Shown in pieces: positions 1-52,115 of a DNA stretch of 52,115 nucleotides. The stretch spans positions 1 through 52,115 of IMG/VR virus record IMGVR_UViG_3300028024_000185; one strand, written 5' to 3'. The DNA comes from a virus. The notes beneath the pieces were generated by a model. It saw only the letters and a list, made by a program, of their open reading frames with translations. It searched no databases and was not told where the DNA came from. Both the position numbers and the translations under genes were made by a program. Within the stretch, counting starts at the first letter, position 1. Each line of letters begins with the position of its first letter.

Positions 1-246
1 ATGAGCGAAAAGATGGGGGCGAAAGTCCGCGATGATCTGATATTCACGCTTCGGCTGGAACTTTCGAAGCGCATCAGTCCGGCGAAACGGCGCGCGCATC
101 AGATCGACCTAGACATCCTGGCTGGTTACCTGGTCAACCAGATCGAACTGGCAAATTTCGTTGTTCGGCACGGACCACCATTGCCGATGCACGCAGTGTC
201 CTATGATTTGCCGCTGCTGAACGCTCCGCCCGGCATCAAGAAATAA
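1..246 (+). CDS. Small protein of unknown function
   Basis: An 81-residue ORF that opens with ATG at the first base of the window, so a longer upstream start cannot be excluded. The sequence is hydrophilic and probably helical, with many basic residues in the first third and a Pro-rich end. I recognise no domain, signal peptide or membrane segment. It runs in the same direction as the formyltransferase gene that follows about 75 bases later and converges on the phage late operon. It could be host flank or cargo at the phage edge. Confidence 0.5.
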   Translation: MSEKMGAKVRDDLIFTLRLELSKRISPAKRRAHQIDLDILAGYLVNQIELANFVVRHGPPLPMHAVSYDLPLLNAPPGIKK

Positions 247-321
247 GCTGCCGATGTGGGCCGGCGAGCGCATAAATGCTAACCGGCGAAAAGATGAGTG
301 GCGCGGAAAAAGGGATTGACG

Positions 322-1239
322 ATGGGTGGAAGGGTTGTGCTCTTCACAGCGCAGGATATCGGATTCCAATTGATCGAGAGGCTGGCGCGGTATCCGGGGA
401 TTGATCTTATCGTCATCACATATCGAACAGAGCGTGATGAGGCAAATGGCCACCGTTCCCCGATCGACGCGTGCAGGAACCTTGGGGTGCGTTGCATCGA
501 GGCAACCAAAGTAAGCCCGGAAGTCCACCATGAACTAGCCGAATTTTCGCCTGACATTATTCTCGGCGCCTATTACTCGAACATCATCCCAGAGGCTGTC
601 CTGGATATGGCGCGGGTCGGCGCCTACAACATCCATCCAGGCATTCTTCCGTTTTACCGCGGCAAATACCCTACTCCTTGGTACATCCTGAACGGCGCAC
701 CGGAATTTGGCATGGCAATCCATGAGATGAGGGGCGGCGTCGATGCCGGCCGAGTCCTCGTCCAGCGCACTTATCCGATGCCGCAGGACATCACTGGCGC
801 GGGTCTACTGAAACTCACCATGGATGTGGGGACTGATCTCCTCGCCGAGAACATCGGGAATCTCCTGCGTGGTGAACTAACGCCGAAACCGCAGGCTGGG
901 GTCGGCTCCTATTATAGCTCAATCGACCGGCGCTGGCAGATCGACTGGAATCTCTCCGTGGAACAGATTGAGCGCCGGATCAGGGTGCATGCAAAGCCGT
1001 ACCTCCCCGCCTTCACCTATCTGCTTGGGAGGGCAGTATATATCAACAGGGCAACGCCGATATCAGTTGACGGCTATACCGCGCAAGGCGGCGGTGCGAT
1101 TCTTGACGTGATGGCAGACAGCCGATTTGTCGTCACCTGCGCCAATGGCTGTCTGATGGTGGAGGAATGCGACATATATCCGGCGCTGTCAGATGCTGAG
1201 CGTCAAATATATCTCAGACTAGGTAATAGGTTCGAATAG
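322..1239 (+). CDS. Formyltransferase-family protein (methionyl-tRNA or sugar formyltransferase type)
   Basis: A 305-residue protein with the Asn-His-Asp signature of 10-formyltetrahydrofolate-dependent formyltransferases: Asn and His lie in YNIHPGILPFYRG and the Asp in the later GGVDAGRVL segment. The C-terminal third (from about residue 205) could form the extra domain seen in sugar and tRNA formyltransferases. I chose ATG 322 over GTG 298 because a purine-rich AAAAAGGGA lies about 7 bases before it. The family moves a formyl group to an amine. The isolated position beside phage lysis genes, without fmt/def neighbours, favours an amino-sugar or other small acceptor over Met-tRNA, but this is inference. 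It could be phage cargo or host DNA. Confidence 0.8.
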   Translation: MGGRVVLFTAQDIGFQLIERLARYPGIDLIVITYRTERDEANGHRSPIDACRNLGVRCIEATKVSPEVHHELAEFSPDIILGAYYSNIIPEAVLDMARVGAYNIHPGILPFYRGKYPTPWYILNGAPEFGMAIHEMRGGVDAGRVLVQRTYPMPQDITGAGLLKLTMDVGTDLLAENIGNLLRGELTPKPQAGVGSYYSSIDRRWQIDWNLSVEQIERRIRVHAKPYLPAFTYLLGRAVYINRATPISVDGYTAQGGGAILDVMADSRFVVTCANGCLMVEECDIYPALSDAERQIYLRLGNRFE

Positions 1240-1344
1240 CCAGCAGGCATCGCGACGAGAATTCGGGCGGGGATGAGGGTTGGCAGATAATCGGCCGGCC
1301 GGTCGTCGTGAGACGACGCGGCCATATGCACAGCCGGCGGCCGG

Positions 1345-1458
1345 CTATAGCTGGATATGCACGACCCGGATCACGAAGGAATGATCCCCGTTCTGGACGA
1401 GTGCCATGGCGCAGCCGGCCAGAGCCAGAGCGGCCGCCAGGCAGAGGATGCGGATCAT
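1345..1458 (-). CDS. Tiny lipoprotein coupled to the outer-membrane spanin
   Basis: A 37-codon ORF. It begins MIRILCLAAALALAGC, a complete lipoprotein signal with the lipobox LAGC, so the mature peptide would be about 22 residues starting at a lipidated Cys. Its ATG overlaps the stop codon of the Rz1-like gene in an ATGA, which suggests translational coupling. It is the last minus-strand gene of the late operon before the convergent formyltransferase gene. The mature part (AMALVQNGDHSFVIRVVHIQL) contains no motif I know. It may assist lysis or coat the outer membrane; the function is unknown. Confidence 0.6.
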   Translation of the reverse strand: MIRILCLAAALALAGCAMALVQNGDHSFVIRVVHIQL

Positions 1459-1745
1459 TCCGCCGCCGAGCGGTAGAGCTTATCGATGTCCTTGAGCTTC
1501 TGCTCGTTGCAGTCGCCCCGCCCCTGCTCCCGCTTCAGCAGCCCCATGAGGTCGACGTCGGTCACGATCTCGGACGGGTCATAGTCGACTCTGGCGCACG
1601 GCCGGCGCAACTCGTCCGGCAATGCCCGGTAGACATAGACGGTCCTAGTAACCGGCGGCAGGGGCTGGAGTAGTACCTGTCTTGTCGGCGTGCAGGACGT
1701 CAAGAACAATAGGGCCAAGAGGCCGCACCTGGTCAGGATGTGCAC
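1455..1745 (-). CDS. Rz1-like outer-membrane spanin lipoprotein
   Basis: A 96-residue protein with an N-terminal lipoprotein signal (lipobox LTSC at about residues 15-18) and a Pro-rich stretch just after the Cys, as in o-spanins. It starts at GTG inside the Rz-like gene in another reading frame and extends about 190 bases past its end. This is the overlapped arrangement known for Rz/Rz1 pairs. Together with the inner-membrane spanin it is expected to bridge the periplasm and fuse the two membranes in the last step of lysis. Its end overlaps the tiny lipoprotein gene by ATGA. Confidence 0.8.
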   Translation of the reverse strand: MHILTRCGLLALLFLTSCTPTRQVLLQPLPPVTRTVYVYRALPDELRRPCARVDYDPSEIVTDVDLMGLLKREQGRGDCNEQKLKDIDKLYRSAAE

Positions 1746-2151
1746 GGGCTTGTTCCTTCATTTTCTGGATCTGGGATTGCAAGGTGGCGACAGCGGCCGC
1801 CTGAGCGTCGGCATTGGCCTGGGCGACCCGATCGGCCCGAGCGGCGTCGGCGATATGCTGGGCGAGCTGCCGGTTCAGGCTAGCGATCTCGGCGTCCTGC
1901 CCGGCGCTGTGTAGGGTCCACCGCGTCACGTCCTGCTGCGCGATATCGAGATCATGATCAGCGATCTTCAGGTCTGACGCCGACTGGGCCAGTTCCGCCT
2001 CCGCCGTGTGCAGCTTCCATTTCAGGACGCCGATCGTCGTCGTCAGTGCCAGGGCGGTGATGCCGGAGATGATCCATATCCGGTATTTCCACAGCGTCTG
2101 GACCCATTGAAGCGCCGTGAAGCCGGCCCAGATCGCGCTTATGCTGAACAT
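1645..2151 (-). CDS. Rz-like inner-membrane spanin
   Basis: A 168-residue protein with one N-terminal transmembrane helix (WKYRIWIISGITALALTTTI, about residues 21-40) followed by a long Ala/Gln-rich coiled coil, the usual i-spanin plan. ATG 2151 is chosen because GGGAGTGGG precedes it; an upstream GTG in frame is also open. The start overlaps the end of the DUF6527-like gene by 13 bases. The last third overlaps the Rz1-like gene in another frame. Its partner is that lipoprotein. Confidence 0.8.
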   Translation of the reverse strand: MFSISAIWAGFTALQWVQTLWKYRIWIISGITALALTTTIGVLKWKLHTAEAELAQSASDLKIADHDLDIAQQDVTRWTLHSAGQDAEIASLNRQLAQHIADAARADRVAQANADAQAAAVATLQSQIQKMKEQARAHPDQVRPLGPIVLDVLHADKTGTTPAPAAGY

Positions 2152-2474
2152 GGCACCCACTCCCCTTTGGTCAGATAGCCGTGCCACTCAGCATCATGCC
2201 CAGTCACCTTGATGCTGGGCGTGATCGTCGGCGCGAAAGTGGAACCGTCCCATTGCCAGCCGTCCGAAGCGGCATTCTTTGTCGCGACAACCGCGCCGCG
2301 GATACCGTTCGGTGTGTAGAAGGCGATGCGGATCTTGGAGCCTTCGGGAAGGTCGGACGGATCATCGAGCGGCTTGAAGTTCAGATCCTGATACTGGAAG
2401 CAGCCGGGCTCGGCGATATCATCGATATCGATTCCGGCACCGACATGCGCGCCGCGGGTGGGGGTCTCTGTCAT
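2139..2474 (-). CDS. DUF6527-like small protein
   Basis: About 111 residues. The C-terminal half reads W-x-W-D-G ... PTITPSI ... WHGYLTKGEW, which matches the pattern I remember for the DUF6527 family often found near phage lysis and tail genes; the name is from memory. The function is unknown. A longer start at 2486 is possible, and neither start has a strong ribosome-binding site. It lies between the SGNH hydrolase and the spanins, so a role late in infection is likely. Confidence 0.6.
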   Translation of the reverse strand: MTETPTRGAHVGAGIDIDDIAEPGCFQYQDLNFKPLDDPSDLPEGSKIRIAFYTPNGIRGAVVATKNAASDGWQWDGSTFAPTITPSIKVTGHDAEWHGYLTKGEWVPCSA

Positions 2475-2534
2475 TGCATTTCTCATGAAAAAGGACGCGA
2501 GAGGCGGCCGTGTCGGGTATTTATTGGGATGGTG

Positions 2535-3707
2535 TCAGGCAGCCATTAGGTCATGCTTGAGGTTGACGATCGGCGTCATGCCGTTAAAGGTGCGATGCAG
2601 CTTATCGGTCTGCATCAAACCGGCGGCGAGATTGGCTAGATATGCGCCCGGCCCGCCCATCAGCATGAGCGTATCGATGAAGGTACAGCCGGTTTCCTGC
2701 GCGACCTCGAGCTGTATCCGGCGCAAGTTCATCTGCCCGTCAGCCGTCGTAACGGCGTTATAATCAAGGCCGACCGGGTTATAGCCAACGATCACCACAT
2801 CGGCGCCAGTGGCCTTGATCAGCAGGACGGCGGCCTTCATGGACGCCTTCACCGTTGCCAACGCCGTGCCGCCGAGCCAATCGTTGGCGCCGGCGGAGAA
2901 GAACACCAGAGATGGCTGCAGGATCGATAGCGCCTGTGACGGATTCCATTTGAAATTGGCATCGACGTACTGCTGCGCCCATGCACCGACCACACCGCAG
3001 TTCAGGAAGTCGACACCCTTAACCGCAGAATTATAGCAGTGGACGCCAACTAGGTTTGTAGATCCGCTGGCCCAATTCCACTTATAGGTATGCCCGGCAA
3101 GTGTCCCCGAAATGGTCGTTTTCATCATCTGAGACGTGCCGTTCTCGTTTACGGCTGTCGCGGTACCAGTGTCGATCTGTTTCGTCACGCCGCCGGCGCT
3201 TGGGTCCTGGCAGTAGTAGAAATCTGCGGTATCCGTCGAGACAGCTACTTGGCTATCATCTTTCGGCGTGAAGGAGAACGTAGCCGCAGATCCCGCCAGG
3301 AAGAATTCACCACCGAGCGATATTCCATAGGAGCCCACGCTGCCATAGGCAAAAACACCCTGCGAGATGCGGAAGTCCCAATTTGAAAGCACCGTCACGC
3401 CATGGCCGCCGAACGCAGCCTGATAGGTAGACGGTTTGCCTTCGGCCGTAAATCGCCTGGCCAGCCGCGCATCCATCGCCTTGACGGCCTGGAAATTCGC
3501 GACGCCGTCAGATCCGTATGAGGCTTGAGAGCTATCGCCGTACAGAACGACCTTGGTTCGTCCAGTGCGAGCGATCCAAGCCGCATCGCGGTCTGTCTTC
3601 CACCTCGACAGTGGTTGCCGGTTCAGGACGAACTTGTTCAATTGGCCGGAGGGGATTCCGCCATGAGCGAGACCCCGGCCGGTGATGCCGCCATTGGTGA
3701 CGCTCAT
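2535..3707 (-). CDS. SGNH/GDSL-type hydrolase, virion-associated candidate
   Basis: A 390-residue protein with the SGNH blocks in order: block I YGDSS (nucleophile Ser about 59), block III AGAND (Asn about 275) and block V DKLH (Asp about 368, His about 371). Residues 120-240, between blocks I and III, look like an inserted beta-rich domain. The family hydrolyses esters, for example acetyl groups on polysaccharides. With no signal peptide and a place between a fibre-like small gene and the lysis genes, it may be a tail-borne deacetylase acting on surface sugars. That role is inferred. Confidence 0.8.
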   Translation of the reverse strand: MSVTNGGITGRGLAHGGIPSGQLNKFVLNRQPLSRWKTDRDAAWIARTGRTKVVLYGDSSQASYGSDGVANFQAVKAMDARLARRFTAEGKPSTYQAAFGGHGVTVLSNWDFRISQGVFAYGSVGSYGISLGGEFFLAGSAATFSFTPKDDSQVAVSTDTADFYYCQDPSAGGVTKQIDTGTATAVNENGTSQMMKTTISGTLAGHTYKWNWASGSTNLVGVHCYNSAVKGVDFLNCGVVGAWAQQYVDANFKWNPSQALSILQPSLVFFSAGANDWLGGTALATVKASMKAAVLLIKATGADVVIVGYNPVGLDYNAVTTADGQMNLRRIQLEVAQETGCTFIDTLMLMGGPGAYLANLAAGLMQTDKLHRTFNGMTPIVNLKHDLMAA

Positions 3708-3719
3708 CAGAAGACAGCC

Positions 3720-4006
3720 TCAGCCTAGAACGTAGAGAATGGTGCCGGTCGAATAATTCGAGCAGGTCAGCCGATAGAGGACAGTTGAAAGAGACGCGCC
3801 AAAGCCCCAGTCCTCAACATCCGCGGTATATGCCTGCACGGTCTTCCAGGTTGCGCCGTCATCAAAGCTGCGCTGCAGCGTGACAGTGGCGCCTGAACTC
3901 GTCAGTCCGGAAAGGCTGATGTCGAAATATCTGGAATTTGTCGACGATCCGGGACCTTGATTGAAGCGCTGCTTCCGTTCGCAGTGAACTGGCCGCTGGT
4001 TCTCAT
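3720..4006 (-). pseudogene. Small beta-rich phage protein gene interrupted by a one-base deletion
   Basis: ATG 4006 has a well-placed GAAGGA 8 bases upstream and opens the frame MRTSGQFTANGSSASIKVP. That frame stops after 34 codons. The next frame continues smoothly from about 3955 with GSSTNSRYFDISLSG and runs to 3720. Adding one C to the CCC run near 3950-3953 would join them into one protein of about 95 residues with a Ser/Thr-rich, beta-strand pattern. Read unbroken, the downstream frame can only start at a TTG placed directly against the ribosome-binding site. This is either a true frameshift mutation or a homopolymer error. Confidence 0.65.
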
Positions 4007-4048
4007 CTATCAATTCCTTCGTTGGCTATGGGCGGACACAGAGGCCCG

Positions 4049-4633
4049 CTACCGCATCATCTCCTGCCAGCGGGCGATGTGATCGACGTAATCAATCGTC
4101 TGCCTGGCGTTACCCGGACCGGTGATTTGGGCGAGGCATGGCTTGATCTGATCCCACATTCTGGCATCGCGGCAGATCTGCTGCGCCTCGAGGATGTGAC
4201 CTGTCCCGGCGTTGTAGCTGGCCTGAGCCAGGCGGTGTTTTTCCATCGGCGGGCGATCGGCAACCCAGGAGCGGCGCAGCTGCGCCATGTAATAGGCGCC
4301 CGCCTCGATCGCGTAGCGCGCGACCTTGGGTGAAACGCCCTCAAACCCCATCTGGCGGGAGATGTCGGCCCAGGTGCCCGGCATAAACTGCGCCAGCCCG
4401 GCAGCACCTACTTGACTCTCGGCATTCGGGTCGAGCTGGCTTTCCTGATAGAGCTGCGCCTTCCACCAGGTCCAGTCCGGAACGCCGGCCCAATAATGAC
4501 GGACGGCCGAGCGGATCTGGTCGTCGTAACGGGTCGGGAATCGGGTATCAGCCGCGGACGAAGGCAGAGGCCAGAAGGCACAGACCAGCAAAGCGCAGGC
4601 CGTAATAGACCGCCATCGCAAGGGCATTGTCAT
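4049..4633 (-). CDS. Lytic transglycosylase endolysin (SLT fold) with signal peptide
   Basis: A 194-residue protein. Residues 1-28 form a cleavable export signal (basic start, hydrophobic core, SSAADT). Next comes an SLT domain with the catalytic Glu in YQESQLDPNAES (about residue 64), then GAAGLAQFMPGTW and later ASYNAGTGHI, the standard motifs of this fold. It cleaves the glycan strand of peptidoglycan. The signal suggests Sec-exported lysis in which the holin sets timing. Its start lies inside the holin-like gene (86-base overlap). Confidence 0.85.
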   Translation of the reverse strand: MTMPLRWRSITACALLVCAFWPLPSSAADTRFPTRYDDQIRSAVRHYWAGVPDWTWWKAQLYQESQLDPNAESQVGAAGLAQFMPGTWADISRQMGFEGVSPKVARYAIEAGAYYMAQLRRSWVADRPPMEKHRLAQASYNAGTGHILEAQQICRDARMWDQIKPCLAQITGPGNARQTIDYVDHIARWQEMMR

Positions 4634-4781
4634 GGATCTTGTCGATCACCTGCTTGAAGTGACCGCCTTTCATTTTCTGGATGCGCCGATCGAGGTAGAC
4701 CGAGGCGATCAGCAGGACGCTGAAGCCGGTAACGGCATAGCTGAGATTCAACAGGAAAGAGGTGAAGACGGGCCAGAACAT
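4548..4781 (-). CDS. Two-helix membrane protein, holin candidate
   Basis: A 77-residue protein with two predicted membrane helices (about 4-29 and 51-75) and a charged stretch between (DRRIQKMKGGHFKQVIDKIHDN). GGAG 7 bases before the ATG supports the start. It overlaps the exported transglycosylase gene that follows, the usual holin-endolysin order. The helix pattern resembles half of a DUF350 membrane protein rather than a textbook holin class. The holin call rests on size, topology and neighbours. Confidence 0.6.
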   Translation of the reverse strand: MFWPVFTSFLLNLSYAVTGFSVLLIASVYLDRRIQKMKGGHFKQVIDKIHDNALAMAVYYGLRFAGLCLLASAFVRG

Positions 4782-4822
4782 TTCGGTTCTCCAGATGACG
4801 ATTATCCGACCAGCGCCGGCCG

Positions 4823-5284
4823 CTACGAGAGGATGGCCTTGACGATATGGAGCGCCTCATCGAGCGTCGACACGCGGTATCCCAGCGCCTCGTTGATCAT
4901 CATGTGTTCGTGGGGATTTCCGGTCTGCTCCATCGCGCACACAATGGGGATGCGGCAGTAATCGGCCCAGGCGATTTCCATGATGGTGCCGGTCGACGGC
5001 GCCTTGGCGCCGAGCAGGTTCACCAGCAGGACATCGCAGCGGGTTGCGTCGAAGCGGTCTCGCGTCATGACGCCACGCGGCAGCGACAGCGGGCCAAGAT
5101 GCGAATACTCTTCGCCGGTGCCAGAGATCGGGCCAGCAAGGGAGGCCAGATATTCCTTGCCGCGCATCGGCGATAGGCCCTTGATCCCGGCCTCCTCGAG
5201 AGTGTCCTTCGCATATTTTCGCCAATCCGTGCTACCGGCATAAGTAAGGCCCGTAATCGGGCCTGCGAGATAAACCTGATGCAT
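4823..5284 (-). CDS. Nucleoside 2-deoxyribosyltransferase-like protein (DUF4406 type)
   Basis: A 153-residue protein with the opening YLAGPITG and the later STGTIMEIAWA, where Glu 103 fits the catalytic Glu of the N-deoxyribosyltransferase fold. TAGGAGAAATC before ATG gives a clear start. The family moves deoxyribose between bases or cleaves deoxynucleosides and their 5'-monophosphates. It follows a dNTP diphosphohydrolase-like gene, so a role in nucleotide-pool change during infection is reasonable but inferred. Confidence 0.75.
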   Translation of the reverse strand: MHQVYLAGPITGLTYAGSTDWRKYAKDTLEEAGIKGLSPMRGKEYLASLAGPISGTGEEYSHLGPLSLPRGVMTRDRFDATRCDVLLVNLLGAKAPSTGTIMEIAWADYCRIPIVCAMEQTGNPHEHMMINEALGYRVSTLDEALHIVKAILS

Positions 5285-5292
5285 GATTTCTC

Positions 5293-5610
5293 CTAGGGTT
5301 TTAGGCGCGTTGGCCGGTCATCGGTGCCGATGGCACGAAGTTCAAATGAGATCAGGAAGCAGATGCAGCAGCCGGCATGCCATAGGTGAGAAAATCCCGT
5401 CTCTGGGTCACAGGGCTCACCCTCCCACCATGAGGTGAGGTGCCGCATCAGAGCCGCGAAGCATCGGCTCCATGCCATGCCGTTTTCCCAGTTCCTGGGG
5501 GCATACTTCTGTGCGCCAAATGCCAGTACCTTGATGATGGCCCGGAAAGCATCAAAGGGGGCTAGATGCCACGGATCCTTGCCGCCATCGTCTTTTCTGC
5601 CTTCGCTCAC
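5293..5610 (-). CDS. dATP/dGTP diphosphohydrolase-like domain protein
   Basis: A 105-residue protein starting at GTG 5610, preceded by AAGGAG at 6 bases. The GTG overlaps the previous stop in a GTGA. The core (KYAPRNWENGMAWSRCFAALMRHL ... FSHLWHAGCCICFL) matches the phage family annotated as the dATP/dGTP diphosphohydrolase N-terminal domain, related to MazG-type all-alpha enzymes; acidic and His residues that could bind metal are present. It would hydrolyse dNTPs to dNMPs. No PurZ-like gene is visible, so base-Z synthesis is not supported. The neighbour is a deoxyribosyltransferase-like gene. Confidence 0.75.
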   Translation of the reverse strand: MSEGRKDDGGKDPWHLAPFDAFRAIIKVLAFGAQKYAPRNWENGMAWSRCFAALMRHLTSWWEGEPCDPETGFSHLWHAGCCICFLISFELRAIGTDDRPTRLKP

Positions 5611-6032
5611 TTGAGGCTCCTTGTCGTCACTGGCCCGCCGATATTCGGGACCCACTTGATTGCAGCTGCCGCCGCTTGCTTCGCTGTGGCGCCCATCTCC
5701 ATCGCTCCCATGGCACAGTCCTGGCCGCTGCCGATTGCCCAGAACGGCACTGGTGGCGTCTCGAAACATAGCCGCTGCTCCCAGACCTGGATTTCTCCGG
5801 CCGGCGTCACGATCAGAGCGTCGAAATCGAACGTCGATAGAAACCGACGGTCGTCTTCGTCTTCCGAGAAGAACAGTTCAATGAATGTATCAAGCGGCGG
5901 GCAGACGTTGCCGGACAAGCCGATCAGATGGCCCCGGTGTTTCGCGATCTTCCGGCACCGCGCTTTTGTCGAGCCAAGCTGCATCAGGCTGTCTGCCGCC
6001 ATGATGCCATCTCGATAGGCGATGACGGTCAT
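5607..6032 (-). CDS. Ntn-hydrolase, proteasome/HslV-like phage protein
   Basis: A 141-residue protein beginning MTVIAYRDGIMAADS. The Thr after the initiator Met would be the N-terminal nucleophile once Met is removed, as in HslV and proteasome beta subunits. The KIAKHRGHLIGLSGN segment that follows fits the family. The 36 codons upstream of ATG 6032 are excluded because they would bury this Thr. The ATG overlaps the stop of the phosphoesterase gene by one base. Phages carry such genes often, with no settled function; a peptidase role in virion or host-protein processing is possible. Confidence 0.75.
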   Translation of the reverse strand: MTVIAYRDGIMAADSLMQLGSTKARCRKIAKHRGHLIGLSGNVCPPLDTFIELFFSEDEDDRRFLSTFDFDALIVTPAGEIQVWEQRLCFETPPVPFWAIGSGQDCAMGAMEMGATAKQAAAAAIKWVPNIGGPVTTRSLK

Positions 6033-7324
6033 CAGAACATGCCTGGGTTGACGATATGGCGCGCCACCTCTCCATGATCCTTGTGCAGGACAATGGCTTT
6101 CATGTCCTGCATTGATCTGTACCCCTTCTGAGACGCCCATGCGTCGGCTGGCGCGAGGATGCGGAAGCTCTCAACACGGCAGCGCTGAATGTCCTTCACC
6201 GAATCGTGGTGAACATGGCCAGTCCAGATATAGCGGAACTCGGTACGTCCCCACTCTGCCGGCCGGTCATGCGCCATGATCAGGGGAAGATCCTGCATCT
6301 TGGCCCCGTGACCGTGGTGCGTCATCACCAGGTTCTTGCCGAAATCGAAATAGTGGTAATGCATCGGCGACGTGTCGATCGTGATGCGCGGCTCTTTCTC
6401 ATAGATGTTCGCCAGGCATTCCATCAGGAATACGGACGACGATAGATCATGATTGCCGATCTCGACCTTGACGTGAACCGACTGGTGATACCTTGCGGCC
6501 GTTTCGATCAGATAGCGCATCGCGCGGATGCCGGCGCGCACCATCTTGGGAAACCGCCCGTCGGCATCCAGCATGTTTCTGCTGGTCGGCGTTACTGTCT
6601 CAAAGGAATCGTAATGCAGATAATCGCCGAGGAAGGCGATAACGGCGCGCTCACACGCCGGGACAGCACGGACCAGATGGTCGGTCGCAGAAACGAGGGA
6701 TTGCTCGGCAATGGTCAGGTCGTAGTTCTGGCCAGTCTCCTGGTCCCATGACAACATGCCCAGATGATGGTCGCCGACCGGGTAACAGGCCATGAGATGT
6801 TCAGCGGCGCGCTTCGGCGCCGGCAGCGATTTGACCCTCGGCAGATCGGCCGACAGCTCTGCGGCGAACTCCCGCCAGAGCTTTTCCCGCTGCACATCGG
6901 ATGGCTTCTCGGTCACCCATTGCTGGGCAACGAGGCCTTGGTTGTCGAAATTGGTAGATACCTTGACGATGGTCTTGGGGTCGGGGAGTCGGATTGTCTC
7001 TTCCGGGTCGCGGCCGGCGGCCTTGGTCTTGTTCCAGTATTGCTGGATTTCCCCATTCGGGCCGTAGCGGATCGATGTTCCACCAAGCTTCAAACCATCT
7101 GGAACGATATGGATCAGGTCATGATCCGGGGCATATCCATTCTGGGCCGCCTTTTTCAGCACGGCCTTTTTCGTCTGGCCGATGATATTCTTCACACACC
7201 CGAGTGCTTTGGCCGCCTTCAGCTCTGAGCCGTGCTCTTCGAGCGCCTTCAGCACTTCCCATTGCCGGGAAGTGGCGAACCGCTCAAGGTTCGGATCGAG
7301 GATATATCTGACGCTGATACCCAT
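6032..7324 (-). CDS. HTH plus calcineurin-like metallophosphoesterase
   Basis: A 430-residue protein. Residues 18-60 form a helix-turn-helix-like segment (LKALEEHGSELKAAKALGC), often seen in terminase-like DNA-binding modules. From about residue 178 it carries the metallophosphoesterase motifs in order: GDHH (184-187), GDYLHYD (233-239), GNHD (290-293), THHGHG (335-340) and GHVHH (369-373). The enzyme should hydrolyse phosphoesters, with DNA ends or nucleotides as likely substrates given the DNA-binding start. It heads the group of accessory enzymes in the late operon. Confidence 0.8.
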   Translation of the reverse strand: MGISVRYILDPNLERFATSRQWEVLKALEEHGSELKAAKALGCVKNIIGQTKKAVLKKAAQNGYAPDHDLIHIVPDGLKLGGTSIRYGPNGEIQQYWNKTKAAGRDPEETIRLPDPKTIVKVSTNFDNQGLVAQQWVTEKPSDVQREKLWREFAAELSADLPRVKSLPAPKRAAEHLMACYPVGDHHLGMLSWDQETGQNYDLTIAEQSLVSATDHLVRAVPACERAVIAFLGDYLHYDSFETVTPTSRNMLDADGRFPKMVRAGIRAMRYLIETAARYHQSVHVKVEIGNHDLSSSVFLMECLANIYEKEPRITIDTSPMHYHYFDFGKNLVMTHHGHGAKMQDLPLIMAHDRPAEWGRTEFRYIWTGHVHHDSVKDIQRCRVESFRILAPADAWASQKGYRSMQDMKAIVLHKDHGEVARHIVNPGMF

Positions 7325-7330
7325 GCTCTA

Positions 7331-7699
7331 TCACACGCCTTCGCCGAGCAGCTTGGCGACCTCGGCCGGAGTCAGCCGGTACATCGCCGTGACGCAGCCG
7401 CCGGTCAGGAGCAGGACGCGATTATCGACTTCCTTCGTGGCTGCATTCGTGCCCCGGAAGAAGACCAGGCTATCGGCCGTGTCGTTGCTGGGTTCGGGGA
7501 TCGAATTGATGAAGGCTAGTGATTGCTGCGCCAGCGCGCCTGTCTGGTTCTCCAGGATATCGGTAACCCAGCCATCTGACTTTGCTGTGACCAAACCGAT
7601 CTTATCCGGCGCGGAGAGGCAGGCATCCCCCGCGCTCGCATGGCCGTTAATGCCGAAAAGCAAAAGGACCGCGAAAGCGGCCCCGGCAAGCATCTTCAT
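7331..7699 (-). CDS. Exported small protein of unknown function
   Basis: A 122-residue protein with a typical signal peptide (residues 1-23, ending GHASAGD). The mature part has only two Cys (in GDACLSAP and GGCVTAMYRL), which could form one disulfide in the periplasm. No family is recognised. It sits between a one-helix coiled-coil membrane protein and the phosphoesterase in the late operon, so a periplasmic role around lysis or exclusion is possible. Confidence 0.65.
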   Translation of the reverse strand: MKMLAGAAFAVLLLFGINGHASAGDACLSAPDKIGLVTAKSDGWVTDILENQTGALAQQSLAFINSIPEPSNDTADSLVFFRGTNAATKEVDNRVLLLTGGCVTAMYRLTPAEVAKLLGEGV

Positions 7700-7708
7700 G
7701 GCGATCTC

Positions 7709-8020
7709 CTATTTGGAAATGATGCGCTCGAGCTTCTCGTCGATCTTGCTGATGGCATCCATCAGGCGGTTTTCCAGCCGCAACACGTCCTCCTTCGGGA
7801 CATACTGCTTCATGATCGAGATGGTCATGGACTGGATCTCTTGCCGCACCGCTGTGATCGTCGCGTCATATTTTGCGGTCGTCGAGGCCTGCTTCTTGTC
7901 GGTCTCTGTTTCGACCGCGCGGATATAGACGCGGAGATCGCGATATCCCCAGAAGAACAGGGCCGCCAAGCCGATAAACGCCGGTACGGCGATGATTTCA
8001 AGGAACTGCAGCCAGTCCAT
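7709..8020 (-). CDS. Single-helix membrane protein with coiled coil
   Basis: A 103-residue protein starting MDWLQFLEIIAVPAFIGLAA, with one membrane helix at about 8-27. A long charged, heptad-like region follows to the end (QEIQSMTISIMKQ, LENRLMDAISKIDEKLERI). ATG 8020 is preferred over the upstream in-frame start because the extra 30 residues overlap the previous gene and CAGGAG lies before it. The plan resembles small phage membrane proteins of the XhlA or holin-accessory type, but no family can be fixed. Confidence 0.6.
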   Translation of the reverse strand: MDWLQFLEIIAVPAFIGLAALFFWGYRDLRVYIRAVETETDKKQASTTAKYDATITAVRQEIQSMTISIMKQYVPKEDVLRLENRLMDAISKIDEKLERIISK

Positions 8021-8045
8021 GCCCCTGTACTCCTGACAATAGAGA

Positions 8046-8420
8046 TTAAGCTGTGGGTGCCGGATCAGTGATCTCGACTTGAAAGCTTGCGCGATATGTC
8101 GTCGCGCCAATCACGCTATATTGCGGCTCCGCGACGAACCGCATTGAGGTAGGCGCACCGGTCCGCGGATGTATCCAGTCGAACATCAGCGCCCCGCGCA
8201 GGGTCGTGTTCCGGAAGAAGTCCTTGAACAGGGGTAGTTCAGTATCGCTTAGCGTGACACTGACATAGAGGTTCCGCAGACCGGCCGTTGTGCGCCTACG
8301 GACCTTGTCCGGGCCCGTGTCGTTCTGCGTCCGCTTCACCGCATCCGGTAGTACTTCGCGGTAATTGCGCCATGACACAGGAACGCCAGCCAGTGCGGGC
8401 GGCCAGATGGCGAAGGACAT
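8046..8420 (-). CDS. Tail structural protein, paralogue of the 15108-15836 C-terminal domain
   Basis: A 124-residue protein: an IWPPAL opening, then RRRTTAGLRNLYVSVTLSDTEL, FFRNT, FDWIHPRTGAPTSMRF and a beta-rich end. The same series of landmarks (TWPASLP, FY, FQWIDQTTGMTAMFRF) appears in the C-terminal half of the protein at 15108-15836, so the two probably share a tail-fold domain. Its position next to fibre and tip genes supports a virion role. The exact function is unknown. Confidence 0.65.
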   Translation of the reverse strand: MSFAIWPPALAGVPVSWRNYREVLPDAVKRTQNDTGPDKVRRRTTAGLRNLYVSVTLSDTELPLFKDFFRNTTLRGALMFDWIHPRTGAPTSMRFVAEPQYSVIGATTYRASFQVEITDPAPTA

Positions 8421-8421
8421 A

Positions 8422-8826
8422 TCAGGATGGCCAGGTCAAATGCGGCAGGCTGGCGACGAAATCCCCGACCGTCGGTTGCGCCATGGTGCCGGCCTGCACG
8501 GCAGCCAGATCGGTATAGCACTGTGCCCAGACCGCGTCGCGCCACGCTAGACAGGCATCGCCCTCGGCTTTGAATTTGGCAATCGTGCTGGCCGCGTATG
8601 TGCAGGCTGACATGATATTGTCGTAATTGCGCTCCCGCGCCTTGGTGTCCAGCATGGCCTGAACAGCGGCAACATAATCTGCTTCTGTCGGTGGTGGGTT
8701 TCGATATGCAGCGACTTTCGGATCATCATCCTGCAGAACCGCATAATTCGGCGTCTCATCTGGCTGAGGAGAGCCGAACTCAGCCACCACGTTTCCACTC
8801 GCATCAATCAGGACATGCGTTGTCAT
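8422..8826 (-). CDS. Fibre-associated or tail fibre assembly-like protein
   Basis: A 134-residue protein beginning MTTHVLIDASGNVVAEFG. The C-terminal half (VQAMLDTKARERNYDN ... CLAWRDAVWAQCY) resembles the helical region found at the end of many tail fibre assembly and DUF4376-type proteins. It starts 9 bases after the fibre gene stop, with TGAGGTA before the ATG. The most likely role is folding or attaching the preceding fibre protein. Confidence 0.65.
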   Translation of the reverse strand: MTTHVLIDASGNVVAEFGSPQPDETPNYAVLQDDDPKVAAYRNPPPTEADYVAAVQAMLDTKARERNYDNIMSACTYAASTIAKFKAEGDACLAWRDAVWAQCYTDLAAVQAGTMAQPTVGDFVASLPHLTWPS

Positions 8827-8834
8827 ACCGTACC

Positions 8835-10382
8835 TCAGAATGTGTAGCCGCTGCACTCGGCTCGTATAGCCACTGTTGCGCCGAGAGCTTTGTAATAGAT
8901 CGTCTGCGCAGTGATGATCGGCAGCCCGAAGAACGGCATCGCCGCTGCAAAATTGTCGAACGTAACGCCAGTTGCGGTTGATGCATTATTGCTGGCCTGT
9001 ACCTCGCCCGTCCCCGTGGCATCGGCAGCGAGCGCACAAAATGGGTTGGTCGTCGCCCCCGCTGGATTACCCAATATGCCGTGCATGGAAACGGCATTTG
9101 ATGGAATAGCCGAACTCACTGACAGACTGGTGAATGTCGTCGGCAACCCTGAGTTTCCGCTCACCAGCAATACCCGGGTGCCATGCCAGAACGTCCGGTC
9201 CCGCAGATAGGAGATCGGAACCTGACTACTGCCATTCGTTGGCAAAACGGCGATAAGCGCCGTCGCGATATAGCCGGAGGGGAGATTCGCACCGCTATAT
9301 ACCGATCCTGAGCTTGTTGCCGTGCTGCATGCGAATGCCGTCGTTGTGCCATCCGCCTTCACGGCGGCATAGACGGATATGAACCCGCTGGCCGGCGCCG
9401 AGCCGGTATCCATGCCGCCTGCACCAGTCGCCGCAAGGTTGACGGTTTTATTGAAACTGGCCAGGCGATAGACAGTGCCGCCAAGGGCTGTTTCGACAAT
9501 TATTTCATCGGCGGTGATGGTGAATGATGCACTGGCCGACGTCTGGCTCATCTTCAGATTTCGCACAGAACTGATGATCGACACGCCGCTCGAGGATGAG
9601 GCGCCGATCTGGCGAATATCATCGATAATCGAGCTTGGAATCGTCACTGCGGCAGCTGTCAGGCGAACGCGTGCCACTGGTATCTTCCCGCTCGGGACGG
9701 CTGGATCTGATGGCGATGCAGACTCTGTACCAGTGGCGACGCCAACTACGCCAGTGGTCTGGTCGATGTAAACGATGTCCCAGCGAGGGTTGGTCACAGG
9801 GGCCGTGATGGTCGTCGTATTCTGTGCCGCCACCTTCGTCAGGGCGGTGCCGCTGAGAATAGACCCAGCGGCGATCGCTACCGTCATGTTCGGCAGGATC
9901 TGCTGGGAGGGCGCAAAGTTCCCGAGGGATAGCAGCGCAAGATCTGGATTATCGGCCACATTGGCCCGGCCAATCTCGACCCAATCGGCTCCGTCGAGCC
10001 GCAAGGTCAGCTTCTTGGAGGTGTTGTCGAGGGCGTAATCCTGGCCGTCGGCGAGAATGATACGGCCTGAGCCAGCGATGCCACTCCGAACAATGGTGGC
10101 GCGGCCGGCATTGGCACATGATAGCGTCACGATGCGGCCGCTCGGGATGCCAGTTACCGAGATCGCCGTGAGGTCGTCCGTCGATGCCGCGGCCTCCGTA
10201 TCGACGTCATGGGCGGCCTGGGAAACGACCAGCGTACCGGCTGCGATCGTGACCGTGGATTTTGCGGCACCGCCAGGAAGCTCTTTCTCGGCCTGCAGGG
10301 TATCTTCCAGTGCCTGCTTCAGAATGCCCTGATTGCTGGCGCCGGAGATAACGCCAGCGGCCGGAGGTGTTGTCATTGTCAT
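8835..10382 (-). CDS. Tail fibre or receptor-binding protein
   Basis: A 515-residue protein, low in charge and rich in Ser, Thr, Ala, Gly and Ile, as for long beta-structured fibres. No enzymatic motif is seen. Its ATG overlaps the stop of the tail-tip gene in ATGA, and it is followed by a fibre-assembly-like gene. The N-terminal 120 residues probably attach to the tip and the C-terminal part binds the host surface, as is usual for such proteins. A metal or glycan ligand cannot be predicted. Confidence 0.75.
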   Translation of the reverse strand: MTMTTPPAAGVISGASNQGILKQALEDTLQAEKELPGGAAKSTVTIAAGTLVVSQAAHDVDTEAAASTDDLTAISVTGIPSGRIVTLSCANAGRATIVRSGIAGSGRIILADGQDYALDNTSKKLTLRLDGADWVEIGRANVADNPDLALLSLGNFAPSQQILPNMTVAIAAGSILSGTALTKVAAQNTTTITAPVTNPRWDIVYIDQTTGVVGVATGTESASPSDPAVPSGKIPVARVRLTAAAVTIPSSIIDDIRQIGASSSSGVSIISSVRNLKMSQTSASASFTITADEIIVETALGGTVYRLASFNKTVNLAATGAGGMDTGSAPASGFISVYAAVKADGTTTAFACSTATSSGSVYSGANLPSGYIATALIAVLPTNGSSQVPISYLRDRTFWHGTRVLLVSGNSGLPTTFTSLSVSSAIPSNAVSMHGILGNPAGATTNPFCALAADATGTGEVQASNNASTATGVTFDNFAAAMPFFGLPIITAQTIYYKALGATVAIRAECSGYTF

Positions 10383-13300
10383 GCTGACCTCTTGATGCCG
10401 AGGATCTCGGCGTAATCGATAAGACCTGTGGTGGGCTGGGCGGATCCGTTGAAGCAGCCGACGCGGGGCGCCGTGGCGCTGTAATCGAGCGTCCTGGCGT
10501 TCACCGCTGATCCGCCATCATCGTCGAGGCCGTAGCGGATCAGCTTGATCGAGCGGTAGGATTTGGTGATCGGAATGATTGCACCATCGATTCCGACGGC
10601 GATGTTGCGCACGATCTCGCTCTCGTCCGGCACGTCGAACAGCACCTCGAGCGCGTAAATCCGGCCGATCTCGATTCCGGCACTGGTGGTGACCTTGATC
10701 TGGTATTGCTGCCGAGTTGCATCGAGTGATGCCGGGAAGGGCGTGAACTCGCTTAGATCAGCCCAGGCCGGATCGGTGTCAGATGTCCAATAGGGCGCGC
10801 TGTCATCGGTCGACCAGGCCGCGGCATCCCCATTGGTGCGGTAAAGCACCTGCCAGGACCCGCCCGAGATCGAAGACGAGATCTTCATGGTGGATGGCAC
10901 GTCTTCCGACCCGGGCAGGATCGTCGCCGTATAGCTCATGGCCTGATAGCCGTTGCGCCAGGCCGGGTCATTGTCGTTCGCCGACCAGAACGGTGCGTTG
11001 TCGTTCGCCGACCAAGCGGCGCCGGCATTGTCGTTGGCGAGCAGTGACCCGCCGATCAGATGCCCGTTTTCAATAACGCCGGGGAAACCCTGAGCGGCCA
11101 GATCGACCGAGAAGACCAGGTTATCGACCAGGACATCGCCGAGATTGATCGTCGCATCGGCGAAACCATCGGAATAATGGCCGGCCCGATCCTTGGCCTT
11201 GACCATGACAACCCACGGGCCTGAGCCCAGATTGCTGATGTCCGCCTCGCAGATCGTGACGAAGCCATTCTGCAGCAGTTGGGCGTCGTCCCAGCGCCGT
11301 GTCGTGCCAGGACGCGCCCGTACCTCAAACCCAGCAAGATCGATCGGCGGATCTGGATAGAGCCAGTTCGCCTTTGAGCCATTGATGCGGAGAACAGTCG
11401 GGTCCGGCGGAGGCGTGTCGGTGCCGATGACCGTATAATTCAGTTCCGAGGTCCATTCGGAGGTCGCGCCATTGGCGGCGATGCTACGGATCAGCACATC
11501 ATAGGCCAATCCATCCTGGACCGGTGTGATATCGATACTAGGCGATGACGCGGCGACCCGTGGGATGAAGGTATAGTCGCCGGCGCCATCCGTTGGCCGG
11601 TATTTGGCCTCCAGCAAGGTCGCCGGGACATCTCCACCGGTCAGGGGCAGCAGGGTCACCCGAATCCGGAGCTGCAGCGAGCCGTCCTGGGCGATTGTCG
11701 TGACATTCTCATCCGACTGGACCGACAGAATGCGCGGCTGTGGCGGCCGGCGGGCGGCGATCGGGATAGCCGTGGTGATGCCGGCATCGAAAGCCGGGAT
11801 CGGCCCCTGGTCGGCGTCATGCACGGCCGGCGAGGCATCGATCAAGGTCAGCGTGGCGCCAAGATCGCTGTCAGGAGCGACGCTGTAGACCAGCATCTGG
11901 GCGGTTTCCAGACCGGTTTCACCGAAGCTCGCCAGATCATCCGGCGACGGAAGATTTGCCGCGGCGATCGGCAGTATGGGCGTCAGGATCGAGGTCTGTC
12001 CCGGTTCCGTCTGGATCGAAATGAGTTGGTGATCGCCCGTTCCCCGGCGGATCCGCAGCGCGTAGGTCTTGCCAGCCTCCATGATGAAGGTCTCGTCGAG
12101 GGTCAGCGCCGTCCCGCGGCCCTGCCCGTCCACCGTCACGGATTGGATCCGGCCCGAGCCAAGTCCGACCAGCATGACGTCATCAGCAACGACGACCATG
12201 TCGCCGCGCCGGCAGGCCAGGTATTCCGGGTCGACCGAGCGGGTATATTGGACCGGCCGGAGCTTGGCCACGGCCATGAAATACCGCGCATCGCGCCAGA
12301 TTTGGTTCTTTCGGGCAAGAAACGAGAGTGTCAGCGTCTCGAATTTGCTGGCATTCGTCTTGTCATAACCATCGGCATAGACATAGAGCTCGTCCTGCTG
12401 GTAGCCCTTCTCCTCGTTCCAGAACTGGATCTTGATGGCGTGGGGCTGCTCGGCGAAGGTCTTGGTCCATTGCCCACCCCGGCTGTTGCGCGGCGTGAAG
12501 TGCTGCATCGGCACGGTCTGGGGAACATCCCGGACGATCGAGAATTTGCCGTCGCGCCATCCCGGCGTGGCCCGGCCCGCCGCGGCGATATCCTGCAGCG
12601 CCTGGCCAACCGTGGATTGGTAATCGATGACGCCATCACAGCAATAGACCGCTGTACCGTCACTCGCGAGCTTCTCGCAGGCAATGGACCAGTCGAGGAA
12701 GTCCGGCAGATAGATCCGATCATCCGTGACGGCGCGCTTGTTGCCGCGGCCGCGCAACACCTCGAGATAGCACCAGGCCGGGTTCCGTGTCGGCTTCGGC
12801 GTCCAGGTATTGCCGTCCCAGACCGGCAGGACCGAGGTGCAGAGGCAGTTGAAATTGTCGACCACGCCATTGAGCTGGTCAGTTCCCTTGATCCGCAGTT
12901 CGACCATGGCGACGCCGCGGATCGTGACCGGATCTCCATATTGGATTGACCGGATCGCGGTCCAGACTGCATGGGTCGATTCGTTATCGCCGTCATCCTC
13001 ACTGATCCGCATGACGCGGACGTCATATTGTCCCCGCGCCGGCGGCTTGAACCGGAACGATCGGCGCACCGGTGAGGTCGAGTTGTCGATATAGGTCTGC
13101 TGCCCGAGATCGACCCAGGCATTCGCACTGGCGACGCTATACTGGAACTGGAAGACGGCATTCGAGGCGTGGCGATTGCCCTTCTTGTTGGTATGGAACA
13201 GACCGCGGTCGAAGGTCAGGTCCAGGCTGATCTCGTCGGTGTCGAGGTCCGTGGTCTGCAGCACCCAACCCGCGGCATGGGTAACATCGATGCTGATCGG

Positions 13301-14140
13301 CTGCTCACGCGGCGAATTGCTGTAGAGCGACAACGGCGCATCATCGCTATAGCCGTAATGAATGACGGTTTCGACATTCTGGTAGTTGCTGAGCGGCGTG
13401 TCGCCCAGCTTCAGATCCGTGATATCAAGCGGGCCGTATCCCAGCATGAAGAGGCAGCGGACATACTGGTCGTTGCCGTCGATTTCGGTATAGGGATTGG
13501 CGCCGTTGGGCGGCGTGTAGCGCCAGCGGCCAAAGACGCGCGGGATCGGGCCATAAGGGTTTGCTGCGTTACGGGTGCCGCTGATCGAATAAGTCGGGCT
13601 GCTTGCTTTGCCGCTATTTCCAGTAGACGGCAAACTCGGAGGAACAAGGGCGCTGATCGCAAGATTACCGGCAATGCTGACTACGGCGCCAGCGGCTGCA
13701 CCGGCCGCGGCTGCGGCACTTGCTGAAAATCCAGCCGACGCCGCGAGGCCCCCTACACCACCGACATACCATGTCGCAATTGCCGCGATGACGACGACAA
13801 CGGCGCGTAGTATAATACCGAGCGTGCCTTTCTGGCCGCCGGCCCCGCCATGCGGAGCCATGCGGAACGTCACTGTGATGCCAGGCTTTGGCCGGACGAA
13901 CTCCCACCGATCGAGCGGTATGAGGACCGGATTCTTCTTCGGATCAGCCGTCACCAGCCAGCACTGCATATGCCGGATGAATTTCGGATTCATGCCGGCT
14001 TCGAAGAAGATCTCCGCCACGGTCGATCCGGCGGCGACCTGGATATCGATCACCCGGTCGGAAAGCGGGCTCGGGCGCGCGACGACGCGGGCCCCGCTCA
14101 GCAGTTCCTGGCGGGTTGAAGGCACTGATTGTTGGATCAT
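10379..14140 (-). CDS. Tail tip / host specificity protein J-like
   Basis: A 1253-residue protein, the largest in the window and the usual length for J/TipJ-type central tail hubs. Residues about 105-168 contain two hydrophobic Gly/Ala-rich segments that could insert in the host membrane. The NPYGPIPRVFGRWRY and LGYGPLDITDLKLGDTPL region typical of the family follows. Residues 800-1000 look like fibronectin-type beta domains. Near residues 1030-1060 there are short WSANDNAPF-like repeats. It follows an NlpC-like gene, as gpJ follows gpK and gpI in lambda-like tails. Confidence 0.85.
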   Translation of the reverse strand: MIQQSVPSTRQELLSGARVVARPSPLSDRVIDIQVAAGSTVAEIFFEAGMNPKFIRHMQCWLVTADPKKNPVLIPLDRWEFVRPKPGITVTFRMAPHGGAGGQKGTLGIILRAVVVVIAAIATWYVGGVGGLAASAGFSASAAAAAGAAAGAVVSIAGNLAISALVPPSLPSTGNSGKASSPTYSISGTRNAANPYGPIPRVFGRWRYTPPNGANPYTEIDGNDQYVRCLFMLGYGPLDITDLKLGDTPLSNYQNVETVIHYGYSDDAPLSLYSNSPREQPISIDVTHAAGWVLQTTDLDTDEISLDLTFDRGLFHTNKKGNRHASNAVFQFQYSVASANAWVDLGQQTYIDNSTSPVRRSFRFKPPARGQYDVRVMRISEDDGDNESTHAVWTAIRSIQYGDPVTIRGVAMVELRIKGTDQLNGVVDNFNCLCTSVLPVWDGNTWTPKPTRNPAWCYLEVLRGRGNKRAVTDDRIYLPDFLDWSIACEKLASDGTAVYCCDGVIDYQSTVGQALQDIAAAGRATPGWRDGKFSIVRDVPQTVPMQHFTPRNSRGGQWTKTFAEQPHAIKIQFWNEEKGYQQDELYVYADGYDKTNASKFETLTLSFLARKNQIWRDARYFMAVAKLRPVQYTRSVDPEYLACRRGDMVVVADDVMLVGLGSGRIQSVTVDGQGRGTALTLDETFIMEAGKTYALRIRRGTGDHQLISIQTEPGQTSILTPILPIAAANLPSPDDLASFGETGLETAQMLVYSVAPDSDLGATLTLIDASPAVHDADQGPIPAFDAGITTAIPIAARRPPQPRILSVQSDENVTTIAQDGSLQLRIRVTLLPLTGGDVPATLLEAKYRPTDGAGDYTFIPRVAASSPSIDITPVQDGLAYDVLIRSIAANGATSEWTSELNYTVIGTDTPPPDPTVLRINGSKANWLYPDPPIDLAGFEVRARPGTTRRWDDAQLLQNGFVTICEADISNLGSGPWVVMVKAKDRAGHYSDGFADATINLGDVLVDNLVFSVDLAAQGFPGVIENGHLIGGSLLANDNAGAAWSANDNAPFWSANDNDPAWRNGYQAMSYTATILPGSEDVPSTMKISSSISGGSWQVLYRTNGDAAAWSTDDSAPYWTSDTDPAWADLSEFTPFPASLDATRQQYQIKVTTSAGIEIGRIYALEVLFDVPDESEIVRNIAVGIDGAIIPITKSYRSIKLIRYGLDDDGGSAVNARTLDYSATAPRVGCFNGSAQPTTGLIDYAEILGIKRSA
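10971..11044 (-). repeat. 27-30 bp tandem repeats encoding WSANDN units
   Basis: The 17-base word TTGTCGTTCGCCGACCA (plus strand) occurs at 10971-10987 and 10998-11014, with a diverged third copy at 11028-11044. In the tail-tip protein it encodes short repeated units around S/L-A-N-D-N, two of them preceded by Trp. Similar diverged units (WSTDDSAPY, WTSDTDPAW) occur further downstream in the same protein. The repeats are in frame, so copy changes would alter the length of a surface region only. Confidence 0.75.
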
Positions 14141-14596
14141 TCAGCAGAGCTTTTCGTGACGATAGAAGCCGAAGATGCGATGCCGCCAGCGGAGGCCATC
14201 GATCTGTTCCGGATGGGAATATTCGTTGAACATGGTGTGCATCATGAGGCGCGGCGCGATCATCACGCCCATGTGCATGGGATGGCCCGAGATGCGCAGC
14301 AGGACGCCGTCAAGATCCTTGATCTGGCCCCACTTCACGGAGCCATCCGCAGCGCGCCAATCAACCTCATGCCACCGGTCAGTGCGGAGCCCGCTGGTCA
14401 CCAGCGCCTGGATATCTTCCGCGTCAGCGCTCGAGGCCCCGTGATATCCGCCGACATAGCTCGGCAAGTCGATGCCGGCGCGGTCGCGATAGATCATCCG
14501 CGCCAAGCCCCAGCAGTTACAGCCCGTCCGGTCGAGGCCCAGCTCAGTAAAGGGAATGCCACAATATTGCGCGGCCCAATCCGGTGCGATGGTCAT
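14141..14596 (-). CDS. NlpC/P60-type tail peptidase (gpK-like)
   Basis: A 151-residue protein with the Cys nucleophile in GCNCWGLAR (Cys about 28) and a His in HPMHMGVMI (about 108), matching the NlpC/P60 Cys-His pair. The length and the place between a DUF1833-like tail protein and the tip protein fit the gpK-like tail peptidases, which cut peptidoglycan peptides during DNA entry. Its ATG shares one base with the upstream stop. The spacing to the tip gene is zero. Confidence 0.85.
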   Translation of the reverse strand: MTIAPDWAAQYCGIPFTELGLDRTGCNCWGLARMIYRDRAGIDLPSYVGGYHGASSADAEDIQALVTSGLRTDRWHEVDWRAADGSVKWGQIKDLDGVLLRISGHPMHMGVMIAPRLMMHTMFNEYSHPEQIDGLRWRHRIFGFYRHEKLC

Positions 14597-15108
14597 TAGA
14601 AGATGCCTGGCGTTGTACCCGGCGTCATACTGTCGCCGCAGTACGGTTCCCCGAAGATCGAATCCATCGACAGCTGTCCGGTGATCGTCATCGCATCGGC
14701 GGTGATGCTATCCAGCGTCAGGCTGGGAAATTCAGCTTCCGTGACATCCGGGGTCGAGCCAAGGATCACCGATATGCTGACCGTGATGATGCCGCTGATC
14801 TGCCGGAGATCGGCGATGTTCTTGCGCCAGGCGAGCACCGTTTCCTGGTCGATCTCCCCGTCATCGGTCGGCATGACGTTGCTGATCGTCAGCGTCGCCG
14901 TGGTCGAGATGCCCGGGTCATCGTTCGGCAGGTCGATCGAGAACGGGAACCGGTAATAGGTGCGCCCATTCCGGACGATGTTCTCGGTATTGTTGACGAA
15001 GTGCAGAACGTCATCGAGATCGGGATGGCTGATATCGAGGCAGACCAGGACGGCCTCATCGGTCTCGGAAGCGTTCAGGGCCTCCCGGAACCGCTGGCTG
15101 ACGGGCAT
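14596..15108 (-). CDS. DUF1833-like minor tail protein (gpL-position)
   Basis: A 170-residue protein beginning MPVSQRFREALNASETDEAVLVCLDISHPDL, which fits the DUF1833 phage family that takes the place of gpL in this tail type. ATG 15108 overlaps the upstream stop by one base, so longer in-frame starts are rejected. It contains two Cys, at VLVCLD and EPYCGD, that could hold a metal cluster as in gpL; this is speculative. Confidence 0.8.
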   Translation of the reverse strand: MPVSQRFREALNASETDEAVLVCLDISHPDLDDVLHFVNNTENIVRNGRTYYRFPFSIDLPNDDPGISTTATLTISNVMPTDDGEIDQETVLAWRKNIADLRQISGIITVSISVILGSTPDVTEAEFPSLTLDSITADAMTITGQLSMDSIFGEPYCGDSMTPGTTPGIF

Positions 15109-15836
15109 TACGGCATGACCTCGAGTTTCAGGGCCGCGACGTAGAGGTCGGGCCCGACCGTGGTGAATTCGGGAGATGCGGTGAAGCGGAACATGGCGGT
15201 CATTCCGGTGGTCTGGTCGATCCACTGGAACCGGCGTGATCCCAAGGCGCAGTCATTGCAATAGAAGCTGTCCAGCACCGACACCTGGGCGCCGGTCATG
15301 GTAAGGTTTCCATTGAGTGGTCCTGGTACCGCAGTCGAGCGCGGCCGGGCCTGGGTGTGCTGGCCCTCGATCTGCGATCGGACGACACCCTTCCCTTCCG
15401 TCTCCTGGTAGCCGTCCTGGTCAAGCTGCTGCGGAAGGCTAGCAGGCCATGTCAAGGCAGCGGAAGGTGCCGGCGGGATGAACAGCGGCACGATGTTATT
15501 GGACACGAACCCGCGATTGGTCGGCCGGCGGCCCCTTGGAACCGGCCAGTCATAAACAGGCGCCTGGCCTGGCGCGCCATAGATGGTCGATTTGCCAAGC
15601 AGCAGAAGTGGTGTCGTCTGGCTGAAGGCCCGCAGATGCGCCGGGTTGCGCCGGCCTTTCGGAACCGGCCAGTCATAGTTCCGCGGCTTGCCCGGGCTCC
15701 CCATTGGCGCGTCTTGTGAGAGCAGGAAGAGCGTCTGGTTGGGACGCCCGACCTCCATCTGCGCCCGCAGCGCCACGCCCCTCGGGTCCCGGCGCCAAGT
15801 CCTAAAGGATAAGGCACCGCGGAACAGTGTCGCCAT
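15108..15836 (-). CDS. Minor tail protein with two YDWPVP repeats and a shared tail domain
   Basis: A 242-residue protein made of two parts. Residues about 40-130 hold two copies of a unit of about 42 residues with the core G-x-PG-x-x-x-x-YDWPVP-x-GRR and a hydrophobic L-rich tail. From about 128 (TWPASLP) to the end it matches the landmarks of the protein at 8046-8420. The first part resembles a repeat known from small alphaproteobacterial proteins (from memory). The fusion suggests a new N-terminal domain was placed on an existing tail protein. Confidence 0.65.
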   Translation of the reverse strand: MATLFRGALSFRTWRRDPRGVALRAQMEVGRPNQTLFLLSQDAPMGSPGKPRNYDWPVPKGRRNPAHLRAFSQTTPLLLLGKSTIYGAPGQAPVYDWPVPRGRRPTNRGFVSNNIVPLFIPPAPSAALTWPASLPQQLDQDGYQETEGKGVVRSQIEGQHTQARPRSTAVPGPLNGNLTMTGAQVSVLDSFYCNDCALGSRRFQWIDQTTGMTAMFRFTASPEFTTVGPDLYVAALKLEVMP

Positions 15837-15842
15837 GAGAGA

Positions 15843-16334
15843 TCAGGCCGGCTCGTAGATCAGGGTCGAGCAGATCAGGCCCGGCGTGCCGTTGCTGGTG
15901 GAGGAAACGGAGATTTCGCCATTCGATGCCGTGTTGCCGACGGTCATGATTTCCTCACCCGGGGCGGCAATCCAGCGAAGGATTCCACCGAAGGCGTTGA
16001 AGGCCAGCGGCAGCAGATAGCTGGTCGAGCGCTGCGGCTTCGTCGTCGATTGGCTGAACGGCACTGGCGGCGCGGCCAGGGCGGCCGTGGCGGGATCAAG
16101 CGGCGAATTACTGACGCCGGTCAGCGACGTGGCCCCGACCGTGGAGTCACGCGCCAGCACGCCCTGCATCGGCGATGAGGCTGAGGCCATGCCCTCGAGG
16201 AAGACCTCGAGCAGGGTCAGCTTCTGGGTGGATGATCCACCCTGCAGCGCGACATAGCCGGAATCGGTGAAGTTCGTCGTGTCGGCCACCGCGACCGGCG
16301 TCCAGTTCATCTTGACGGCAGACCATTTTGCCAT
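15843..16334 (-). CDS. Phage virion protein, minor tail candidate
   Basis: A 163-residue protein starting MAKWSAVKMNWTPVAV, beta-rich and with few charges, with a Ser/Thr/Gly-rich C-terminal half and no catalytic motif. It lies between a zinc-ribbon gene and the minor tail genes. The composition is that of a tail or decoration protein with an immunoglobulin-like fold. I do not recognise the family. Confidence 0.6.
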   Translation of the reverse strand: MAKWSAVKMNWTPVAVADTTNFTDSGYVALQGGSSTQKLTLLEVFLEGMASASSPMQGVLARDSTVGATSLTGVSNSPLDPATAALAAPPVPFSQSTTKPQRSTSYLLPLAFNAFGGILRWIAAPGEEIMTVGNTASNGEISVSSTSNGTPGLICSTLIYEPA

Positions 16335-16358
16335 GGGAAGGCTCCTTTGATTGACGGC

Positions 16359-16718
16359 CTAGAAGCCGCAGATGGAATTTCGAAGAACATCGAGCGCGGC
16401 AGACACCTGTCCGGCCGGGCGGCTGAACCGCTCCTGAATCGCATCGACATACCGCGCCAAGGGCCGGCAGCTCTGGTGGCAGGCCCATTCGTCGCAGATA
16501 TAATGATCGCATTTTCCGCAATACCCCCGCTCGCGCGAGCGGGTCGGGTTCAGCACCTGCACCTTGCCGCAATGCTTGCAGGTGACCGTCGCTGATTCGA
16601 ACTTGCCTCTCCCGCCCGGCATATCGATGCCGAACTGGCGCAACAGCTCATCCGGCATGCCCTCATTGCAGCGGTTATCGATCAGCAGATAGCCTTCCTG
16701 GCTGCGCTTGCTCAGCAT
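16359..16718 (-). CDS. Zinc-ribbon small protein in the tail cluster
   Basis: A 119-residue protein with a dense Cys cluster: CKHCGK, CGKCDHYIC and CHQSC (about residues 47-84). Cys pairs of this sort bind one or two zinc ions. No signal or membrane segment is visible. It sits between two structural genes in the tail operon, where zinc ribbons are sometimes found as assembly factors. No function can be assigned. Confidence 0.6.
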   Translation of the reverse strand: MLSKRSQEGYLLIDNRCNEGMPDELLRQFGIDMPGGRGKFESATVTCKHCGKVQVLNPTRSRERGYCGKCDHYICDEWACHQSCRPLARYVDAIQERFSRPAGQVSAALDVLRNSICGF

Positions 16719-16724
16719 TTCATC

Positions 16725-17420
16725 TCACATGCAGGATTGGGCGAAGAGCGTGTCCGGGTTCAGCAGCAAGGTGTCTGGAAACTCGATATAGGATGCTGCT
16801 GATGAGGTAGTCTGGTGGTTGAACGTCGGATCTGTCGATCCGCCGTAGAAGAAGAACCCATTATGACTGGCCGCGTCGTCCTGGGTGAACTGCGCCCAAA
16901 CCTCGACAATGATGACGTCACCGGTTTGACATGTGACGGAACCGGCAGCAGGTTTGGTGTTCGACAGCATCTCATAGGTACCGGCGGTACTCTGCGGCTC
17001 GCCGCCGGTTGGCCTGGTATTGAAGAGGCTGGCCGTCGGCGTCGAGAGCCAGCCAACAAGAGATCCGGCCGACGGGCGCCAGACATAAGCCGCGATACAG
17101 GACGCCCAGAAGTTCGCTGCCAGCGCGTCTTCGCTATTGGCATCGCCAAAGTATTCCGTCACGCCGTAATTGAAATTGCGGATCGTCTGCGCTGCGAGCG
17201 GATCGGAGACGAAGGTCCGCAGATATGCGCTCTGCTGGCTCGCCGTCGCCGCCGTCGCGATGCTGACCTGCTTCACGCTGCTGTCGTGGCTCGTCAGCAT
17301 ACGCCGCATCGTCGCGGCGCCAGCATCGGTCACATCTGCGGTTACGCCGCTTTGCGTGCCACCAGGATATGCCCCTGTCGCCGTAACAAGGGCATCCTGG
17401 AAGTAGAACCTGGTCGGCAT
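16725..17420 (-). CDS. Phage virion protein after the tape measure gene
   Basis: A 231-residue protein, low in Lys and rich in Ala, Thr and Ser, with aromatic residues spread through it (YFGDANSED, VWRPSAG, FFFYGG). The start overlaps the tape measure stop by one base. Genes in this place usually encode distal-tail or tip-assembly proteins (gpM-like position). Sequence alone does not allow a firmer call. Confidence 0.6.
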   Translation of the reverse strand: MPTRFYFQDALVTATGAYPGGTQSGVTADVTDAGAATMRRMLTSHDSSVKQVSIATAATASQQSAYLRTFVSDPLAAQTIRNFNYGVTEYFGDANSEDALAANFWASCIAAYVWRPSAGSLVGWLSTPTASLFNTRPTGGEPQSTAGTYEMLSNTKPAAGSVTCQTGDVIIVEVWAQFTQDDAASHNGFFFYGGSTDPTFNHQTTSSAASYIEFPDTLLLNPDTLFAQSCM

Positions 17421-19423
17421 TACCGTCGGACCGAGGCCACGCGGTTGCTGCCGAAATTGGCTTTCAGCGCCTTGTCGAACGCGCCCGCGCCCAACTGCCG
17501 GTTGACGCTATCCCGAACCAGGATGTCGATCTGCTTCTGGCCATTAGGGCCGGTGGACTGCTGGGTCTGGATGTCCGCGCCGCTCTGCCGCTGATCGATG
17601 ATGTTGATGATCGGAGCGGCATTTGAGTTAGCAGCCATAAGGCGATTATTGGGGATGATCGTTCCGTTCGCCGACGGCGTCCAGATCTCTGGCCCTTGCT
17701 CGCCGACCAGAATGGGAACGCCACCAGATACGCTGCCGCCAGTGGCAAAGCCGCGCGGGCCGCCGCCAGACAAGGTCCCAGCCGGACTGCCACCAAATAG
17801 CCAATCCAGGATGCCGCCGCCGACACTGCTCAGCGTCGGTGCATTGCCACCCTCAAGCGCATTTTTCAGCGGATTGATGATGGAAAGCTTGATCAGCTCC
17901 TGTTCGATCTCGGATAGGACGCCGAGGGCGATTCCCTTCATATTATCGAAGGCATTGCCAGTCTGGACCGTGAACTGCGTGACGGCGGAGCCAATGCGAT
18001 CGATACCCTGGTCGAGGAAGCTAGTCAGTTCATGCGCCGCTTGCTCATTCTGCCGGGCCAGATCGGCTTCCACCTTCGCCTGCGCCTTGGCGGCTTCGGT
18101 GGATTTAGCCTGCGCCGCGGCCACGTCGTAATGGGCAGCGGCCAAATCCTTGACATGCTGCAGCTCCTGGGTGGTCAGGATCTCGGTATCGCGCAGGCCG
18201 GCCTGATAGTCCTTTTCCGCCGCTGCCTGGGCCTGCGAGATCGCTGTTTCGATTTCCCGCTGCTTGGTCAGGGCTTCGCGTTGCGCGCCGGTGGACCGCA
18301 GGAGATCGTTTTCCTCCTGCATCTTGTCGACTAGGTCGGACAAGGCCGAGGATTGCAGCGAAATGTCCTTAGTTTCCGCCGCCCTTCGGTGGGTATTATC
18401 GTTCGACGGAGCCGGTGGGCGGTAATAGTCAGAGCTGAAGTCCTGGCCCTGCTTGGCGAACGGGTCGAGATTATCACCACCAAATCGGAGCTCGGCGGCG
18501 ATCTCGCGCTGTTTCGCGATGACCTGCTTCTCGATCTCGGCTATCTGATCCAGGCGCTTCTGTGCGGCCTCCTGGGTGAATTGGAGGCTGGTGTCCGTGC
18601 CGGTGAAGCCGGCAAAGGCCGGGTTGTTATTGTCGATCGCCTGCTGCAGCGTGGCCTTGGCGGCATTGATCTTTGCCTGGGCCTCGGCAATTGCCGCGTC
18701 GGCCACACCCAGGCGGTAGCGTCGCTCGGCCTGCAGGGCGTCAATTGTCGGCTGGTTATCATCCCGCAGCTTCTTTGCGATCTCGTCGGCTTGGCGCAGC
18801 GATTCCGCGTAAGTATCGACTGCCTTGGATGCATCCTTTGCCGCGTCCTTTGTGTCCAGCAGCGAGGTCGCCAGGGCGCCGACCACGGCGCCAGCGGCGC
18901 CAACCACCGCGCCCCAGGGACCGAACATGCTGATAAGCTGGGTGCCCTGCTGAATGAGTGGCCTTAGGACGCCGCTGCCGGAGGAGACCTGTACCGCGAA
19001 ATCGCCGATCTGAAACCCGGCCTGTTGGATGGCGTTGCCGAGATTGCCGAAAGATGTGCGGCCGGCAGAACTGACCTGGGCAAACGCGTTTCCGCTCAGA
19101 TTGGCTTGCGCCCTGAGCCGCTCCATAGTCGCGGCGGCCTCGCCGGTCTTATCACCCAGGATCTCCGATGCCCTGGTAAGCTCCTTCTCGATATTTGCCA
19201 GCCGCTGTGAGGCGGCATAGGCCGGGTCAGACGCGGCCCGGTAGCGCTCCATAGTGCGAGCTGCTTGTTCAAGCGAACGGGTGGATTTGACGGCCTGATC
19301 CTGGACATCAGCCTCTGAATTAGCCAGCTTGTCCATGGCGGCGGAAATACGATCCGCAACTGCGGAAGCAGTGTCTTTGACGACCACCTCCGACACCACT
19401 TGCAGATTTGAAGCCGCGACCAT
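17420..19423 (-). CDS. Tail tape measure protein
   Basis: A 667-residue protein. It has an N-terminal coiled-coil region, a hydrophobic stretch at about 160-190 (MFGPWGAVVGAAGAVVGALATSLL), a long Ala/Gln/Glu-rich helical middle, and the C-terminal GFATGGSVSGGVPILVGEQGPE typical of tape measure proteins. The length suggests a tail of roughly 100 nm if the usual 0.15 nm per residue holds. Its ATG overlaps the stop of the frameshifted chaperone extension by one base. Confidence 0.9.
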   Translation of the reverse strand: MVAASNLQVVSEVVVKDTASAVADRISAAMDKLANSEADVQDQAVKSTRSLEQAARTMERYRAASDPAYAASQRLANIEKELTRASEILGDKTGEAAATMERLRAQANLSGNAFAQVSSAGRTSFGNLGNAIQQAGFQIGDFAVQVSSGSGVLRPLIQQGTQLISMFGPWGAVVGAAGAVVGALATSLLDTKDAAKDASKAVDTYAESLRQADEIAKKLRDDNQPTIDALQAERRYRLGVADAAIAEAQAKINAAKATLQQAIDNNNPAFAGFTGTDTSLQFTQEAAQKRLDQIAEIEKQVIAKQREIAAELRFGGDNLDPFAKQGQDFSSDYYRPPAPSNDNTHRRAAETKDISLQSSALSDLVDKMQEENDLLRSTGAQREALTKQREIETAISQAQAAAEKDYQAGLRDTEILTTQELQHVKDLAAAHYDVAAAQAKSTEAAKAQAKVEADLARQNEQAAHELTSFLDQGIDRIGSAVTQFTVQTGNAFDNMKGIALGVLSEIEQELIKLSIINPLKNALEGGNAPTLSSVGGGILDWLFGGSPAGTLSGGGPRGFATGGSVSGGVPILVGEQGPEIWTPSANGTIIPNNRLMAANSNAAPIINIIDQRQSGADIQTQQSTGPNGQKQIDILVRDSVNRQLGAGAFDKALKANFGSNRVASVRR

Positions 19424-19752
19424 TACGGAGACCTCTTATTGACATGCTCGAGATAGGCCCGGTCAGCGGCGCTGATCAGGCGGAAGAAATAGCGAAAATC
19501 GTGGAATCCGAAGCGATCGGCCGCGACGTCTATATCCGTGAGGCGCAGAGGCTTCAAAGCCCCGATCGCCGCATCGAAGTCCCGGCACGCATTCAGGATG
19601 TGAAATGCATCCCAGACCGGCCGGAGATCGAGCCGGAGCTCTGTGCGGGAAAGCAGGGCTTCTGGTATCGGATCACCTCGTTCCTTTGCGGCCCGGATGA
19701 TCCAGTCGTCATGCTGCCCGGCCGATAGATATTCGGTCAGGCAGCTGGTCAG
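19423..19752 (-). CDS. Tail assembly chaperone extension made by -1 frameshift (gpT-like)
   Basis: There is no independent start. The frame is entered from the upstream chaperone gene by a -1 slip at A AAA AAC (19752-19758), just before that gene's stop. It encodes 109 residues beginning LTSCLTEYLSAGQHDDW and ending YLEHVNKRSP, and stops exactly on the tape measure ATG. The long fused protein plus the short one are the standard gpG and gpGT pair, which in other phages recruits the tape measure. Codon use in this frame is like that of real genes here. Confidence 0.85.
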   Translation of the reverse strand: MTSCLTEYLSAGQHDDWIIRAAKERGDPIPEALLSRTELRLDLRPVWDAFHILNACRDFDAAIGALKPLRLTDIDVAADRFGFHDFRYFFRLISAADRAYLEHVNKRSP

Positions 19753-20144
19753 TTTTTTTCCGCGTCCGCCTCATCTTCGGCGCGAATGCGCGAGACATGG
19801 CCGGCCGCCCACTTGATCGCGTTCAGGAACGGGACGCGGTCCGGCTCCAGCGCCATTGCGCGGGCCTGGTCGACAGGGATATCAGTCCCGTCGGCGGCGG
19901 TATAATTGCGGAGGTCCATGAGGCAGACCTCGGCGACGCATTCGTTGAAGATGCGCTCCGCCGTTCCCTTATCCTTCTTCTCGGCAACCGACAGAGCGGC
20001 AAGCTTCTTTGCTTGCAGATCCTGGAACGCCGAGCAGTTGAAGCCGCGGGCCTGGATTTCCAGATCTTCACAGCCGGGGATGTTTTTGACCCACTCACCC
20101 GCCTCGATCGCGGCAGAATCGACCCTGAGATTGTTCGCTTTCAT
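19749..20144 (-). CDS. Tail assembly chaperone (gpG-like)
   Basis: A 131-residue acidic helical protein. It ends EADAEKN at 19749, where the last codons GAA AAA AAC precede TGA. These codons form the canonical slippery heptamer A AAA AAC, so a fraction of ribosomes should shift and make a product about 109 residues longer. Position between tail tube and tape measure is diagnostic. In-frame termination gives the short form. Confidence 0.85.
   Translation of the reverse strand: MKANNLRVDSAAIEAGEWVKNIPGCEDLEIQARGFNCSAFQDLQAKKLAALSVAEKKDKGTAERIFNECVAEVCLMDLRNYTAADGTDIPVDQARAMALEPDRVPFLNAIKWAAGHVSRIRAEDEADAEKN
19752..19758 (-). promoter_or_regulatory. A AAA AAC slippery site for programmed -1 frameshift
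   Basis: The plus-strand bases GTTTTTT read on the minus strand as AAAAAAC, with zero-frame codons AAA and AAC followed at once by TGA. A stop right after the slippery codons is common at efficient sites. The new frame is open for 109 codons and ends on the next gene's start. Confidence 0.85.
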
Positions 20145-20152
20145 GGGAAACC

Positions 20153-21616
20153 TTATTCGACATACGGATAGCGGCTGACCTGGGCTGTATAGCCCAGCGT
20201 CGGATGCATCAGGCCCTGGTACTTCGCCGGGAGCATGACATCCTGGTTTTTGCCGGAGACAGAGGGCGAACCGTCGGAATATTTCGTCCGCGGCACATCG
20301 AACAGGATTGTCTGTCCATTCGCATCTGACCGTGCGACGCGGATGGCCATGGCAGATGCGGTATTGGCGAGGATTGCTGAATAGATCGACGTGTCGCCGA
20401 AATAGACATTCCAGTCACCGGTGACGTCTACCTCACCGGAACCGATGCTGGCAGCACCAAGGATCCCTACCGCCGTCCGCTGGCGCAGGTTGCGCTTGAT
20501 GCTGAGCGATGCCGTTTTGACATAGCTCGGGCCGGCGACGGCGACACCGCCCAGGGTGATCTGGCCGACATTCGCCGAGGTGTTGATGACGGCATTGGTC
20601 GGAGCCGCGATATCCGTGGCGCCCGATTGTCGCGTCGTGCCGATCTGCGCATCCTTGCCAAGGAACGTCGTTTCGACGGTGACGATCTTCTCCGCATCAA
20701 AGGTGAAGACCATCTCGTCGATTTCCTGCCCGCGGAAATACTCGTAAGCCGGCGATGCGAGGTCCTGGTACTGGCGCTCGATCGTATAGGAATATTCCGT
20801 CGTGCCGTTGCGGATATAGTCACCGGTGAAGACGCGAATCGTCTTGCCGGTACCGGTGTCATCGGTGAGCCCGGCCGGAACGACATCGAACACGATGGCA
20901 TGGGCGGCGATGCTGGCGATGCGGTACCAGTCGTTATTCGCCGCGGTCGCAAACTTGTTGCCGGCCGCTGAGCCACCGATCTTGACCCATTCCCCGGCAA
21001 CAAGTCCGAGCGTGGTGAAATCGAGCGAGGTCGAGGCGAGGGTTTTCGTTGCGGCGGTCAGCGTCAGGTCACCGGAGGCGCCCTGGAAGCCGATCACCTG
21101 CAACTGCGCGCCAGCCGGCGGCGCCGTCTCCGCGGTCAGTCCCAGGGTCGTACCGACCACGGTCGTTCCAGTCGAGCTGGCGACGGGGAAGATCTGATTG
21201 TTGGCCGAGTTGGTGAACCCTGTTGCACGGCACAGCATATTGGCCTTGAATGCAGCGCCACCAGAGGTCACTGCGTAGGTATTCGCGGTCGTGCCGGCGT
21301 CGGTGATATTGGAATCCGCGGTGACGTTCAGGATTTTCGGCTTGGCGACCCAGGCCGAGCGCATCGCGCCCTGCAGCAGCGTATCGCAGGCGCCGTAGCT
21401 GAGTTCCTGCCCCACCGGGCCGCCGGCTTCCTCACCAACCAGGATCAGGTCCGTCACCTGCCCGTCGGCGCGGATCTCATCCGACGTGACGGTCTTCGGC
21501 GTGAACTTCAGGCCGCTGCTGGTGACCCGCAGGGTCTCGAAGGCTGGATTGGCCGGGATCGTGCCGAACGCGGATTCTGCAACGATACCCAGCTGGGTAC
21601 GATTGGTGTCACCCAT
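20153..21616 (-). CDS. Major tail tube protein
   Basis: A 487-residue protein beginning MGDTNRTQLGIVAESAFGTIPANPAFETLR. This start is common to the tail tube protein class whose members fold as a beta-barrel ring, often with inserted immunoglobulin-like domains. It is much longer than a minimal tube protein, so the middle (about 110-260) is likely such an inserted domain exposed on the tail surface. It precedes the chaperone genes, as in most siphoviruses. Confidence 0.8.
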   Translation of the reverse strand: MGDTNRTQLGIVAESAFGTIPANPAFETLRVTSSGLKFTPKTVTSDEIRADGQVTDLILVGEEAGGPVGQELSYGACDTLLQGAMRSAWVAKPKILNVTADSNITDAGTTANTYAVTSGGAAFKANMLCRATGFTNSANNQIFPVASSTGTTVVGTTLGLTAETAPPAGAQLQVIGFQGASGDLTLTAATKTLASTSLDFTTLGLVAGEWVKIGGSAAGNKFATAANNDWYRIASIAAHAIVFDVVPAGLTDDTGTGKTIRVFTGDYIRNGTTEYSYTIERQYQDLASPAYEYFRGQEIDEMVFTFDAEKIVTVETTFLGKDAQIGTTRQSGATDIAAPTNAVINTSANVGQITLGGVAVAGPSYVKTASLSIKRNLRQRTAVGILGAASIGSGEVDVTGDWNVYFGDTSIYSAILANTASAMAIRVARSDANGQTILFDVPRTKYSDGSPSVSGKNQDVMLPAKYQGLMHPTLGYTAQVSRYPYVE

Positions 21617-21678
21617 CTGAAGGCTCCATCTGTGGGATGCGGCGTCGTCCGACGCGGCGGGCCTTGCCTAAGGGCCGG

Positions 21679-22089
21679 TTAGGCTAAAAGGTCATATTTG
21701 TAGGGCGTTGCGAAACTGACGCCAAACCAGTTTCCGTTCGGCCCCGTGTCTTCCTGGGGTGGATACGGCGCCCAACAGTCGACACCGCTGAAGCTCTTGC
21801 CGCGGAAAATCGCGGCGATCGTCGCAGCCATGTCGCGCGCAGCCTGCTCGCCCGTCTGGGACGGGACAAAGACATGAATCATGAAGACCGCAAGATCTCG
21901 GAACAGATTGCTCCCCGGCGAGCCGATCGTGATCTGCGCAGCCGTGCCGCCCGGGAACTCGAGGACGACAAACGGGCCGTCGTTGGCATCCGGATCAGCG
22001 GCCGGATCGTTCGCGGTTCGGATCGGCGCAGCAGTGAACTGCGCCCGAAGCCTTGCCTCGATCACTGCCGCCGGCGCTGCACTTGCCAT
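21679..22089 (-). CDS. Tail terminator-like protein
   Basis: A 136-residue protein of mixed alpha/beta pattern: an N-terminal helix (VIEARLRAQF), then VVLEFPGG, FMIHVFVPS and a helix (AARDMAATIAAIFRGKSF). Size and order, between the gp10-like gene and the tail tube gene, fit a tail terminator (gpU-like). The start overlaps the upstream gene by one base. Confidence 0.7.
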   Translation of the reverse strand: MASAAPAAVIEARLRAQFTAAPIRTANDPAADPDANDGPFVVLEFPGGTAAQITIGSPGSNLFRDLAVFMIHVFVPSQTGEQAARDMAATIAAIFRGKSFSGVDCWAPYPPQEDTGPNGNWFGVSFATPYKYDLLA

Positions 22090-22823
22090 TATCGAACCTT
22101 GATGGTCATCGTCGGCCAGCGCTGAGCTGACCGGTTATAGGCCTTCGCGGCGCCGTGTGCGGCGACGCTGCCGACAAACCGCCCCTTCCCGCCTCGGACC
22201 GCAACAGAGCGGCGGCGCGTCGGATCGTTCATTGGGTCGATCAATTGGCCGTCGCCAGAATCAGCACCGATGAACCCGCGATAGGTGAATAGGATCTGCA
22301 GGATATTGCCGTATTGGGCCCGCAGGGCTGTCGTCGCGATCTCTACCACGCCATTTGGTGCCTGATTCGACCAGCCGCGCTCGACCCGGCGAGAATACGG
22401 GACCATATTCACGATCTCGACTTCGTCTGCATCCGTAAGCTCGATTGGACCGGCTTCTTTGCTGGCATCTCGCTCGGTACCGTTCACGAAGAGGCGGAAC
22501 GAATGCTGATACCGTCCGGTGAGAACCGGTGAAAGCTCCATCAAGATCCGGAACGCGTCATCCACAGCCGCTTGAAGAGATGCTGATCCCACCTTGAACA
22601 GATAGACGATCGTGCCACCCTCTTTCACACGATCTGGGGAAACCCCAGCTTTGCCGTCGACGACGGTGTCATATTCCGCCGGTCGGCCCAGCACCTCGGT
22701 GTTCTGCCTGTCGGCCGTGGCAAAACTCTCTTCTGCCAGCTGGATCAGCGCCTGCCGGCGCGCCTCGCCGACCTGGTCGGTGAACAGCTGGACCTGGCGG
22801 GCAAAGGCGGTGTTGCGAGCCAT
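22089..22823 (-). CDS. HK97 gp10-like head-tail or tail completion protein
   Basis: A 244-residue protein with a conserved-looking core: an early helix, SPVLTGRYQHSFRLFVNG, and later NMVPYSRRVERGWSNQAPNGVVEIA, which resembles the SPvdTGrlr ... yar.vEyG pattern of gp10-like proteins. The neighbouring gene order (closure, gp10-like, terminator, tube) supports the call. It is longer than usual gp10 proteins. Confidence 0.7.
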   Translation of the reverse strand: MARNTAFARQVQLFTDQVGEARRQALIQLAEESFATADRQNTEVLGRPAEYDTVVDGKAGVSPDRVKEGGTIVYLFKVGSASLQAAVDDAFRILMELSPVLTGRYQHSFRLFVNGTERDASKEAGPIELTDADEVEIVNMVPYSRRVERGWSNQAPNGVVEIATTALRAQYGNILQILFTYRGFIGADSGDGQLIDPMNDPTRRRSVAVRGGKGRFVGSVAAHGAAKAYNRSAQRWPTMTIKVR

Positions 22824-23164
22824 CAGCCGCGGACCTGCAGATTGATCCGCACCAGTCGGTTATTCATCGACACGGCGTCGACAGCCTCGATATTCTTCAC
22901 GGCACCGCCGATGATGCATTTGTCGTTCCGGCGCGGCGGCCAGGGCCATTGCCTGCCCACCATTTCCGTGGGGGAGAGGATGACCTTTGTGTCGCCCTGG
23001 ACAATGCCGCCGAGCAGCTCGGCCGGCTGATAGCCCGACACCATGGCACGGCAGGCAACCTCGAGCGGTATCTGCTGGGTACCGGCCGGCCGCCGCAGGA
23101 TCACATCCTCGCCATGCTGGCGCAGCTGGCCATCCAGCATTGATATCGCGGTCTCAGGGCTCAT
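22823..23164 (-). CDS. Head closure / head-tail joining protein
   Basis: A 113-residue beta-rich protein. It contains VILRRPAGTQQ and KVILSPTEM, the short strands seen in head-tail stoppers, and ends NNRLVRINLQVRG. Its start is within 4 bases of the end of the 23161-23586 gene. Function is taken mainly from gene order. Confidence 0.65.
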   Translation of the reverse strand: MSPETAISMLDGQLRQHGEDVILRRPAGTQQIPLEVACRAMVSGYQPAELLGGIVQGDTKVILSPTEMVGRQWPWPPRRNDKCIIGGAVKNIEAVDAVSMNNRLVRINLQVRG

Positions 23165-23586
23165 CGCACCGAGGCTCGGGCGCTTAGAACGGTGTTGGCG
23201 TAGGTCCCAGTGCTGACGGCTTTCACGCGGAGGCGGTCACCTAGGACACCATCCAGACTGGTATCGTCCGGCAGCGCGCCATCGGTCGGCTGAGCTTGCG
23301 TCGTCTTCGGCGTCAGGCCGGAGAGATTGATGACTTCGGTCTCACTTGCCGTTCCGAACAGGGCGCAGGCGATATCGATCCAAGTCGTTCCCTGATCCAG
23401 CGAGGTCTGGACATAGGCCCTGACCGTCGTTCCACCAGTGCCATAGGCCAGCCGAAGCTGGAGGCTGACAGCCGTCATGCCGTCGAGATTGTCAATGACG
23501 TCGCAGACCGTGGTTCCGGCCGTCGTGACCGCGATGTCGCTCGAGCCATTTAGCTGGGTGAGCGAATAGATGCCTGGATTATTCAT
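23161..23586 (-). CDS. Phage virion protein, unknown
   Basis: A 141-residue protein starting MNNPGIYSLTQLNGSSDIAVT. It is almost all beta-like and Thr/Ser/Val-rich with a TSLDQGTTWIDIACALFG segment, a pattern that recurs in small phage proteins measuring a difference from background, as in the damaged gene at 3720-4006 (RSFDDGATWKTV). The ATG overlaps the connector stop by one base. In-frame sequence upstream is rejected since it lies inside that gene. Confidence 0.65.
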   Translation of the reverse strand: MNNPGIYSLTQLNGSSDIAVTTAGTTVCDVIDNLDGMTAVSLQLRLAYGTGGTTVRAYVQTSLDQGTTWIDIACALFGTASETEVINLSGLTPKTTQAQPTDGALPDDTSLDGVLGDRLRVKAVSTGTYANTVLSARASVR

Positions 23587-24218
23587 CAGACAGCGATCCT
23601 TCGGTATGGCTCGATCAGCGACGTGATCTCCACCGGCATGATGCTCATGTCCATGGCGCCGCGCACGTAATAGGAGGCCGACCCGACCCCATCGATGGTC
23701 TCTTCTTTCACCAGCGGATCGCGCGACCGCGAGAAATACATGAGCTTGGTCAGCATGAGGCAGGCACGCTCGATATCCTCTGGAAGATCTCGAGATGGAT
23801 TGCCAGGCAAGACATAACCGGCTGTATAGGCCACGATGATCTTGGATGCCGTCCAGCACGACAGGCTATCGCCTGACAGTCGCCGGATGATTCCGGTCTC
23901 CGGATCAGCCTCCCAATTGCTGCCGGCGACAGCAACACCGTCCTCCGTCAGGGACGCAATCGACGTGCACGGAAACCGCGACAGGATGATTGATTCCGCA
24001 GGCCGCCAGGAACCGCGCCGAAACACCTCAGAGACGACTTCTTGAGCAAATACCCGGTCGCAATAACTGGAGATGATTCGGCTGGAATCGGCGATCAGAG
24101 CATCAATTCCTGCGTTATCAGAGTTAGATGTCACACCAAGCTCCGATTTCACTCGGTCACGCGTCGTCAAGCTCTTCGTTGTGGCCGGCGTTACGACGGT
24201 GATCAGTGAGCTATACAT
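23586..24218 (-). CDS. Head-tail connector protein (gp6-like)
   Basis: A 210-residue protein with TTRDRVKSELGVTSNSDNAGIDALIADSSRIISSYCDRVF near the start, the helical pattern of gp6/gp15-type adaptor proteins that bind the portal. The ATG at 24218 overlaps the preceding stop by one base, so the longer in-frame start at 24449 is not used. Its later part includes IIVAYTAGY, another frequent feature of this family. Confidence 0.8.
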   Translation of the reverse strand: MYSSLITVVTPATTKSLTTRDRVKSELGVTSNSDNAGIDALIADSSRIISSYCDRVFAQEVVSEVFRRGSWRPAESIILSRFPCTSIASLTEDGVAVAGSNWEADPETGIIRRLSGDSLSCWTASKIIVAYTAGYVLPGNPSRDLPEDIERACLMLTKLMYFSRSRDPLVKEETIDGVGSASYYVRGAMDMSIMPVEITSLIEPYRRIAV

Positions 24219-24412
24219 TATCGCCGCGTCAGCTTGAGTTTTTGCCGCATGGACCGATCCACCGGCGCGGTCATCGCGACATTTTCGATTTCTCCCTTGA
24301 CCTCTTCGGCGATGCCGCGGTCGATCAGGGTGCGGGCGGAACCGGCCGGCATATCCGTAAAGACACGCCCCTTGGAATATTGCCCCCAGGGCTTCAGGAG
24401 GTGGATTTTCAT
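24218..24412 (-). CDS. Small head-cluster protein
   Basis: A 64-residue protein beginning MKIHLLKPWGQYSKGRVFTDMPAGSARTLIDRGIAEE. The pattern (short strands and a Gly-x-Ala helix end) is common in small proteins encoded between capsid and connector genes in alphaproteobacterial phages. ATG 24412 overlaps the fusion gene stop in ATGA and has GAGGAAG before it. Function is unknown. Confidence 0.7.
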   Translation of the reverse strand: MKIHLLKPWGQYSKGRVFTDMPAGSARTLIDRGIAEEVKGEIENVAMTAPVDRSMRQKLKLTRR

Positions 24413-25869
24413 GCGCGCTTCCTCCCCTGGTCGGCGGGGTGTTTTCCATGATCGTAGGCGGCCTCGACTTCCTCGGCCGTCGGCCATTCGCTTTCGGGTC
24501 GCGGGGTTTTCGTCACCTCGAACCGTTCCGTTTCTGGGTTAAAAGCGATGTTGAGCTTTATCGTGTCGTAGCCGTAGATGTGCGCCTCGTCCGAAGCGCT
24601 GTCCTCATAGGAGTCCATGAGGCTGGTCTTCGGTGGCAGCCGGATCGCGATGTCGCGCTCCTGCGCCCGGCCAAGCCAATACTCGACACAGGCACGGCCC
24701 TTCTCGCTCTTGTGTGCGTTGGGATAGGTGAAATCGAAGCCCCAAAGAGAAATCTCCTTGGGCTCCAGATAGATCGCATAGGCCAGTGCCGCGGCGCCGG
24801 TGCCGTTGAAATAGCCGCCGCCGAACTTGTTCAGAACATCCTCAAGCGGGAATTCTTCCATGTGCGGGTAGTCTGGATGTGCCCGGGACGTGATGACGCG
24901 GCCTCGGTATTCCCGCAGCCACTCGACGATGCCGGCGACATGCCCCTCGGGCTCGGCGGCTGCCCGGCGCTCCTGGATCCGGATGTCGTCCATGTGGAAG
25001 ACCAGATCGCAATCGATCACGCTGCCCATGGCATTGATGCCGATCACGAAATCGGCGAACCGCTTCCGATTGCCTTCCTTCTTCGCCGCATCCAAATAGA
25101 AGGCCGAGGTCGGACCGAAGGCGACAATCGCGATGTGTTGCGGGCTTGCTGCCCGCTTCTCTGCGGTTCCGAAGACCTCTTGTGGATCAGGAACCACATC
25201 GGCAAAGGCTTCCGATACAATCTCTTCCAGCATCGGCCGGGCCTTATCTGCTAGGCCGTTTGCCCGCTCACAGACCGCGATCAATGTCCGACCGTTGCAG
25301 TCGCGCTCGACATCGGATTCTGGTCCAGCCTGGCCCCACCATTCTGTGACATGCCAGCCGGCGCCGTTGAGCAGCGCCTCGAATTCGGCCTTCGTATAAT
25401 GGCGATGGTGGAACTTGTAGCCGATGAACGGCAAGACGTCTTCGTTCGGGACGCTGGCGATAAGGCGGCGAGCTGCATGTCTTACCGCCTTGAGCATTGG
25501 CAGCGGATCGGCAACATGCTCGATCATTTCGAAGCAGGTCGCCGTGTGGAATTCGCCATCGTCGCGTCCGGAGAGCCAGGTCCAATCCGACGGCTCCCAA
25601 AAAACCATCCGATGGCGAAAATGTTGCCGGCCAAACTCGATAGACTCAGAGCTGTGGTCCAGCGCCCATACGCGGCGTTCAAGCCTTGATGCCAGGATAT
25701 TGGCACCGTATCCGATGCCGCAGCCTACATCCACGAAACGAAACACATGCGCAAGGTCCTGATCTCGGAGGCGCACCGCGGCCCATTCATACCGGGCGAC
25801 GTGATCACGACGGATATCTTCGATCTTGTCGGCGACTTGGCGCTCGCCGCTACGCAGTGACAAATCCAT
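24409..25869 (-). CDS. Fusion of class I methyltransferase and glycosyltransferase-like (DUF115-type) domain
   Basis: A 486-residue protein. Residues 40-240 form an SAM-dependent methyltransferase: motif I VDVGCGIGYG (46-55), an acidic DHSSES (71-76) and CFEMIEHVADPLPML, the pattern of UbiE/COQ5-like enzymes. From about 240 a second domain begins (HIAIVAFGPTSAFYL), with FADFVIGINAMG, CDLVFHMDD and SLWGFDFTYPNA. These match the DUF115/sialyltransferase-like fold as far as I can tell by eye. Placed between capsid and connector genes, it may modify a virion glycan or a nucleotide sugar. This is inference. Confidence 0.7.
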   Translation of the reverse strand: MDLSLRSGERQVADKIEDIRRDHVARYEWAAVRLRDQDLAHVFRFVDVGCGIGYGANILASRLERRVWALDHSSESIEFGRQHFRHRMVFWEPSDWTWLSGRDDGEFHTATCFEMIEHVADPLPMLKAVRHAARRLIASVPNEDVLPFIGYKFHHRHYTKAEFEALLNGAGWHVTEWWGQAGPESDVERDCNGRTLIAVCERANGLADKARPMLEEIVSEAFADVVPDPQEVFGTAEKRAASPQHIAIVAFGPTSAFYLDAAKKEGNRKRFADFVIGINAMGSVIDCDLVFHMDDIRIQERRAAAEPEGHVAGIVEWLREYRGRVITSRAHPDYPHMEEFPLEDVLNKFGGGYFNGTGAAALAYAIYLEPKEISLWGFDFTYPNAHKSEKGRACVEYWLGRAQERDIAIRLPPKTSLMDSYEDSASDEAHIYGYDTIKLNIAFNPETERFEVTKTPRPESEWPTAEEVEAAYDHGKHPADQGRKRA

Positions 25870-25969
25870 GCCATCTCCCGAAGATGACCCCGGTGAATAC
25901 GCGCATAGAGCAGGCCGGCCGGGAGCCGGCTTTTCGGGCCGCGGAGCCCTAGCCCTATGCGTTCGCGCG

Positions 25970-26419
25970 TTAGAGAACCGGGGCCTGATCGGGCTCCGCC
26001 AGCAGGACAGATGCGGCAACCGGGGTGGTGGCCGTCACGGTCGAACTGAGCTTGGAGACCTGGACGTAACGCTTCGCCCCCTTGTAACCGAGGATGAAGG
26101 ACACGTTCTTGGTCGAGCCCGAGGTTCGGGTGCCGGTGGCCGGAACCGAAGCAGCTTCGGTGCCTTCAAGGTCTGCGTCGGCGATCGAGGTCATCGCGGA
26201 GGTAACGTCACCCTCCTTAACGACCAGGGTATATGCGGCGTTGGTCGCAGTGATCGTGCCGAAATCGAGTTCGAACGCGACGCGGCGATAGTTGATGGTG
26301 GTGCCGTTCACGGTCGGGCGGCGATCGACGATCTTGCCGGCCTGGCCGGTGCCGGTGGTGCCAATCGCGACCGGTGAGATCGACCGGACGCGCTTGACGT
26401 CTTTGGCGCTGAAATGCAT
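25970..26419 (-). CDS. Head decoration or capsid-associated protein
   Basis: A 149-residue beta-rich protein rich in Thr, Ala and Val (MHFSAKDVKRVRSISPVAIGTTG ... AASVLLAEPD), with no enzymatic motif. It follows the capsid gene after a hairpin, where decoration proteins are often encoded. Its production could be set below that of capsid by the terminator-like hairpin at 26442-26469. Confidence 0.65.
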   Translation of the reverse strand: MHFSAKDVKRVRSISPVAIGTTGTGQAGKIVDRRPTVNGTTINYRRVAFELDFGTITATNAAYTLVVKEGDVTSAMTSIADADLEGTEAASVPATGTRTSGSTKNVSFILGYKGAKRYVQVSKLSSTVTATTPVAASVLLAEPDQAPVL

Positions 26420-26441
26420 TTCAGTCTCTCCTAAAGAGAAA

Positions 26442-26469
26442 AGCCGCCAGCATTTCCGTGCTGGCGGCT
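26442..26469 (-). terminator. Terminator-like hairpin after the capsid gene
   Basis: An 11-bp perfect stem with a 6-base loop. On the minus strand it is followed by TTTTCTCTTT. It lies 15 bases after the capsid stop and before the decoration-like gene, so it may partly stop transcription or protect the capsid mRNA end. Confidence 0.75.
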
Positions 26470-26483
26470 CTGTCGGTTGTTGG

Positions 26484-27863
26484 TTATTCGGCCATCAGGG
26501 CAACGAGCGGGCCGACGTTCACGTTGTCGCCGATGTCGTGGACGTTGATGTCGATGCGCTCCCAGCCCATGATCGCGATCTGGCGCTGCAGGAAGTAGAT
26601 GCTGCGGTCGACGTCGATCGTGAGGCCCTTGCGCTCGCCCATGGTCACGGCGGCGTTGAGGTCGCCGAATAGGACAACGGCAGTGTCCGAGAGGTCGGTC
26701 AGCGCGCTGGGGAGCGTCTGATCGGTCTCGAACGCATAGCCGAGATAGCCGAGCTGAGGCTTCCCGCCGGCCTGGATATCGACGATGGCATTTCCGCCGG
26801 CCGCCGCCAGGAGACGCAGGAAAGTATTGGCCCAGGCCGTGCGATGGCCGAACCAGACCGCATTCGGTTCTGCATATTTCGGCAGGGCGCCGATGACCTT
26901 GATCAGATCGTTCGCGTCATATTCCGCGAAGGTATCGTGACCAGAGGCCGCATCGATGGCGCCGGCGAGAACGCCGACACCAGCCGCGAACTTGGTGCGG
27001 ACACCGGTGATGCCACCATAGGAGGACGTGCCGTCGCCGTTCCACAGCGTGGCGTCTTCCTTGACGGCCAGGCCATAGGCCATTTCGGAAGCGATATCAT
27101 CGGCAACCGAGATGACCGCGTCCTGATCCAGTTCGCGGGAGATGCGGGTCAGGCAGCCGAGGGCCTGGGCGCGCAACTGGACCTGGCTCCAGGACTTGCT
27201 GGATTCGGTGAAGGCATTCTCTTCCGTAGCGAAGGAGCCGCTCAGGCCGCCAGTGCGCTTCGGCACTAGCTGGCTGTCGGATGCCATCGGCACGACATTC
27301 AGGAACTTACGGGCGGTGCCGTACTGTTCACGGAGATCGATGATCGCCGTCGACATCTCAGGGAACACCAGATAGCCGCCCGCCGAGTTCACGGTCTCGT
27401 TCTGCGACTTCGATACCGCCCCATAGCTGAGCTCGTTGCGGATCTCGACATCGTGCTCGTTGCACCACTGCTTGGCACCCTCGTCACCATAGATGACGGC
27501 GCGGCACCACATGCCGGACTTGTAGGCGGCATCCTCAGCATCGGCCTGGGTGCCGAAGGTCTTGGGCTTGAAGGCCTTGAGCTGGCGACCATAGGTCGAG
27601 CGCTTCGGGCTAGCCGGCGCCTGGCGGGTTTCGTTGCCCGGCAGGTTCATGCGGGTGGCAGTCGCGGCCTTGCGGGCCTCGACGCGCTTCTCGAACTCGA
27701 TCGCCTCATCGACCTTCTTGATTTCGGCGTCGATGTCTTCGAAGGCCTGCTTCTCTTCGGCGGTGTATTCGCGATTCTCGTCGAGAATGCTCTTGTGGAG
27801 GACGTCAAGCTGATCAGTCAGCTTGCCTTTGCGCTCTTCGAGAGCGCCGAGACGATTGGACAT
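26484..27863 (-). CDS. HK97-fold major capsid protein
   Basis: A 459-residue protein. Residues 1-75 form a charged coiled coil (EERKGKLTDQLDVLHKSIL), the usual delta domain removed by the protease. The HK97 fold follows: SKSWSQVQLRAQALGCLTRISRELDQDA, then SEMAYGLAVKEDATLWNGDG and MGERKGLTIDVDRSIYF. ATG 27863 is preferred to the upstream start inside a stem-loop. It follows the protease gene and is flanked by hairpins on both sides. Confidence 0.92.
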   Translation of the reverse strand: MSNRLGALEERKGKLTDQLDVLHKSILDENREYTAEEKQAFEDIDAEIKKVDEAIEFEKRVEARKAATATRMNLPGNETRQAPASPKRSTYGRQLKAFKPKTFGTQADAEDAAYKSGMWCRAVIYGDEGAKQWCNEHDVEIRNELSYGAVSKSQNETVNSAGGYLVFPEMSTAIIDLREQYGTARKFLNVVPMASDSQLVPKRTGGLSGSFATEENAFTESSKSWSQVQLRAQALGCLTRISRELDQDAVISVADDIASEMAYGLAVKEDATLWNGDGTSSYGGITGVRTKFAAGVGVLAGAIDAASGHDTFAEYDANDLIKVIGALPKYAEPNAVWFGHRTAWANTFLRLLAAAGGNAIVDIQAGGKPQLGYLGYAFETDQTLPSALTDLSDTAVVLFGDLNAAVTMGERKGLTIDVDRSIYFLQRQIAIMGWERIDINVHDIGDNVNVGPLVALMAE

Positions 27864-27889
27864 GGGATTTCCCTTTGATCCAATGAAAA

Positions 27890-27907
27890 GGCCGGCAGCA
27901 GCCGGCC
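27890..27907 (-). promoter_or_regulatory. GC-rich hairpin between protease and capsid genes
   Basis: A perfect 7-bp stem (GGCCGGC/GCCGGCC) with a 4-base loop, followed on the minus strand by TTTTCATTGG and, 27 bases on, by the capsid ATG. It could be a weak terminator or an mRNA processing and stability element that raises capsid expression over the upstream genes. Confidence 0.6.
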
Positions 27908-27961
27908 AAGTCACCGCTCCGATCGGCGCGGGAAACCCCGAAGGGTTGGGTAGTCTGAAAA

Positions 27962-29113
27962 TTAGCGCTTGGCCTTCAGGAGGCGCAGGCGGTGGGCGGC
28001 GATGTCCTTGAATTCGGGAGCGTACATCGCCTTGTTTTCGTTGATCTTGGCCTCATAGGCATCGAGCACGGCGCGGGCCGCGTCACGGGCATCGGCCGGG
28101 GCGTCAGTCTGCGGCAGGCGAGATGCGGCGGCGCGGATACCTCCGGCCACGGCTTTCAGTTCGCCGCCCATGATGTCGGCAAACGGCTCTTTGTAGGAGC
28201 CGCGCAGATTGGGGTTCGCGGCGTCGTAGATCAGGAAGCCGCGCTTCGCCTTGCCGGCGTCGATCTTGCCATCGGCATCGGTCGCGGCGTCGAGCATCCG
28301 GCCGGCTGCCCCAGAACCATCCCAGGAATCCGACATATCGAGCATGAGGTTGCGACTTGCGCCGCACTTCCAATCACCGGAATCACCGCGGATCGCGCCC
28401 TCGATCATGTTGGCGTGCCGACGATAGAGGCCCCTGGCCCCACCTGCCGGCGCCTTGCCGGCGATCGTGCGGAGTTCCATTGGCAATCCCATGATACGGT
28501 TCAGGCGGTCCTGGGCGATGAGTGCGAAGCCCTTGGGTTTCACATCCGCCAAACGCTTGATGCCGAGATCCTCGAAGTCGTGGCATTCCTCTTCGGCCGG
28601 ATCTGGATTACTCACATAGATCGATCGGCCGACGATGATGCAGTCCTTGTTCGCCGGTACCGAGACGAAGCTGAATTCCAGCATCTCTGACTTGGTGAAT
28701 TTCAGGCCGCCCCAGGGCTGCTTTGGATCGATCGGCTGGAATTCCAACGGGTTGAAGCCGATCGACGCGGCATTGACGATGCCGGCCTTGATCTTGCCGT
28801 AGACATAGTCTGCTTCCTCGTCCACACCCTCGGCCGGGAACATTGCCGTCGCAGTCAGCTTGCCGTTAGCGACACCGATATCAGGCGCACGGGCGATGGG
28901 GCAATCTGGGTCATGTGACCAGAGAACCACGGGGTTCGCCTTGTAGCCGGTGAGGTCGATACCCTCCTGGACGATGATATCGCCCATCCGATCGACATTC
29001 GACGTGCTGACAATAACGCGGACCGGCCGCACATCCTGTCCCGACGTCGCATCCTTCGTGACCGGCAACAGCTCGGTCTCCGTTTGCAAGAGCTTGAAAC
29101 GGGGTTCGGTCAT
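27962..29113 (-). CDS. HK97 prohead protease
   Basis: A 383-residue protein. The N-terminal 170 residues form the U35/HK97 prohead protease: SNVDRMGDIIVQEG, the catalytic His in WSHDP (His 67) and Ser in AGIVNAASIGF (Ser 117), then EFSFVSVPAN. The C-terminal half beyond residue 200 is an extra region not needed for the fold; it may act as a scaffold, as protease-scaffold fusions do. It lies between portal and capsid, as expected. Confidence 0.9.
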   Translation of the reverse strand: MTEPRFKLLQTETELLPVTKDATSGQDVRPVRVIVSTSNVDRMGDIIVQEGIDLTGYKANPVVLWSHDPDCPIARAPDIGVANGKLTATAMFPAEGVDEEADYVYGKIKAGIVNAASIGFNPLEFQPIDPKQPWGGLKFTKSEMLEFSFVSVPANKDCIIVGRSIYVSNPDPAEEECHDFEDLGIKRLADVKPKGFALIAQDRLNRIMGLPMELRTIAGKAPAGGARGLYRRHANMIEGAIRGDSGDWKCGASRNLMLDMSDSWDGSGAAGRMLDAATDADGKIDAGKAKRGFLIYDAANPNLRGSYKEPFADIMGGELKAVAGGIRAAASRLPQTDAPADARDAARAVLDAYEAKINENKAMYAPEFKDIAAHRLRLLKAKR

Positions 29114-29133
29114 GGGTTCCTCATAGGTCCGCG

Positions 29134-30489
29134 TCAGTTCAGAGTGCGGTCATGGGTGGGTTCGATGTCTTTGCCGGGCAGGCCATTGGGGTCGCCGTCG
29201 CCTCCGGGTGCCGGTTTGCCCGTGGTATCGGAGCCCGGGCCAGACCCGCCGCCGTTTACCATCGCCGGTGTGTCGGCCGGGACGACGTTGTTGGGGCGCC
29301 AGAGATAGTCGCCACCGGGCTTCGGGCCCTTGCCTTCATTTCTGCGGTATTCGTTCGCCGTCTCCAGGCCGCCGACCACCTTGACGCGCGACAACTCGGC
29401 CCGCGTGGCCGGGTCAGCTCGATTGAACTGGTCGAGATCGAATTCCACGAATGTATTGATGCCATCGAACCCGAAAAGCTGGTTCAGCTTCTGCTGTATC
29501 CGCTCGGCATCGCCGGCAATGGTGTTGTTCAGATACATCTGATGCGATTTGAGCGGGTCTCCCTGATCGGAGAGACCCAGACGATGCTTCGGCACGTCGA
29601 AGACCATTGCGATGGTCTCATAGAGCTTGTCGCGGATCTCCGAGAACTGGGCGTCCATCATGTTCATCTGGACGGGAATCGGCTTCAGTCCGCCGCCGAG
29701 CAGCATCATCTCGCCGACATTATCCAAGCCCTGATTATGATTGCGGAATTTCTCTTTGGTCTGCTTGAAGATCGAGTCGGTGATGTTCTTGTCGGTCGAG
29801 AGCGCGATGGTGGGGTGGGCGCCGTTACCGAACAGTTTCGCGGCGGTGCGGTCCATCGCCAGCGCGAGGCCGAGCGATTCCTTCGCCATCGAGATCCTCG
29901 ACAACCCCATGACGCCATTCAGACTGGCCCCGCGGACGTGGAGGACGTTCCGGGCCGGGATCAGTTCCGGCATTCCCTTGAGCAATGCCCGCTCCAGCAT
30001 CGTCTGGCGCGTCACCTGATAGAAGACATCGCCCTCGGATCCCTCATAGAGGCAGACCTGGTCGGGGTTGACCGGCACCAGAGAAACCGGTTCCCCGCGG
30101 CCGTTCCGGATGATGACGGCAAAGGCATTCGACTTCAGCAGAAGGGCAATCTGCAGCTGCTCGAAGAACTCGAACGGCGTCTGCCATGGCGAGCCATCCG
30201 GCAGGTAATTCGGCTGCCGCAACAGCCGCTCAGCAGCGTTGCCGGTCAGGATCAGTTGCTCGCCGTCATCCGCGATCTGATAAGCGTGGACCTGGCACTT
30301 CGCCAAGTCGCCGGACCTGATAAGCGTACATGCCATGCAAGCCGCTTCCTGCAGCGCGGTACGCTGGGAAACGATGATGCTGGAGGATGACTGCGTTCCG
30401 CCGAGCAAGACCTGGCGCAGCCACGGCTCCGGATTGGCGTAATCAGAGTCCCTCAGCAGCCACTTGAGAACGTGATCGCGAAGGGCCAT
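29134..30489 (-). CDS. Portal protein (HK97 family)
   Basis: A 451-residue protein with the family landmarks ALLLKSNAFAVIIRNGRGEPVSLVPVNPDQV, NVLHVRG and a C-terminal MVFDVPKHRLGLSDQG. The ATG shares its first base with the terminase stop. It forms the ring through which DNA is packaged and leaves. The Gly/Pro-rich C-terminus (about 420-450) is disordered, which is common in this family. Confidence 0.92.
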   Translation of the reverse strand: MALRDHVLKWLLRDSDYANPEPWLRQVLLGGTQSSSSIIVSQRTALQEAACMACTLIRSGDLAKCQVHAYQIADDGEQLILTGNAAERLLRQPNYLPDGSPWQTPFEFFEQLQIALLLKSNAFAVIIRNGRGEPVSLVPVNPDQVCLYEGSEGDVFYQVTRQTMLERALLKGMPELIPARNVLHVRGASLNGVMGLSRISMAKESLGLALAMDRTAAKLFGNGAHPTIALSTDKNITDSIFKQTKEKFRNHNQGLDNVGEMMLLGGGLKPIPVQMNMMDAQFSEIRDKLYETIAMVFDVPKHRLGLSDQGDPLKSHQMYLNNTIAGDAERIQQKLNQLFGFDGINTFVEFDLDQFNRADPATRAELSRVKVVGGLETANEYRRNEGKGPKPGGDYLWRPNNVVPADTPAMVNGGGSGPGSDTTGKPAPGGDGDPNGLPGKDIEPTHDRTLN

Positions 30490-32174
30490 CAAATGAACCG
30501 GATGTTATCGGCCGAGAACTGGCCCGTTTCAGGGTTGAGCGCCATCAGAAATGCGGCATCGAACAACGCCATCACAGGATCGATCTTGGCTGAGCCGGAT
30601 ACCTGCTTGGTGATGACGATGGCGTTGCCGCGGGCCTCGACCTTGCAATTGCCGACTGCCCAATTCATCATTTCAGAGCCACCGTGGATGAGATTTTTCC
30701 CGGCGAGCTGCCGCTCGGTCGTCTTAATCGTATTCGTCAGGGTCCAGCCCTGCTTGACGCCGACGATGGCGCCGTCGATTTCGTTCGAGAACCCACGGCG
30801 CGTCAGCTCATCGACGATTTCAGTGATCCCAGAGGGGTCGACGCCGATCGACGCCTTTTCCGGCATCAGGCCCGTCTGGCCGATACGCTCGATGATGTCG
30901 GCGATCTCTTCGACGTCCTGCCCGATACCCTGGCAGATTGTCAGATCACCCTGTTTTGCGAAGTCCCGCAGCCGCGGCGCGATATCCTTGCGGCGCTCCA
31001 GCACGGTCTCGTGCGCCCAGGCATGGGACCAAACTAACCACCGGCGCGTAATCTTCTCGCGCCCCATCACAGCAAGGCCCAAGAGGTCATCCAGGCCTCC
31101 ACCGTCGATCCCGACGACCACCACTTCGCAGCGGTCGAGAAGATCATCCAAGGTAAGGGCACCGTCTGCGGCAGCTTGCCAGTGGTCTGCTCCGGCCCAG
31201 CGGTCGGACCTGAGGTTGAGGCCGATTTCGACGTTCAAATGTTTGGCGAGAAAGCCAGCCAGGGACGTCGGGCCGGCCTCAATCGCCTTGTCATATTCAC
31301 GTTCGAGGAACTCCTCATCCACCGATGCCCCTAGATTGGGGTTAGGGATGTAGAAATTCGCCTTGTCGCGGTCAGTGCCAGTGTCGATAAGGTGCTGCGG
31401 GAACTCATAGATCAGTGGCAGGAACCGCTTATCCTGGATCCGACCATCGCGGACACCGCGGGCATACATCAGCTTCTGCTTGAACACGCCCGCCGGCGGC
31501 TCATCCGATTGCGTGGACAGATAAATGACGAACCCTTCCGGCCGCGATGCCAGGCCGCCGGTCGCCTCGCGGAGCATATTCTCCGCATTTGGGCGCTTTC
31601 CGAACAGCCAAAGCTCGTCAACCAGCACGCCGACCGCCTTCTTGCCGCCGACGGCATAATCATCGGCGGCGACAACCTTCAGGGTTGCCTTGGTCTGGCG
31701 ATGCGTAATCGTCCGATAATGCTCTTGGACGTGGAACAGGTCGTCTAGCTCGGGATCGTTCCGGACCATATCACGGGCCGGGTAGAACGAATTGTTTGCC
31801 ACCTCAATCGTCGGTGCCAGGATCAGGAACTCCGCTGACATGCGCCAGTTTCTGATCAGCGCCGTTAGCATCACGCCGGCGGCGATCGTGGACTTCGAGT
31901 TCTTCTTGGCAACGCACAGAAAGAATTCACGAATCAGTCGTCGGCCGGTCTCGGCGTCATAGGCGCCGAAGACCGCATTGCAGAAGTCGAACACCCACTG
32001 CCGGCACGCATCCCTGATCAGGGGGCTGCCTGGCGCATCGACAATGCTGAGCGACCCGAACACCTCTGCTGCGGCCGCGGCCTCGATCTGAAACAGCGGA
32101 TCAAAAGGGACGAGGCTCTTCCGATCGAGAATGCGCGATTCCCAATCTGGACAGGCAGTCGTCCAACCGAGCAT
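30489..32174 (-). CDS. terL: Terminase large subunit
   Basis: A 561-residue protein. The N-terminal ATPase has a Walker A-like VAKKNSKST (88-96) and Walker B VGVLVDE (181-187) followed by LWLFGKR. The C-terminal nuclease includes VVVGIDGGGLDDLLGLAVMG and a later GVDPSGITEIVDEL with the acidic metal ligands. This is the motor that packages DNA through the portal. The family (Terminase_1/HK97-like) is typical of cos-type phages, but the packaging type is not proven here. Confidence 0.95.
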   Translation of the reverse strand: MLGWTTACPDWESRILDRKSLVPFDPLFQIEAAAAAEVFGSLSIVDAPGSPLIRDACRQWVFDFCNAVFGAYDAETGRRLIREFFLCVAKKNSKSTIAAGVMLTALIRNWRMSAEFLILAPTIEVANNSFYPARDMVRNDPELDDLFHVQEHYRTITHRQTKATLKVVAADDYAVGGKKAVGVLVDELWLFGKRPNAENMLREATGGLASRPEGFVIYLSTQSDEPPAGVFKQKLMYARGVRDGRIQDKRFLPLIYEFPQHLIDTGTDRDKANFYIPNPNLGASVDEEFLEREYDKAIEAGPTSLAGFLAKHLNVEIGLNLRSDRWAGADHWQAAADGALTLDDLLDRCEVVVVGIDGGGLDDLLGLAVMGREKITRRWLVWSHAWAHETVLERRKDIAPRLRDFAKQGDLTICQGIGQDVEEIADIIERIGQTGLMPEKASIGVDPSGITEIVDELTRRGFSNEIDGAIVGVKQGWTLTNTIKTTERQLAGKNLIHGGSEMMNWAVGNCKVEARGNAIVITKQVSGSAKIDPVMALFDAAFLMALNPETGQFSADNIRFI

Positions 32175-32761
32175 TATTTTTTGGTGTTATCCACGGCTAG
32201 CTTCGGTGCCGCCGGCGTGGCGAACCGGCCTTTTGCCGCCTCCTTGGCGGCATCAACCTTCTGTTCCTTCTTGCCTTTCTCGCCCTCCGCCTCGTTCATG
32301 GCGGTCAGGGCCTGGGCCAGTGTCTTAAGCGTCATCGATCGGACTGGCAGACTTACTGCCCTCATCATCGCCGAGCGGCGGCGACCGTTCTGGTCATCCT
32401 TGGTCTCGGCAATGATCGCATCCTCGATCTCATCAAGGCGCGATGTAGTCGCATCGAGCTCATATAGCAGCCGAAGCGCAAGATCACGCCCCATAGTCAG
32501 GTGATCGCTGCCGTCTACGGCGGGCGCGGGCTTCATGCTAGAAGCTGCGGCAGAAGCCCGCGGCCTGACGGGTGCCAGCACCTCGGCCACCGGCTGGTAC
32601 GCAGCCTGACCCTTGGTACGCACCCAGTTCTTTTCCTTTGCGCGCTTCCGGATAGCACCTTCCGTTACGCCAAAACGCTTTGCGATCTGACGATTAGACA
32701 GCTTGCCAGCGCGATATTCCGCCTCGATGGTCGCCCAGTCTACCGGCTTGCTTTTTGCCAT
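32174..32761 (-). CDS. Terminase small subunit
   Basis: A 195-residue protein. Residues 8-50 form a helix-turn-helix (AEYRAGKLSNRQIAKRFGVTEGAIRKRAKEKNW), followed by a central helical region and a Lys/Ala-rich end. The stop overlaps the large-subunit ATG by one base. Alternative GTG at 32779 is in frame. It should bind the packaging site; short repeats in and just upstream of this gene are candidates for that site. Confidence 0.85.
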   Translation of the reverse strand: MAKSKPVDWATIEAEYRAGKLSNRQIAKRFGVTEGAIRKRAKEKNWVRTKGQAAYQPVAEVLAPVRPRASAAASSMKPAPAVDGSDHLTMGRDLALRLLYELDATTSRLDEIEDAIIAETKDDQNGRRRSAMMRAVSLPVRSMTLKTLAQALTAMNEAEGEKGKKEQKVDAAKEAAKGRFATPAAPKLAVDNTKK

Positions 32762-32794
32762 CCTCAGTCCGTTGCGCACGCCTTGGTACGCACC
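32611..32794. repeat. CCTTGGTACGCACC direct repeats around the small terminase start
   Basis: An identical 14-base word occurs at 32611-32624 (inside the gene) and 32781-32794 (just upstream), 170 bp apart. A related GGCTGGTACGCAGC lies at 32592-32605. Repeats near the small terminase gene are where packaging recognition sites (cosB or pac) lie in many phages. No binding evidence exists. Confidence 0.5.
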
Positions 32795-32876
32795 TCAAAT
32801 TGATCCAGGGGGAAATTTTGTCCGCGTGCCACCGGAGCGGTTAAGGCACCTAGGCGGTAACAAAGATTAAGACCCC

Positions 32877-33221
32877 CTACCCCCATACCTTGGCGGTCCG
32901 CTTAGCGCGCTCAGCTAGCGTCTTGCTGGTGTGGCAGGAACCGCAGAGCAACATTACGTTCCTCCGATCGAGCGGTGCGCCACCATCCTTCAGCTCTTGA
33001 ATATGGTCGCCAAATATCCTGACCGGCGCGCCGGCTTCATTGTGCGTGCGGGCGCACCTCTCACACTTCCTGCCGCGCTCCTTGACAATGGAGCCAACGA
33101 GCTGCCGCCATTCTGGCGTCACATAGAATGAATCGTGATGCTTTGGCATAGGAGGCGCGGTCCGATGATCCAGTGTATGGACGCGGTGCGATAGCGTCGC
33201 CAACCTTGGTCGCGATGCCAT
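32877..33221 (-). CDS. HNH endonuclease next to terminase
   Basis: A 114-residue protein with CERC ... GDHIQELKDGGAPLDRRNVMLLCGSCH, the metal and catalytic elements of the HNH fold. ATG 33221 is preceded by TGGAGG and gives MASRPRLATLSHRV, a start seen in relatives; an internal ATG at 33149 is weaker. HNH proteins encoded beside terminase genes in cos phages help DNA cutting at packaging. It could also be a selfish homing enzyme. Confidence 0.85.
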   Translation of the reverse strand: MASRPRLATLSHRVHTLDHRTAPPMPKHHDSFYVTPEWRQLVGSIVKERGRKCERCARTHNEAGAPVRIFGDHIQELKDGGAPLDRRNVMLLCGSCHTSKTLAERAKRTAKVWG

Positions 33222-33298
33222 CCGGCCTCCAGAAACAGAAAGCGCCCGAGAGATGCTATCTCCGGGCGCAGTTCGTCACATTCCGCTCATACTGTAGC

Positions 33299-33724
33299 CT
33301 AACGATTCACTGGCTGCAAGATACTTCTTCCTGCTAATTCGGATTCGACCACCATTTTAATCCACTGATCGGTCGCCGGGCGCGTCACGCACACCTTGGC
33401 CGATACGAGATCAGGATCGCTGTTCGCCCATGTTCCACCTGGCTTGTCATTCACGAGCCATTGGCCCGCGTCACGCAATCGCGCTATCTCGGCGATCTCA
33501 GATTCATTCCATGTCGCCTGTCGATCAATGATCCGCAGGCTAACCCCTTGTCCACGCGCCCACACATCCCTTATCCAATTGGCAAGACGCGTCTTTCTGG
33601 TTTTGTTGCGCGCCTCCATCAGATGGATCGAATAGCGTCCATGAACCGACTTACGCGTCTGCCCAATGTACCGGACGAGGCCTTCGTCGGTGGCATAGAG
33701 ACCGTAGAGCACGCATTGATTCAT
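33299..33724 (-). CDS. GIY-YIG nuclease, homing-type
   Basis: A 141-residue protein beginning MNQCVLYGLYATDEGLVRYIGQT, with the GIY (here YGLY) and YIG elements in place, a following Arg in VHGRYSIH and a later Glu in TWNESEIAEIARLRDAG. The C-terminal half is likely a DNA-binding tail. ATG 33724 has GGGAG upstream and lies 2 bases after the previous stop. GIY-YIG proteins cut DNA at specific sites; a mobile homing role is likely. Confidence 0.8.
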   Translation of the reverse strand: MNQCVLYGLYATDEGLVRYIGQTRKSVHGRYSIHLMEARNKTRKTRLANWIRDVWARGQGVSLRIIDRQATWNESEIAEIARLRDAGQWLVNDKPGGTWANSDPDLVSAKVCVTRPATDQWIKMVVESELAGRSILQPVNR

Positions 33725-33726
33725 GT

Positions 33727-34122
33727 TCAATATCTCCCGCGATTGATCTTCGCATATACCTTCAAAGCGGCCAGCGTCAGGCCCTTCCATCGATCAGGTT
33801 CATCCAGCGCAATGACGCCGATCGTATAAGGGACGTTGAGCCCTTCTGCCCTCATCGCGATGACCCAGCGGCGATACCGCCAGACCATTTCCGTCTGCGC
33901 CGGGCTGAAATCAGCCTCTCGGGTGCCCTTGTCAATATACACCATCTCTGCGGCGCGCATTGTCTGCCTGCCGGCAACCAACATCACAGCCGATGCAATC
34001 TGCTTCCATGCTCGCTCGAGGTCAGGCGGCAGATCCAGCCATGGGGCCGGTGCCAATTTAGCGAGCGTCTCCGGGGTCGGATACACGCGCTCTTCACGCC
34101 GCACTGCTTCACGTCTTGCCAT
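33727..34122 (-). CDS. Conserved small phage protein, unknown
   Basis: A 131-residue protein starting MARREAVRREERVYPTPETLAKLAPAPW. This N-terminal pattern is shared with small proteins I have seen in alphaproteobacterial prophages near terminase genes. It is helical and basic, with the later WRYRRWVIAMRAEG and LDEPDRWKGLTLAALKVYAKIN. ATG 34122 has AGAGGG before it; the upstream TTG at 34206 is less likely. Confidence 0.6.
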   Translation of the reverse strand: MARREAVRREERVYPTPETLAKLAPAPWLDLPPDLERAWKQIASAVMLVAGRQTMRAAEMVYIDKGTREADFSPAQTEMVWRYRRWVIAMRAEGLNVPYTIGVIALDEPDRWKGLTLAALKVYAKINRGRY

Positions 34123-34207
34123 CTCATCCCTCTTGCCAAAAAGAGCGCCGCTGATACCTTGGGTTGGCCGGTCAGTTTCCCATTGCGATTCGGTGTCTCT
34201 CTTCAAA

Positions 34208-34238
34208 CCCTCGGTCGGTGCAACGACTGGGGGTTTTT
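34208..34238. terminator. Rho-independent terminator, best on the plus strand
   Basis: A 10-bp stem with two G-U pairs (CCCTCGGTCG/CGACTGGGGG), a 6-base loop and TTTTTGC on the plus strand. On the minus strand the stem is followed by only TTTG, so it stops that strand less well. It lies between the early gene at 34240 and the late packaging genes, so it may mark an early-late border that needs read-through. Confidence 0.65.
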
Positions 34239-34239
34239 G

Positions 34240-34545
34240 CTATGTGGCAGTGATTGCGCGGAACACCATGTCGCCATGATAATTGGCGACCGAATAACCG
34301 CTTTCGCCCTTGATGATGGCCCGCGATGCAAGGCCAAGATCGAACAGGGTATCGCGCCCGCTCTTCGACATGCAGTCGCCGTCATAAACAGGGCCATGTT
34401 TAACGAGCTGGCCGAGCACATCGCGCAGGCCGGCCGGCAAGAGCTTCTCGATGACGAACGTCGCCAGCTGATATTCGGGTGAACCGGTGCCGCTCTTTGC
34501 CATCAACTTGATGGCTGCCTTCATCACATCGGATTCCTTGATCAT
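34240..34545 (-). CDS. Small phage protein, unknown
   Basis: A 101-residue protein beginning MIKESDVMKAAIKLMAKSG, with GAAAGGAAA before its ATG. It appears mostly helical and ends in a strand-rich YSVANYHGDMVFRAIT. The order (LLPAGLRDVLGQLVKHGPVYDGDCMSKSGRDTLFDLGLA) suggests a winged-helix-like module, which is only a guess. It is the last early gene before the terminator. Confidence 0.55.
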   Translation of the reverse strand: MIKESDVMKAAIKLMAKSGTGSPEYQLATFVIEKLLPAGLRDVLGQLVKHGPVYDGDCMSKSGRDTLFDLGLASRAIIKGESGYSVANYHGDMVFRAITAT

Positions 34546-34567
34546 TTTCCTTTCCTTTCAAAGCTTT

Positions 34568-34789
34568 CTAATCCACTGCGGATAGATAGACATACACATT
34601 CAGAGCCGCCGCCGTTGTTCCCATGTCTTGGTTGGGCATCGAATAGGCTACCTGCATCACCCGGAACGTGCTTTCTTCGCCAGAGATGTGATCGGTGATC
34701 CAGACGACCTCGCCCACTCTTGGCACGACCAGGCTGCTCGACGTCGCGATGTGGCTACGTTTCCTCCAATTTTCGAAGTGCAATTGCAT
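34568..34789 (-). CDS. Small phage protein, unknown
   Basis: A 73-residue protein starting MQLHFENWRKRSHI, with SSSLVVPRVGEVVWI and a C-terminal strand (LNVYVYLSAVD). The central VPRVGEVVWITDHISGEESTFRV looks like a small beta-barrel. Its ATG overlaps the preceding stop by one base. Confidence 0.5.
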   Translation of the reverse strand: MQLHFENWRKRSHIATSSSLVVPRVGEVVWITDHISGEESTFRVMQVAYSMPNQDMGTTAAALNVYVYLSAVD

Positions 34790-34938
34790 CACAACGCTTC
34801 ACCCCGCGACCTGGCCGCGCGCTGGTCGCGGCGCACCATTCGGAACATCTTCCATGTGTCCAGCCAAAGCGACTTCCCGCGGAATCCCCATCCCCAATGG
34901 TTGCGGAATACGAGAAACCAAAGCTTGAGAGCATTCAT
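34789..34938 (-). CDS. Very small basic protein
   Basis: A 49-residue protein beginning MNALKLWFLVFRNHWGWGFRGKSLW, with GAAGGG before the ATG and a one-base overlap with the next gene. It is rich in Trp, Phe and Arg. It is too short for a fold call. A membrane-surface role is conceivable. Confidence 0.45.
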   Translation of the reverse strand: MNALKLWFLVFRNHWGWGFRGKSLWLDTWKMFRMVRRDQRAARSRGEAL

Positions 34939-34952
34939 TTCATTTCCCTTCT

Positions 34953-35177
34953 TTACATATCCTCGCCACATGGACAGCCACCCACAGCGCAGCCGGAAAA
35001 TGTTCCAACCACGCGCTTGCAATGCGGACACTCAGCGCCGGTCGTCGGCTGGAAATACCTGTTCTCTGGGGCATTGGCCGCCTGCCAGCCGGCATAGAAC
35101 AGATCGAATAAAGTGCCGCTCTTTGGCAGATCAGCCCGCAGGAAAACACGCCAAGCCTTGTCGCGGTCATCGCTCAT
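34953..35177 (-). CDS. Small protein with possible zinc ribbon
   Basis: A 74-residue protein. The C-terminal part has CPHCK and CPCG (about residues 50-71), spaced as a zinc ribbon. The N-terminal half (DDRDKAWRVFLRADLPKSGTLFDLFYAGWQAAN) resembles a segment common in phage small proteins. Its ATG overlaps the previous stop in ATGA. Confidence 0.55.
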   Translation of the reverse strand: MSDDRDKAWRVFLRADLPKSGTLFDLFYAGWQAANAPENRYFQPTTGAECPHCKRVVGTFSGCAVGGCPCGEDM

Positions 35178-35350
35178 ATCGTAGCTCCTCCATCATCGGC
35201 CCAGCGGTCTAGGTCGCTCGCATCAGCAACCATCTGTGCAGCCCAATCATTTATGGCTTTGGCCAGAAATGACATATGGTCGCAATAATGCTCGACCAGC
35301 GGCCGGAACATCCATTCAGCGGGCGATGTCATGACGTGACGCTTCTTCAT
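35174..35350 (-). CDS. Small phage protein, unknown
   Basis: A 58-residue reading from ATG 35350 (MKKRHVMTSPAEWMFRPLVEHYCDHMSFLAKAIND) to the ATGA overlap. An in-frame TTG at 35437 with GGAAAG upstream is another possible start. It is helical and acidic toward the end. No family is recognised. Confidence 0.45.
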   Translation of the reverse strand: MKKRHVMTSPAEWMFRPLVEHYCDHMSFLAKAINDWAAQMVADASDLDRWADDGGATI

Positions 35351-35456
35351 TGCCGCTTTATCCACATATGTCGCCAAATCACGCCGCGTCCCCAATGTGG
35401 AGTGGCGCCTTGACGCCTGCGCTGAACCTATCGGCAACCACTTATCTTTCCTCTGG

Positions 35457-35717
35457 TTATGCCTCGCCGGCTGGCGGTAACTCCAGTGACCCGGCGTAGC
35501 AATCGAACGGCTCGGCCGTATCTTGATCCATCATTAAAACGAATCTCTTCGCGGTTAGCGCCTCCTCGATTTCGTCTGTAGTTGCTTTACCATCAGACTC
35601 CAGTATTTTTGTCACCTCGATCCCAAAAACGGCGACACATGCGAGATGGTTCGCCTCCTCATATGACAACGAGATTGTGGCCTGATCTCGCCAATCGCCG
35701 GTCCATTTAAATTCCAT
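35457..35717 (-). CDS. Small phage protein, unknown
   Basis: An 86-residue acidic protein beginning MEFKWTGDWRDQATISLSYEEANHL, with GGGAGGG 9 bases before the ATG, so the longer in-frame start is rejected. It contains a helix-rich centre and ends LELPPAGEA. It lies 1 base after the AlpA-like gene stop, in the same operon. Confidence 0.5.
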   Translation of the reverse strand: MEFKWTGDWRDQATISLSYEEANHLACVAVFGIEVTKILESDGKATTDEIEEALTAKRFVLMMDQDTAEPFDCYAGSLELPPAGEA

Positions 35718-35718
35718 C

Positions 35719-36072
35719 CTATTGATCCCTCCCAATATGAGATTGTTTAAAGCGAACAAGTTCCTGTCTGAATTCCGCTAGAACGGCTTCTGGATATTCT
35801 TTCCCAAACGGTCGGGGGTTGACTGTCATCCAAATGATTAGGGCAAGCAGTTCATTTTCTCTGTCGTTGGCAAAGTCTGGCAGTTGCCCTTGATCGCGCG
35901 GCCGGTGCCTGCCCATAATCCATTCCTGAATTTCAGATTCGAGCCACCCAACGGCGCGCGGCCCAAGCTTGATCGGCCTCGGAAACTCTCCCTTGGCGAT
36001 CTTGGCATAGATAGCTGACCGCCCGAGGCCCGTCTGAACCTTAACGGCGTCAAGCCGAACTATTCTGCTCAT
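35719..36072 (-). CDS. AlpA-family transcriptional regulator
   Basis: A 117-residue protein with the AlpA/MerR-like winged HTH in its first half: MSRIVRLDAVKVQTGLGRSAIYAKIAKGEFPRPIKLGPRAVGWLESEIQEWI. GGAGGGAAGAGGG lies directly before the ATG. In prophages this family activates integrase or excision genes, or works as an excisionase. No integrase is visible here, so the target is unknown. The C-terminal half (about 60 residues) is an added helical region. Confidence 0.8.
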   Translation of the reverse strand: MSRIVRLDAVKVQTGLGRSAIYAKIAKGEFPRPIKLGPRAVGWLESEIQEWIMGRHRPRDQGQLPDFANDRENELLALIIWMTVNPRPFGKEYPEAVLAEFRQELVRFKQSHIGRDQ

Positions 36073-36086
36073 CCCTCTTCCCTCCA

Positions 36087-36347
36087 TCAATCTCGCAGAT
36101 TGGAAACGGCCTCCATGAGAGTGCGGATTCTTGTCGTATTGCGTTCTATCACCAGTTCTTGGTCGATGATCGTCTGCCTCAATTGTCGAAGCCATGCAGA
36201 TGTCTCTTGGGTGTGATATGCGATCTGCCGCAATGATGACTTCAGTGCCACCGCAACGGGGTCATCTTTCTCGACACTGGATGGGTTGGCGCCAATATCT
36301 CCACAAGCTGTTAGAGCTTCAGAGCAAAGTTCTTCAGTCGTCATCAT
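36087..36347 (-). CDS. Small phage protein, unknown
   Basis: An 86-residue protein from ATG 36347 (MMTTEELCSEALTACGD), which has AAGGGA 7 bases upstream. ATG 36383 is 12 codons earlier and overlaps the previous stop in ATGA, so it may also be used. The sequence is helical (SSLRQIAYHTQETSAWLRQLRQTIIDQELVIERN). Function unknown. Confidence 0.5.
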   Translation of the reverse strand: MMTTEELCSEALTACGDIGANPSSVEKDDPVAVALKSSLRQIAYHTQETSAWLRQLRQTIIDQELVIERNTTRIRTLMEAVSNLRD

Positions 36348-36379
36348 CCTATTATCCCTTTCATCAGTTGGGCTTAATT

Positions 36380-36574
36380 TCATCTATTTCTCAGTCCGTA
36401 GGTCTTATTCGCCTCGTTGATCAGCGCCTGCCTCAGCCAGTCGTCGGTAATGTCCTTCGGAAAGAACACGATGCATCCCTGGCTGTGCCATGCCTTGCGG
36501 CGCATGGCGAACATCTCTTCCTCAGAGATCGGCGGATTCGGAGCATTCCGCAGGCTTGTCCGGATATGGCTCAT
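36380..36574 (-). CDS. Small phage protein, unknown
   Basis: A 64-residue protein beginning MSHIRTSLRNAPNPPISEEEMFAMRRKAWHSQG. The ATG overlaps the previous stop in ATGA. The end (FFPKDITDDWLRQALINEANKTYG) is amphipathic. I recall similar short proteins in alphaproteobacterial phages but know no function. Confidence 0.5.
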   Translation of the reverse strand: MSHIRTSLRNAPNPPISEEEMFAMRRKAWHSQGCIVFFPKDITDDWLRQALINEANKTYGLRNR

Positions 36575-36774
36575 TTCGTCCAGCCGATCTTCTCTAGACA
36601 CCAATCGCGCAGCGCGGCCAGATCAGATGCAAGCGTACCGGCATCTGGGGTGGGCGGCGCCGGCGGCGGGAAATGACCTAGGCTTCTCGCTGCGTCTACC
36701 CGCCGATCAAGCTCGACCGTGCAAGTATCCGAATGCTCTATTGTGCTGGGATCGCCCCAAGAAACCCTGATCAT
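36571..36774 (-). CDS. Small phage protein, unknown
   Basis: A 67-residue protein starting MIRVSWGDPSTIEHSD with a Pro-rich middle (FPPPAPPTPDAGT) and a helical end. Its ATG overlaps the upstream stop in ATGA, and its own stop overlaps the next ATG. The context is the replication operon. Confidence 0.45.
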   Translation of the reverse strand: MIRVSWGDPSTIEHSDTCTVELDRRVDAARSLGHFPPPAPPTPDAGTLASDLAALRDWCLEKIGWTK

Positions 36775-37391
36775 GCCGCTCTCCTTCCCTTTGCGGCGGC
36801 GCCGAGGGAGCCCTTCGGCGGATCCCTGCCCTCCCGAATCGCCACGATGTACGGGCTCATCGGACCTGGCTTTCCTAGGTATCGCTCGATGTCGGTTGGG
36901 AACAGGCGGAAGCTCTCGATATTGGCTTGTCCCAGATAAACCTTCTGAGCGTGAACATGGATCTTTGCGCGCAGCAGCAGCTTTAGGTTGGCGCGCAGTT
37001 CCGTTTCAACCGCCTCCTCATGCCCGGCATTGTGGGCCAAGTGGTCCTTGATCAAGCCGTCCACCCACCTGGATGACCTGTTCCACCAGTTTGCATCTAT
37101 GTCTGTGATCAGCTGTGGAAGCGCGTCGGACATCTGGCGCATGTTCACGGCTCCGTCGTTCGTCCGGGCGCCGGCATGGACGTGCCGCAGGATGTCGGCC
37201 GGCATCGGCGGCTGTGGCTTATCTGGTGACCAGATGCGCATCAGGTCTGAATAGGCTGAATCCAGCTGTTCCGGTGTCAGGTGCGACAGGGACTTGCGGT
37301 ACAGCTTGGCGCGGCCCTCGGCCTTGGTCTGGTCGCTGAAGAACCCCCAGTAGATGCCTGCCAGTTCCTTGATCAGATCATCGATCGTCAT
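36771..37391 (-). CDS. Replicative helicase loader-like protein
   Basis: A 206-residue protein. The N-terminal 70 residues (LAGIYWGFFSDQTKAEGRAKLYRKSLSHLTPEQLDSAYSDLMRIWSPDKPQPPMPADILRHV) resemble the helical domain of phage helicase loaders and inhibitors of the G39P type. It follows a replication initiator-like gene, the order seen in O-P-like pairs. Both ends are ATGA-coupled to neighbours. The call is by pattern and position. Confidence 0.6.
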   Translation of the reverse strand: MTIDDLIKELAGIYWGFFSDQTKAEGRAKLYRKSLSHLTPEQLDSAYSDLMRIWSPDKPQPPMPADILRHVHAGARTNDGAVNMRQMSDALPQLITDIDANWWNRSSRWVDGLIKDHLAHNAGHEEAVETELRANLKLLLRAKIHVHAQKVYLGQANIESFRLFPTDIERYLGKPGPMSPYIVAIREGRDPPKGSLGAAAKGRRAA

Positions 37392-38266
37392 GCGACTTCC
37401 CCTATGCTGCGGAGATGAGAAACGGGGTCAAAGTGGGTGGACGCGGCTTGGCCGGCCGGCATCGGTCTGGCGCGCTCGGCCAGGGCGTTCGCTATGCGCC
37501 GCTCGCAGAATTTCAGCGTGCCCGGCGGCGATTTCTTCTCGCCCAGCATCTGCTGGCATGTTGCCCGAAAGACCGCGCGGCAAAGATCAATGTCGGCACC
37601 GGCCTCCAAGAACCGTTTGGCGCTGCTGCCATCGTCCGGATGTGGCCAGGGCCTCGCTTGCGCCTCGCCGAACGCTAGGACGCGCTCTCGATCAAATGCT
37701 TGAATGACCTGCACAAAATCAGGATCTGACGAGATCGGATCAGCCAATCCCAATCCCGTCACACCACCCGGGCTTACGAGCCGAGGCTGGCCTGTGTCCT
37801 GGGGTATCTCGGTGGTGGTGGGATACTGGGTATCTTTTCTAACTATGGATTCTAACTCTGGCTTATTTCCATGGGGGTTACTCTGTGGGTTAACCCCCCC
37901 GTTATCCTGACCAATAACCTTTGGGTTTCCGCCTTTCTTTCCGTTTGCCTTATCCCTTTCCGCTTTCATCCGGTCCCTGATCATCCTGCGCGAAAAGGGA
38001 ACGCCATCATCTGTCAGCGAGAATACTTTCCATCTTTCGAGTTCGGCGAAGGCCGCCTTCACTTCTTTAACCGGCCGGCCGACGATCGCGGCCAAGCCGT
38101 CAACATCTGGCAGCTGACCCTCAATCAGTAGGTGCCCATGTGGTTCTGCTTCGTGCATCAGGGCCAGCATCTCTATCCATAATCCGCGGGCCGCTAGGCT
38201 GCAGAGCTTTAGACGAGGATCGCCGCGCCAGTCTGACCAGTACCATTTACTGAATGGCTGCTTCAT
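37388..38266 (-). CDS. Replication initiator-like protein (DUF1376/O-like)
   Basis: A 292-residue protein. Residues 1-120 form a winged-helix region: FSKWYWSDWRGDPRLKLCSLAARGLWIEMLALMHEAEPHGHLLI, then VGRPVKEVKAAFAELERWKVF. A Gly/Asn-rich linker (about 120-190) and a helical C-terminal domain follow. The layout is that of phage replication proteins that bind origin DNA and recruit the helicase. An origin inside the linker-coding DNA, as in lambda, is possible but I see no clear iterons. Confidence 0.75.
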   Translation of the reverse strand: MKQPFSKWYWSDWRGDPRLKLCSLAARGLWIEMLALMHEAEPHGHLLIEGQLPDVDGLAAIVGRPVKEVKAAFAELERWKVFSLTDDGVPFSRRMIRDRMKAERDKANGKKGGNPKVIGQDNGGVNPQSNPHGNKPELESIVRKDTQYPTTTEIPQDTGQPRLVSPGGVTGLGLADPISSDPDFVQVIQAFDRERVLAFGEAQARPWPHPDDGSSAKRFLEAGADIDLCRAVFRATCQQMLGEKKSPPGTLKFCERRIANALAERARPMPAGQAASTHFDPVSHLRSIGEVA

Positions 38267-38718
38267 CACTTGCTTGGCTGCCCCTTCGTCTGATCCAGCC
38301 CAAATCGCCTGAACCACCACATGACCGTCGTGTGATCGCAACCATGCAGCCGGGCGATTGCCGGATAGCTCATGCCCTTCTGTCTCATCCTCTGGAGCTC
38401 GGATGGGTCTGGATTATGGGCGCGGCCGCGGAAGGGCCGCTTGATCTCTGATGCGCCTTTCAACCCAACTTGGCGGACCCTTGGATGAGCCTCCGGGTTT
38501 GGCTTTTGGTGAATGACGGTCTTCTTGACCGGCGGCTTGATTGCCATCTGGACTGGTCTCCGATGAGCGAGCGCGGCGGCATCAGACGAAGACAGCGTGA
38601 CGCCTGGCACGGGTATGGCAATGGCTGTGGGGCAGCGCGTCACGCCGTGCTGCGCGATATATTCTGCGCAAGGATCTGTTTCGTGATCGATGCTGATATT
38701 CTGCGGGTGATCGGTCAT
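38266..38718 (-). CDS. HTH protein, replication or regulatory
   Basis: A 150-residue protein. The C-terminal 45 residues form a helix-turn-helix (PSELQRMRQKGMSYPAIARLHGCDHTTVMWWFRRFG). The N-terminal 80 residues are poorly structured. The same HTH type appears in the protein at 39658-40155 (RGMTLRQIAAQLRCDVSTVHGAM), so the operon carries two related DNA-binding modules. Start and stop both overlap neighbours. Confidence 0.65.
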   Translation of the reverse strand: MTDHPQNISIDHETDPCAEYIAQHGVTRCPTAIAIPVPGVTLSSSDAAALAHRRPVQMAIKPPVKKTVIHQKPNPEAHPRVRQVGLKGASEIKRPFRGRAHNPDPSELQRMRQKGMSYPAIARLHGCDHTTVMWWFRRFGLDQTKGQPSK

Positions 38719-39293
38719 GCTGCTACCCCGAACCGGCTAGTTTCGTTCCCCCACCTGTCAAATCCGGGATGCTGTGAGCGAGCGAACAGCTCGATGCGCG
38801 GACCCTGGAAAAGGCTGGCGATCTCATCGCGGATGAAGTCTGGCTTCCGGCTGTGTTCCCGCCTGGGCCCATAGAACACCCCGCGCGGCTTGGCACCCTT
38901 GATCGGCTCCGGCCGGCCGCTCTTGGCGATGATCAGGATCTCTGCGTCGCCGGTGACCTCGTAGCCCGAGCCGCGGGCTGTGCTGGTCGGATAGATGAAT
39001 ACGCCGTCCTCCCTGGGGTTGAGCTTCACCCAGATTCTGGAGGTGGAATAGCGGAAGCCCCAGGCCTTCATGACCTCGCGCGGCCCGAACGGCAGCAGCA
39101 GAATAGGGAACGTCGCCCACATCAGCAGCCGGCAGCCGTCGGGGTGAGCCAGGCTCTTCACCGGCAATTCAGCGATGTCCTTGATCTTCATGGTCGGGTA
39201 ATGGCGGGACGGATTCTTGTTCGGGCCGGCGGAGAATGCCCAGCACGGATCAGCGTAAATCACCCGGTAGTGCTGCTGCGGCAGTTCGTTCAT
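38715..39293 (-). CDS. MT-A70-like adenine methyltransferase
   Basis: A 192-residue protein with motif IV at YADPCWAF (about residues 14-21), a TMKIKDIAELPV segment and the later VFYGPRREHSRKPDFIRDEIASLF ... RIELFARSQHPGFDRWG. These are landmarks of MT-A70-type N6-adenine methyltransferases in phages. The usual DPPW reads DPCW here, a change at a core residue. It could methylate phage DNA to avoid host restriction or alter regulation. Both ends are ATGA-coupled. Confidence 0.8.
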   Translation of the reverse strand: MNELPQQHYRVIYADPCWAFSAGPNKNPSRHYPTMKIKDIAELPVKSLAHPDGCRLLMWATFPILLLPFGPREVMKAWGFRYSTSRIWVKLNPREDGVFIYPTSTARGSGYEVTGDAEILIIAKSGRPEPIKGAKPRGVFYGPRREHSRKPDFIRDEIASLFQGPRIELFARSQHPGFDRWGNETSRFGVAA

Positions 39294-39661
39294 GGCGCAA
39301 CCGCCTTCCGCTGATCTGCGTCCGCCAACCCCAGCAACCGCTGCTTAACGGATGCGGCGATGTACCAGCCGACGGCTTTAACCGGCGAAATTGGGATCCG
39401 ATATGACCGGAGTTTTTCGCGGAGATGCGAGATCTGCATGACGACCGATTTCTCACTGGTCCGATAATTGGCGCGCGTGGTGGCTGCCGATGCGCCGCTG
39501 AAAGTGAGAACCTCGGCGGCCATAAGCGCCTCCAACAATCTGGCCTGTAGCGGGCTCAGCGCCAGCTTATCGGCGAGTTCGGTGCGGCAGACCAATTGGT
39601 GTTCCAGCCGAAGGATCTGCGCGTGGGCGGCTTCCAGGGTGTCTGGTAGAGCAATGGTCAT
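39290..39661 (-). CDS. PhoB/OmpR-type winged-helix protein without receiver domain
   Basis: A 123-residue protein. From about residue 33, LALSPLQARLLEALM ... NYRTSEKSVVMQISHLREKLRSYRIPISPVKAVGWYIA matches the effector domain of response regulators, including the recognition helix and the final wing. No phospho-acceptor domain is present. It probably binds DNA constitutively, in early control of phage or host promoters; a CtrA-like target is speculation. Confidence 0.65.
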   Translation of the reverse strand: MTIALPDTLEAAHAQILRLEHQLVCRTELADKLALSPLQARLLEALMAAEVLTFSGASAATTRANYRTSEKSVVMQISHLREKLRSYRIPISPVKAVGWYIAASVKQRLLGLADADQRKAVAP

Positions 39662-40155
39662 GCCGACCTACCCGCGCTGGGCGAGCCGAGCAATCGGCAC
39701 CACATCGCCGCCTGTTCCTCCGTCTCGCGCGGGAAGCGCTGAAAGTCAGACCCAGTGGCGAGAATGTCGAATTTCGCGCCCTTGACCGGGCCAATGGGAC
39801 GGCGGTCGATGCCGAACCGGTCCATGGCTCCGTGCACGGTCGAGACATCACACCGAAGCTGGGCGGCGATCTGCCGCAAGGTCATCCCGCGCCCATGATA
39901 AAGGTCGCAGAGCATCTCCTTAGACCATTCAATGCCAGGGCGGTCCTTGGGGAGGCCATTGGCGAGTGCGCGGTCCGCGTTGTTCAGCAGTCGGTGGGCC
40001 CGGCCGAAGTCGATCGCCCGGCCATATTCCTCGGCCGTCATGCGCAGTTCCGCCCTGATCTGCTTGCTGGAATGGCCCTCATTCCAGCAAGCAATCGCAC
40101 GGCGATACAACGCCTCCCTGGCTCGGGCGATATAGACTTTTCCCTTCTTGCTCAT
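39658..40155 (-). CDS. Two-HTH DNA-binding protein
   Basis: A 165-residue protein with two helix-turn-helix segments: RAIACWNEGHSSKQIRAELRMTAEEYGRA (about 19-47) and DLYHGRGMTLRQIAAQLRCDVSTVHGAMDRFGI (about 84-116). The first has a slight similarity to the GcrA start. The ending is Ser/Gly-rich. It probably binds DNA with paired motifs; the target is unknown. Confidence 0.6.
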   Translation of the reverse strand: MSKKGKVYIARAREALYRRAIACWNEGHSSKQIRAELRMTAEEYGRAIDFGRAHRLLNNADRALANGLPKDRPGIEWSKEMLCDLYHGRGMTLRQIAAQLRCDVSTVHGAMDRFGIDRRPIGPVKGAKFDILATGSDFQRFPRETEEQAAMWCRLLGSPSAGRSA

Positions 40156-40325
40156 GCTGCACTTGACCTCGCTTTTTCGATCACTTCCAGCTTGTCAATC
40201 CGAACGGGCTCGGGATTATCGCCAAAGCTGACCCAGACCCAATCACCATGGATGCTGATCACATCGCCTTCCCGGCCCTGGCGGTCCCGAACCTTGGCAC
40301 CTGACGCGAAATCATCGAGACGCAT
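40152..40325 (-). CDS. Small SH3-like beta-barrel protein
   Basis: A 57-residue protein below common length cut-offs, beginning MRLDDFASGAKVRDRQGREGDVISIHGDWVWVSFGDN. The alternation of strands (AKVRDRQGREGDVISI, DWVWVSF) suggests a KOW/SH3-like barrel. AGGAGGT lies 5 bases before the ATG and the stop overlaps the next ATG in ATGA. Function unknown. Confidence 0.65.
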   Translation of the reverse strand: MRLDDFASGAKVRDRQGREGDVISIHGDWVWVSFGDNPEPVRIDKLEVIEKARSSAA

Positions 40326-40479
40326 TGGACACCTCCTGCTTCAGCTTCTCCGTGGTGAGTTGGAGCAGTTCAAGCTGGCGTACCGTGACCTCGCCCTTGG
40401 GGGCGGCTAGGAGGCGGCGCTGGGCGCGTGAGTGCTTGGCGATGAAAGACCGGTCGGCGGTCGTCAGGCGGCGGCTCAT
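40312..40479 (-). CDS. Small helical protein
   Basis: A 55-residue protein, MSRRLTTADRSFIAKHSRAQRRLLAAPKGEVTVRQLELL and onward, that overlaps the following gene by 14 bases. Its ATG overlaps the preceding stop in ATGA. It is basic and helical, with an LxLLQL patch. No family is recognised. Confidence 0.55.
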   Translation of the reverse strand: MSRRLTTADRSFIAKHSRAQRRLLAAPKGEVTVRQLELLQLTTEKLKQEVSNASR

Positions 40480-40742
40480 CGGGACGGCTCCATGTCACAG
40501 GGTAGCTCGACCGTGGCGGATTGATCGGGAGCGCCGGCGGCGGCTGCGCTTACGCCAAACGGCTCTGTGGAGATGCGCCGCGGGCATGCCGCATTGGCGC
40601 AGACACCGTGTAAGAGGCAGCCGCAGTCGACATGCGGGCGCCACGCCGGCGTCAGTGGAGCCTGCCAGAGCCTCGTCCCTTTTATGCCGAGATGGTTCTC
40701 GACCTCGGTCAACCGACGCTCGATCTCGTCCAGACGGCTCAT
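40476..40742 (-). CDS. Small Cys-containing phage protein
   Basis: An 88-residue protein. It starts with a helix (MSRLDEIERRLTEVENHLGI) and contains CGCLLHGVCANAACP, four Cys close enough for a metal site or disulfides. The ATG overlaps the preceding stop in ATGA. Function is unknown. Confidence 0.5.
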   Translation of the reverse strand: MSRLDEIERRLTEVENHLGIKGTRLWQAPLTPAWRPHVDCGCLLHGVCANAACPRRISTEPFGVSAAAAGAPDQSATVELPCDMEPSR

Positions 40743-41053
40743 ACCAGCACCTCATCTTGCTGGAAGACGTCCGCATCGATCTTGCGAAGGATGGACATGC
40801 CGGCGTCGGTGGAAATCGTGCGAACGGGCTGAAAAGCTGAGGCTGGAAACAGGGCCTCACCCATCAGGCGTGGCGGGTTAATGATTTCGGCAACAGTGAT
40901 ACCGATCACCCCATCCCAAATCTCAATAGACCTGACGGTGTATACTTCACCGAATACGGGCGCCCGCTCGCCGATGCGAGTATCTTTCCAGGGCACATCA
41001 TGGGCTCGCGTAATCTTTGCACCGACTACCAGCCATGGATATTGCTCGCTCAT
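40739..41053 (-). CDS. Small phage protein, unknown
   Basis: A 104-residue protein starting MSEQYPWLVVGAKITRAHDVPWKD, with TAGGAG 7 bases before the ATG. Beta strands dominate (VFGEVYTVRSIEIWDGVIGITVAEI), suggesting a small barrel; the end is helical and acidic. Function unknown. Confidence 0.55.
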   Translation of the reverse strand: MSEQYPWLVVGAKITRAHDVPWKDTRIGERAPVFGEVYTVRSIEIWDGVIGITVAEIINPPRLMGEALFPASAFQPVRTISTDAGMSILRKIDADVFQQDEVLV

Positions 41054-41063
41054 CCGGGCGCTC

Positions 41064-41261
41064 CTATTTCAGAACTGCTATAATGCCAGCGCAGAGAGCC
41101 ACGATTGCCGTAACGACAGCGAGTGGAATCCATATCGGTGCCAGCACCCACCACCAGGACCAATCGATGTAGTTGGTTAACTTCAGCCCAATGAAGAGGA
41201 CGGTCAGCAAACCGCAAAAGCCGATGCCGCCGGATTTGGAGGTCGTAGTCTGTGCGCTCAT
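41064..41261 (-). CDS. Two-helix membrane protein (Fragile-X-F-like annotation family)
   Basis: A 65-residue protein with two hydrophobic helices (about 13-29 and 36-62) and an aromatic IDWSWWWV link. This matches a small family commonly named transmembrane Fragile-X-F protein in phage annotations; the name carries no function. The ATG overlaps the VRR-NUC stop in ATGA. Confidence 0.7.
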   Translation of the reverse strand: MSAQTTTSKSGGIGFCGLLTVLFIGLKLTNYIDWSWWWVLAPIWIPLAVVTAIVALCAGIIAVLK

Positions 41262-41617
41262 GCTGATGCCCTCGCTTTCAGTGGAAACTTCCAATAGGTG
41301 AGATGCCCGATCACCTCATCGAGTGACTTGGCGATGCCATAGAAGGCGCCCGCGTCGATCAGGTCGTTCATCATATCCCGCTGCTCTGGGCTCAACCGGC
41401 CGCGGTCCGTCTTCAATTCGATCAGATAGAGACGCTTCTGCCAGAAGATCAGCACGTCAGGGAAACCGGCTTTCAGGCCCATGGCCTTGCTGAGCCCGGC
41501 GACAGCCTTCGTCTTTCCCGGTACCGGATTGACGGCGGTCCAGACGGCATCGGCCGGCAGCGCCATGTCCAGGAACTGGGCCACGGTGATCTGTAGCTGT
41601 TGCTCGGGCCGGTTCAT
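41258..41617 (-). CDS. VRR-NUC domain nuclease
   Basis: A 119-residue protein. The single domain carries AVNPVPGKTKAVAGLSKAMGLKAGFPDVLIF and LYLIELKTDRGRLSPEQRDMMNDLIDAGAF, in which the Asp (PDVLI) and Glu-x-Lys (ELK) are the PD-(D/E)xK-type catalytic residues. Standalone VRR-NUC proteins occur in many phages and resolve branched DNA or trim ends. ATGA overlaps couple it to both neighbours. Confidence 0.85.
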   Translation of the reverse strand: MNRPEQQLQITVAQFLDMALPADAVWTAVNPVPGKTKAVAGLSKAMGLKAGFPDVLIFWQKRLYLIELKTDRGRLSPEQRDMMNDLIDAGAFYGIAKSLDEVIGHLTYWKFPLKARASA

Positions 41618-42063
41618 GCGCCATATCTCCGGTCCATGATCGATTGGCCGGTGATGTCGAGCGCGTGCCCACCCGCAAGTATTTCATAGACTATGCGCTG
41701 GAGATCTGCCGCAAAATCAAACCACTCACGGTTCACGCGCCAAGCTCGAAATGCCAGGTGTAAATAGCGCTCGGTTATCGTAGTGCCTGATATGCACCCA
41801 ATGAGCACTAGCTTGGCTGGCGAGCTGCACTCCAGTTGACGGCGGCGGCGGCCGACATTGGTAGAAACACCGATCTTTATACGTTGGAGACCGACCGCCT
41901 CAATGAAATAGACTTTCGATATTGAGGTCTCTGCGTCAGCTATACGGAACCAACGCGAGATCGCCGGGGCTCTGTCCAAATACGATAGATCTGTGCGCCT
42001 AAGCGTGTCCGCCAATACCCCCTTCTCCGTCAAATATATTTGGTCTATGGCATTAGTCTGCAT
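41614..42063 (-). CDS. GIY-YIG / T5orf172-type protein with a C-terminal tag
   Basis: A 149-residue protein. The VYFIEAVGLQRIKIGVSTNVGRRRRQLECSSPAKLVLIGCI segment and YLHLAFRAWRVNREWFDF fit the T5orf172 subgroup of GIY-YIG nucleases. The ATG overlaps the ParB-like gene end by 11 bases. The last 15 residues contain ITGQSIMDRRY, also present at the end of the ParB-like protein. It may be a homing-type or regulatory nuclease. Confidence 0.7.
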   Translation of the reverse strand: MQTNAIDQIYLTEKGVLADTLRRTDLSYLDRAPAISRWFRIADAETSISKVYFIEAVGLQRIKIGVSTNVGRRRRQLECSSPAKLVLIGCISGTTITERYLHLAFRAWRVNREWFDFAADLQRIVYEILAGGHALDITGQSIMDRRYGA

Positions 42064-42895
42064 AGCGTCGATCCATAATTGATTGCCCGGTGATGTTGGT
42101 GAGTTCGGTGGCAATGTCGGCAGCCTTCTTGGCCGCGTAGAGATTGGCCTTCAGACCATCCCACAACTCAGCAGGCACATGCTCGGATAGGACCTCCGCA
42201 ACCTCGCGCACCGCGCGCTTCTGCAGGTCGGAGTCCAGTTTCACGCGGTCGGTGACGCGCTTCTCGGCCATGGTGCGGATGATTGAGGCTTGCTGCGCCG
42301 GCTCGGCCTTGGCTGCCTCAAGAAGTGCAGTGCGGTTATCATCCAGGCCGACTTCTTTGGCGGCTTCCTTGGCCTCAGGCGTCAGTGAGGCATTTGTTCT
42401 GGCGCGCTGAACGTCCCGACGATCGAGACCAAGCTCCTTCGTCGCGGCTCTGACACCGGCTTCCTTCGGCTGTTTACCGCCAGGTGGTGCAGATTGCGCC
42501 ACCTTTTGTTGTTCAGCGAGATCGACCCAGCGGGCGATATGTTCGTCGCGCTCAAGGGCCGTTAGTTCGGCACGGTGCAGGTTCTCAGCGATCTCCCAGA
42601 GTTCCGCGGCGACAGCATCGTCACCGATATCGATGCAGGGCGCGTCCTCGATTCCGAGCAGCTTCAGCGCTGCCAGGCGGTGAGCGCCGGCGACGAGAAC
42701 CGGAACATCCTCCTCCGTGACGCCGTCGATCTCCATCTTGGCCACGGTGCGGATCGTGATCGGGGTCCGAAGGCCTAGTTTCTGGATGGAATCCGCCAGC
42801 GATTGCACGCGCGAGGGGTCGATGTGTGAGCGAAGACGCTTGGCAACCACGATATTACCAGCTGCTATTGACCGGACTGGTGAAAGCTCACTCAT
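42053..42895 (-). CDS. ParB-like protein
   Basis: A 280-residue protein. The ParB N-terminal domain contains RSHIDPSRVQSLADSIQKLGLRTPI, LVAGAHRLAALKLLGI (GAHR for the usual GEHR) and EIAENLHRAELTALERDEHI. A DNA-binding helical part follows (RAATKELGLDRRDVQRA). No ParA gene is nearby, so a phage regulator or nuclease/CTPase-type ParB is more likely than a partition system. The C-terminus ends with the tag ITGQSIMDRRYAD. Confidence 0.85.
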   Translation of the reverse strand: MSELSPVRSIAAGNIVVAKRLRSHIDPSRVQSLADSIQKLGLRTPITIRTVAKMEIDGVTEEDVPVLVAGAHRLAALKLLGIEDAPCIDIGDDAVAAELWEIAENLHRAELTALERDEHIARWVDLAEQQKVAQSAPPGGKQPKEAGVRAATKELGLDRRDVQRARTNASLTPEAKEAAKEVGLDDNRTALLEAAKAEPAQQASIIRTMAEKRVTDRVKLDSDLQKRAVREVAEVLSEHVPAELWDGLKANLYAAKKAADIATELTNITGQSIMDRRYAD

Positions 42896-43038
42896 GGAAC
42901 AATCCGCCTCTCGTCACGTTGAACTATTGGATCGGGCCGGGTTCTCACCGGCTGGGTTCTTGCGTTTCCCACCCGTGGTTAGCGGGCTACGTGATCTCCA
43001 CGCCGCCGATCCATCCCGTTGCCGGGAATGCGTTTCAC

Positions 43039-43323
43039 TCAGAAATCTTGCTGCTCGTGCTTTTCGACGCCTTCGGCGCCCTGCTCGATTGCCTCATTGA
43101 TGGCAGCGTCGAACATCTTGTGGATCATCGTCGTGCCCTGCTCATCCTCGTCATTCAGGGCGCGCACCAGTTCTTTTGCGAAGATATCTGTGGCCGTAAC
43201 CTTGAACCGTGTTTCGAGCGCGCGGATCGCCCAAGCGCCCTCGACAACGGCGGGCAAGGCGGCGAGCGATACGCGAATTATGACCGCGCCGTCCTCTATA
43301 ACTGCGGTTCCTGACCGGTCCAT
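43039..43323 (-). CDS. Small phage protein, unknown
   Basis: A 94-residue protein beginning MDRSGTAVIEDGAVIIRVSLAALPAVVEGAWAIRAL. Its centre includes FKVTATDIFAKELVRALNDEDEQGTTMIHKMFDAAINEA, which is acidic and helical. It starts 2 bases after the stop of the small membrane gene. I know similar short proteins in phages of this group but not what they do. Confidence 0.6.
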   Translation of the reverse strand: MDRSGTAVIEDGAVIIRVSLAALPAVVEGAWAIRALETRFKVTATDIFAKELVRALNDEDEQGTTMIHKMFDAAINEAIEQGAEGVEKHEQQDF

Positions 43324-43325
43324 GC

Positions 43326-43478
43326 TCAGCCCCTCTTCAAAACCCGCTTCTCGATCCACAGGGCCGAGAAGAAACACACAGCGCCGATGATCGCGGCGGC
43401 GATGAACGACTGCACCACGCCGCAGGCCATGCCGTAGATGCTGCCGAGCATGAAGATCAGAAAGGTACTGTTCCGCAT
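43326..43478 (-). CDS. Small membrane protein
   Basis: A 50-residue protein (MRNSTFLIFMLGSIYGMACG ...) with one or two membrane segments from residue 5 to 42 and a basic end (EKRVLKRG). The ATG shares one base with the previous stop. It is below usual length limits for annotation. Confidence 0.55.
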   Translation of the reverse strand: MRNSTFLIFMLGSIYGMACGVVQSFIAAAIIGAVCFFSALWIEKRVLKRG

Positions 43479-44050
43479 CACTTCTTCTCCGCCATGACTG
43501 CTTCGAGATCTGAGAGCATCGCCGCACCGGCGCCGAACACGCGCAGGATCTCGTCGTGCAGCTCGCCGGCCTCACGAGGCGTCAGCTTGCCGTCGGCCAT
43601 CGCAGCCGCATATCGGCTGAACACGGTGGCGACGCGCTCGCCGAACTGGGCCATGTCGGTTGCCAGTGGGGCGTCGTCGTCGAATTCCAGGGGGATGAGG
43701 GCGCAGCCTTGGGCGGCCGCCAGGAAAGCTGTTACGAGCGGCTGGCCGCAGTCGCGTTCAAGAACCCTGATCTGCGAGGGCTTCAGCTCCTTGTCCGGCT
43801 CCTGCTCATCGGTGCAGGCGAATATTCTGGTGGGGCTACTGCCGGTCAGATCGGCCGATCTCTTGTGACCCCCACAGGCAGACACGAGCGCGGCCATCGA
43901 CGCCTTCAGTGTCCCGCTTGTCCGCGGCTTATAGAAATGACCAGCGCGCTCGGGGCGCCGGGTTTTGCGCCGGCCGGATTCCTCTCCGCAACTATCACCT
44001 GAAATGCGATCTGTCTTTTCGACCACTTTGAGAGGATGAGATGTCGTCAT
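43478..44050 (-). CDS. Regulatory protein with CII/YdaS-like central region
   Basis: A 190-residue protein. The central part reads SGTLKASMAALVSACGGHKRSADLTGSSPTRIFACTDEQEPDKELKPSQIRVLERDCGQPLVTAFLAAAQG, the pattern of CGG-x-x-x-x-A helix-turn-helix regulators such as YdaS-type proteins. The C-terminal third (TDMAQFGERVATVFSRYAAAMADGKLTPREAGELHDEI) is helical. ATG 44050 overlaps the upstream stop in ATGA; the longer frame upstream is rejected. A CII-like or anti-repressor role would fit its early position. Confidence 0.6.
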   Translation of the reverse strand: MTTSHPLKVVEKTDRISGDSCGEESGRRKTRRPERAGHFYKPRTSGTLKASMAALVSACGGHKRSADLTGSSPTRIFACTDEQEPDKELKPSQIRVLERDCGQPLVTAFLAAAQGCALIPLEFDDDAPLATDMAQFGERVATVFSRYAAAMADGKLTPREAGELHDEILRVFGAGAAMLSDLEAVMAEKK

Positions 44051-44265
44051 TGCCGCCCCGCATGAATGAAGCCAAGCCAGAGAGCGAAGCTCCCGGCGCC
44101 GATCACGAAGAAGGCCGGCGCAAAGGCGCTCAGCCCTGCCAGCGACGCCAGGCCCGCCCAGATCGCGGCGTTCCCGCCGCAGACCGACAGCTGAAGCAAT
44201 CGAGCATCGAGGCCGGTGTTGTCGTTGGCCGGCGGTGCTGAAGGGATGAATACCGGGCTGCTCAT
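44047..44265 (-). CDS. Small membrane protein, unknown
   Basis: A 72-residue protein with a Pro-rich start (SSPVFIPSAPPANDN) and a hydrophobic region from about 30 to 65 that could form two helices. It is coupled to the downstream regulator gene by ATGA. Function unknown. Confidence 0.55.
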   Translation of the reverse strand: MSSPVFIPSAPPANDNTGLDARLLQLSVCGGNAAIWAGLASLAGLSAFAPAFFVIGAGSFALWLGFIHAGRQ

Positions 44266-44327
44266 TGTGCGATCCTCTCCCCGCGCGATACGCTCGAACG
44301 GTCACGGTCAGGCTGGAGAGAAGGGAT

Positions 44328-44552
44328 ATGGCCAAAGGCATCTTCGACGATGGAATCCTCGAATTCACCTGTGCGAACTGCGGCAAGGAACATCCGAAGA
44401 CCATCGGTTGGATCAAGGCGAATGACCATTTCACCTGTGAATGTGGAGCCCGGACTGACATCGAGCGCGACCAGGCGCTTGAGGCCTTCGGGCGTGTCGA
44501 TCAGGCCATGGAACGCCTCATGGACGCGTTCGGGAAGTTCGGGAAGAAGTGA
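44328..44552 (+). CDS. Zinc-ribbon protein
   Basis: A 74-residue plus-strand protein starting MAKGIFDDGILEFTCANCGKEHPKTIGWIKANDHFTCECGA. CANC and CECG form a two-Cys-pair zinc site; a helical, acidic tail follows. GGAGAGAAGGGA precedes the ATG. It is a common small family in alphaproteobacteria with no known role. A minus-strand ORF covers the same region (44262-44621), but the motif and ribosome-binding site favour this strand. Confidence 0.7.
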   Translation: MAKGIFDDGILEFTCANCGKEHPKTIGWIKANDHFTCECGARTDIERDQALEAFGRVDQAMERLMDAFGKFGKK

Positions 44553-44683
44553 CAGCAGCTCGGCCAGGGCGCCATCCGCGCCGGCCGTGTCAGTCGCCAA
44601 TCTGCATATCCGCCTGCTCATTGCCGACCTCCAGCCGCGGGCGATAGCATGGTCTCCACGGGGACCAACGGGGGGATCATCAG

Positions 44684-45016
44684 ATGGAACGCGTTTACAT
44701 CATTCACATCGAAATGCCGGGCGCGAGCCACGAAAGGCTGGTCGAGACGGGGAAAATTCTGGTTCGCGTCCTGACCGACTTCGGCAAATACCTTTCCCTG
44801 TACAGGACCGAGGATCGGGACCTCATAGGATATGCGCTGAAGACCACCAAGAACGCGCGGCAGCTGCGCGCGGCATTGGAACATGGCGCTGGCAGCAAGG
44901 GCGGATCCGCGCTGCGCAACGGCGACAGGCTTTATATCGTCGAGACCGGCCCCGATTACGACTGGATCGGATTCGGTGCGATGGATGCGTTTCTCAGACA
45001 CCGCGCCACCTCTTAA
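44684..45016 (+). CDS. Small phage protein, unknown
   Basis: A 110-residue plus-strand protein starting MERVYIIHIEMPGASHERLVETGKILVRVLTDFG. Third codon positions are GC-rich and the helix-strand pattern looks real (GDRLYIVETGPDYDWIGFGAMDAFLRH). It overlaps the end of the minus-strand gene at 44994-45173 by 23 bases, tail to tail. Function unknown. Confidence 0.6.
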   Translation: MERVYIIHIEMPGASHERLVETGKILVRVLTDFGKYLSLYRTEDRDLIGYALKTTKNARQLRAALEHGAGSKGGSALRNGDRLYIVETGPDYDWIGFGAMDAFLRHRATS

Positions 45017-45173
45017 ATTCCAGATGGCTTTCGCCGAAGATCGCAGTGTCGAGCTTGTCGAACAGGACGGCCTGCCAACGCCGATGCAGCCGATGCGGCA
45101 GCCAGCCTGATTCGACGAGATACCACTTCACCCGGTCGATGAACGGCGGCTCGTATTTCGGCGTCTCAGACAT
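44994..45173 (-). CDS. Small protein with GWLPHxLHxxW motif
   Basis: A 59-residue protein with VKWYLVESGWLPHRLHRRWQ. The same motif, STGWLPHWLHDKW, is in the next upstream gene, so the two are probably a tandem duplicate. Its start overlaps that gene's end by 8 bases. Function unknown. Confidence 0.55.
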   Translation of the reverse strand: MSETPKYEPPFIDRVKWYLVESGWLPHRLHRRWQAVLFDKLDTAIFGESHLEFKRWRGV

Positions 45174-45384
45174 GCCGCCCTCCAGCGCGAACCTGGTTGA
45201 TCGATGCGGTGCCGCGGAACAGGTCTCCCCGGGCAATCTCGGCGCGGACGTGATCGCGGATCAGTGCATCCAGCGACATCCGGGGCCGTCCGGGGCGCGC
45301 CCACTTGTCGTGCAGCCAGTGAGGCAGCCAACCGGTGGAGAGGAGCCAGGATTTCGCGGCCTGTTTGGTCATGATGCATTTCAT
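45166..45384 (-). CDS. Small protein with GWLPHxLHxxW motif, upstream copy
   Basis: A 72-residue protein with AKSWLLSTGWLPHWLHDKWARPGRP, similar to the 44994-45173 protein. AGGTGA precedes ATG 45384; an in-frame ATG lies four codons downstream. The start overlaps a possible plus-strand gene by 14 bases. Confidence 0.55.
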   Translation of the reverse strand: MKCIMTKQAAKSWLLSTGWLPHWLHDKWARPGRPRMSLDALIRDHVRAEIARGDLFRGTASINQVRAGGRHV

Positions 45385-45535
45385 CGCGTCACCTGCAGAT
45401 CACGACGCGGCGAAGGTGTCAGAGACGCACTATCAAATGAGCGCCGATCAAGCAGTTGAGTTTGCTCAGGCGCTATTGCGAATAGCGGCCGAATCGAAGA
45501 AACGGGAAAGCGCCGAACCAAAGGGGCATGCTTAG
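45371..45535 (+). CDS. Possible small protein
   Basis: A 54-residue reading (MMHFIASPADHDAAKVSETHYQMSADQAVEFAQALLRIAAESKK and on). The second half looks like a real amphipathic helix. A shorter start at 45437 is equally possible. The ribosome-binding site is weak and the start overlaps the minus-strand gene, so I keep this as tentative. Confidence 0.35.
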   Translation: MMHFIASPADHDAAKVSETHYQMSADQAVEFAQALLRIAAESKKRESAEPKGHA

Positions 45536-45593
45536 ATGACAGTGCCTGTGGTGGATGGGTCATGCTGCCCACCATGCGAAAGGAGAATGAGAA

Positions 45594-45845
45594 GTGACTC
45601 GCAAGTTTCGTGAGCGCGCCGAAGCGCTGGCGGTGCAGCTAATTCTCACGCAGATTCTTGCCCATGCATTTCGGGCTGACACCAAATTCGCCAGAGCTTT
45701 CAGCCGAGGCATTGAGCACTCGATTGAAAATTTCCAGTTCACTAACGGATGGTCAGATACGGATGAGATGAAGGGACGAGAATATATGCGAGTCGCCGCT
45801 GACGAGATTATCGGCCCTGCGATGGCTGCAATGAGGGGGCGCTGA
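45594..45845 (+). CDS. Small phage protein, unknown
   Basis: An 83-residue protein starting at GTG 45594 (MTRKFRERAEALAVQLILTQILAHAFRADTKFARAF), with AAGGAG 8 bases before it. It is helical and basic at the front. It converges on the Cro-position gene, ending 4 bases from it. Function unknown. Confidence 0.55.
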   Translation: MTRKFRERAEALAVQLILTQILAHAFRADTKFARAFSRGIEHSIENFQFTNGWSDTDEMKGREYMRVAADEIIGPAMAAMRGR

Positions 45846-45849
45846 GCAA

Positions 45850-46065
45850 TCATGCGGCCCGACCCGTCGACCGATTTGTCTGATCTAGCGAGGCGATAAA
45901 ATCCATGACGCGCTTAAACGTCTTGTATCTGCAGCTGCGTCCGCGCCTCAACTCGAACACGAAAGTTGGGTCTCCGGTCGCCGCGCGGCCAAACCCAGTG
46001 GGGCTCAGGCGGTGGTCGGCGAGACACTTTTCGATCTCGGTGAGAAATTGAGCTTCGTCCAACAT
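45850..46065 (-). CDS. Cro-position small DNA-binding regulator
   Basis: A 71-residue protein (MLDEAQFLTEIEKCLADHRLSPTGFGRAATGDPTFVFELRRGRSCRYKTFKRVMDFIA), a compact HTH often seen opposite CI-type repressors in alphaproteobacterial prophages. It is the first leftward gene, reading from the operator region. ATG 46065 lies close to the predicted transcription start, so the mRNA may have almost no leader; an upstream ATG at 46074 would sit in the promoter. Confidence 0.7.
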   Translation of the reverse strand: MLDEAQFLTEIEKCLADHRLSPTGFGRAATGDPTFVFELRRGRSCRYKTFKRVMDFIASLDQTNRSTGRAA

Positions 46066-46072
46066 GATCAGC

Positions 46073-46101
46073 ATATTGGTATGCTAAAGCCTACAAGTCA
46101 A
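46073..46101 (-). promoter_or_regulatory. Leftward early promoter candidate
   Basis: On the minus strand, TTGACT (46101-46096) is followed after 17 bases by CAATAT (46078-46073). The -10 match is weak. The operator at 46080-46093 lies between the two boxes and another abuts the -35 box, so bound repressor would block RNA polymerase. Confidence 0.6.
46080..46093. promoter_or_regulatory. Repressor operator O1 (TATGC-TAAA-GCCTA)
   Basis: One of five matches to the dyad TAKGC-N4-GCMTA in the window. It lies inside the spacer of the leftward promoter, 60 bases before the repressor start. Confidence 0.65.
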
Positions 46102-46115
46102 GAGGCTAAAGCATA
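46102..46115. promoter_or_regulatory. Repressor operator O2 (GAGGC-TAAA-GCATA)
   Basis: It differs from the dyad consensus by one base and abuts the -35 box of the leftward promoter. Its centre is 22 bases from the O1 centre, about two helical turns. Confidence 0.6.
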
Positions 46116-46139
46116 TTCGATATGTAGACCCAAGATGTG

Positions 46140-46153
46140 TAGGCTCAAGCCTA
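46140..46153. promoter_or_regulatory. Repressor operator O3 (TAGGC-TCAA-GCCTA)
   Basis: The outer arms form a perfect inverted repeat. It runs up to the first base of the repressor ATG, so binding here would reduce repressor synthesis. Confidence 0.6.
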
Positions 46154-46884
46154 TGAGCAGAAAACGAATCCCCATGGACCATTTTCGGAAAGCGATCTCC
46201 GACCGCATCGCGGAAAAGGATCTGAAGCTGAATGCAATTTCGAAAGAATTAGGTCGAAATCCCACCTATATGCATCAATTCCTTAACTATCAGAACCCCA
46301 TAAAGCTCGACGGAGATGACCGGGATAGGTTGGCCGAGATGCTCGAGCTGGCGCCGGAAACGCTCCGCGAGATGGAACGGGGAGAAATTGCGGTGATGGA
46401 TCGGCTGAGGGGTGAGATTTCTGCCATCACGGATGTACGGCGCAGCGGCAAATTCGATCTGAGCGAACAACAGCCGCGCCGCAGCCAGCGACTGCCGGAA
46501 ATCGACGTGCGAGCCGGCATGGGGCCCGGGCAGGTCCCCGTTGATATTGAGCGTCCTGTTGACTTCTGGGAAGTGCCACGCGGGTTTTTCGGGCGGTCAG
46601 GCGAATTGCTGGTCGTCCAGGTTAAGGGCGAAAGCATGGAGCCCGTCCTTAAAACCGGCGACCGAGTGATCATCGACCGGTCAGATACCGTCCCCTCACC
46701 TGGCGGTATATTTGGGATATTCGATGGACACGGCGTCATCGTCAAATATGTCGAGACGATAGCGCAATCGAATCCTCTACAAATACGAATTTTTTCTGGA
46801 AATCCGCCGTTTACACCACAGGATATGGTGGTGCAGGACGATACGATAGTTGGTCGTGTCTTAGGTTACGTCAGGCGATTTTAA
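46153..46884 (+). CDS. LexA/S24-type phage repressor (CI-like)
   Basis: A 243-residue protein. An HTH region lies at about 20-46 (KDLKLNAISKELGRNPTYMHQFL). The S24 peptidase half follows, with the Ala-Gly cleavage pair at 121-122 (DVRAGMG), the Ser nucleophile in KGESM (Ser 161) and the Lys in VIVKYVE (Lys 198). It should hold lysogeny and cleave itself after RecA activation on DNA damage. The start could be ATG 46153 or 46174; both lack a strong ribosome-binding site. Operators lie at and before its start. Confidence 0.88.
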   Translation: MSRKRIPMDHFRKAISDRIAEKDLKLNAISKELGRNPTYMHQFLNYQNPIKLDGDDRDRLAEMLELAPETLREMERGEIAVMDRLRGEISAITDVRRSGKFDLSEQQPRRSQRLPEIDVRAGMGPGQVPVDIERPVDFWEVPRGFFGRSGELLVVQVKGESMEPVLKTGDRVIIDRSDTVPSPGGIFGIFDGHGVIVKYVETIAQSNPLQIRIFSGNPPFTPQDMVVQDDTIVGRVLGYVRRF

Positions 46885-46970
46885 GCCGAAAACTGCGAAG
46901 TTGCGGATTTCTGGAATTCAGACTTATTGTAGCGTATAATCCTAACGGTTGGCTTCGTTGGGGGATCGTC

Positions 46971-47528
46971 ATGTTGCGAATTAGCGTAGCAATCGCTGCG
47001 GTGCTTTTGCTTGGCGGATGTGTACCTACTGTGATCAGCCTGCCTCCCTATACGCCCGTTGGGACGGAGGAGTTTTCGGGTCACGTTGATGTTCATGAAT
47101 TCAAATACTTCCCTAAAAAGGGAGTTGCGCCGGATGTGATTCACAATACGGCGGCTGGTGAACTCAAACTGACCGAAACCGTGGGGTCTTATTACACCAA
47201 CGCTGTTCGTCGGGAGTTTCGCCAATCTGGATTGTCAGTAAAGCCTACCGCCGGCTGCTCCCTCGATGGTGAAATAAATGACCTAACCATCGACGACTTG
47301 GGATTTTCGGCGACCTATATAACCGATGTCCGATATATCCTTTGGGATGGCGATAAGAAGACGCTGCTGGACAACGTCTACAACGTAAAATTCAACACGA
47401 CGAAATATGTCACTGCCGAAGTGATATTCGCAAATATTAACAAGATGATATCGGCCAATATCGCAAAGCTGATGGCCGATGAAGCGTTTGGCCAGGCTAT
47501 TTCACAGAAATGTGGAGTACCGTCGTGA
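46971..47528 (+). CDS. Lipoprotein, lysogenic conversion candidate
   Basis: A 185-residue protein with a lipoprotein signal (LLLGGC, Cys about 17) and a mature part of mixed alpha/beta type. It resembles lipoproteins with a small domain that measures envelope components; two further Cys (GCSLDG, QKCGVPS) may pair. GGGGGATCGTC precedes the ATG. GC is lower than in the structural genes. The gene sits after the repressor and pairs with the next lipoprotein. Confidence 0.65.
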   Translation: MLRISVAIAAVLLLGGCVPTVISLPPYTPVGTEEFSGHVDVHEFKYFPKKGVAPDVIHNTAAGELKLTETVGSYYTNAVRREFRQSGLSVKPTAGCSLDGEINDLTIDDLGFSATYITDVRYILWDGDKKTLLDNVYNVKFNTTKYVTAEVIFANINKMISANIAKLMADEAFGQAISQKCGVPS

Positions 47529-47998
47529 GGCGGCAATTCACCGGCCCAGTTCTGGCGCTGTGTTTGCTCGGTTGTGCACCATCTAATACCGCGTCGACCT
47601 ATACCGAGGGCGAGATCGGACGAGCGGCCACAGTAATGAGGGGAACGGTCGTCGCCATCCGCCAAGTGACTATCCAAGGTGATTCTTCGGGCGCCGGCAT
47701 GGTGGGAGGGGCAGTCGCCGGTGGTGCAGCCGGAACAATGGTCAGCAGCAATCCCGCACTGGCCGTCGCTGGCGCGGCCGGGGGCGCCGTCATTGGCGGC
47801 GTCGCCGGTGCAATAACAGAAGATGCGCTGCGCCGCGGAGGCGCCATGGAGATGGTCATCCAGCAGGAAAACGGACAGACCATTGCGATCGTCCAGACCA
47901 ACGAAGAGGGCCTGAAAGCCGGCGATCACGTGATGGTTCTTAGGTCGGATAAGGTTCGCATTATTCGAGATCAAACAACAGGCAACAGCCATACCTAA
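47525..47998 (+). CDS. SlyB/17-kDa-type glycine-zipper lipoprotein
   Basis: A 157-residue protein starting at GTG 47525, which overlaps the previous stop in GTGA; GGAG lies 8 bases before. The signal ends LCLLGC. The middle has a Gly/Ala-rich zipper (GAGMVGGAVAGGAAGTMVSSNPALAVAGAAGGAVIGGVAG) typical of the SlyB/17-kDa surface-antigen family, and the start of the mature part (GEIGRAATVMRGTVVAIR) fits as well. It may reinforce the outer membrane or block entry of other phages. Confidence 0.75.
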   Translation: MRRQFTGPVLALCLLGCAPSNTASTYTEGEIGRAATVMRGTVVAIRQVTIQGDSSGAGMVGGAVAGGAAGTMVSSNPALAVAGAAGGAVIGGVAGAITEDALRRGGAMEMVIQQENGQTIAIVQTNEEGLKAGDHVMVLRSDKVRIIRDQTTGNSHT

Positions 47999-48049
47999 AA
48001 ATGAAAGGCCGCCGATGCCTTCCGGTATCGCTTATGACGCAGTTGCAAA

Positions 48050-48640
48050 ATGCCAAAGTTAGGAATTTGGTATGTGCTGCCATTGTTGCTATTGGCGAGC
48101 GCTGCTGGTGCTGGCGGCGGCAGCTATTTTCAGAAGAAGCATTTAGCATCGATAGTTGGTCGGGTAGATCCTCCGACAGAGTTCGATCTCGCTGCACTTT
48201 CTGAAAACGGGCCAAGGATCCTAAAGGCGATGCAGAGTGCTGGGCTGCAATTGCAGCCGGCTCTTTCCAAAGCGAAATATCGTGGTTTGCAGATTTGGCT
48301 TTCCAGACCGGCGCTCGAAAACTTCTGGATCTCTATTCAGTTGTGCGGCGAGGTCAGCATTCCAGATGGCCCCACCGAAGAGTTTGAGCCTTTCGCCATG
48401 ATATATGTGGTGCCTTTTGGCGATGTCACTCCAGGGTTTCATGCGAATATTGCCGGGTGGGAATCTGACATTAAGGGTCCGGATTATTATATGAGGAAAG
48501 GCAGCACTTGGACGGCCCAAGAGGTGGCCCAGAATCTGGATCGGGACCGGAGGTCGCTGCGCGATATTTGCGCCCACGATGGCGTTTATTCACGCCGAGC
48601 TATCGAGGTGCACATGCTCAAGAGAATCGATCAGAACTGA
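48050..48640 (+). CDS. Anchored exported protein, unknown
   Basis: A 196-residue protein with one N-terminal hydrophobic segment (about 6-23, GIWYVLPLLLLASAAGAGGG) without a lipobox. A periplasmic part follows with a strand-rich centre (FWISIQLCGEVSIPD, FAMIYVVPFGDV). It is the last gene of the repressor-side group, after the two lipoproteins, and has similar lower GC. The start lacks a strong ribosome-binding site. Confidence 0.55.
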   Translation: MPKLGIWYVLPLLLLASAAGAGGGSYFQKKHLASIVGRVDPPTEFDLAALSENGPRILKAMQSAGLQLQPALSKAKYRGLQIWLSRPALENFWISIQLCGEVSIPDGPTEEFEPFAMIYVVPFGDVTPGFHANIAGWESDIKGPDYYMRKGSTWTAQEVAQNLDRDRRSLRDICAHDGVYSRRAIEVHMLKRIDQN

Positions 48641-48702
48641 TCTTGGGTCAGGGTGGCGGTGTGATTAATGGTCTCTTTGGGCAACGCAGGTATGACTATT
48701 GA

Positions 48703-48749
48703 AATTGGCGCGGGCACACTGACACACTACCAGCATATCCGCGCCAATT
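48703..48749. terminator. Long inverted repeat between convergent genes
   Basis: An 11-bp perfect inverted repeat (AATTGGCGCGG / CCGCGCCAATT) with a 25-base loop. It lies between the plus-strand gene ending at 48640 and the minus-strand antitoxin ending at 48768. It may end transcription from both sides; a recombination or protein-binding site is also possible. Confidence 0.45.
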
Positions 48750-48767
48750 AAATCCTGACTGTTATCC

Positions 48768-49049
48768 TCAAGCCGCCTCGACTTTGAGCCGCACCCCCAG
48801 GGACTTGATAACCTTTCTGACGGTTTCATATTGAGGATGAGAGCCCGGCGCGAAGGCTTTATATAGACTCTCTCGACCCAATCCACTTTCCTCAGCAACT
48901 TTTGTCATTCCCTTTGCCTTGGCGATATCGGCAATAGCGGAAAGGAAGAGCTCGGGGTCATCCTCTTCCAGAACAGCATTGAGATACTCGGCGATCATCT
49001 CTTCACTGTCGAGATAATCGGCCGCATCGAACTTCGTGTATTTAGGCAT
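48768..49049 (-). CDS. HigA-like antitoxin (addiction module antidote)
   Basis: A 93-residue protein. The HTH region is DPELFLSAIADIAKAKGMTKVAEESGLGRESLYKAFA, followed by YETVRKVIKSLGVRLKVE, as in the antidote family found with HigB-type toxins. The gene starts 17 bases after the toxin stop. It should bind and neutralise the toxin and repress the operon. Confidence 0.85.
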   Translation of the reverse strand: MPKYTKFDAADYLDSEEMIAEYLNAVLEEDDPELFLSAIADIAKAKGMTKVAEESGLGRESLYKAFAPGSHPQYETVRKVIKSLGVRLKVEAA

Positions 49050-49066
49050 AGCACTGCCCCCTTCCT

Positions 49067-49357
49067 CTAGAGCAATCTCGCCAGCGCCTTTGCTTTCTCT
49101 ATGTCGCCCTCTTGCGTTGATTTATCGCCACCCAACAGCAGCAGGAAAACCAAAGCTCCTCGCTGGACGAAATACACACGATAGCCAGGACCGAAATGAA
49201 TCCTCATCTCGGACACACCCTCGCCGACCGGCGCACAGTCACCGAAGTTTCCGGCTTCCGCGCGCTTGATCCTGACAATGATCTTGGCCTTGGCCCTGAC
49301 ATCTCTGAGGCTCTTCAGCCAATCGTCGAAGGTGTCTGATTTGACTATCGTGTACAT
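49067..49357 (-). CDS. RelE/HigB-like toxin
   Basis: A 96-residue protein starting MYTIVKSDTFDDWLKSLRDVRAKAKIIVRIKRAEAGNFGDCAPVGEGVSEMRIHFGPGYRVYFVQRGALVFLLLLGGDKSTQ, the full length and motifs of the family paired with HigA-like antidotes. It probably cuts mRNA on ribosomes. The in-frame extension upstream of ATG 49357 is not used. Toxin-first order fits HigBA. Confidence 0.85.
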   Translation of the reverse strand: MYTIVKSDTFDDWLKSLRDVRAKAKIIVRIKRAEAGNFGDCAPVGEGVSEMRIHFGPGYRVYFVQRGALVFLLLLGGDKSTQEGDIEKAKALARLL

Positions 49358-49365
49358 GACGATGA

Positions 49366-49383
49366 TGTATTCACTCGGATACA
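49366..49383. promoter_or_regulatory. Inverted repeat upstream of the toxin gene
   Basis: TGTAT-N8-ATACA lies 9 bases before the toxin ATG on the minus strand. It is a candidate operator for antitoxin autoregulation. Confidence 0.45.
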
Positions 49384-49534
49384 CTTTACAAGAACCAAAT
49401 CGGCATAGCTGAAAAAATAAAAGTGATCCACTGCGAGGAAATTAACCAATTCTTCGAACTTTTGCCTTGGGCCGCCGGCTCAAACCCAATAAGCATCGCT
49501 CCCTCGGCGCTTCCGCAGAAGAATTTTCGGCAAA

Positions 49535-49548
49535 TATGCTTTTGCCTA
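49535..49548. promoter_or_regulatory. Repressor operator O4 (TATGC-TTTT-GCCTA)
   Basis: It matches the same dyad as at the repressor gene and abuts the -35 box of the rightward promoter. Confidence 0.6.
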
Positions 49549-49577
49549 TTGCAAGCATATAGGCTTTCGCATATATC
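49549..49577 (+). promoter_or_regulatory. Rightward promoter candidate
   Basis: TTGCAA (49549-49554), a 17-base spacer and TATATC (49572-49577). O4 abuts its -35 box and O5 fills most of the spacer, so bound repressor would exclude RNA polymerase. It would drive the genes from 49799. Confidence 0.65.
49560..49573. promoter_or_regulatory. Repressor operator O5 (TAGGC-TTTC-GCATA)
   Basis: It matches the consensus exactly and lies between the -35 and -10 boxes of the rightward promoter. Its centre is 25 bases from that of O4. Confidence 0.6.
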
Positions 49578-49743
49578 TATCCCATCAGCTGATCGCTGAT
49601 CTCGGCCCCAGGCGTTTCCCCTGACGTTCTGCCGGCCCTGATTACCTCCTGATGGCTGGCGCACTGTTCCCCTGCGGTCCCCCTGCCATCTCGAGCACCT
49701 CCCAGAACGGTCGACCGCGCCTCCCCGCCGGTCGACGTGACTA

Positions 49744-49778
49744 GCCCGGTGCGCTGTCATCTTCTCGGCGCACCGGGC
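49744..49778 (+). promoter_or_regulatory. Leader hairpin before the rightward operon
   Basis: An 11-bp perfect stem (GCCCGGTGCGC / GCGCACCGGGC) with a 13-base loop, ending 20 bases before the ATG at 49799. CGCCCTTTG follows, too few T for a strong terminator. It may be an attenuator, an RNA stability element or a protein-binding site. Confidence 0.55.
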
Positions 49779-49798
49779 GCCCTTTGAGGATCGATCGC

Positions 49799-50002
49799 AT
49801 GGCCTATGTGGCAGTGTTCGCAGATCATCGTATCACCGAAGTAAAAGGTCGCGCCGCTCATGGCAAGGTGCCGGCTGCAGTCAAGCTTATGGACGACAAG
49901 GGCGATTTCATTTGCACCCTCACTGTCCAGGAAGCCGAGTTCCTTCTTGCCCAGCTGCCGGCGGCGATCGCCGCAGCCAAGGCTGTGGAGCAGGCAGCGT
50001 GA
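49799..50002 (+). CDS. Small phage protein, unknown
   Basis: A 67-residue protein starting MAYVAVFADHRITEVKGRAAHGKVPAAVKLMDDKG and ending with an Ala-rich helix (EAEFLLAQLPAAIAAAKAVEQAA). TGAGGA is 8 bases before the ATG. It is the first gene after the operator-controlled promoter. Function unknown. Confidence 0.6.
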   Translation: MAYVAVFADHRITEVKGRAAHGKVPAAVKLMDDKGDFICTLTVQEAEFLLAQLPAAIAAAKAVEQAA

Positions 50003-50319
50003 TCTCGATGAGCAACACTGCGCCGGTCGATCAGTCGGCAACCGGCGCTTCGCCTCAGGCTGATGATGCCACGAGGCCAGGTGTCATCAGTTCCGATATT
50101 CCCATCACACCGCAGCGGAAATGCGCATGGAGCAAGACAACGCGGCTTATCGCGGCGCTGCTGCCAGGACAGTCCGTCCTGATCGGGTTCGATCATCGGG
50201 CCGGCCGTCAGCATCTGCAGCATGTCTGCCGCGCTAATAATCGCTGCGCAGATTCCTTCGGCTGGAAATTGACGGCGCGGCAAGAGCCGAACGGCACACG
50301 CGTCTGGAGGATCTCCTGA
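49999..50319 (+). CDS. Small phage protein, unknown
   Basis: A 106-residue protein from GTG 49999 (GTGA overlap with the previous stop, GGAG 8 bases upstream) or 103 residues from ATG 50008. The first third is unstructured. The rest (IAALLPGQSVLIGFDHRAGRQHLQHVCRANNRCADSFGWKLTARQ) looks folded and basic. Function unknown. Confidence 0.55.
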   Translation: MISMSNTAPVDQSATGASPQADDATRPGVISSDIPITPQRKCAWSKTTRLIAALLPGQSVLIGFDHRAGRQHLQHVCRANNRCADSFGWKLTARQEPNGTRVWRIS

Positions 50320-50521
50320 TGTCGATCCTCGAAACCCAGACCTACGCCTATTGGGCCGCGCAACAGGCGCGCCGAAAGCCTGGACTGACCGAGGAGGTCC
50401 GGGGTCAGGTCGTCGAAACTATCAGGCTCGTGGCCAAAAATGCGACTGCGCGAAGCTGCACAATATCGCTGCCGCGGAGATGGCCAAAGTTGATCACCCG
50501 ACCGGCGGCAATGCCGCTTAA
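50319..50521 (+). pseudogene. Small gene with apparent one-base deletion
   Basis: The ATG at 50319 overlaps the previous stop by one base and opens MSILETQTYAYWAAQQARRKPGLTEEVRGQVVETIRLVAK. After this point the current frame turns into an unlikely basic tail. The -1 frame continues as CDCAKLHNIAAAEMAKVDHPTGGNAA and stops at 50519-50521. Adding one A to the run at about 50437-50441 would restore a protein of about 67 residues. It is a true mutation or a homopolymer error. Confidence 0.6.
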
Positions 50522-50542
50522 CGCTTACTTAGGAGATAGATG

Positions 50543-50872
50543 ATGAAGGCAGATTTCCAAAGACAGGCACGTCAGGGCGACGTGCTGATGGTGCTGGTCG
50601 ATGACCTTCCGAAAACGGCCAAGACGGTGAAGCAGGAGAACGGCTTGGCGACGCTGGCCTATGGCGAGGCGACCGGCCATCACCACAGCTTCCACGAAAA
50701 GGCCAAGCTGTTCCGCGATGACGGTGCCGGCGGCGCGCTCTATGTCCGCACTTCGGCGGGTGCCGCTCTGACCCACCAGGAGCACTCGACGATCATCACG
50801 CCGGCCGGCGTTATCCGCAAGGTAAGCCAAGTCGAATATCACCCTGCCGAATTGCGTCGGGTGGCAGATTAA
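50543..50872 (+). CDS. His-rich conserved protein (GEATGHHH / THQEH type)
   Basis: A 109-residue protein. QGDVLMVLVDDLP opens a strand-rich region, followed by LAYGEATGHHHSFH and later GAALTHQEHSTIITPAGVIRKVSQVEYHP. The conserved His groups could bind metal. The pattern fits a family I recall next to proteins like the one at 51405; the link is from memory. ATG 50543 is 7 bases after AGGAG; ATG 50540 is just before. Function unknown. Confidence 0.7.
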   Translation: MKADFQRQARQGDVLMVLVDDLPKTAKTVKQENGLATLAYGEATGHHHSFHEKAKLFRDDGAGGALYVRTSAGAALTHQEHSTIITPAGVIRKVSQVEYHPAELRRVAD

Positions 50873-50875
50873 ACA

Positions 50876-51349
50876 ATGCCACGTAACCGCCCTTGCAAGC
50901 CGCTGTCGGAACGATTGCGAGAGAAAACGCAGGAGATCGATAGCGGCTGCTGGGAATGGACCGGCAATATTATGCCAAATGGGTACGGTGTATTGGCGAT
51001 CGGGCGGCGCTCACTTGGCGAGCGGAAAACGGTCTATGCACATCGGGTTAGTTACGAGTTTCACCGAGGTCCAATACCTCATGGTTTGGATCTAGATCAC
51101 CTTTGCCGCAACAGAAGATGCATCAACCCAGATCATCTCGAACCAGTAACTCGGCAAGAGAATGTGCTGCGTGGCGTCGGACCCCGAAAGGCAAGTGAGT
51201 ACTTTGCTCAAATAACCCACTGCAAGCACGGCCATGCTTTCGATGAGATCAATACATCACCACGCAAGGAAGGCGGTCGGAAATGCAGAAAATGCGGGGC
51301 CATTAGGACGGCTAAATATAAGGCAAAAATGAAAATTTCTGCGGATTGA
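50876..51349 (+). CDS. HNH endonuclease, homing-type
   Basis: A 157-residue protein. GCWEWTGNIMPNGYGVLAIG and YAHRVSYEFHRGPIPHGLDLDHLCRNRRCINPDHLEPVTRQENVLRG form the HNH core, as in many phage homing endonucleases. A C-terminal CKHGH and CRKCG pair adds a second zinc site. It starts 4 bases after the His-rich gene and separates it from the repeat protein, so it may be a recent insert. Confidence 0.85.
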   Translation: MPRNRPCKPLSERLREKTQEIDSGCWEWTGNIMPNGYGVLAIGRRSLGERKTVYAHRVSYEFHRGPIPHGLDLDHLCRNRRCINPDHLEPVTRQENVLRGVGPRKASEYFAQITHCKHGHAFDEINTSPRKEGGRKCRKCGAIRTAKYKAKMKISAD

Positions 51350-51359
51350 TGCTCTGTCA

Positions 51360-51381
51360 GAGGGCCGGTGCGCCGGCCCTC
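51360..51381. other. Hairpin before the repeat-protein gene
   Basis: A 9-bp stem (GAGGGCCGG / CCGGCCCTC) with loop TGCG, after the HNH gene and 23 bases before the next ATG. No T-run follows, so it is not a clear terminator. Confidence 0.4.
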
Positions 51382-51404
51382 GCATGGATCATCAGGAGGA
51401 TAGA

Positions 51405-52115
51405 ATGGTAATGCGTGTCGACAAACTCACCGGTGAACAGCGCGCCAAAATGGACGCGTGGGCTGATCAGTGGATCGAGGTGGGCTTGCGCCTGGGCGCA
51501 GCCGATCGGCCGAAGTTCGAGGGAGCCGCGAAGCGCTGCTATGAGGCGGCCGGCATTCCCTGGCACGGGAATGTCATCTGGGTTTCCTCGCCGCTCGTGA
51601 TGGCCATCGCTGCGCCCGTAGCAGCCTTTGTCATCGAACTAAATAAGCGGAAGCAGGTCCGTGGCGCGGTCGGTGGCGCGGTCCGTGGCGCGGTCAGTGG
51701 CGCGGTCGATGACGCGGTCGGTGGCGCGGTCCGTGGCGCGGTCGATGACGCGGTCCGTGACGCGGTCCGTGGCGCGGTCGATGACGCGGTCCGTGGCGCG
51801 GTCCGTGGCGCGGTCGATGACGCGGTCCATGGCGCGGTCCGTGACGCGGTCCGTGACGCGGTCCATGGCGCGGTCCATGGCGCGGTCCATGGCGCGGTCG
51901 GTGGCGCGGTCAGTGGCGCGGTCGATGACGCGGTCGATGACGCGGTCCGTGGCGCGGTCAGTGGCGCGGTCGATGACGCGGTCAGTGGCGCGGTCAGTGG
52001 CGCGGTCGATGACGCGGTCAGTGACGCGGTCGGTGGCGCGGTCGATGGCGCGGTCCATGGCGCGGTCCATGGCGCGGTCGGTGGCGCGGTCGGTGGCGCG
52101 GTCCGTGGCGCGGTC
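51405..52115 (+). CDS. Repeat protein with DUF6745-like N-terminus (3' end outside window)
   Basis: The frame opens at ATG 51405 (or 51411) after AGGAGGA and remains open to the window edge (237 codons). The first 85 residues ([33 protein letters not shown] and [20 protein letters not shown]) resemble the N-terminal part of the DUF6745 family, by memory. From residue 86 it is a run of four-residue units [R/G/S/D/H]-[G/D]-A-V, 38 in the window. Ala-Val at every third and fourth place could pack as an elongated helical or solenoid stalk. The usual C-terminal region would lie beyond the edge. Confidence 0.7.
51660..52115. repeat. 12-bp in-frame minisatellite, at least 38 units
   Basis: The unit is VRTGRCGCGGTC, with GCGGTC fixed. 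Variation is confined to the first two codons. The array is exactly 38 units from 51660 to the window edge and continues past it. Each unit codes for x-(G/D)-A-V in the plus-strand protein. Unit length keeps frame when copies are gained or lost. The minus strand is also open (mainly D-R-x-x), but this is a mirror effect. Confidence 0.95.

Follow-up and report, generated by a model that had tools for sequence, protein, structure and literature searches.

The replacement of a useful gene's 3' end by a parasitic nuclease gene has so far been described in yeasts and in fungal mitochondria (PMC7282813, PMC3630166). The WHO elements of Torulaspora and Lachancea yeasts have been ranked as a third structural class; they home into FBA1, whose 3' end they replace, and leave the old end downstream, where it acts as homology (PMC7282813). 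In fungal mitochondria, mORFs are described in atp6, atp9, cox2 and nad3 of Glomus (PMC3630166, which also cites one in atp6 of Allomyces). In this article, we will focus on a phage locus in which a GIY-YIG nuclease gene immediately follows a parB-like gene and has the same last residues. It comes from the virus record IMGVR_UViG_3300028024_000185 of IMG/VR, and the whole stretch analysed, of 52,115 bases, is called the window below. A mobile GIY-YIG nuclease gene has probably replaced the 3' end of its host parB here and kept the displaced end.

Such a phage element would resemble the WHO elements in having an endonuclease gene directly downstream of a host gene whose 3' end is replaced at each insertion, a displaced 3' fragment downstream of the nuclease, and host-gene ends with discordant histories. 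The WHO elements, however, encode intein-zinc-finger enzymes, they sit in yeast nuclear genes, and their cutting has been demonstrated (PMC7282813), whereas the phage element would have a GIY-YIG enzyme, a parB host and a displaced fragment that is translated as the C-terminus of the nuclease. With the mORFs it would share a mobile endonuclease ORF that imports a C-terminal coding region of foreign origin and moves the native one downstream; moreover, a displaced atp6 end differs from that of a close relative by synonymous changes only, and the atp9 case involves a GIY-YIG enzyme. The mORFs differ in being mitochondrial, and the available part of that source does not say that the displaced native end belongs to the nuclease protein (PMC3630166).

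The free-standing homing genes of T4, Seg and Mob, are likewise selfish GIY-YIG genes lying between conserved phage genes, and double-strand-break repair spreads them while co-converting the sequence that flanks them; they are, however, intergenic, their cuts fall at distances of hundreds of bases or more, and we found no case, in the accessible part of that review, of a neighbour's coding 3' end being exchanged and the old one kept (PMC2988022). The T5orf172 homing genes and Odn of phage ICP1 belong to the same nuclease domain family as the gene studied here, are variably present, lie near essential genes and exchange domains with other genes (PMC10448857, PMC8263062). The T5orf172 homing genes usually carry zinc-finger DNA-binding domains (PMC10448857, in which ParB has no occurrence), whereas the small nucleases of the phage element are without a recognised one, a point that counts against their being homing genes. 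A borrowed RepA domain helps to target Odn (PMC8263062) and, by analogy, the tail of the phage nuclease might also help targeting. Our search of the literature, in which subscription papers were sparsely covered, found neither a homing element combining GIY-YIG and parB nor a WHO-like element in a phage.

The parB locus of the window

The features of the locus are the following:
42053-42895, minus strand: parB-like gene of 280 aa, the proposed host of the element
42059-42238, minus strand: C-terminal domain of ParB, tail type B, 60 residues (profile A4, E 3.9e-36 in the window record)
42053-42094, minus strand: parB 3' end ITGQSIMDRRYAD and stop, a copy with unusual codons that would have arrived with the nuclease gene
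42053-42063, minus strand: overlap of parB end and GIY-YIG start, TATGCAGACTAA, read from the sequence
41614-42063, minus strand: GIY-YIG nuclease gene, T5orf172/MUG113 family by Pfam (149 aa), ATG start at 42063
41701-41877, minus strand: MUG113/GIY-YIG domain by Pfam, residues 63-121
41614-41655, minus strand: GIY-YIG tail ITGQSIMDRRYGA and stop, the putative displaced original parB 3' end
41258-41617, minus strand: VRR-NUC nuclease gene, next after GIY-YIG (Pfam VRR_NUC, 38.4 bits)

The three genes stand in series, and every start overlaps the preceding stop. The GIY-YIG start overlaps the final 11 bases of parB, and the GIY-YIG stop and the VRR-NUC start overlap as ATGA, in the way that the parB ends of two relatives (loci L022 and L082) overlap their next gene. 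The GIY-YIG gene had been recognised in a preliminary description of this DNA and is indeed present, but the start near 42110 given there is a mechanical open-reading-frame start (TTG), the real one being the ATG at 42063.

The ParB-like protein matches a ParB-like partition protein in PHROG (E 1e-21), it scores 19.4 bits with Pfam ParB_N, under the cut-off of 26.3, and its AlphaFold model resembles Noc, ParB, KorB and Spo0J structures (best E 5e-8). This protein and an MT-A70 methyltransferase (38715-39293), which are encoded by separate genes about 3 kb apart, match the two halves of PHROG 21315 (10-165 and 234-408 of 415), and single proteins of 459-462 aa in L123, L124 and L127 resemble both kinds.

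The nuclease exceeds the Pfam cut-offs of both MUG113 (42.7 bits, cut-off 22.3) and T5orf172 (30.1 bits, cut-off 20). Residues Y52, K63-I64-G65, R73, E98 and H102, which from general knowledge of GIY-YIG enzymes we take to be of catalytic type, are invariant in an alignment of four relatives. The GIY-YIG core is predicted confidently as a full fold (residues 47-131), and the tail is predicted to be disordered (pLDDT below 50). Judged by its sequence, the gene is a member of the T5orf172/MUG113 branch of GIY-YIG nucleases, with a putative DNA-cutting activity. No further Pfam or PHROG domain was found on it, hence none recognised as DNA-binding, and its N-terminal 46 residues, like its tail, have low predicted confidence. 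A fold search returned nothing significant, the GIY-YIG structures UPF0213, Slx1 and I-TevI appearing at E 0.4-5. IMG/VR contained no close relatives of this nuclease, and a four-sequence profile recovered just three more GIY-YIG genes, all without tails.

The ParB-like protein ends in NITGQSIMDRRYAD and the adjacent GIY-YIG protein in DITGQSIMDRRYGA, both having ITGQSIMDRRY as their C-terminal peptide. It had been noticed beforehand that these identical C-termini are encoded by DNA with silent changes only, which proves exact: the 33 bases of the 11 codons in common differ at 7 positions, every one of them silent (GGG/GGC, TCA/TCG, ATT/ATC, GAT/GAC, CGA/CGG and CGC/AGA, the last with two). 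The probability that 7 random substitutions would all be silent is about 5e-6. When IMG/VR was scanned for exact matches, the peptide turned up in a single further virus, represented by two records (L001 and L002) which are copies of one virus within the compared stretch. The relaxed nine-residue pattern GQ[ST][IV]MDRRY, scanned in IMG/VR and 84,980 bacterial and archaeal genomes, added matches to unrelated proteins only, in about the number estimated for chance. As these scans returned L001/L002 plus unrelated proteins only, the peptide was rejected as a common phage tag.

Tail types of the phage ParB family

In a family of phage ParBs, the repeated peptide tail forms the conserved C-terminus, and within this family we distinguish two tail types. 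The type B domain, which the window's ParB carries, also ends the ParBs of L001, L022, L025 and L005, and many related phage ParBs have a type A end (AWNRA..EAR..FL..ID.PVFDRxRAA); both types close with a similar short motif. The N-terminal half of the L001 ParB is quite unlike that of the window, and its last 50-60 residues are homologous. Among the GenBank phages searched for the tail, the single match lay in the ParB of Microcystis phage Mvi-Yong1342-1, which has a type A domain and the end APVMDQRYA.

When the open reading frames of 128 loci were searched with profiles of the two types (A3 and A4), the matches were ParBs, GIY-YIG proteins whose start overlaps the parB stop and, as one spurious internal match, a protein of L047. 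In searches of whole virus records with each profile, the clear matches were ParB and, immediately behind it, the GIY-YIG gene, and the tail of the window's nuclease is matched by a ParB tail profile at E 5e-5. Searched against 385 whole genomes of one class (around a Rhodospirillaceae bin), each profile gave one weak match, that of A3 being internal to a protein.

A short flexible motif, [PQSV]x?[VI][MF]D.., ends otherwise different ParB tails (L001, L005, L022, L045, L068, L089 and L050), and it may be viewed as a candidate partner-binding peptide of this family.

Nuclease genes behind parB in related viruses

A GIY-YIG gene that overlaps the parB stop and carries a parB-type 3' end is found in three lineages (the window, L001 and L090/L091), with start/stop overlaps in each, and no such nuclease gene follows parB in the other ParB loci examined. 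In L001, ParB ends in ITGQSIMDRRYA and the GIY-YIG protein behind it in SAWNMADREAREDFLAQIDVSVFDRTSAGRAA, a type A tail. In L090 and L091, ParB ends in EEDRAWFRDWIDTPIMDSRYD and the GIY-YIG protein behind it in AREMALEQMDGPVMDNCRAG, followed by AD in L091. In L022, ParB has a type B tail and no GIY-YIG gene stands behind parB. The nuclease tail and the ParB tail of an adjoining pair need not match.

Five other GIY-YIG groups occur in these loci, none adjoining parB and none with the tail, so that the tail is found in 3/3 of the parB-adjacent lineages vs 0/5 of the non-adjacent groups (Fisher p about 0.02). Downstream of the nuclease in L001, a DNA methyltransferase (9482-10570 of that locus) has an odd cysteine/glycine run, DCCCCCCCCCGGGGPRP, in its reading frame, which may reflect repetitive sequence or faulty assembly.

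These relatives bear on the preliminary proposal that the peptide is a docking or degradation tag shared by the two neighbours. As a docking peptide, a flexible C-terminus would bind a common partner, and selection would keep its copies on ParB and nuclease so that both join one complex. The different ParB tail types do share a similar end motif (ITGQSIMDRRYA, IDAPVMDQRYA, LTGVSVFDNTSAGRG, SAGVSIMDAA), the peptide is predicted to be flexible in both ParB and the nuclease, and a borrowed tail could position nucleases that have no recognised DNA-binding domain. In addition, the nuclease genes of L090 and L091 are under purifying selection, with 13 silent and 0 replacement differences in the core and 6 and 0 in the tail. 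However, in L001 and in L090/L091 the neighbours bear different tails, GIY-YIG genes away from parB never bear one, and 15 T5orf172-type genes of GenBank phages, in 25 comparisons with their neighbours, showed no tail sharing beyond chance (best p 0.02). Docking would also leave unexplained the sharp cassette edges and chimeric ParBs described below, and we regard it as decidedly improbable.

A tag specific to the pair is refuted by the differing tails of the L001 neighbours and by the L022 ParB tail with no GIY-YIG protein behind it; relatives with the tag missing or altered in one partner had been named beforehand as the observation that would speak against it. A weaker form survives: the adopted nuclease tail may still do something, given that all 6 of its changes between L090 and L091 are silent. 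The silent-only differences, for their part, need no selection on the nuclease tail, because both copies would have spent time as selected parB ends. The same 15 GenBank loci do not support the broader idea that T5orf172 genes take copies of their neighbours' ends, which was rejected; since they lack the pattern, it appears tied to parB in these data.

The original end of parB

In a set of 77 ParBs, each body was compared with all the rest, and the tail of the nearest body was scored. The alignment scores of the nuclease tail with the tail of the nearest-body ParB were 93 (L001), 100 (L090) and 104 (L091), and those of ParB's own tail were 20, 62 and 55, respectively. Because the nearest bodies carry the nuclease's kind of tail, the parB ends of L001, L090 and L091 are foreign and the nuclease tails are the displaced originals. 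The downstream genes agree with this reading of the nuclease tail in L090 and L091. Indeed, the gene after the nuclease in L091 has homologues that directly follow parB in the nuclease-free L099 and L050, and the one after the nuclease in L090 (with about 130 bases between the two) has homologues that directly follow parB in the nuclease-free L045 and L082.

L090 and L091 share a near-identical cassette made of the parB tail, the nuclease and its tail. At the protein level they are 98.5% identical in the nuclease, 82% in ParB and 55% upstream, and their next genes are unrelated. Beginning shortly before the parB tail and running through the nuclease into most of its tail, their DNA is 85-100% identical; at the nuclease stop codon the identity drops to about 40%, so that the right edge of the cassette matches the end of the tail copy. 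The N-terminal parts of the two parB genes (L090:3012-3290 vs L091:3048-3330) are about 97% identical and the middle parts about 50%; because of that N-terminal part, the cassette is not the sole exchanged segment and the region is mosaic.

The mosaic parB segments beyond the cassette are in keeping with ordinary recombination in a variable early region, where the conserved tail would serve as short homology and the nuclease would have another job, such as the exclusion of rival phages. ICP1 Odn offers a parallel, being a T5orf172 chimera with a borrowed replication-protein domain that attacks a satellite (PMC8263062). Yet one gene family at one insertion point in three lineages is what homing predicts, not chance shuffling, and the parB end on the nuclease's left is foreign wherever it can be judged (L001, L090 and L091). 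We thus hold ordinary recombination to be unlikely. Replacement of the parB end by a mobile nuclease gene accords with the suggestion, made beforehand, that the peptide marks a homing gene which retained the end of its neighbour, and the relatives support this well.

The two copies in the window

In the window both tails are of type B, and the comparison of ParB bodies does not discriminate between them. Over 10 codons, the DNA of the nuclease tail is nearer to each of the four other type B parB ends (5, 6, 7 and 10 differences) than parB's own end is (9, 11, 13 and 15 differences). The block TCG ATC ATG GAC, which is common to all other type B parB ends, is kept in the nuclease's copy, and the ParB end itself reads TCA ATT ATG GAT CGA CGC. 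The GC content of the parB 3' end is 0.45, in a dip that begins in the last codons of parB and extends into the nuclease gene, over its 5' part. The L001 nuclease core, too, is lower in GC (0.51) than the ends that flank it (0.64-0.65). This points to an arrival of the window ParB's end together with the nuclease, although codon preference could explain part of the pattern in a tail as short as 42 bases.

A local duplication of the parB 3' end, fused to an older GIY-YIG neighbour and followed by silent divergence, would equally yield two copies of the same tail type with identical peptides. However, the nuclease copy is nearer to the parB ends of L001 and L022 (5 and 6 differences) than to the copy next door (7), the two tails of L001 are of different types, and the genes that follow the nuclease correspond to those that follow parB in relatives without it, which leaves this origin very little probability. 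The earlier remark that the copies are not a fresh duplication holds, as they look like the ends of two different parB lineages.

Under replacement by a mobile nuclease gene, the peptides are identical in the window because the incoming and the resident parB apparently each had an end of type B. A nuclease-free relative whose parB stands immediately ahead of this VRR-NUC gene did not turn up, and tblastn of VRR-NUC in GenBank phages gave distant relatives only. As no such empty site was found, both tails are of type B and the bodies do not discriminate, we infer the window's history from the other lineages; in the window itself, it is the tail DNA that is suggestive of a displaced native 3' fragment.

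A proposed homing element in parB

The mobile unit would consist of the nuclease gene with, ahead of it, a substitute for the 3' end of parB. When the unit arrives, this new end would join the resident parB body, so that ParB would stay complete, and the original 3' end of the resident would be shoved downstream, in frame, to become the C-terminus of the nuclease, retaining its short overlap with the next gene. We infer that the nuclease would cut a nuclease-free parB near its 3' end, that repair would find homology in the parB body on the left and in the tail copy on the right, that the altered substitute end would resist further cutting, and that the element would in this way be over-inherited. 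What the sequences themselves show is the architecture of the locus, the chimeric ParBs at three other loci, the cassette shared by two divergent phages and the matching downstream genes.

Because it has the same structure, and because T5orf172 genes have been described as phage homing genes, we consider this a probable phage element of the WHO and mORF kind. A more elaborate version, in which the silently altered parB patch is the resistant one and the tail acts both as right-hand homology and as a peptide that steers the nuclease to ParB's partner or target DNA, can be entertained but is rather doubtful.

Implications

This replacement would explain a puzzling pattern, that of an identical peptide encoded by silently different DNA on unrelated neighbours, and the pattern could be used to find more such elements. 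It also calls for caution, as a C-terminal peptide in common need not imply a common function. If the proposal is true, the phage case was apparently arrived at separately, with a GIY-YIG enzyme, and phages would provide a fast test system for homing elements that swap 3' ends. The exchange of a host gene's end would then be a general solution for selfish nuclease genes that live in useful genes without introns or inteins.

Follow-up and report, generated by a model that had tools for sequence, protein, structure and literature searches.

The DNA analysed here, hereafter the window, is the complete 52,115-nucleotide stretch of an IMG/VR virus contig that is classed as linear (IMGVR_UViG_3300028024_000185). 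At its 3' end, an open reading frame extends without a stop from the ATG at position 51405 through the last base. The start codon is preceded, at a distance of 5 nt, by AGGAGG (51394–51399, plus strand), which, as read from the sequence, is a likely ribosome-binding site. The first part of the frame encodes an 83-aa N-terminal domain (51405–51653, plus strand), and this is followed by a tandem array of 12-bp units that encodes x-(G/D)-A-V and runs off the window (51660–52115, plus strand). Upstream, on the same strand, are located a gene for a protein of 110 aa that we call the partner (50540–50872; phrog_27831, E 6e-16; no Pfam match), with the motif QGDV...GE.TGH.H...H.EH...EY, and, between the partner and the array gene, a gene for an HNH endonuclease (50876–51349; PF13392, HNH_3, E 3e-16; phrog_826, E 3e-49).

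Unit-by-unit reading resolves the array into 38 exact 12-bp units, and TRF reports a single 12-bp array at 51656–52115, with 38.3 copies and 0% indels, so its existence beyond chance is not in doubt. Nine of the 12 positions never vary, namely 3 (T), 4 (G), 6 (C) and 7–12 (GCGGTC), and variation is confined to positions 1 (C17 G15 A6), 2 (G23 A15) and 5 (G26 A12). Codon 1 accordingly reads R, D, G, H or S, and codon 2 reads G or D; the array contains 8 unit types, the most common being RGAV and DDAV, with 8 copies each. Thus, the initial annotation, which described a constant GCGGTC following two codons that vary among five and two residues, is borne out across all 38 units, as is its statement that a 12-bp unit keeps the frame at any copy number; the frame is open to the last base of the array. 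Other reading frames are open across the array as well, in keeping with a stop-free 12-bp repeat, and the reading frame is settled by the N-terminal domain, which has homologues. An overlapping product in another frame was considered and set aside given that the third-position spelling differs between phages. The array is not a pentapeptide repeat either, its period being four residues and not five both in the TRF output and in the reading of the units.

An array between two conserved domains

The N-terminal domain yielded no family match of its own in scans against Pfam, PHROG and NCBIfam. When used as a query, it retrieved 7 virus contigs with 51–74% identity, the nearest record to the window being 74% identical in this domain, and one metagenome-assembled bacterial contig with 68% identity; each of these homologues runs on into an xxAV array. 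In all 5 complete close relatives, the PF20530 (DUF6745) domain was detected 3' of the array (E 5e-27 to 2e-38), the order being N-terminal domain, array, DUF6745 domain. By extension from these relatives, the DUF6745 domain of the window gene would be expected past the contig end. The window would then carry the beginning of a phage protein of the DUF6745 family in which the array separates two conserved domains, a proposition that forms part of the main reading discussed below.

Scans of viral contigs identified 63 loci with the C-terminal alignment and 45 with the N-terminal one, and the family set, counting the window and the bacterial contig, comprises 90 distinct records. Of these, 75 show an array with 10 or more units, the commonest frame being Ala-Val in 66, Ser-Val in 7 and Gln-Val in 2; Gln-Leu and Ser-Leu arrays occur in sources outside the IMG/VR set. 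Array-less DUF6745 members were also found, namely L072, gp174 of Microcystis phage Ma-LMM01, and proteins from Streptomyces, Nonomuraea, M. fortuitum and Nostoc, which allows the array to be regarded as something added to a pre-existing protein.

Several related loci differ in architecture. A bacterial genome encodes a Gln-Leu array protein (L124, 121–2139) with the partner gene 5' of it, as judged by eye, and is one of 2 genomes out of 299 in its phylum in which DUF6745 was detected. On the Nocardia farcinica plasmid NZ_LN868940.1 (L119, about 570–1932), the module has a Gln-Val array, and the N-terminal domain, array and C-terminal domain lie in different frames; the gene may be broken, wrongly sequenced or in a phase-variable state. 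By eye, leucine-rich-type repeats replace the array and are joined to DUF6745 in L120 (3365–4366) and L125 (358–2070). Directly 3' of its DUF6745 gene, L007 has a coding array of 15-bp units, readable as pentapeptide repeats (5527–5819), and L005 contains, upstream of the DUF6745 gene, a second tandem array of 36-bp units (384–698), with DAV and GAV motifs in its longest open frame.

The window ORF scores 44.4 against a 27-bit Pfam cut-off for Gly-zipper_OmpA (PF13436), with the match inside the array; among the five complete relatives, L003 scores 27.0, L005 and L008 fall below the cut-off, and L006 and L007 are not among the matches. Gly-zipper_OmpA is a hydrophobic glycine-zipper helix of an envelope protein, and most of the window units contain a charged residue or His; we read the match as compositional. 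The PHROG matches of the same ORF are of unrelated kinds, including a connector (6e-5) and weak tail matches, and all fall on the array. NCBIfam holds no family for three partner proteins, the L005 protein or a Streptomyces member, and gave chance-level matches for prophiGD102-1 and the window ORF. PADLOC returned weak matches only: REase_II (0.0006) and Cas2e on the arrays of L005 and the window, and one match on a toxin-type gene of the window. The literature searched mentions STM4015, and no mention of DUF6745 was found in it; a search by title and abstract opening produced no account of the array, which does not prove that none exists.

The partner gene and the gene neighbourhood

An iterative HMM search detected the partner family in 55 of the 61 loci with at least 1.5 kb of upstream sequence, a count that includes both L105 and the near-identical L106. 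In 39 loci, the partner is found on the same strand, upstream by no more than 1.5 kb; in most of the others, it lies shortly 3' of the DUF6745 gene. It also stands beside DUF6745 genes in 5 of 6 other records (Streptomyces, Deinococcus and Nocardia plasmids and two phage records), the Nocardia gene being in two pieces, and is missing from the Nostoc plasmid. In Ma-LMM01, the partner is gp175, which adjoins the array-less gp174. The HNH gene, at one point a candidate for the conserved neighbour, was dropped because the underlying cluster had merged the HNH and partner families, of which the partner is the conserved one. A PDB sequence search gave no match up to E 1 for either the C-terminal domain or the partner. 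Array-less DUF6745 genes of Streptomyces and Deinococcus plasmids (L118, L247 and L120) adjoin genes annotated as members of the STM4011–STM4015 family, among them radical SAM and hydrolase genes; the phage setting is different.

The gene pair sits near DNA-metabolism genes. Recurrent neighbours, in 4 to 9 records each, match exonuclease VIII, a helicase-methyltransferase, Erf, a DnaB-like helicase, RecT and a DNA methyltransferase, where each neighbour cluster is named from one representative. The replication genes of the middle expression class in Ma-LMM01 include gp169, gp173, gp178, gp180 and gp181, which flank gp174 and gp175; these two are not named in the main text of the transcriptome paper (PMC5780444). 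The time of expression of the pair may resemble that of the neighbouring replication genes.

In the window, head or tail families were matched by 6 of the 10 scanned minus-strand ORFs, at 10.4–32.2 kb, whereas the array lies at 51.7 kb, approximately 19 kb from the nearest of these genes. One minus-strand ORF, at 42 kb, has a ParB-like match, and the stretch from this ORF to the array holds a repressor that is S24/CI-like as well as a toxin-type gene accompanied by a regulator. The initial annotation had proposed a rod-like stalk tuned by length; this proposal is supported neither by the distance from the head and tail genes matched nor by the location of the array between two conserved domains in the complete relatives. 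The toxin-type (phrog_3445) and repressor-type (phrog_4268) genes on the minus strand at 48768–49384 are arranged like a toxin-antitoxin pair, and the plus-strand ORF at 298–1239 has a motif in its letters that reads like that of a formyltransferase. A search of Rfam found nothing at gathering score in positions 44000–52115 of the window.

Array length and contig ends

A contig end within 3 residues of the array edge was observed in 48 of the 90 family records, the window included, which shows that short-read virus assemblies tend to break at the array. In 5 records, the two halves of the gene lie at opposite ends of the same record, as expected of circular genomes broken in the array. The end of the window is therefore most simply explained as an assembly break, and 38 units is a lower bound. 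Closed ORFs are available from 37 records, 34 of which have 13 to 81 units (33 have at least 15); the exceptions are L046 and L065, which count 6 and 7 units following an in-frame stop, and L072, which lacks an array. These lengths come from short-read assemblies and may be wrong, and the variation in copy number that had been anticipated from the window is, among the relatives, wide.

Diverse residues in a uniform spelling

The units of an array vary strikingly in the residues at the first two positions and hardly at all in the way in which codons are spelled. Diversity and Fst were calculated for one array of at least 10 units per record, filtered on Val at position 4 only (75 arrays, including the near-duplicates L025 and L105). 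In the 66 Ala-Val arrays (1948 units), the within-array diversity at nucleotide positions 1, 2 and 5 is 0.488, 0.452 and 0.404, with Fst values of 0.13, 0.09 and 0.36, that is, little to moderate variation between arrays. For the third codon positions (3, 6, 9 and 12), the picture is reversed, with a within-array diversity of 0.044–0.050 and Fst of 0.84–0.93. Each array thus possesses a private, nearly fixed spelling, yet draws on much the same residues. Because the spelling of Ala-Val differs across phages, what the arrays have in common is the protein motif, whereas uniformity of the DNA is limited to the individual array. The constancy of GCGGTC, whose Ala-Val had been taken as a sign of an ordered fold, thus holds for the window but is a matter of within-array uniformity.

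To the same effect, in codons 1 and 2 of 73 arrays (2025 units), the mean pN is 0.324 and the mean pS is 0.036, these being uncorrected proportions over unit pairs that, within one array, are not independent. Counted per site in these two codons, units are about nine times less likely to differ synonymously than nonsynonymously. All 73 arrays have pN > pS, although barely so in L054 and L055, and pS is zero in 46, among them the window (pN 0.343). This set excludes L011, L025, L045 and L105 and is limited to units with Val at position 4 and the commonest residue of the array at position 3, so that pN of codons 3 and 4 is zero by construction. When the unit filter was lifted, pN exceeded pS in 69 of 73 TRF arrays, a set of family arrays found by pattern in which some records are counted under more than one locus. 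The 45 "other" TRF arrays include family arrays read in a wrong frame and were not used as a control. Outside IMG/VR, 4 of the 10 records examined have arrays, all four with pN of 0.21–0.30 and pS of 0.00–0.07.

By contrast, in 57 phage collagen-like arrays, pN is 0.544 and pS 0.666, with pN > pS in only 4 of the 57 among the matches listed. These arrays come from 80 listed loci, out of at least 120 stretches in viral contigs, of which 57 gave an array; they are far less homogenised and hence serve as a control for short-unit coding repeats in general rather than for young arrays. Codon preference was tried as the cause of the uniform spelling and rejected, the Val codon of the array being rare in the flanks of several genes, even if common in those of others. 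In L051, GTT is used in 38 of 38 units but in none of the 23 flanking Val codons, and in L044, GTG is used in 27 of 28 units but in none of 20 in the flanks; many other arrays are fixed for a Val codon that prevails in their flanks as well (e.g. 0.76 in L047 and 0.68 in L026).

Comparison of related arrays, with the units matched by order only, points to the same three positions: all 25 base differences between L074 and L077 (in 16 units) fall at positions 1, 2 and 5, as do 22 of the 25 between L014 and L015 and 20 of the 24 between L035 and L087. Two near-identical pairs, with 10,226 aligned bases, show 9 mismatches, 6 of them in the 351 bases that belong to arrays. A third codon position accounts for one of these six, and five lie no more than 58 bases from a contig end, the region in which assemblies are least reliable.

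Probable turnover and order of units

Over the 70 arrays of at least 12 units, words of 4 to 6 units are repeated far more often than in shuffled arrays (z 19 to 27). The window array has no repeated 4-unit word, nor any block recurrence beyond chance. The proneness to expansion by slippage that the window had suggested is supported for the family by multi-unit blocks that recur as tandem duplication would predict, although the array for which it was proposed does not share this recurrence. The order of units is weakly structured, with lag-3 identity at z 3.2, lag 6 at z 2.5 and lags 9 and 12 near zero, and identical neighbours are slightly rarer than in shuffles (324 vs 349, z -1.6). Position 1 is occupied by R (0.278), G (0.270), D (0.262) and H (0.080) in 2038 units, nearly all residues being polar or glycine. 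A search for a coil period in the unit order, charge included, gave weak signs only.

Predicted structure

In the AlphaFold model of the L005 protein (443 residues), the N- and C-terminal domains are confident, and most of the array has a pLDDT of about 30; for the window ORF, the array is for the most part predicted as one long helix (pLDDT 47 to 87, pTM 0.30). The two runs thus differ, and neither is confident for the whole array. In Foldseek searches, the L005 model matched Ma-LMM01 gp174 in BFVD (E 7e-13, TM 0.47/0.54) and no PDB entry at E ≤0.001; a second look with VIA-align gave a best Z of 3.7, which is not meaningful.

Discussion

Unequal exchange and slippage copy synonymous and nonsynonymous differences alike, and hence a uniform spelling combined with diverse residues would seem to require either selection for diversity or a targeted mutator. 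Selection for variety at a contact surface would be expected to leave such a pattern. The explanation that we favour, with a probability of about 0.55, is that the window gene is the first part of a two-domain protein of the DUF6745 family, in whose array tandem turnover homogenises the DNA while selection keeps residues 1 and 2 diverse. In this model, units and blocks would be duplicated and lost in tandem until one spelling is fixed in each lineage, and selection at the protein level would maintain the variety of the two residues.

The origin of this variety could also be sought elsewhere. If identical units tended to aggregate, misfold or pair, varied residues would serve the array itself, as a soluble spacer or helical arm with no outside partner. 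We consider this account unlikely but deserving of serious attention: the near exclusivity of polar residues and glycine at position 1 and the weak structure in the order of units are in its favour, but identical neighbours are only slightly depleted, and the collagen-like arrays do not display the pattern. It is improbable that the array serves as a spacer, either neutral or tuned in length, in which residues 1 and 2 drift and length alone matters. The wide range of lengths among closed ORFs and the existence of members without an array (L072, Ma-LMM01 gp174, and those of Streptomyces and Nostoc) would suit such a spacer, but free drift predicts pN no greater than pS in codons 1 and 2, which is strongly disfavoured by the opposite relationship in all 73 arrays, and the window gene lies outside the head and tail block.

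Positions 1, 2 and 5 would be the ones changed by a targeted mutator, for instance a diversity-generating retroelement that works on the adenines of a template unit, and indeed, in the commonest spelling, the variable positions coincide with those at which the template would carry adenines (AAC GAC), with the third positions fixed. However, the adenine-holding codons CAG, in the Gln-Val and Gln-Leu arrays, and AGC, in some Ser-Val and Ser-Leu arrays, are invariant; RVT_1 was detected neither in the window nor in the 50 records examined out of 88 other virus records, many of which are fragments; and TRF found the array only once in the window. We regard a mutator as very improbable. The frequent coincidence of contig ends with array edges makes array lengths unreliable and could raise the suspicion that the array is a chimera or a collapse produced by the assembler. 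This explanation has a negligible probability in view of the 37 closed ORFs, 33 with at least 15 units, and of the arrays in two phage records deposited as complete and in a plasmid; moreover, synonymous and nonsynonymous sites look alike to an assembler.

If tandem turnover combined with selection on residues 1 and 2 is the correct explanation, the array might be an arm that emerges from the DUF6745 core, with Ala-Val (or Ser-Val, Gln-Val, Gln-Leu or Ser-Leu) as the repeating frame and residues 1 and 2 as an exposed variable surface that meets a changing, co-evolving partner, for example, a host factor. By analogy, one can tentatively envisage a phage recognition arm, a miniature counterpart of the hypervariable repeats of PRDM9 or TALE type, with a fixed two-residue frame and two exchangeable residues, reshuffled in tandem in the course of an arms race with the host and carried by a widespread, unstudied two-gene module; of the functions conceivable we prefer this one, but we consider the scenario possible rather than probable. 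Should the favoured explanation be correct, phages would keep a protein surface variable by means of a minisatellite with units copied in tandem under selection for change in two of the four codons, another route besides retroelements. The pattern can be measured in public data, where it reappears across dozens of differently spelled arrays, and the two-gene module, which is found in phages, plasmids and bacteria, offers a concrete place to look for the host partner.

The closest known relatives of the system are the DUF6745 proteins of Ma-LMM01 (gp174) and Streptomyces, which share the C-terminal domain with the complete relatives of the window gene and have the partner family adjoining; unlike the window gene, these proteins and those of Nonomuraea, M. 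fortuitum and Nostoc have no array. Diversity-generating retroelements likewise limit variety to a few codon positions of the target gene; the DUF6745 arrays differ from them in that no RVT_1 was found in the 51 records examined, some possibly fragments, and in that adenine-holding codons are invariant in several arrays. The collagen-like G-X-Y arrays of phages also consist of short coding units with fixed and variable residues but, in contrast to the DUF6745 arrays, have a high synonymous diversity that, in nearly all of the matches listed, exceeds the nonsynonymous one. Protein repeats in general, as summarised by Persi, Wolf and Koonin (2016, PMC5120217), combine a high dN/dS among the repeats of a protein with homogenisation driven by duplication; in the phage arrays, the homogenisation of third positions is nearly complete and the variety is confined to 2 of the 4 codons. 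A further parallel is mouse Prdm9, described in PMC3890296 as containing a coding minisatellite with a variable copy number, in which the variety among units is mostly nonsynonymous and falls at a few fixed codons. The phage family resembles it in the nonsynonymous variety at fixed codons and in the homogenised units, the third positions of the phage units being private to each array. The PRDM9 units are DNA-binding zinc fingers of 84 bp, whereas those of the phages are 12 bp long, and the Pfam scan found no zinc finger in the window ORF. Although the two are not homologous and bear no sign of relation, the phage array may work like the PRDM9 minisatellite.
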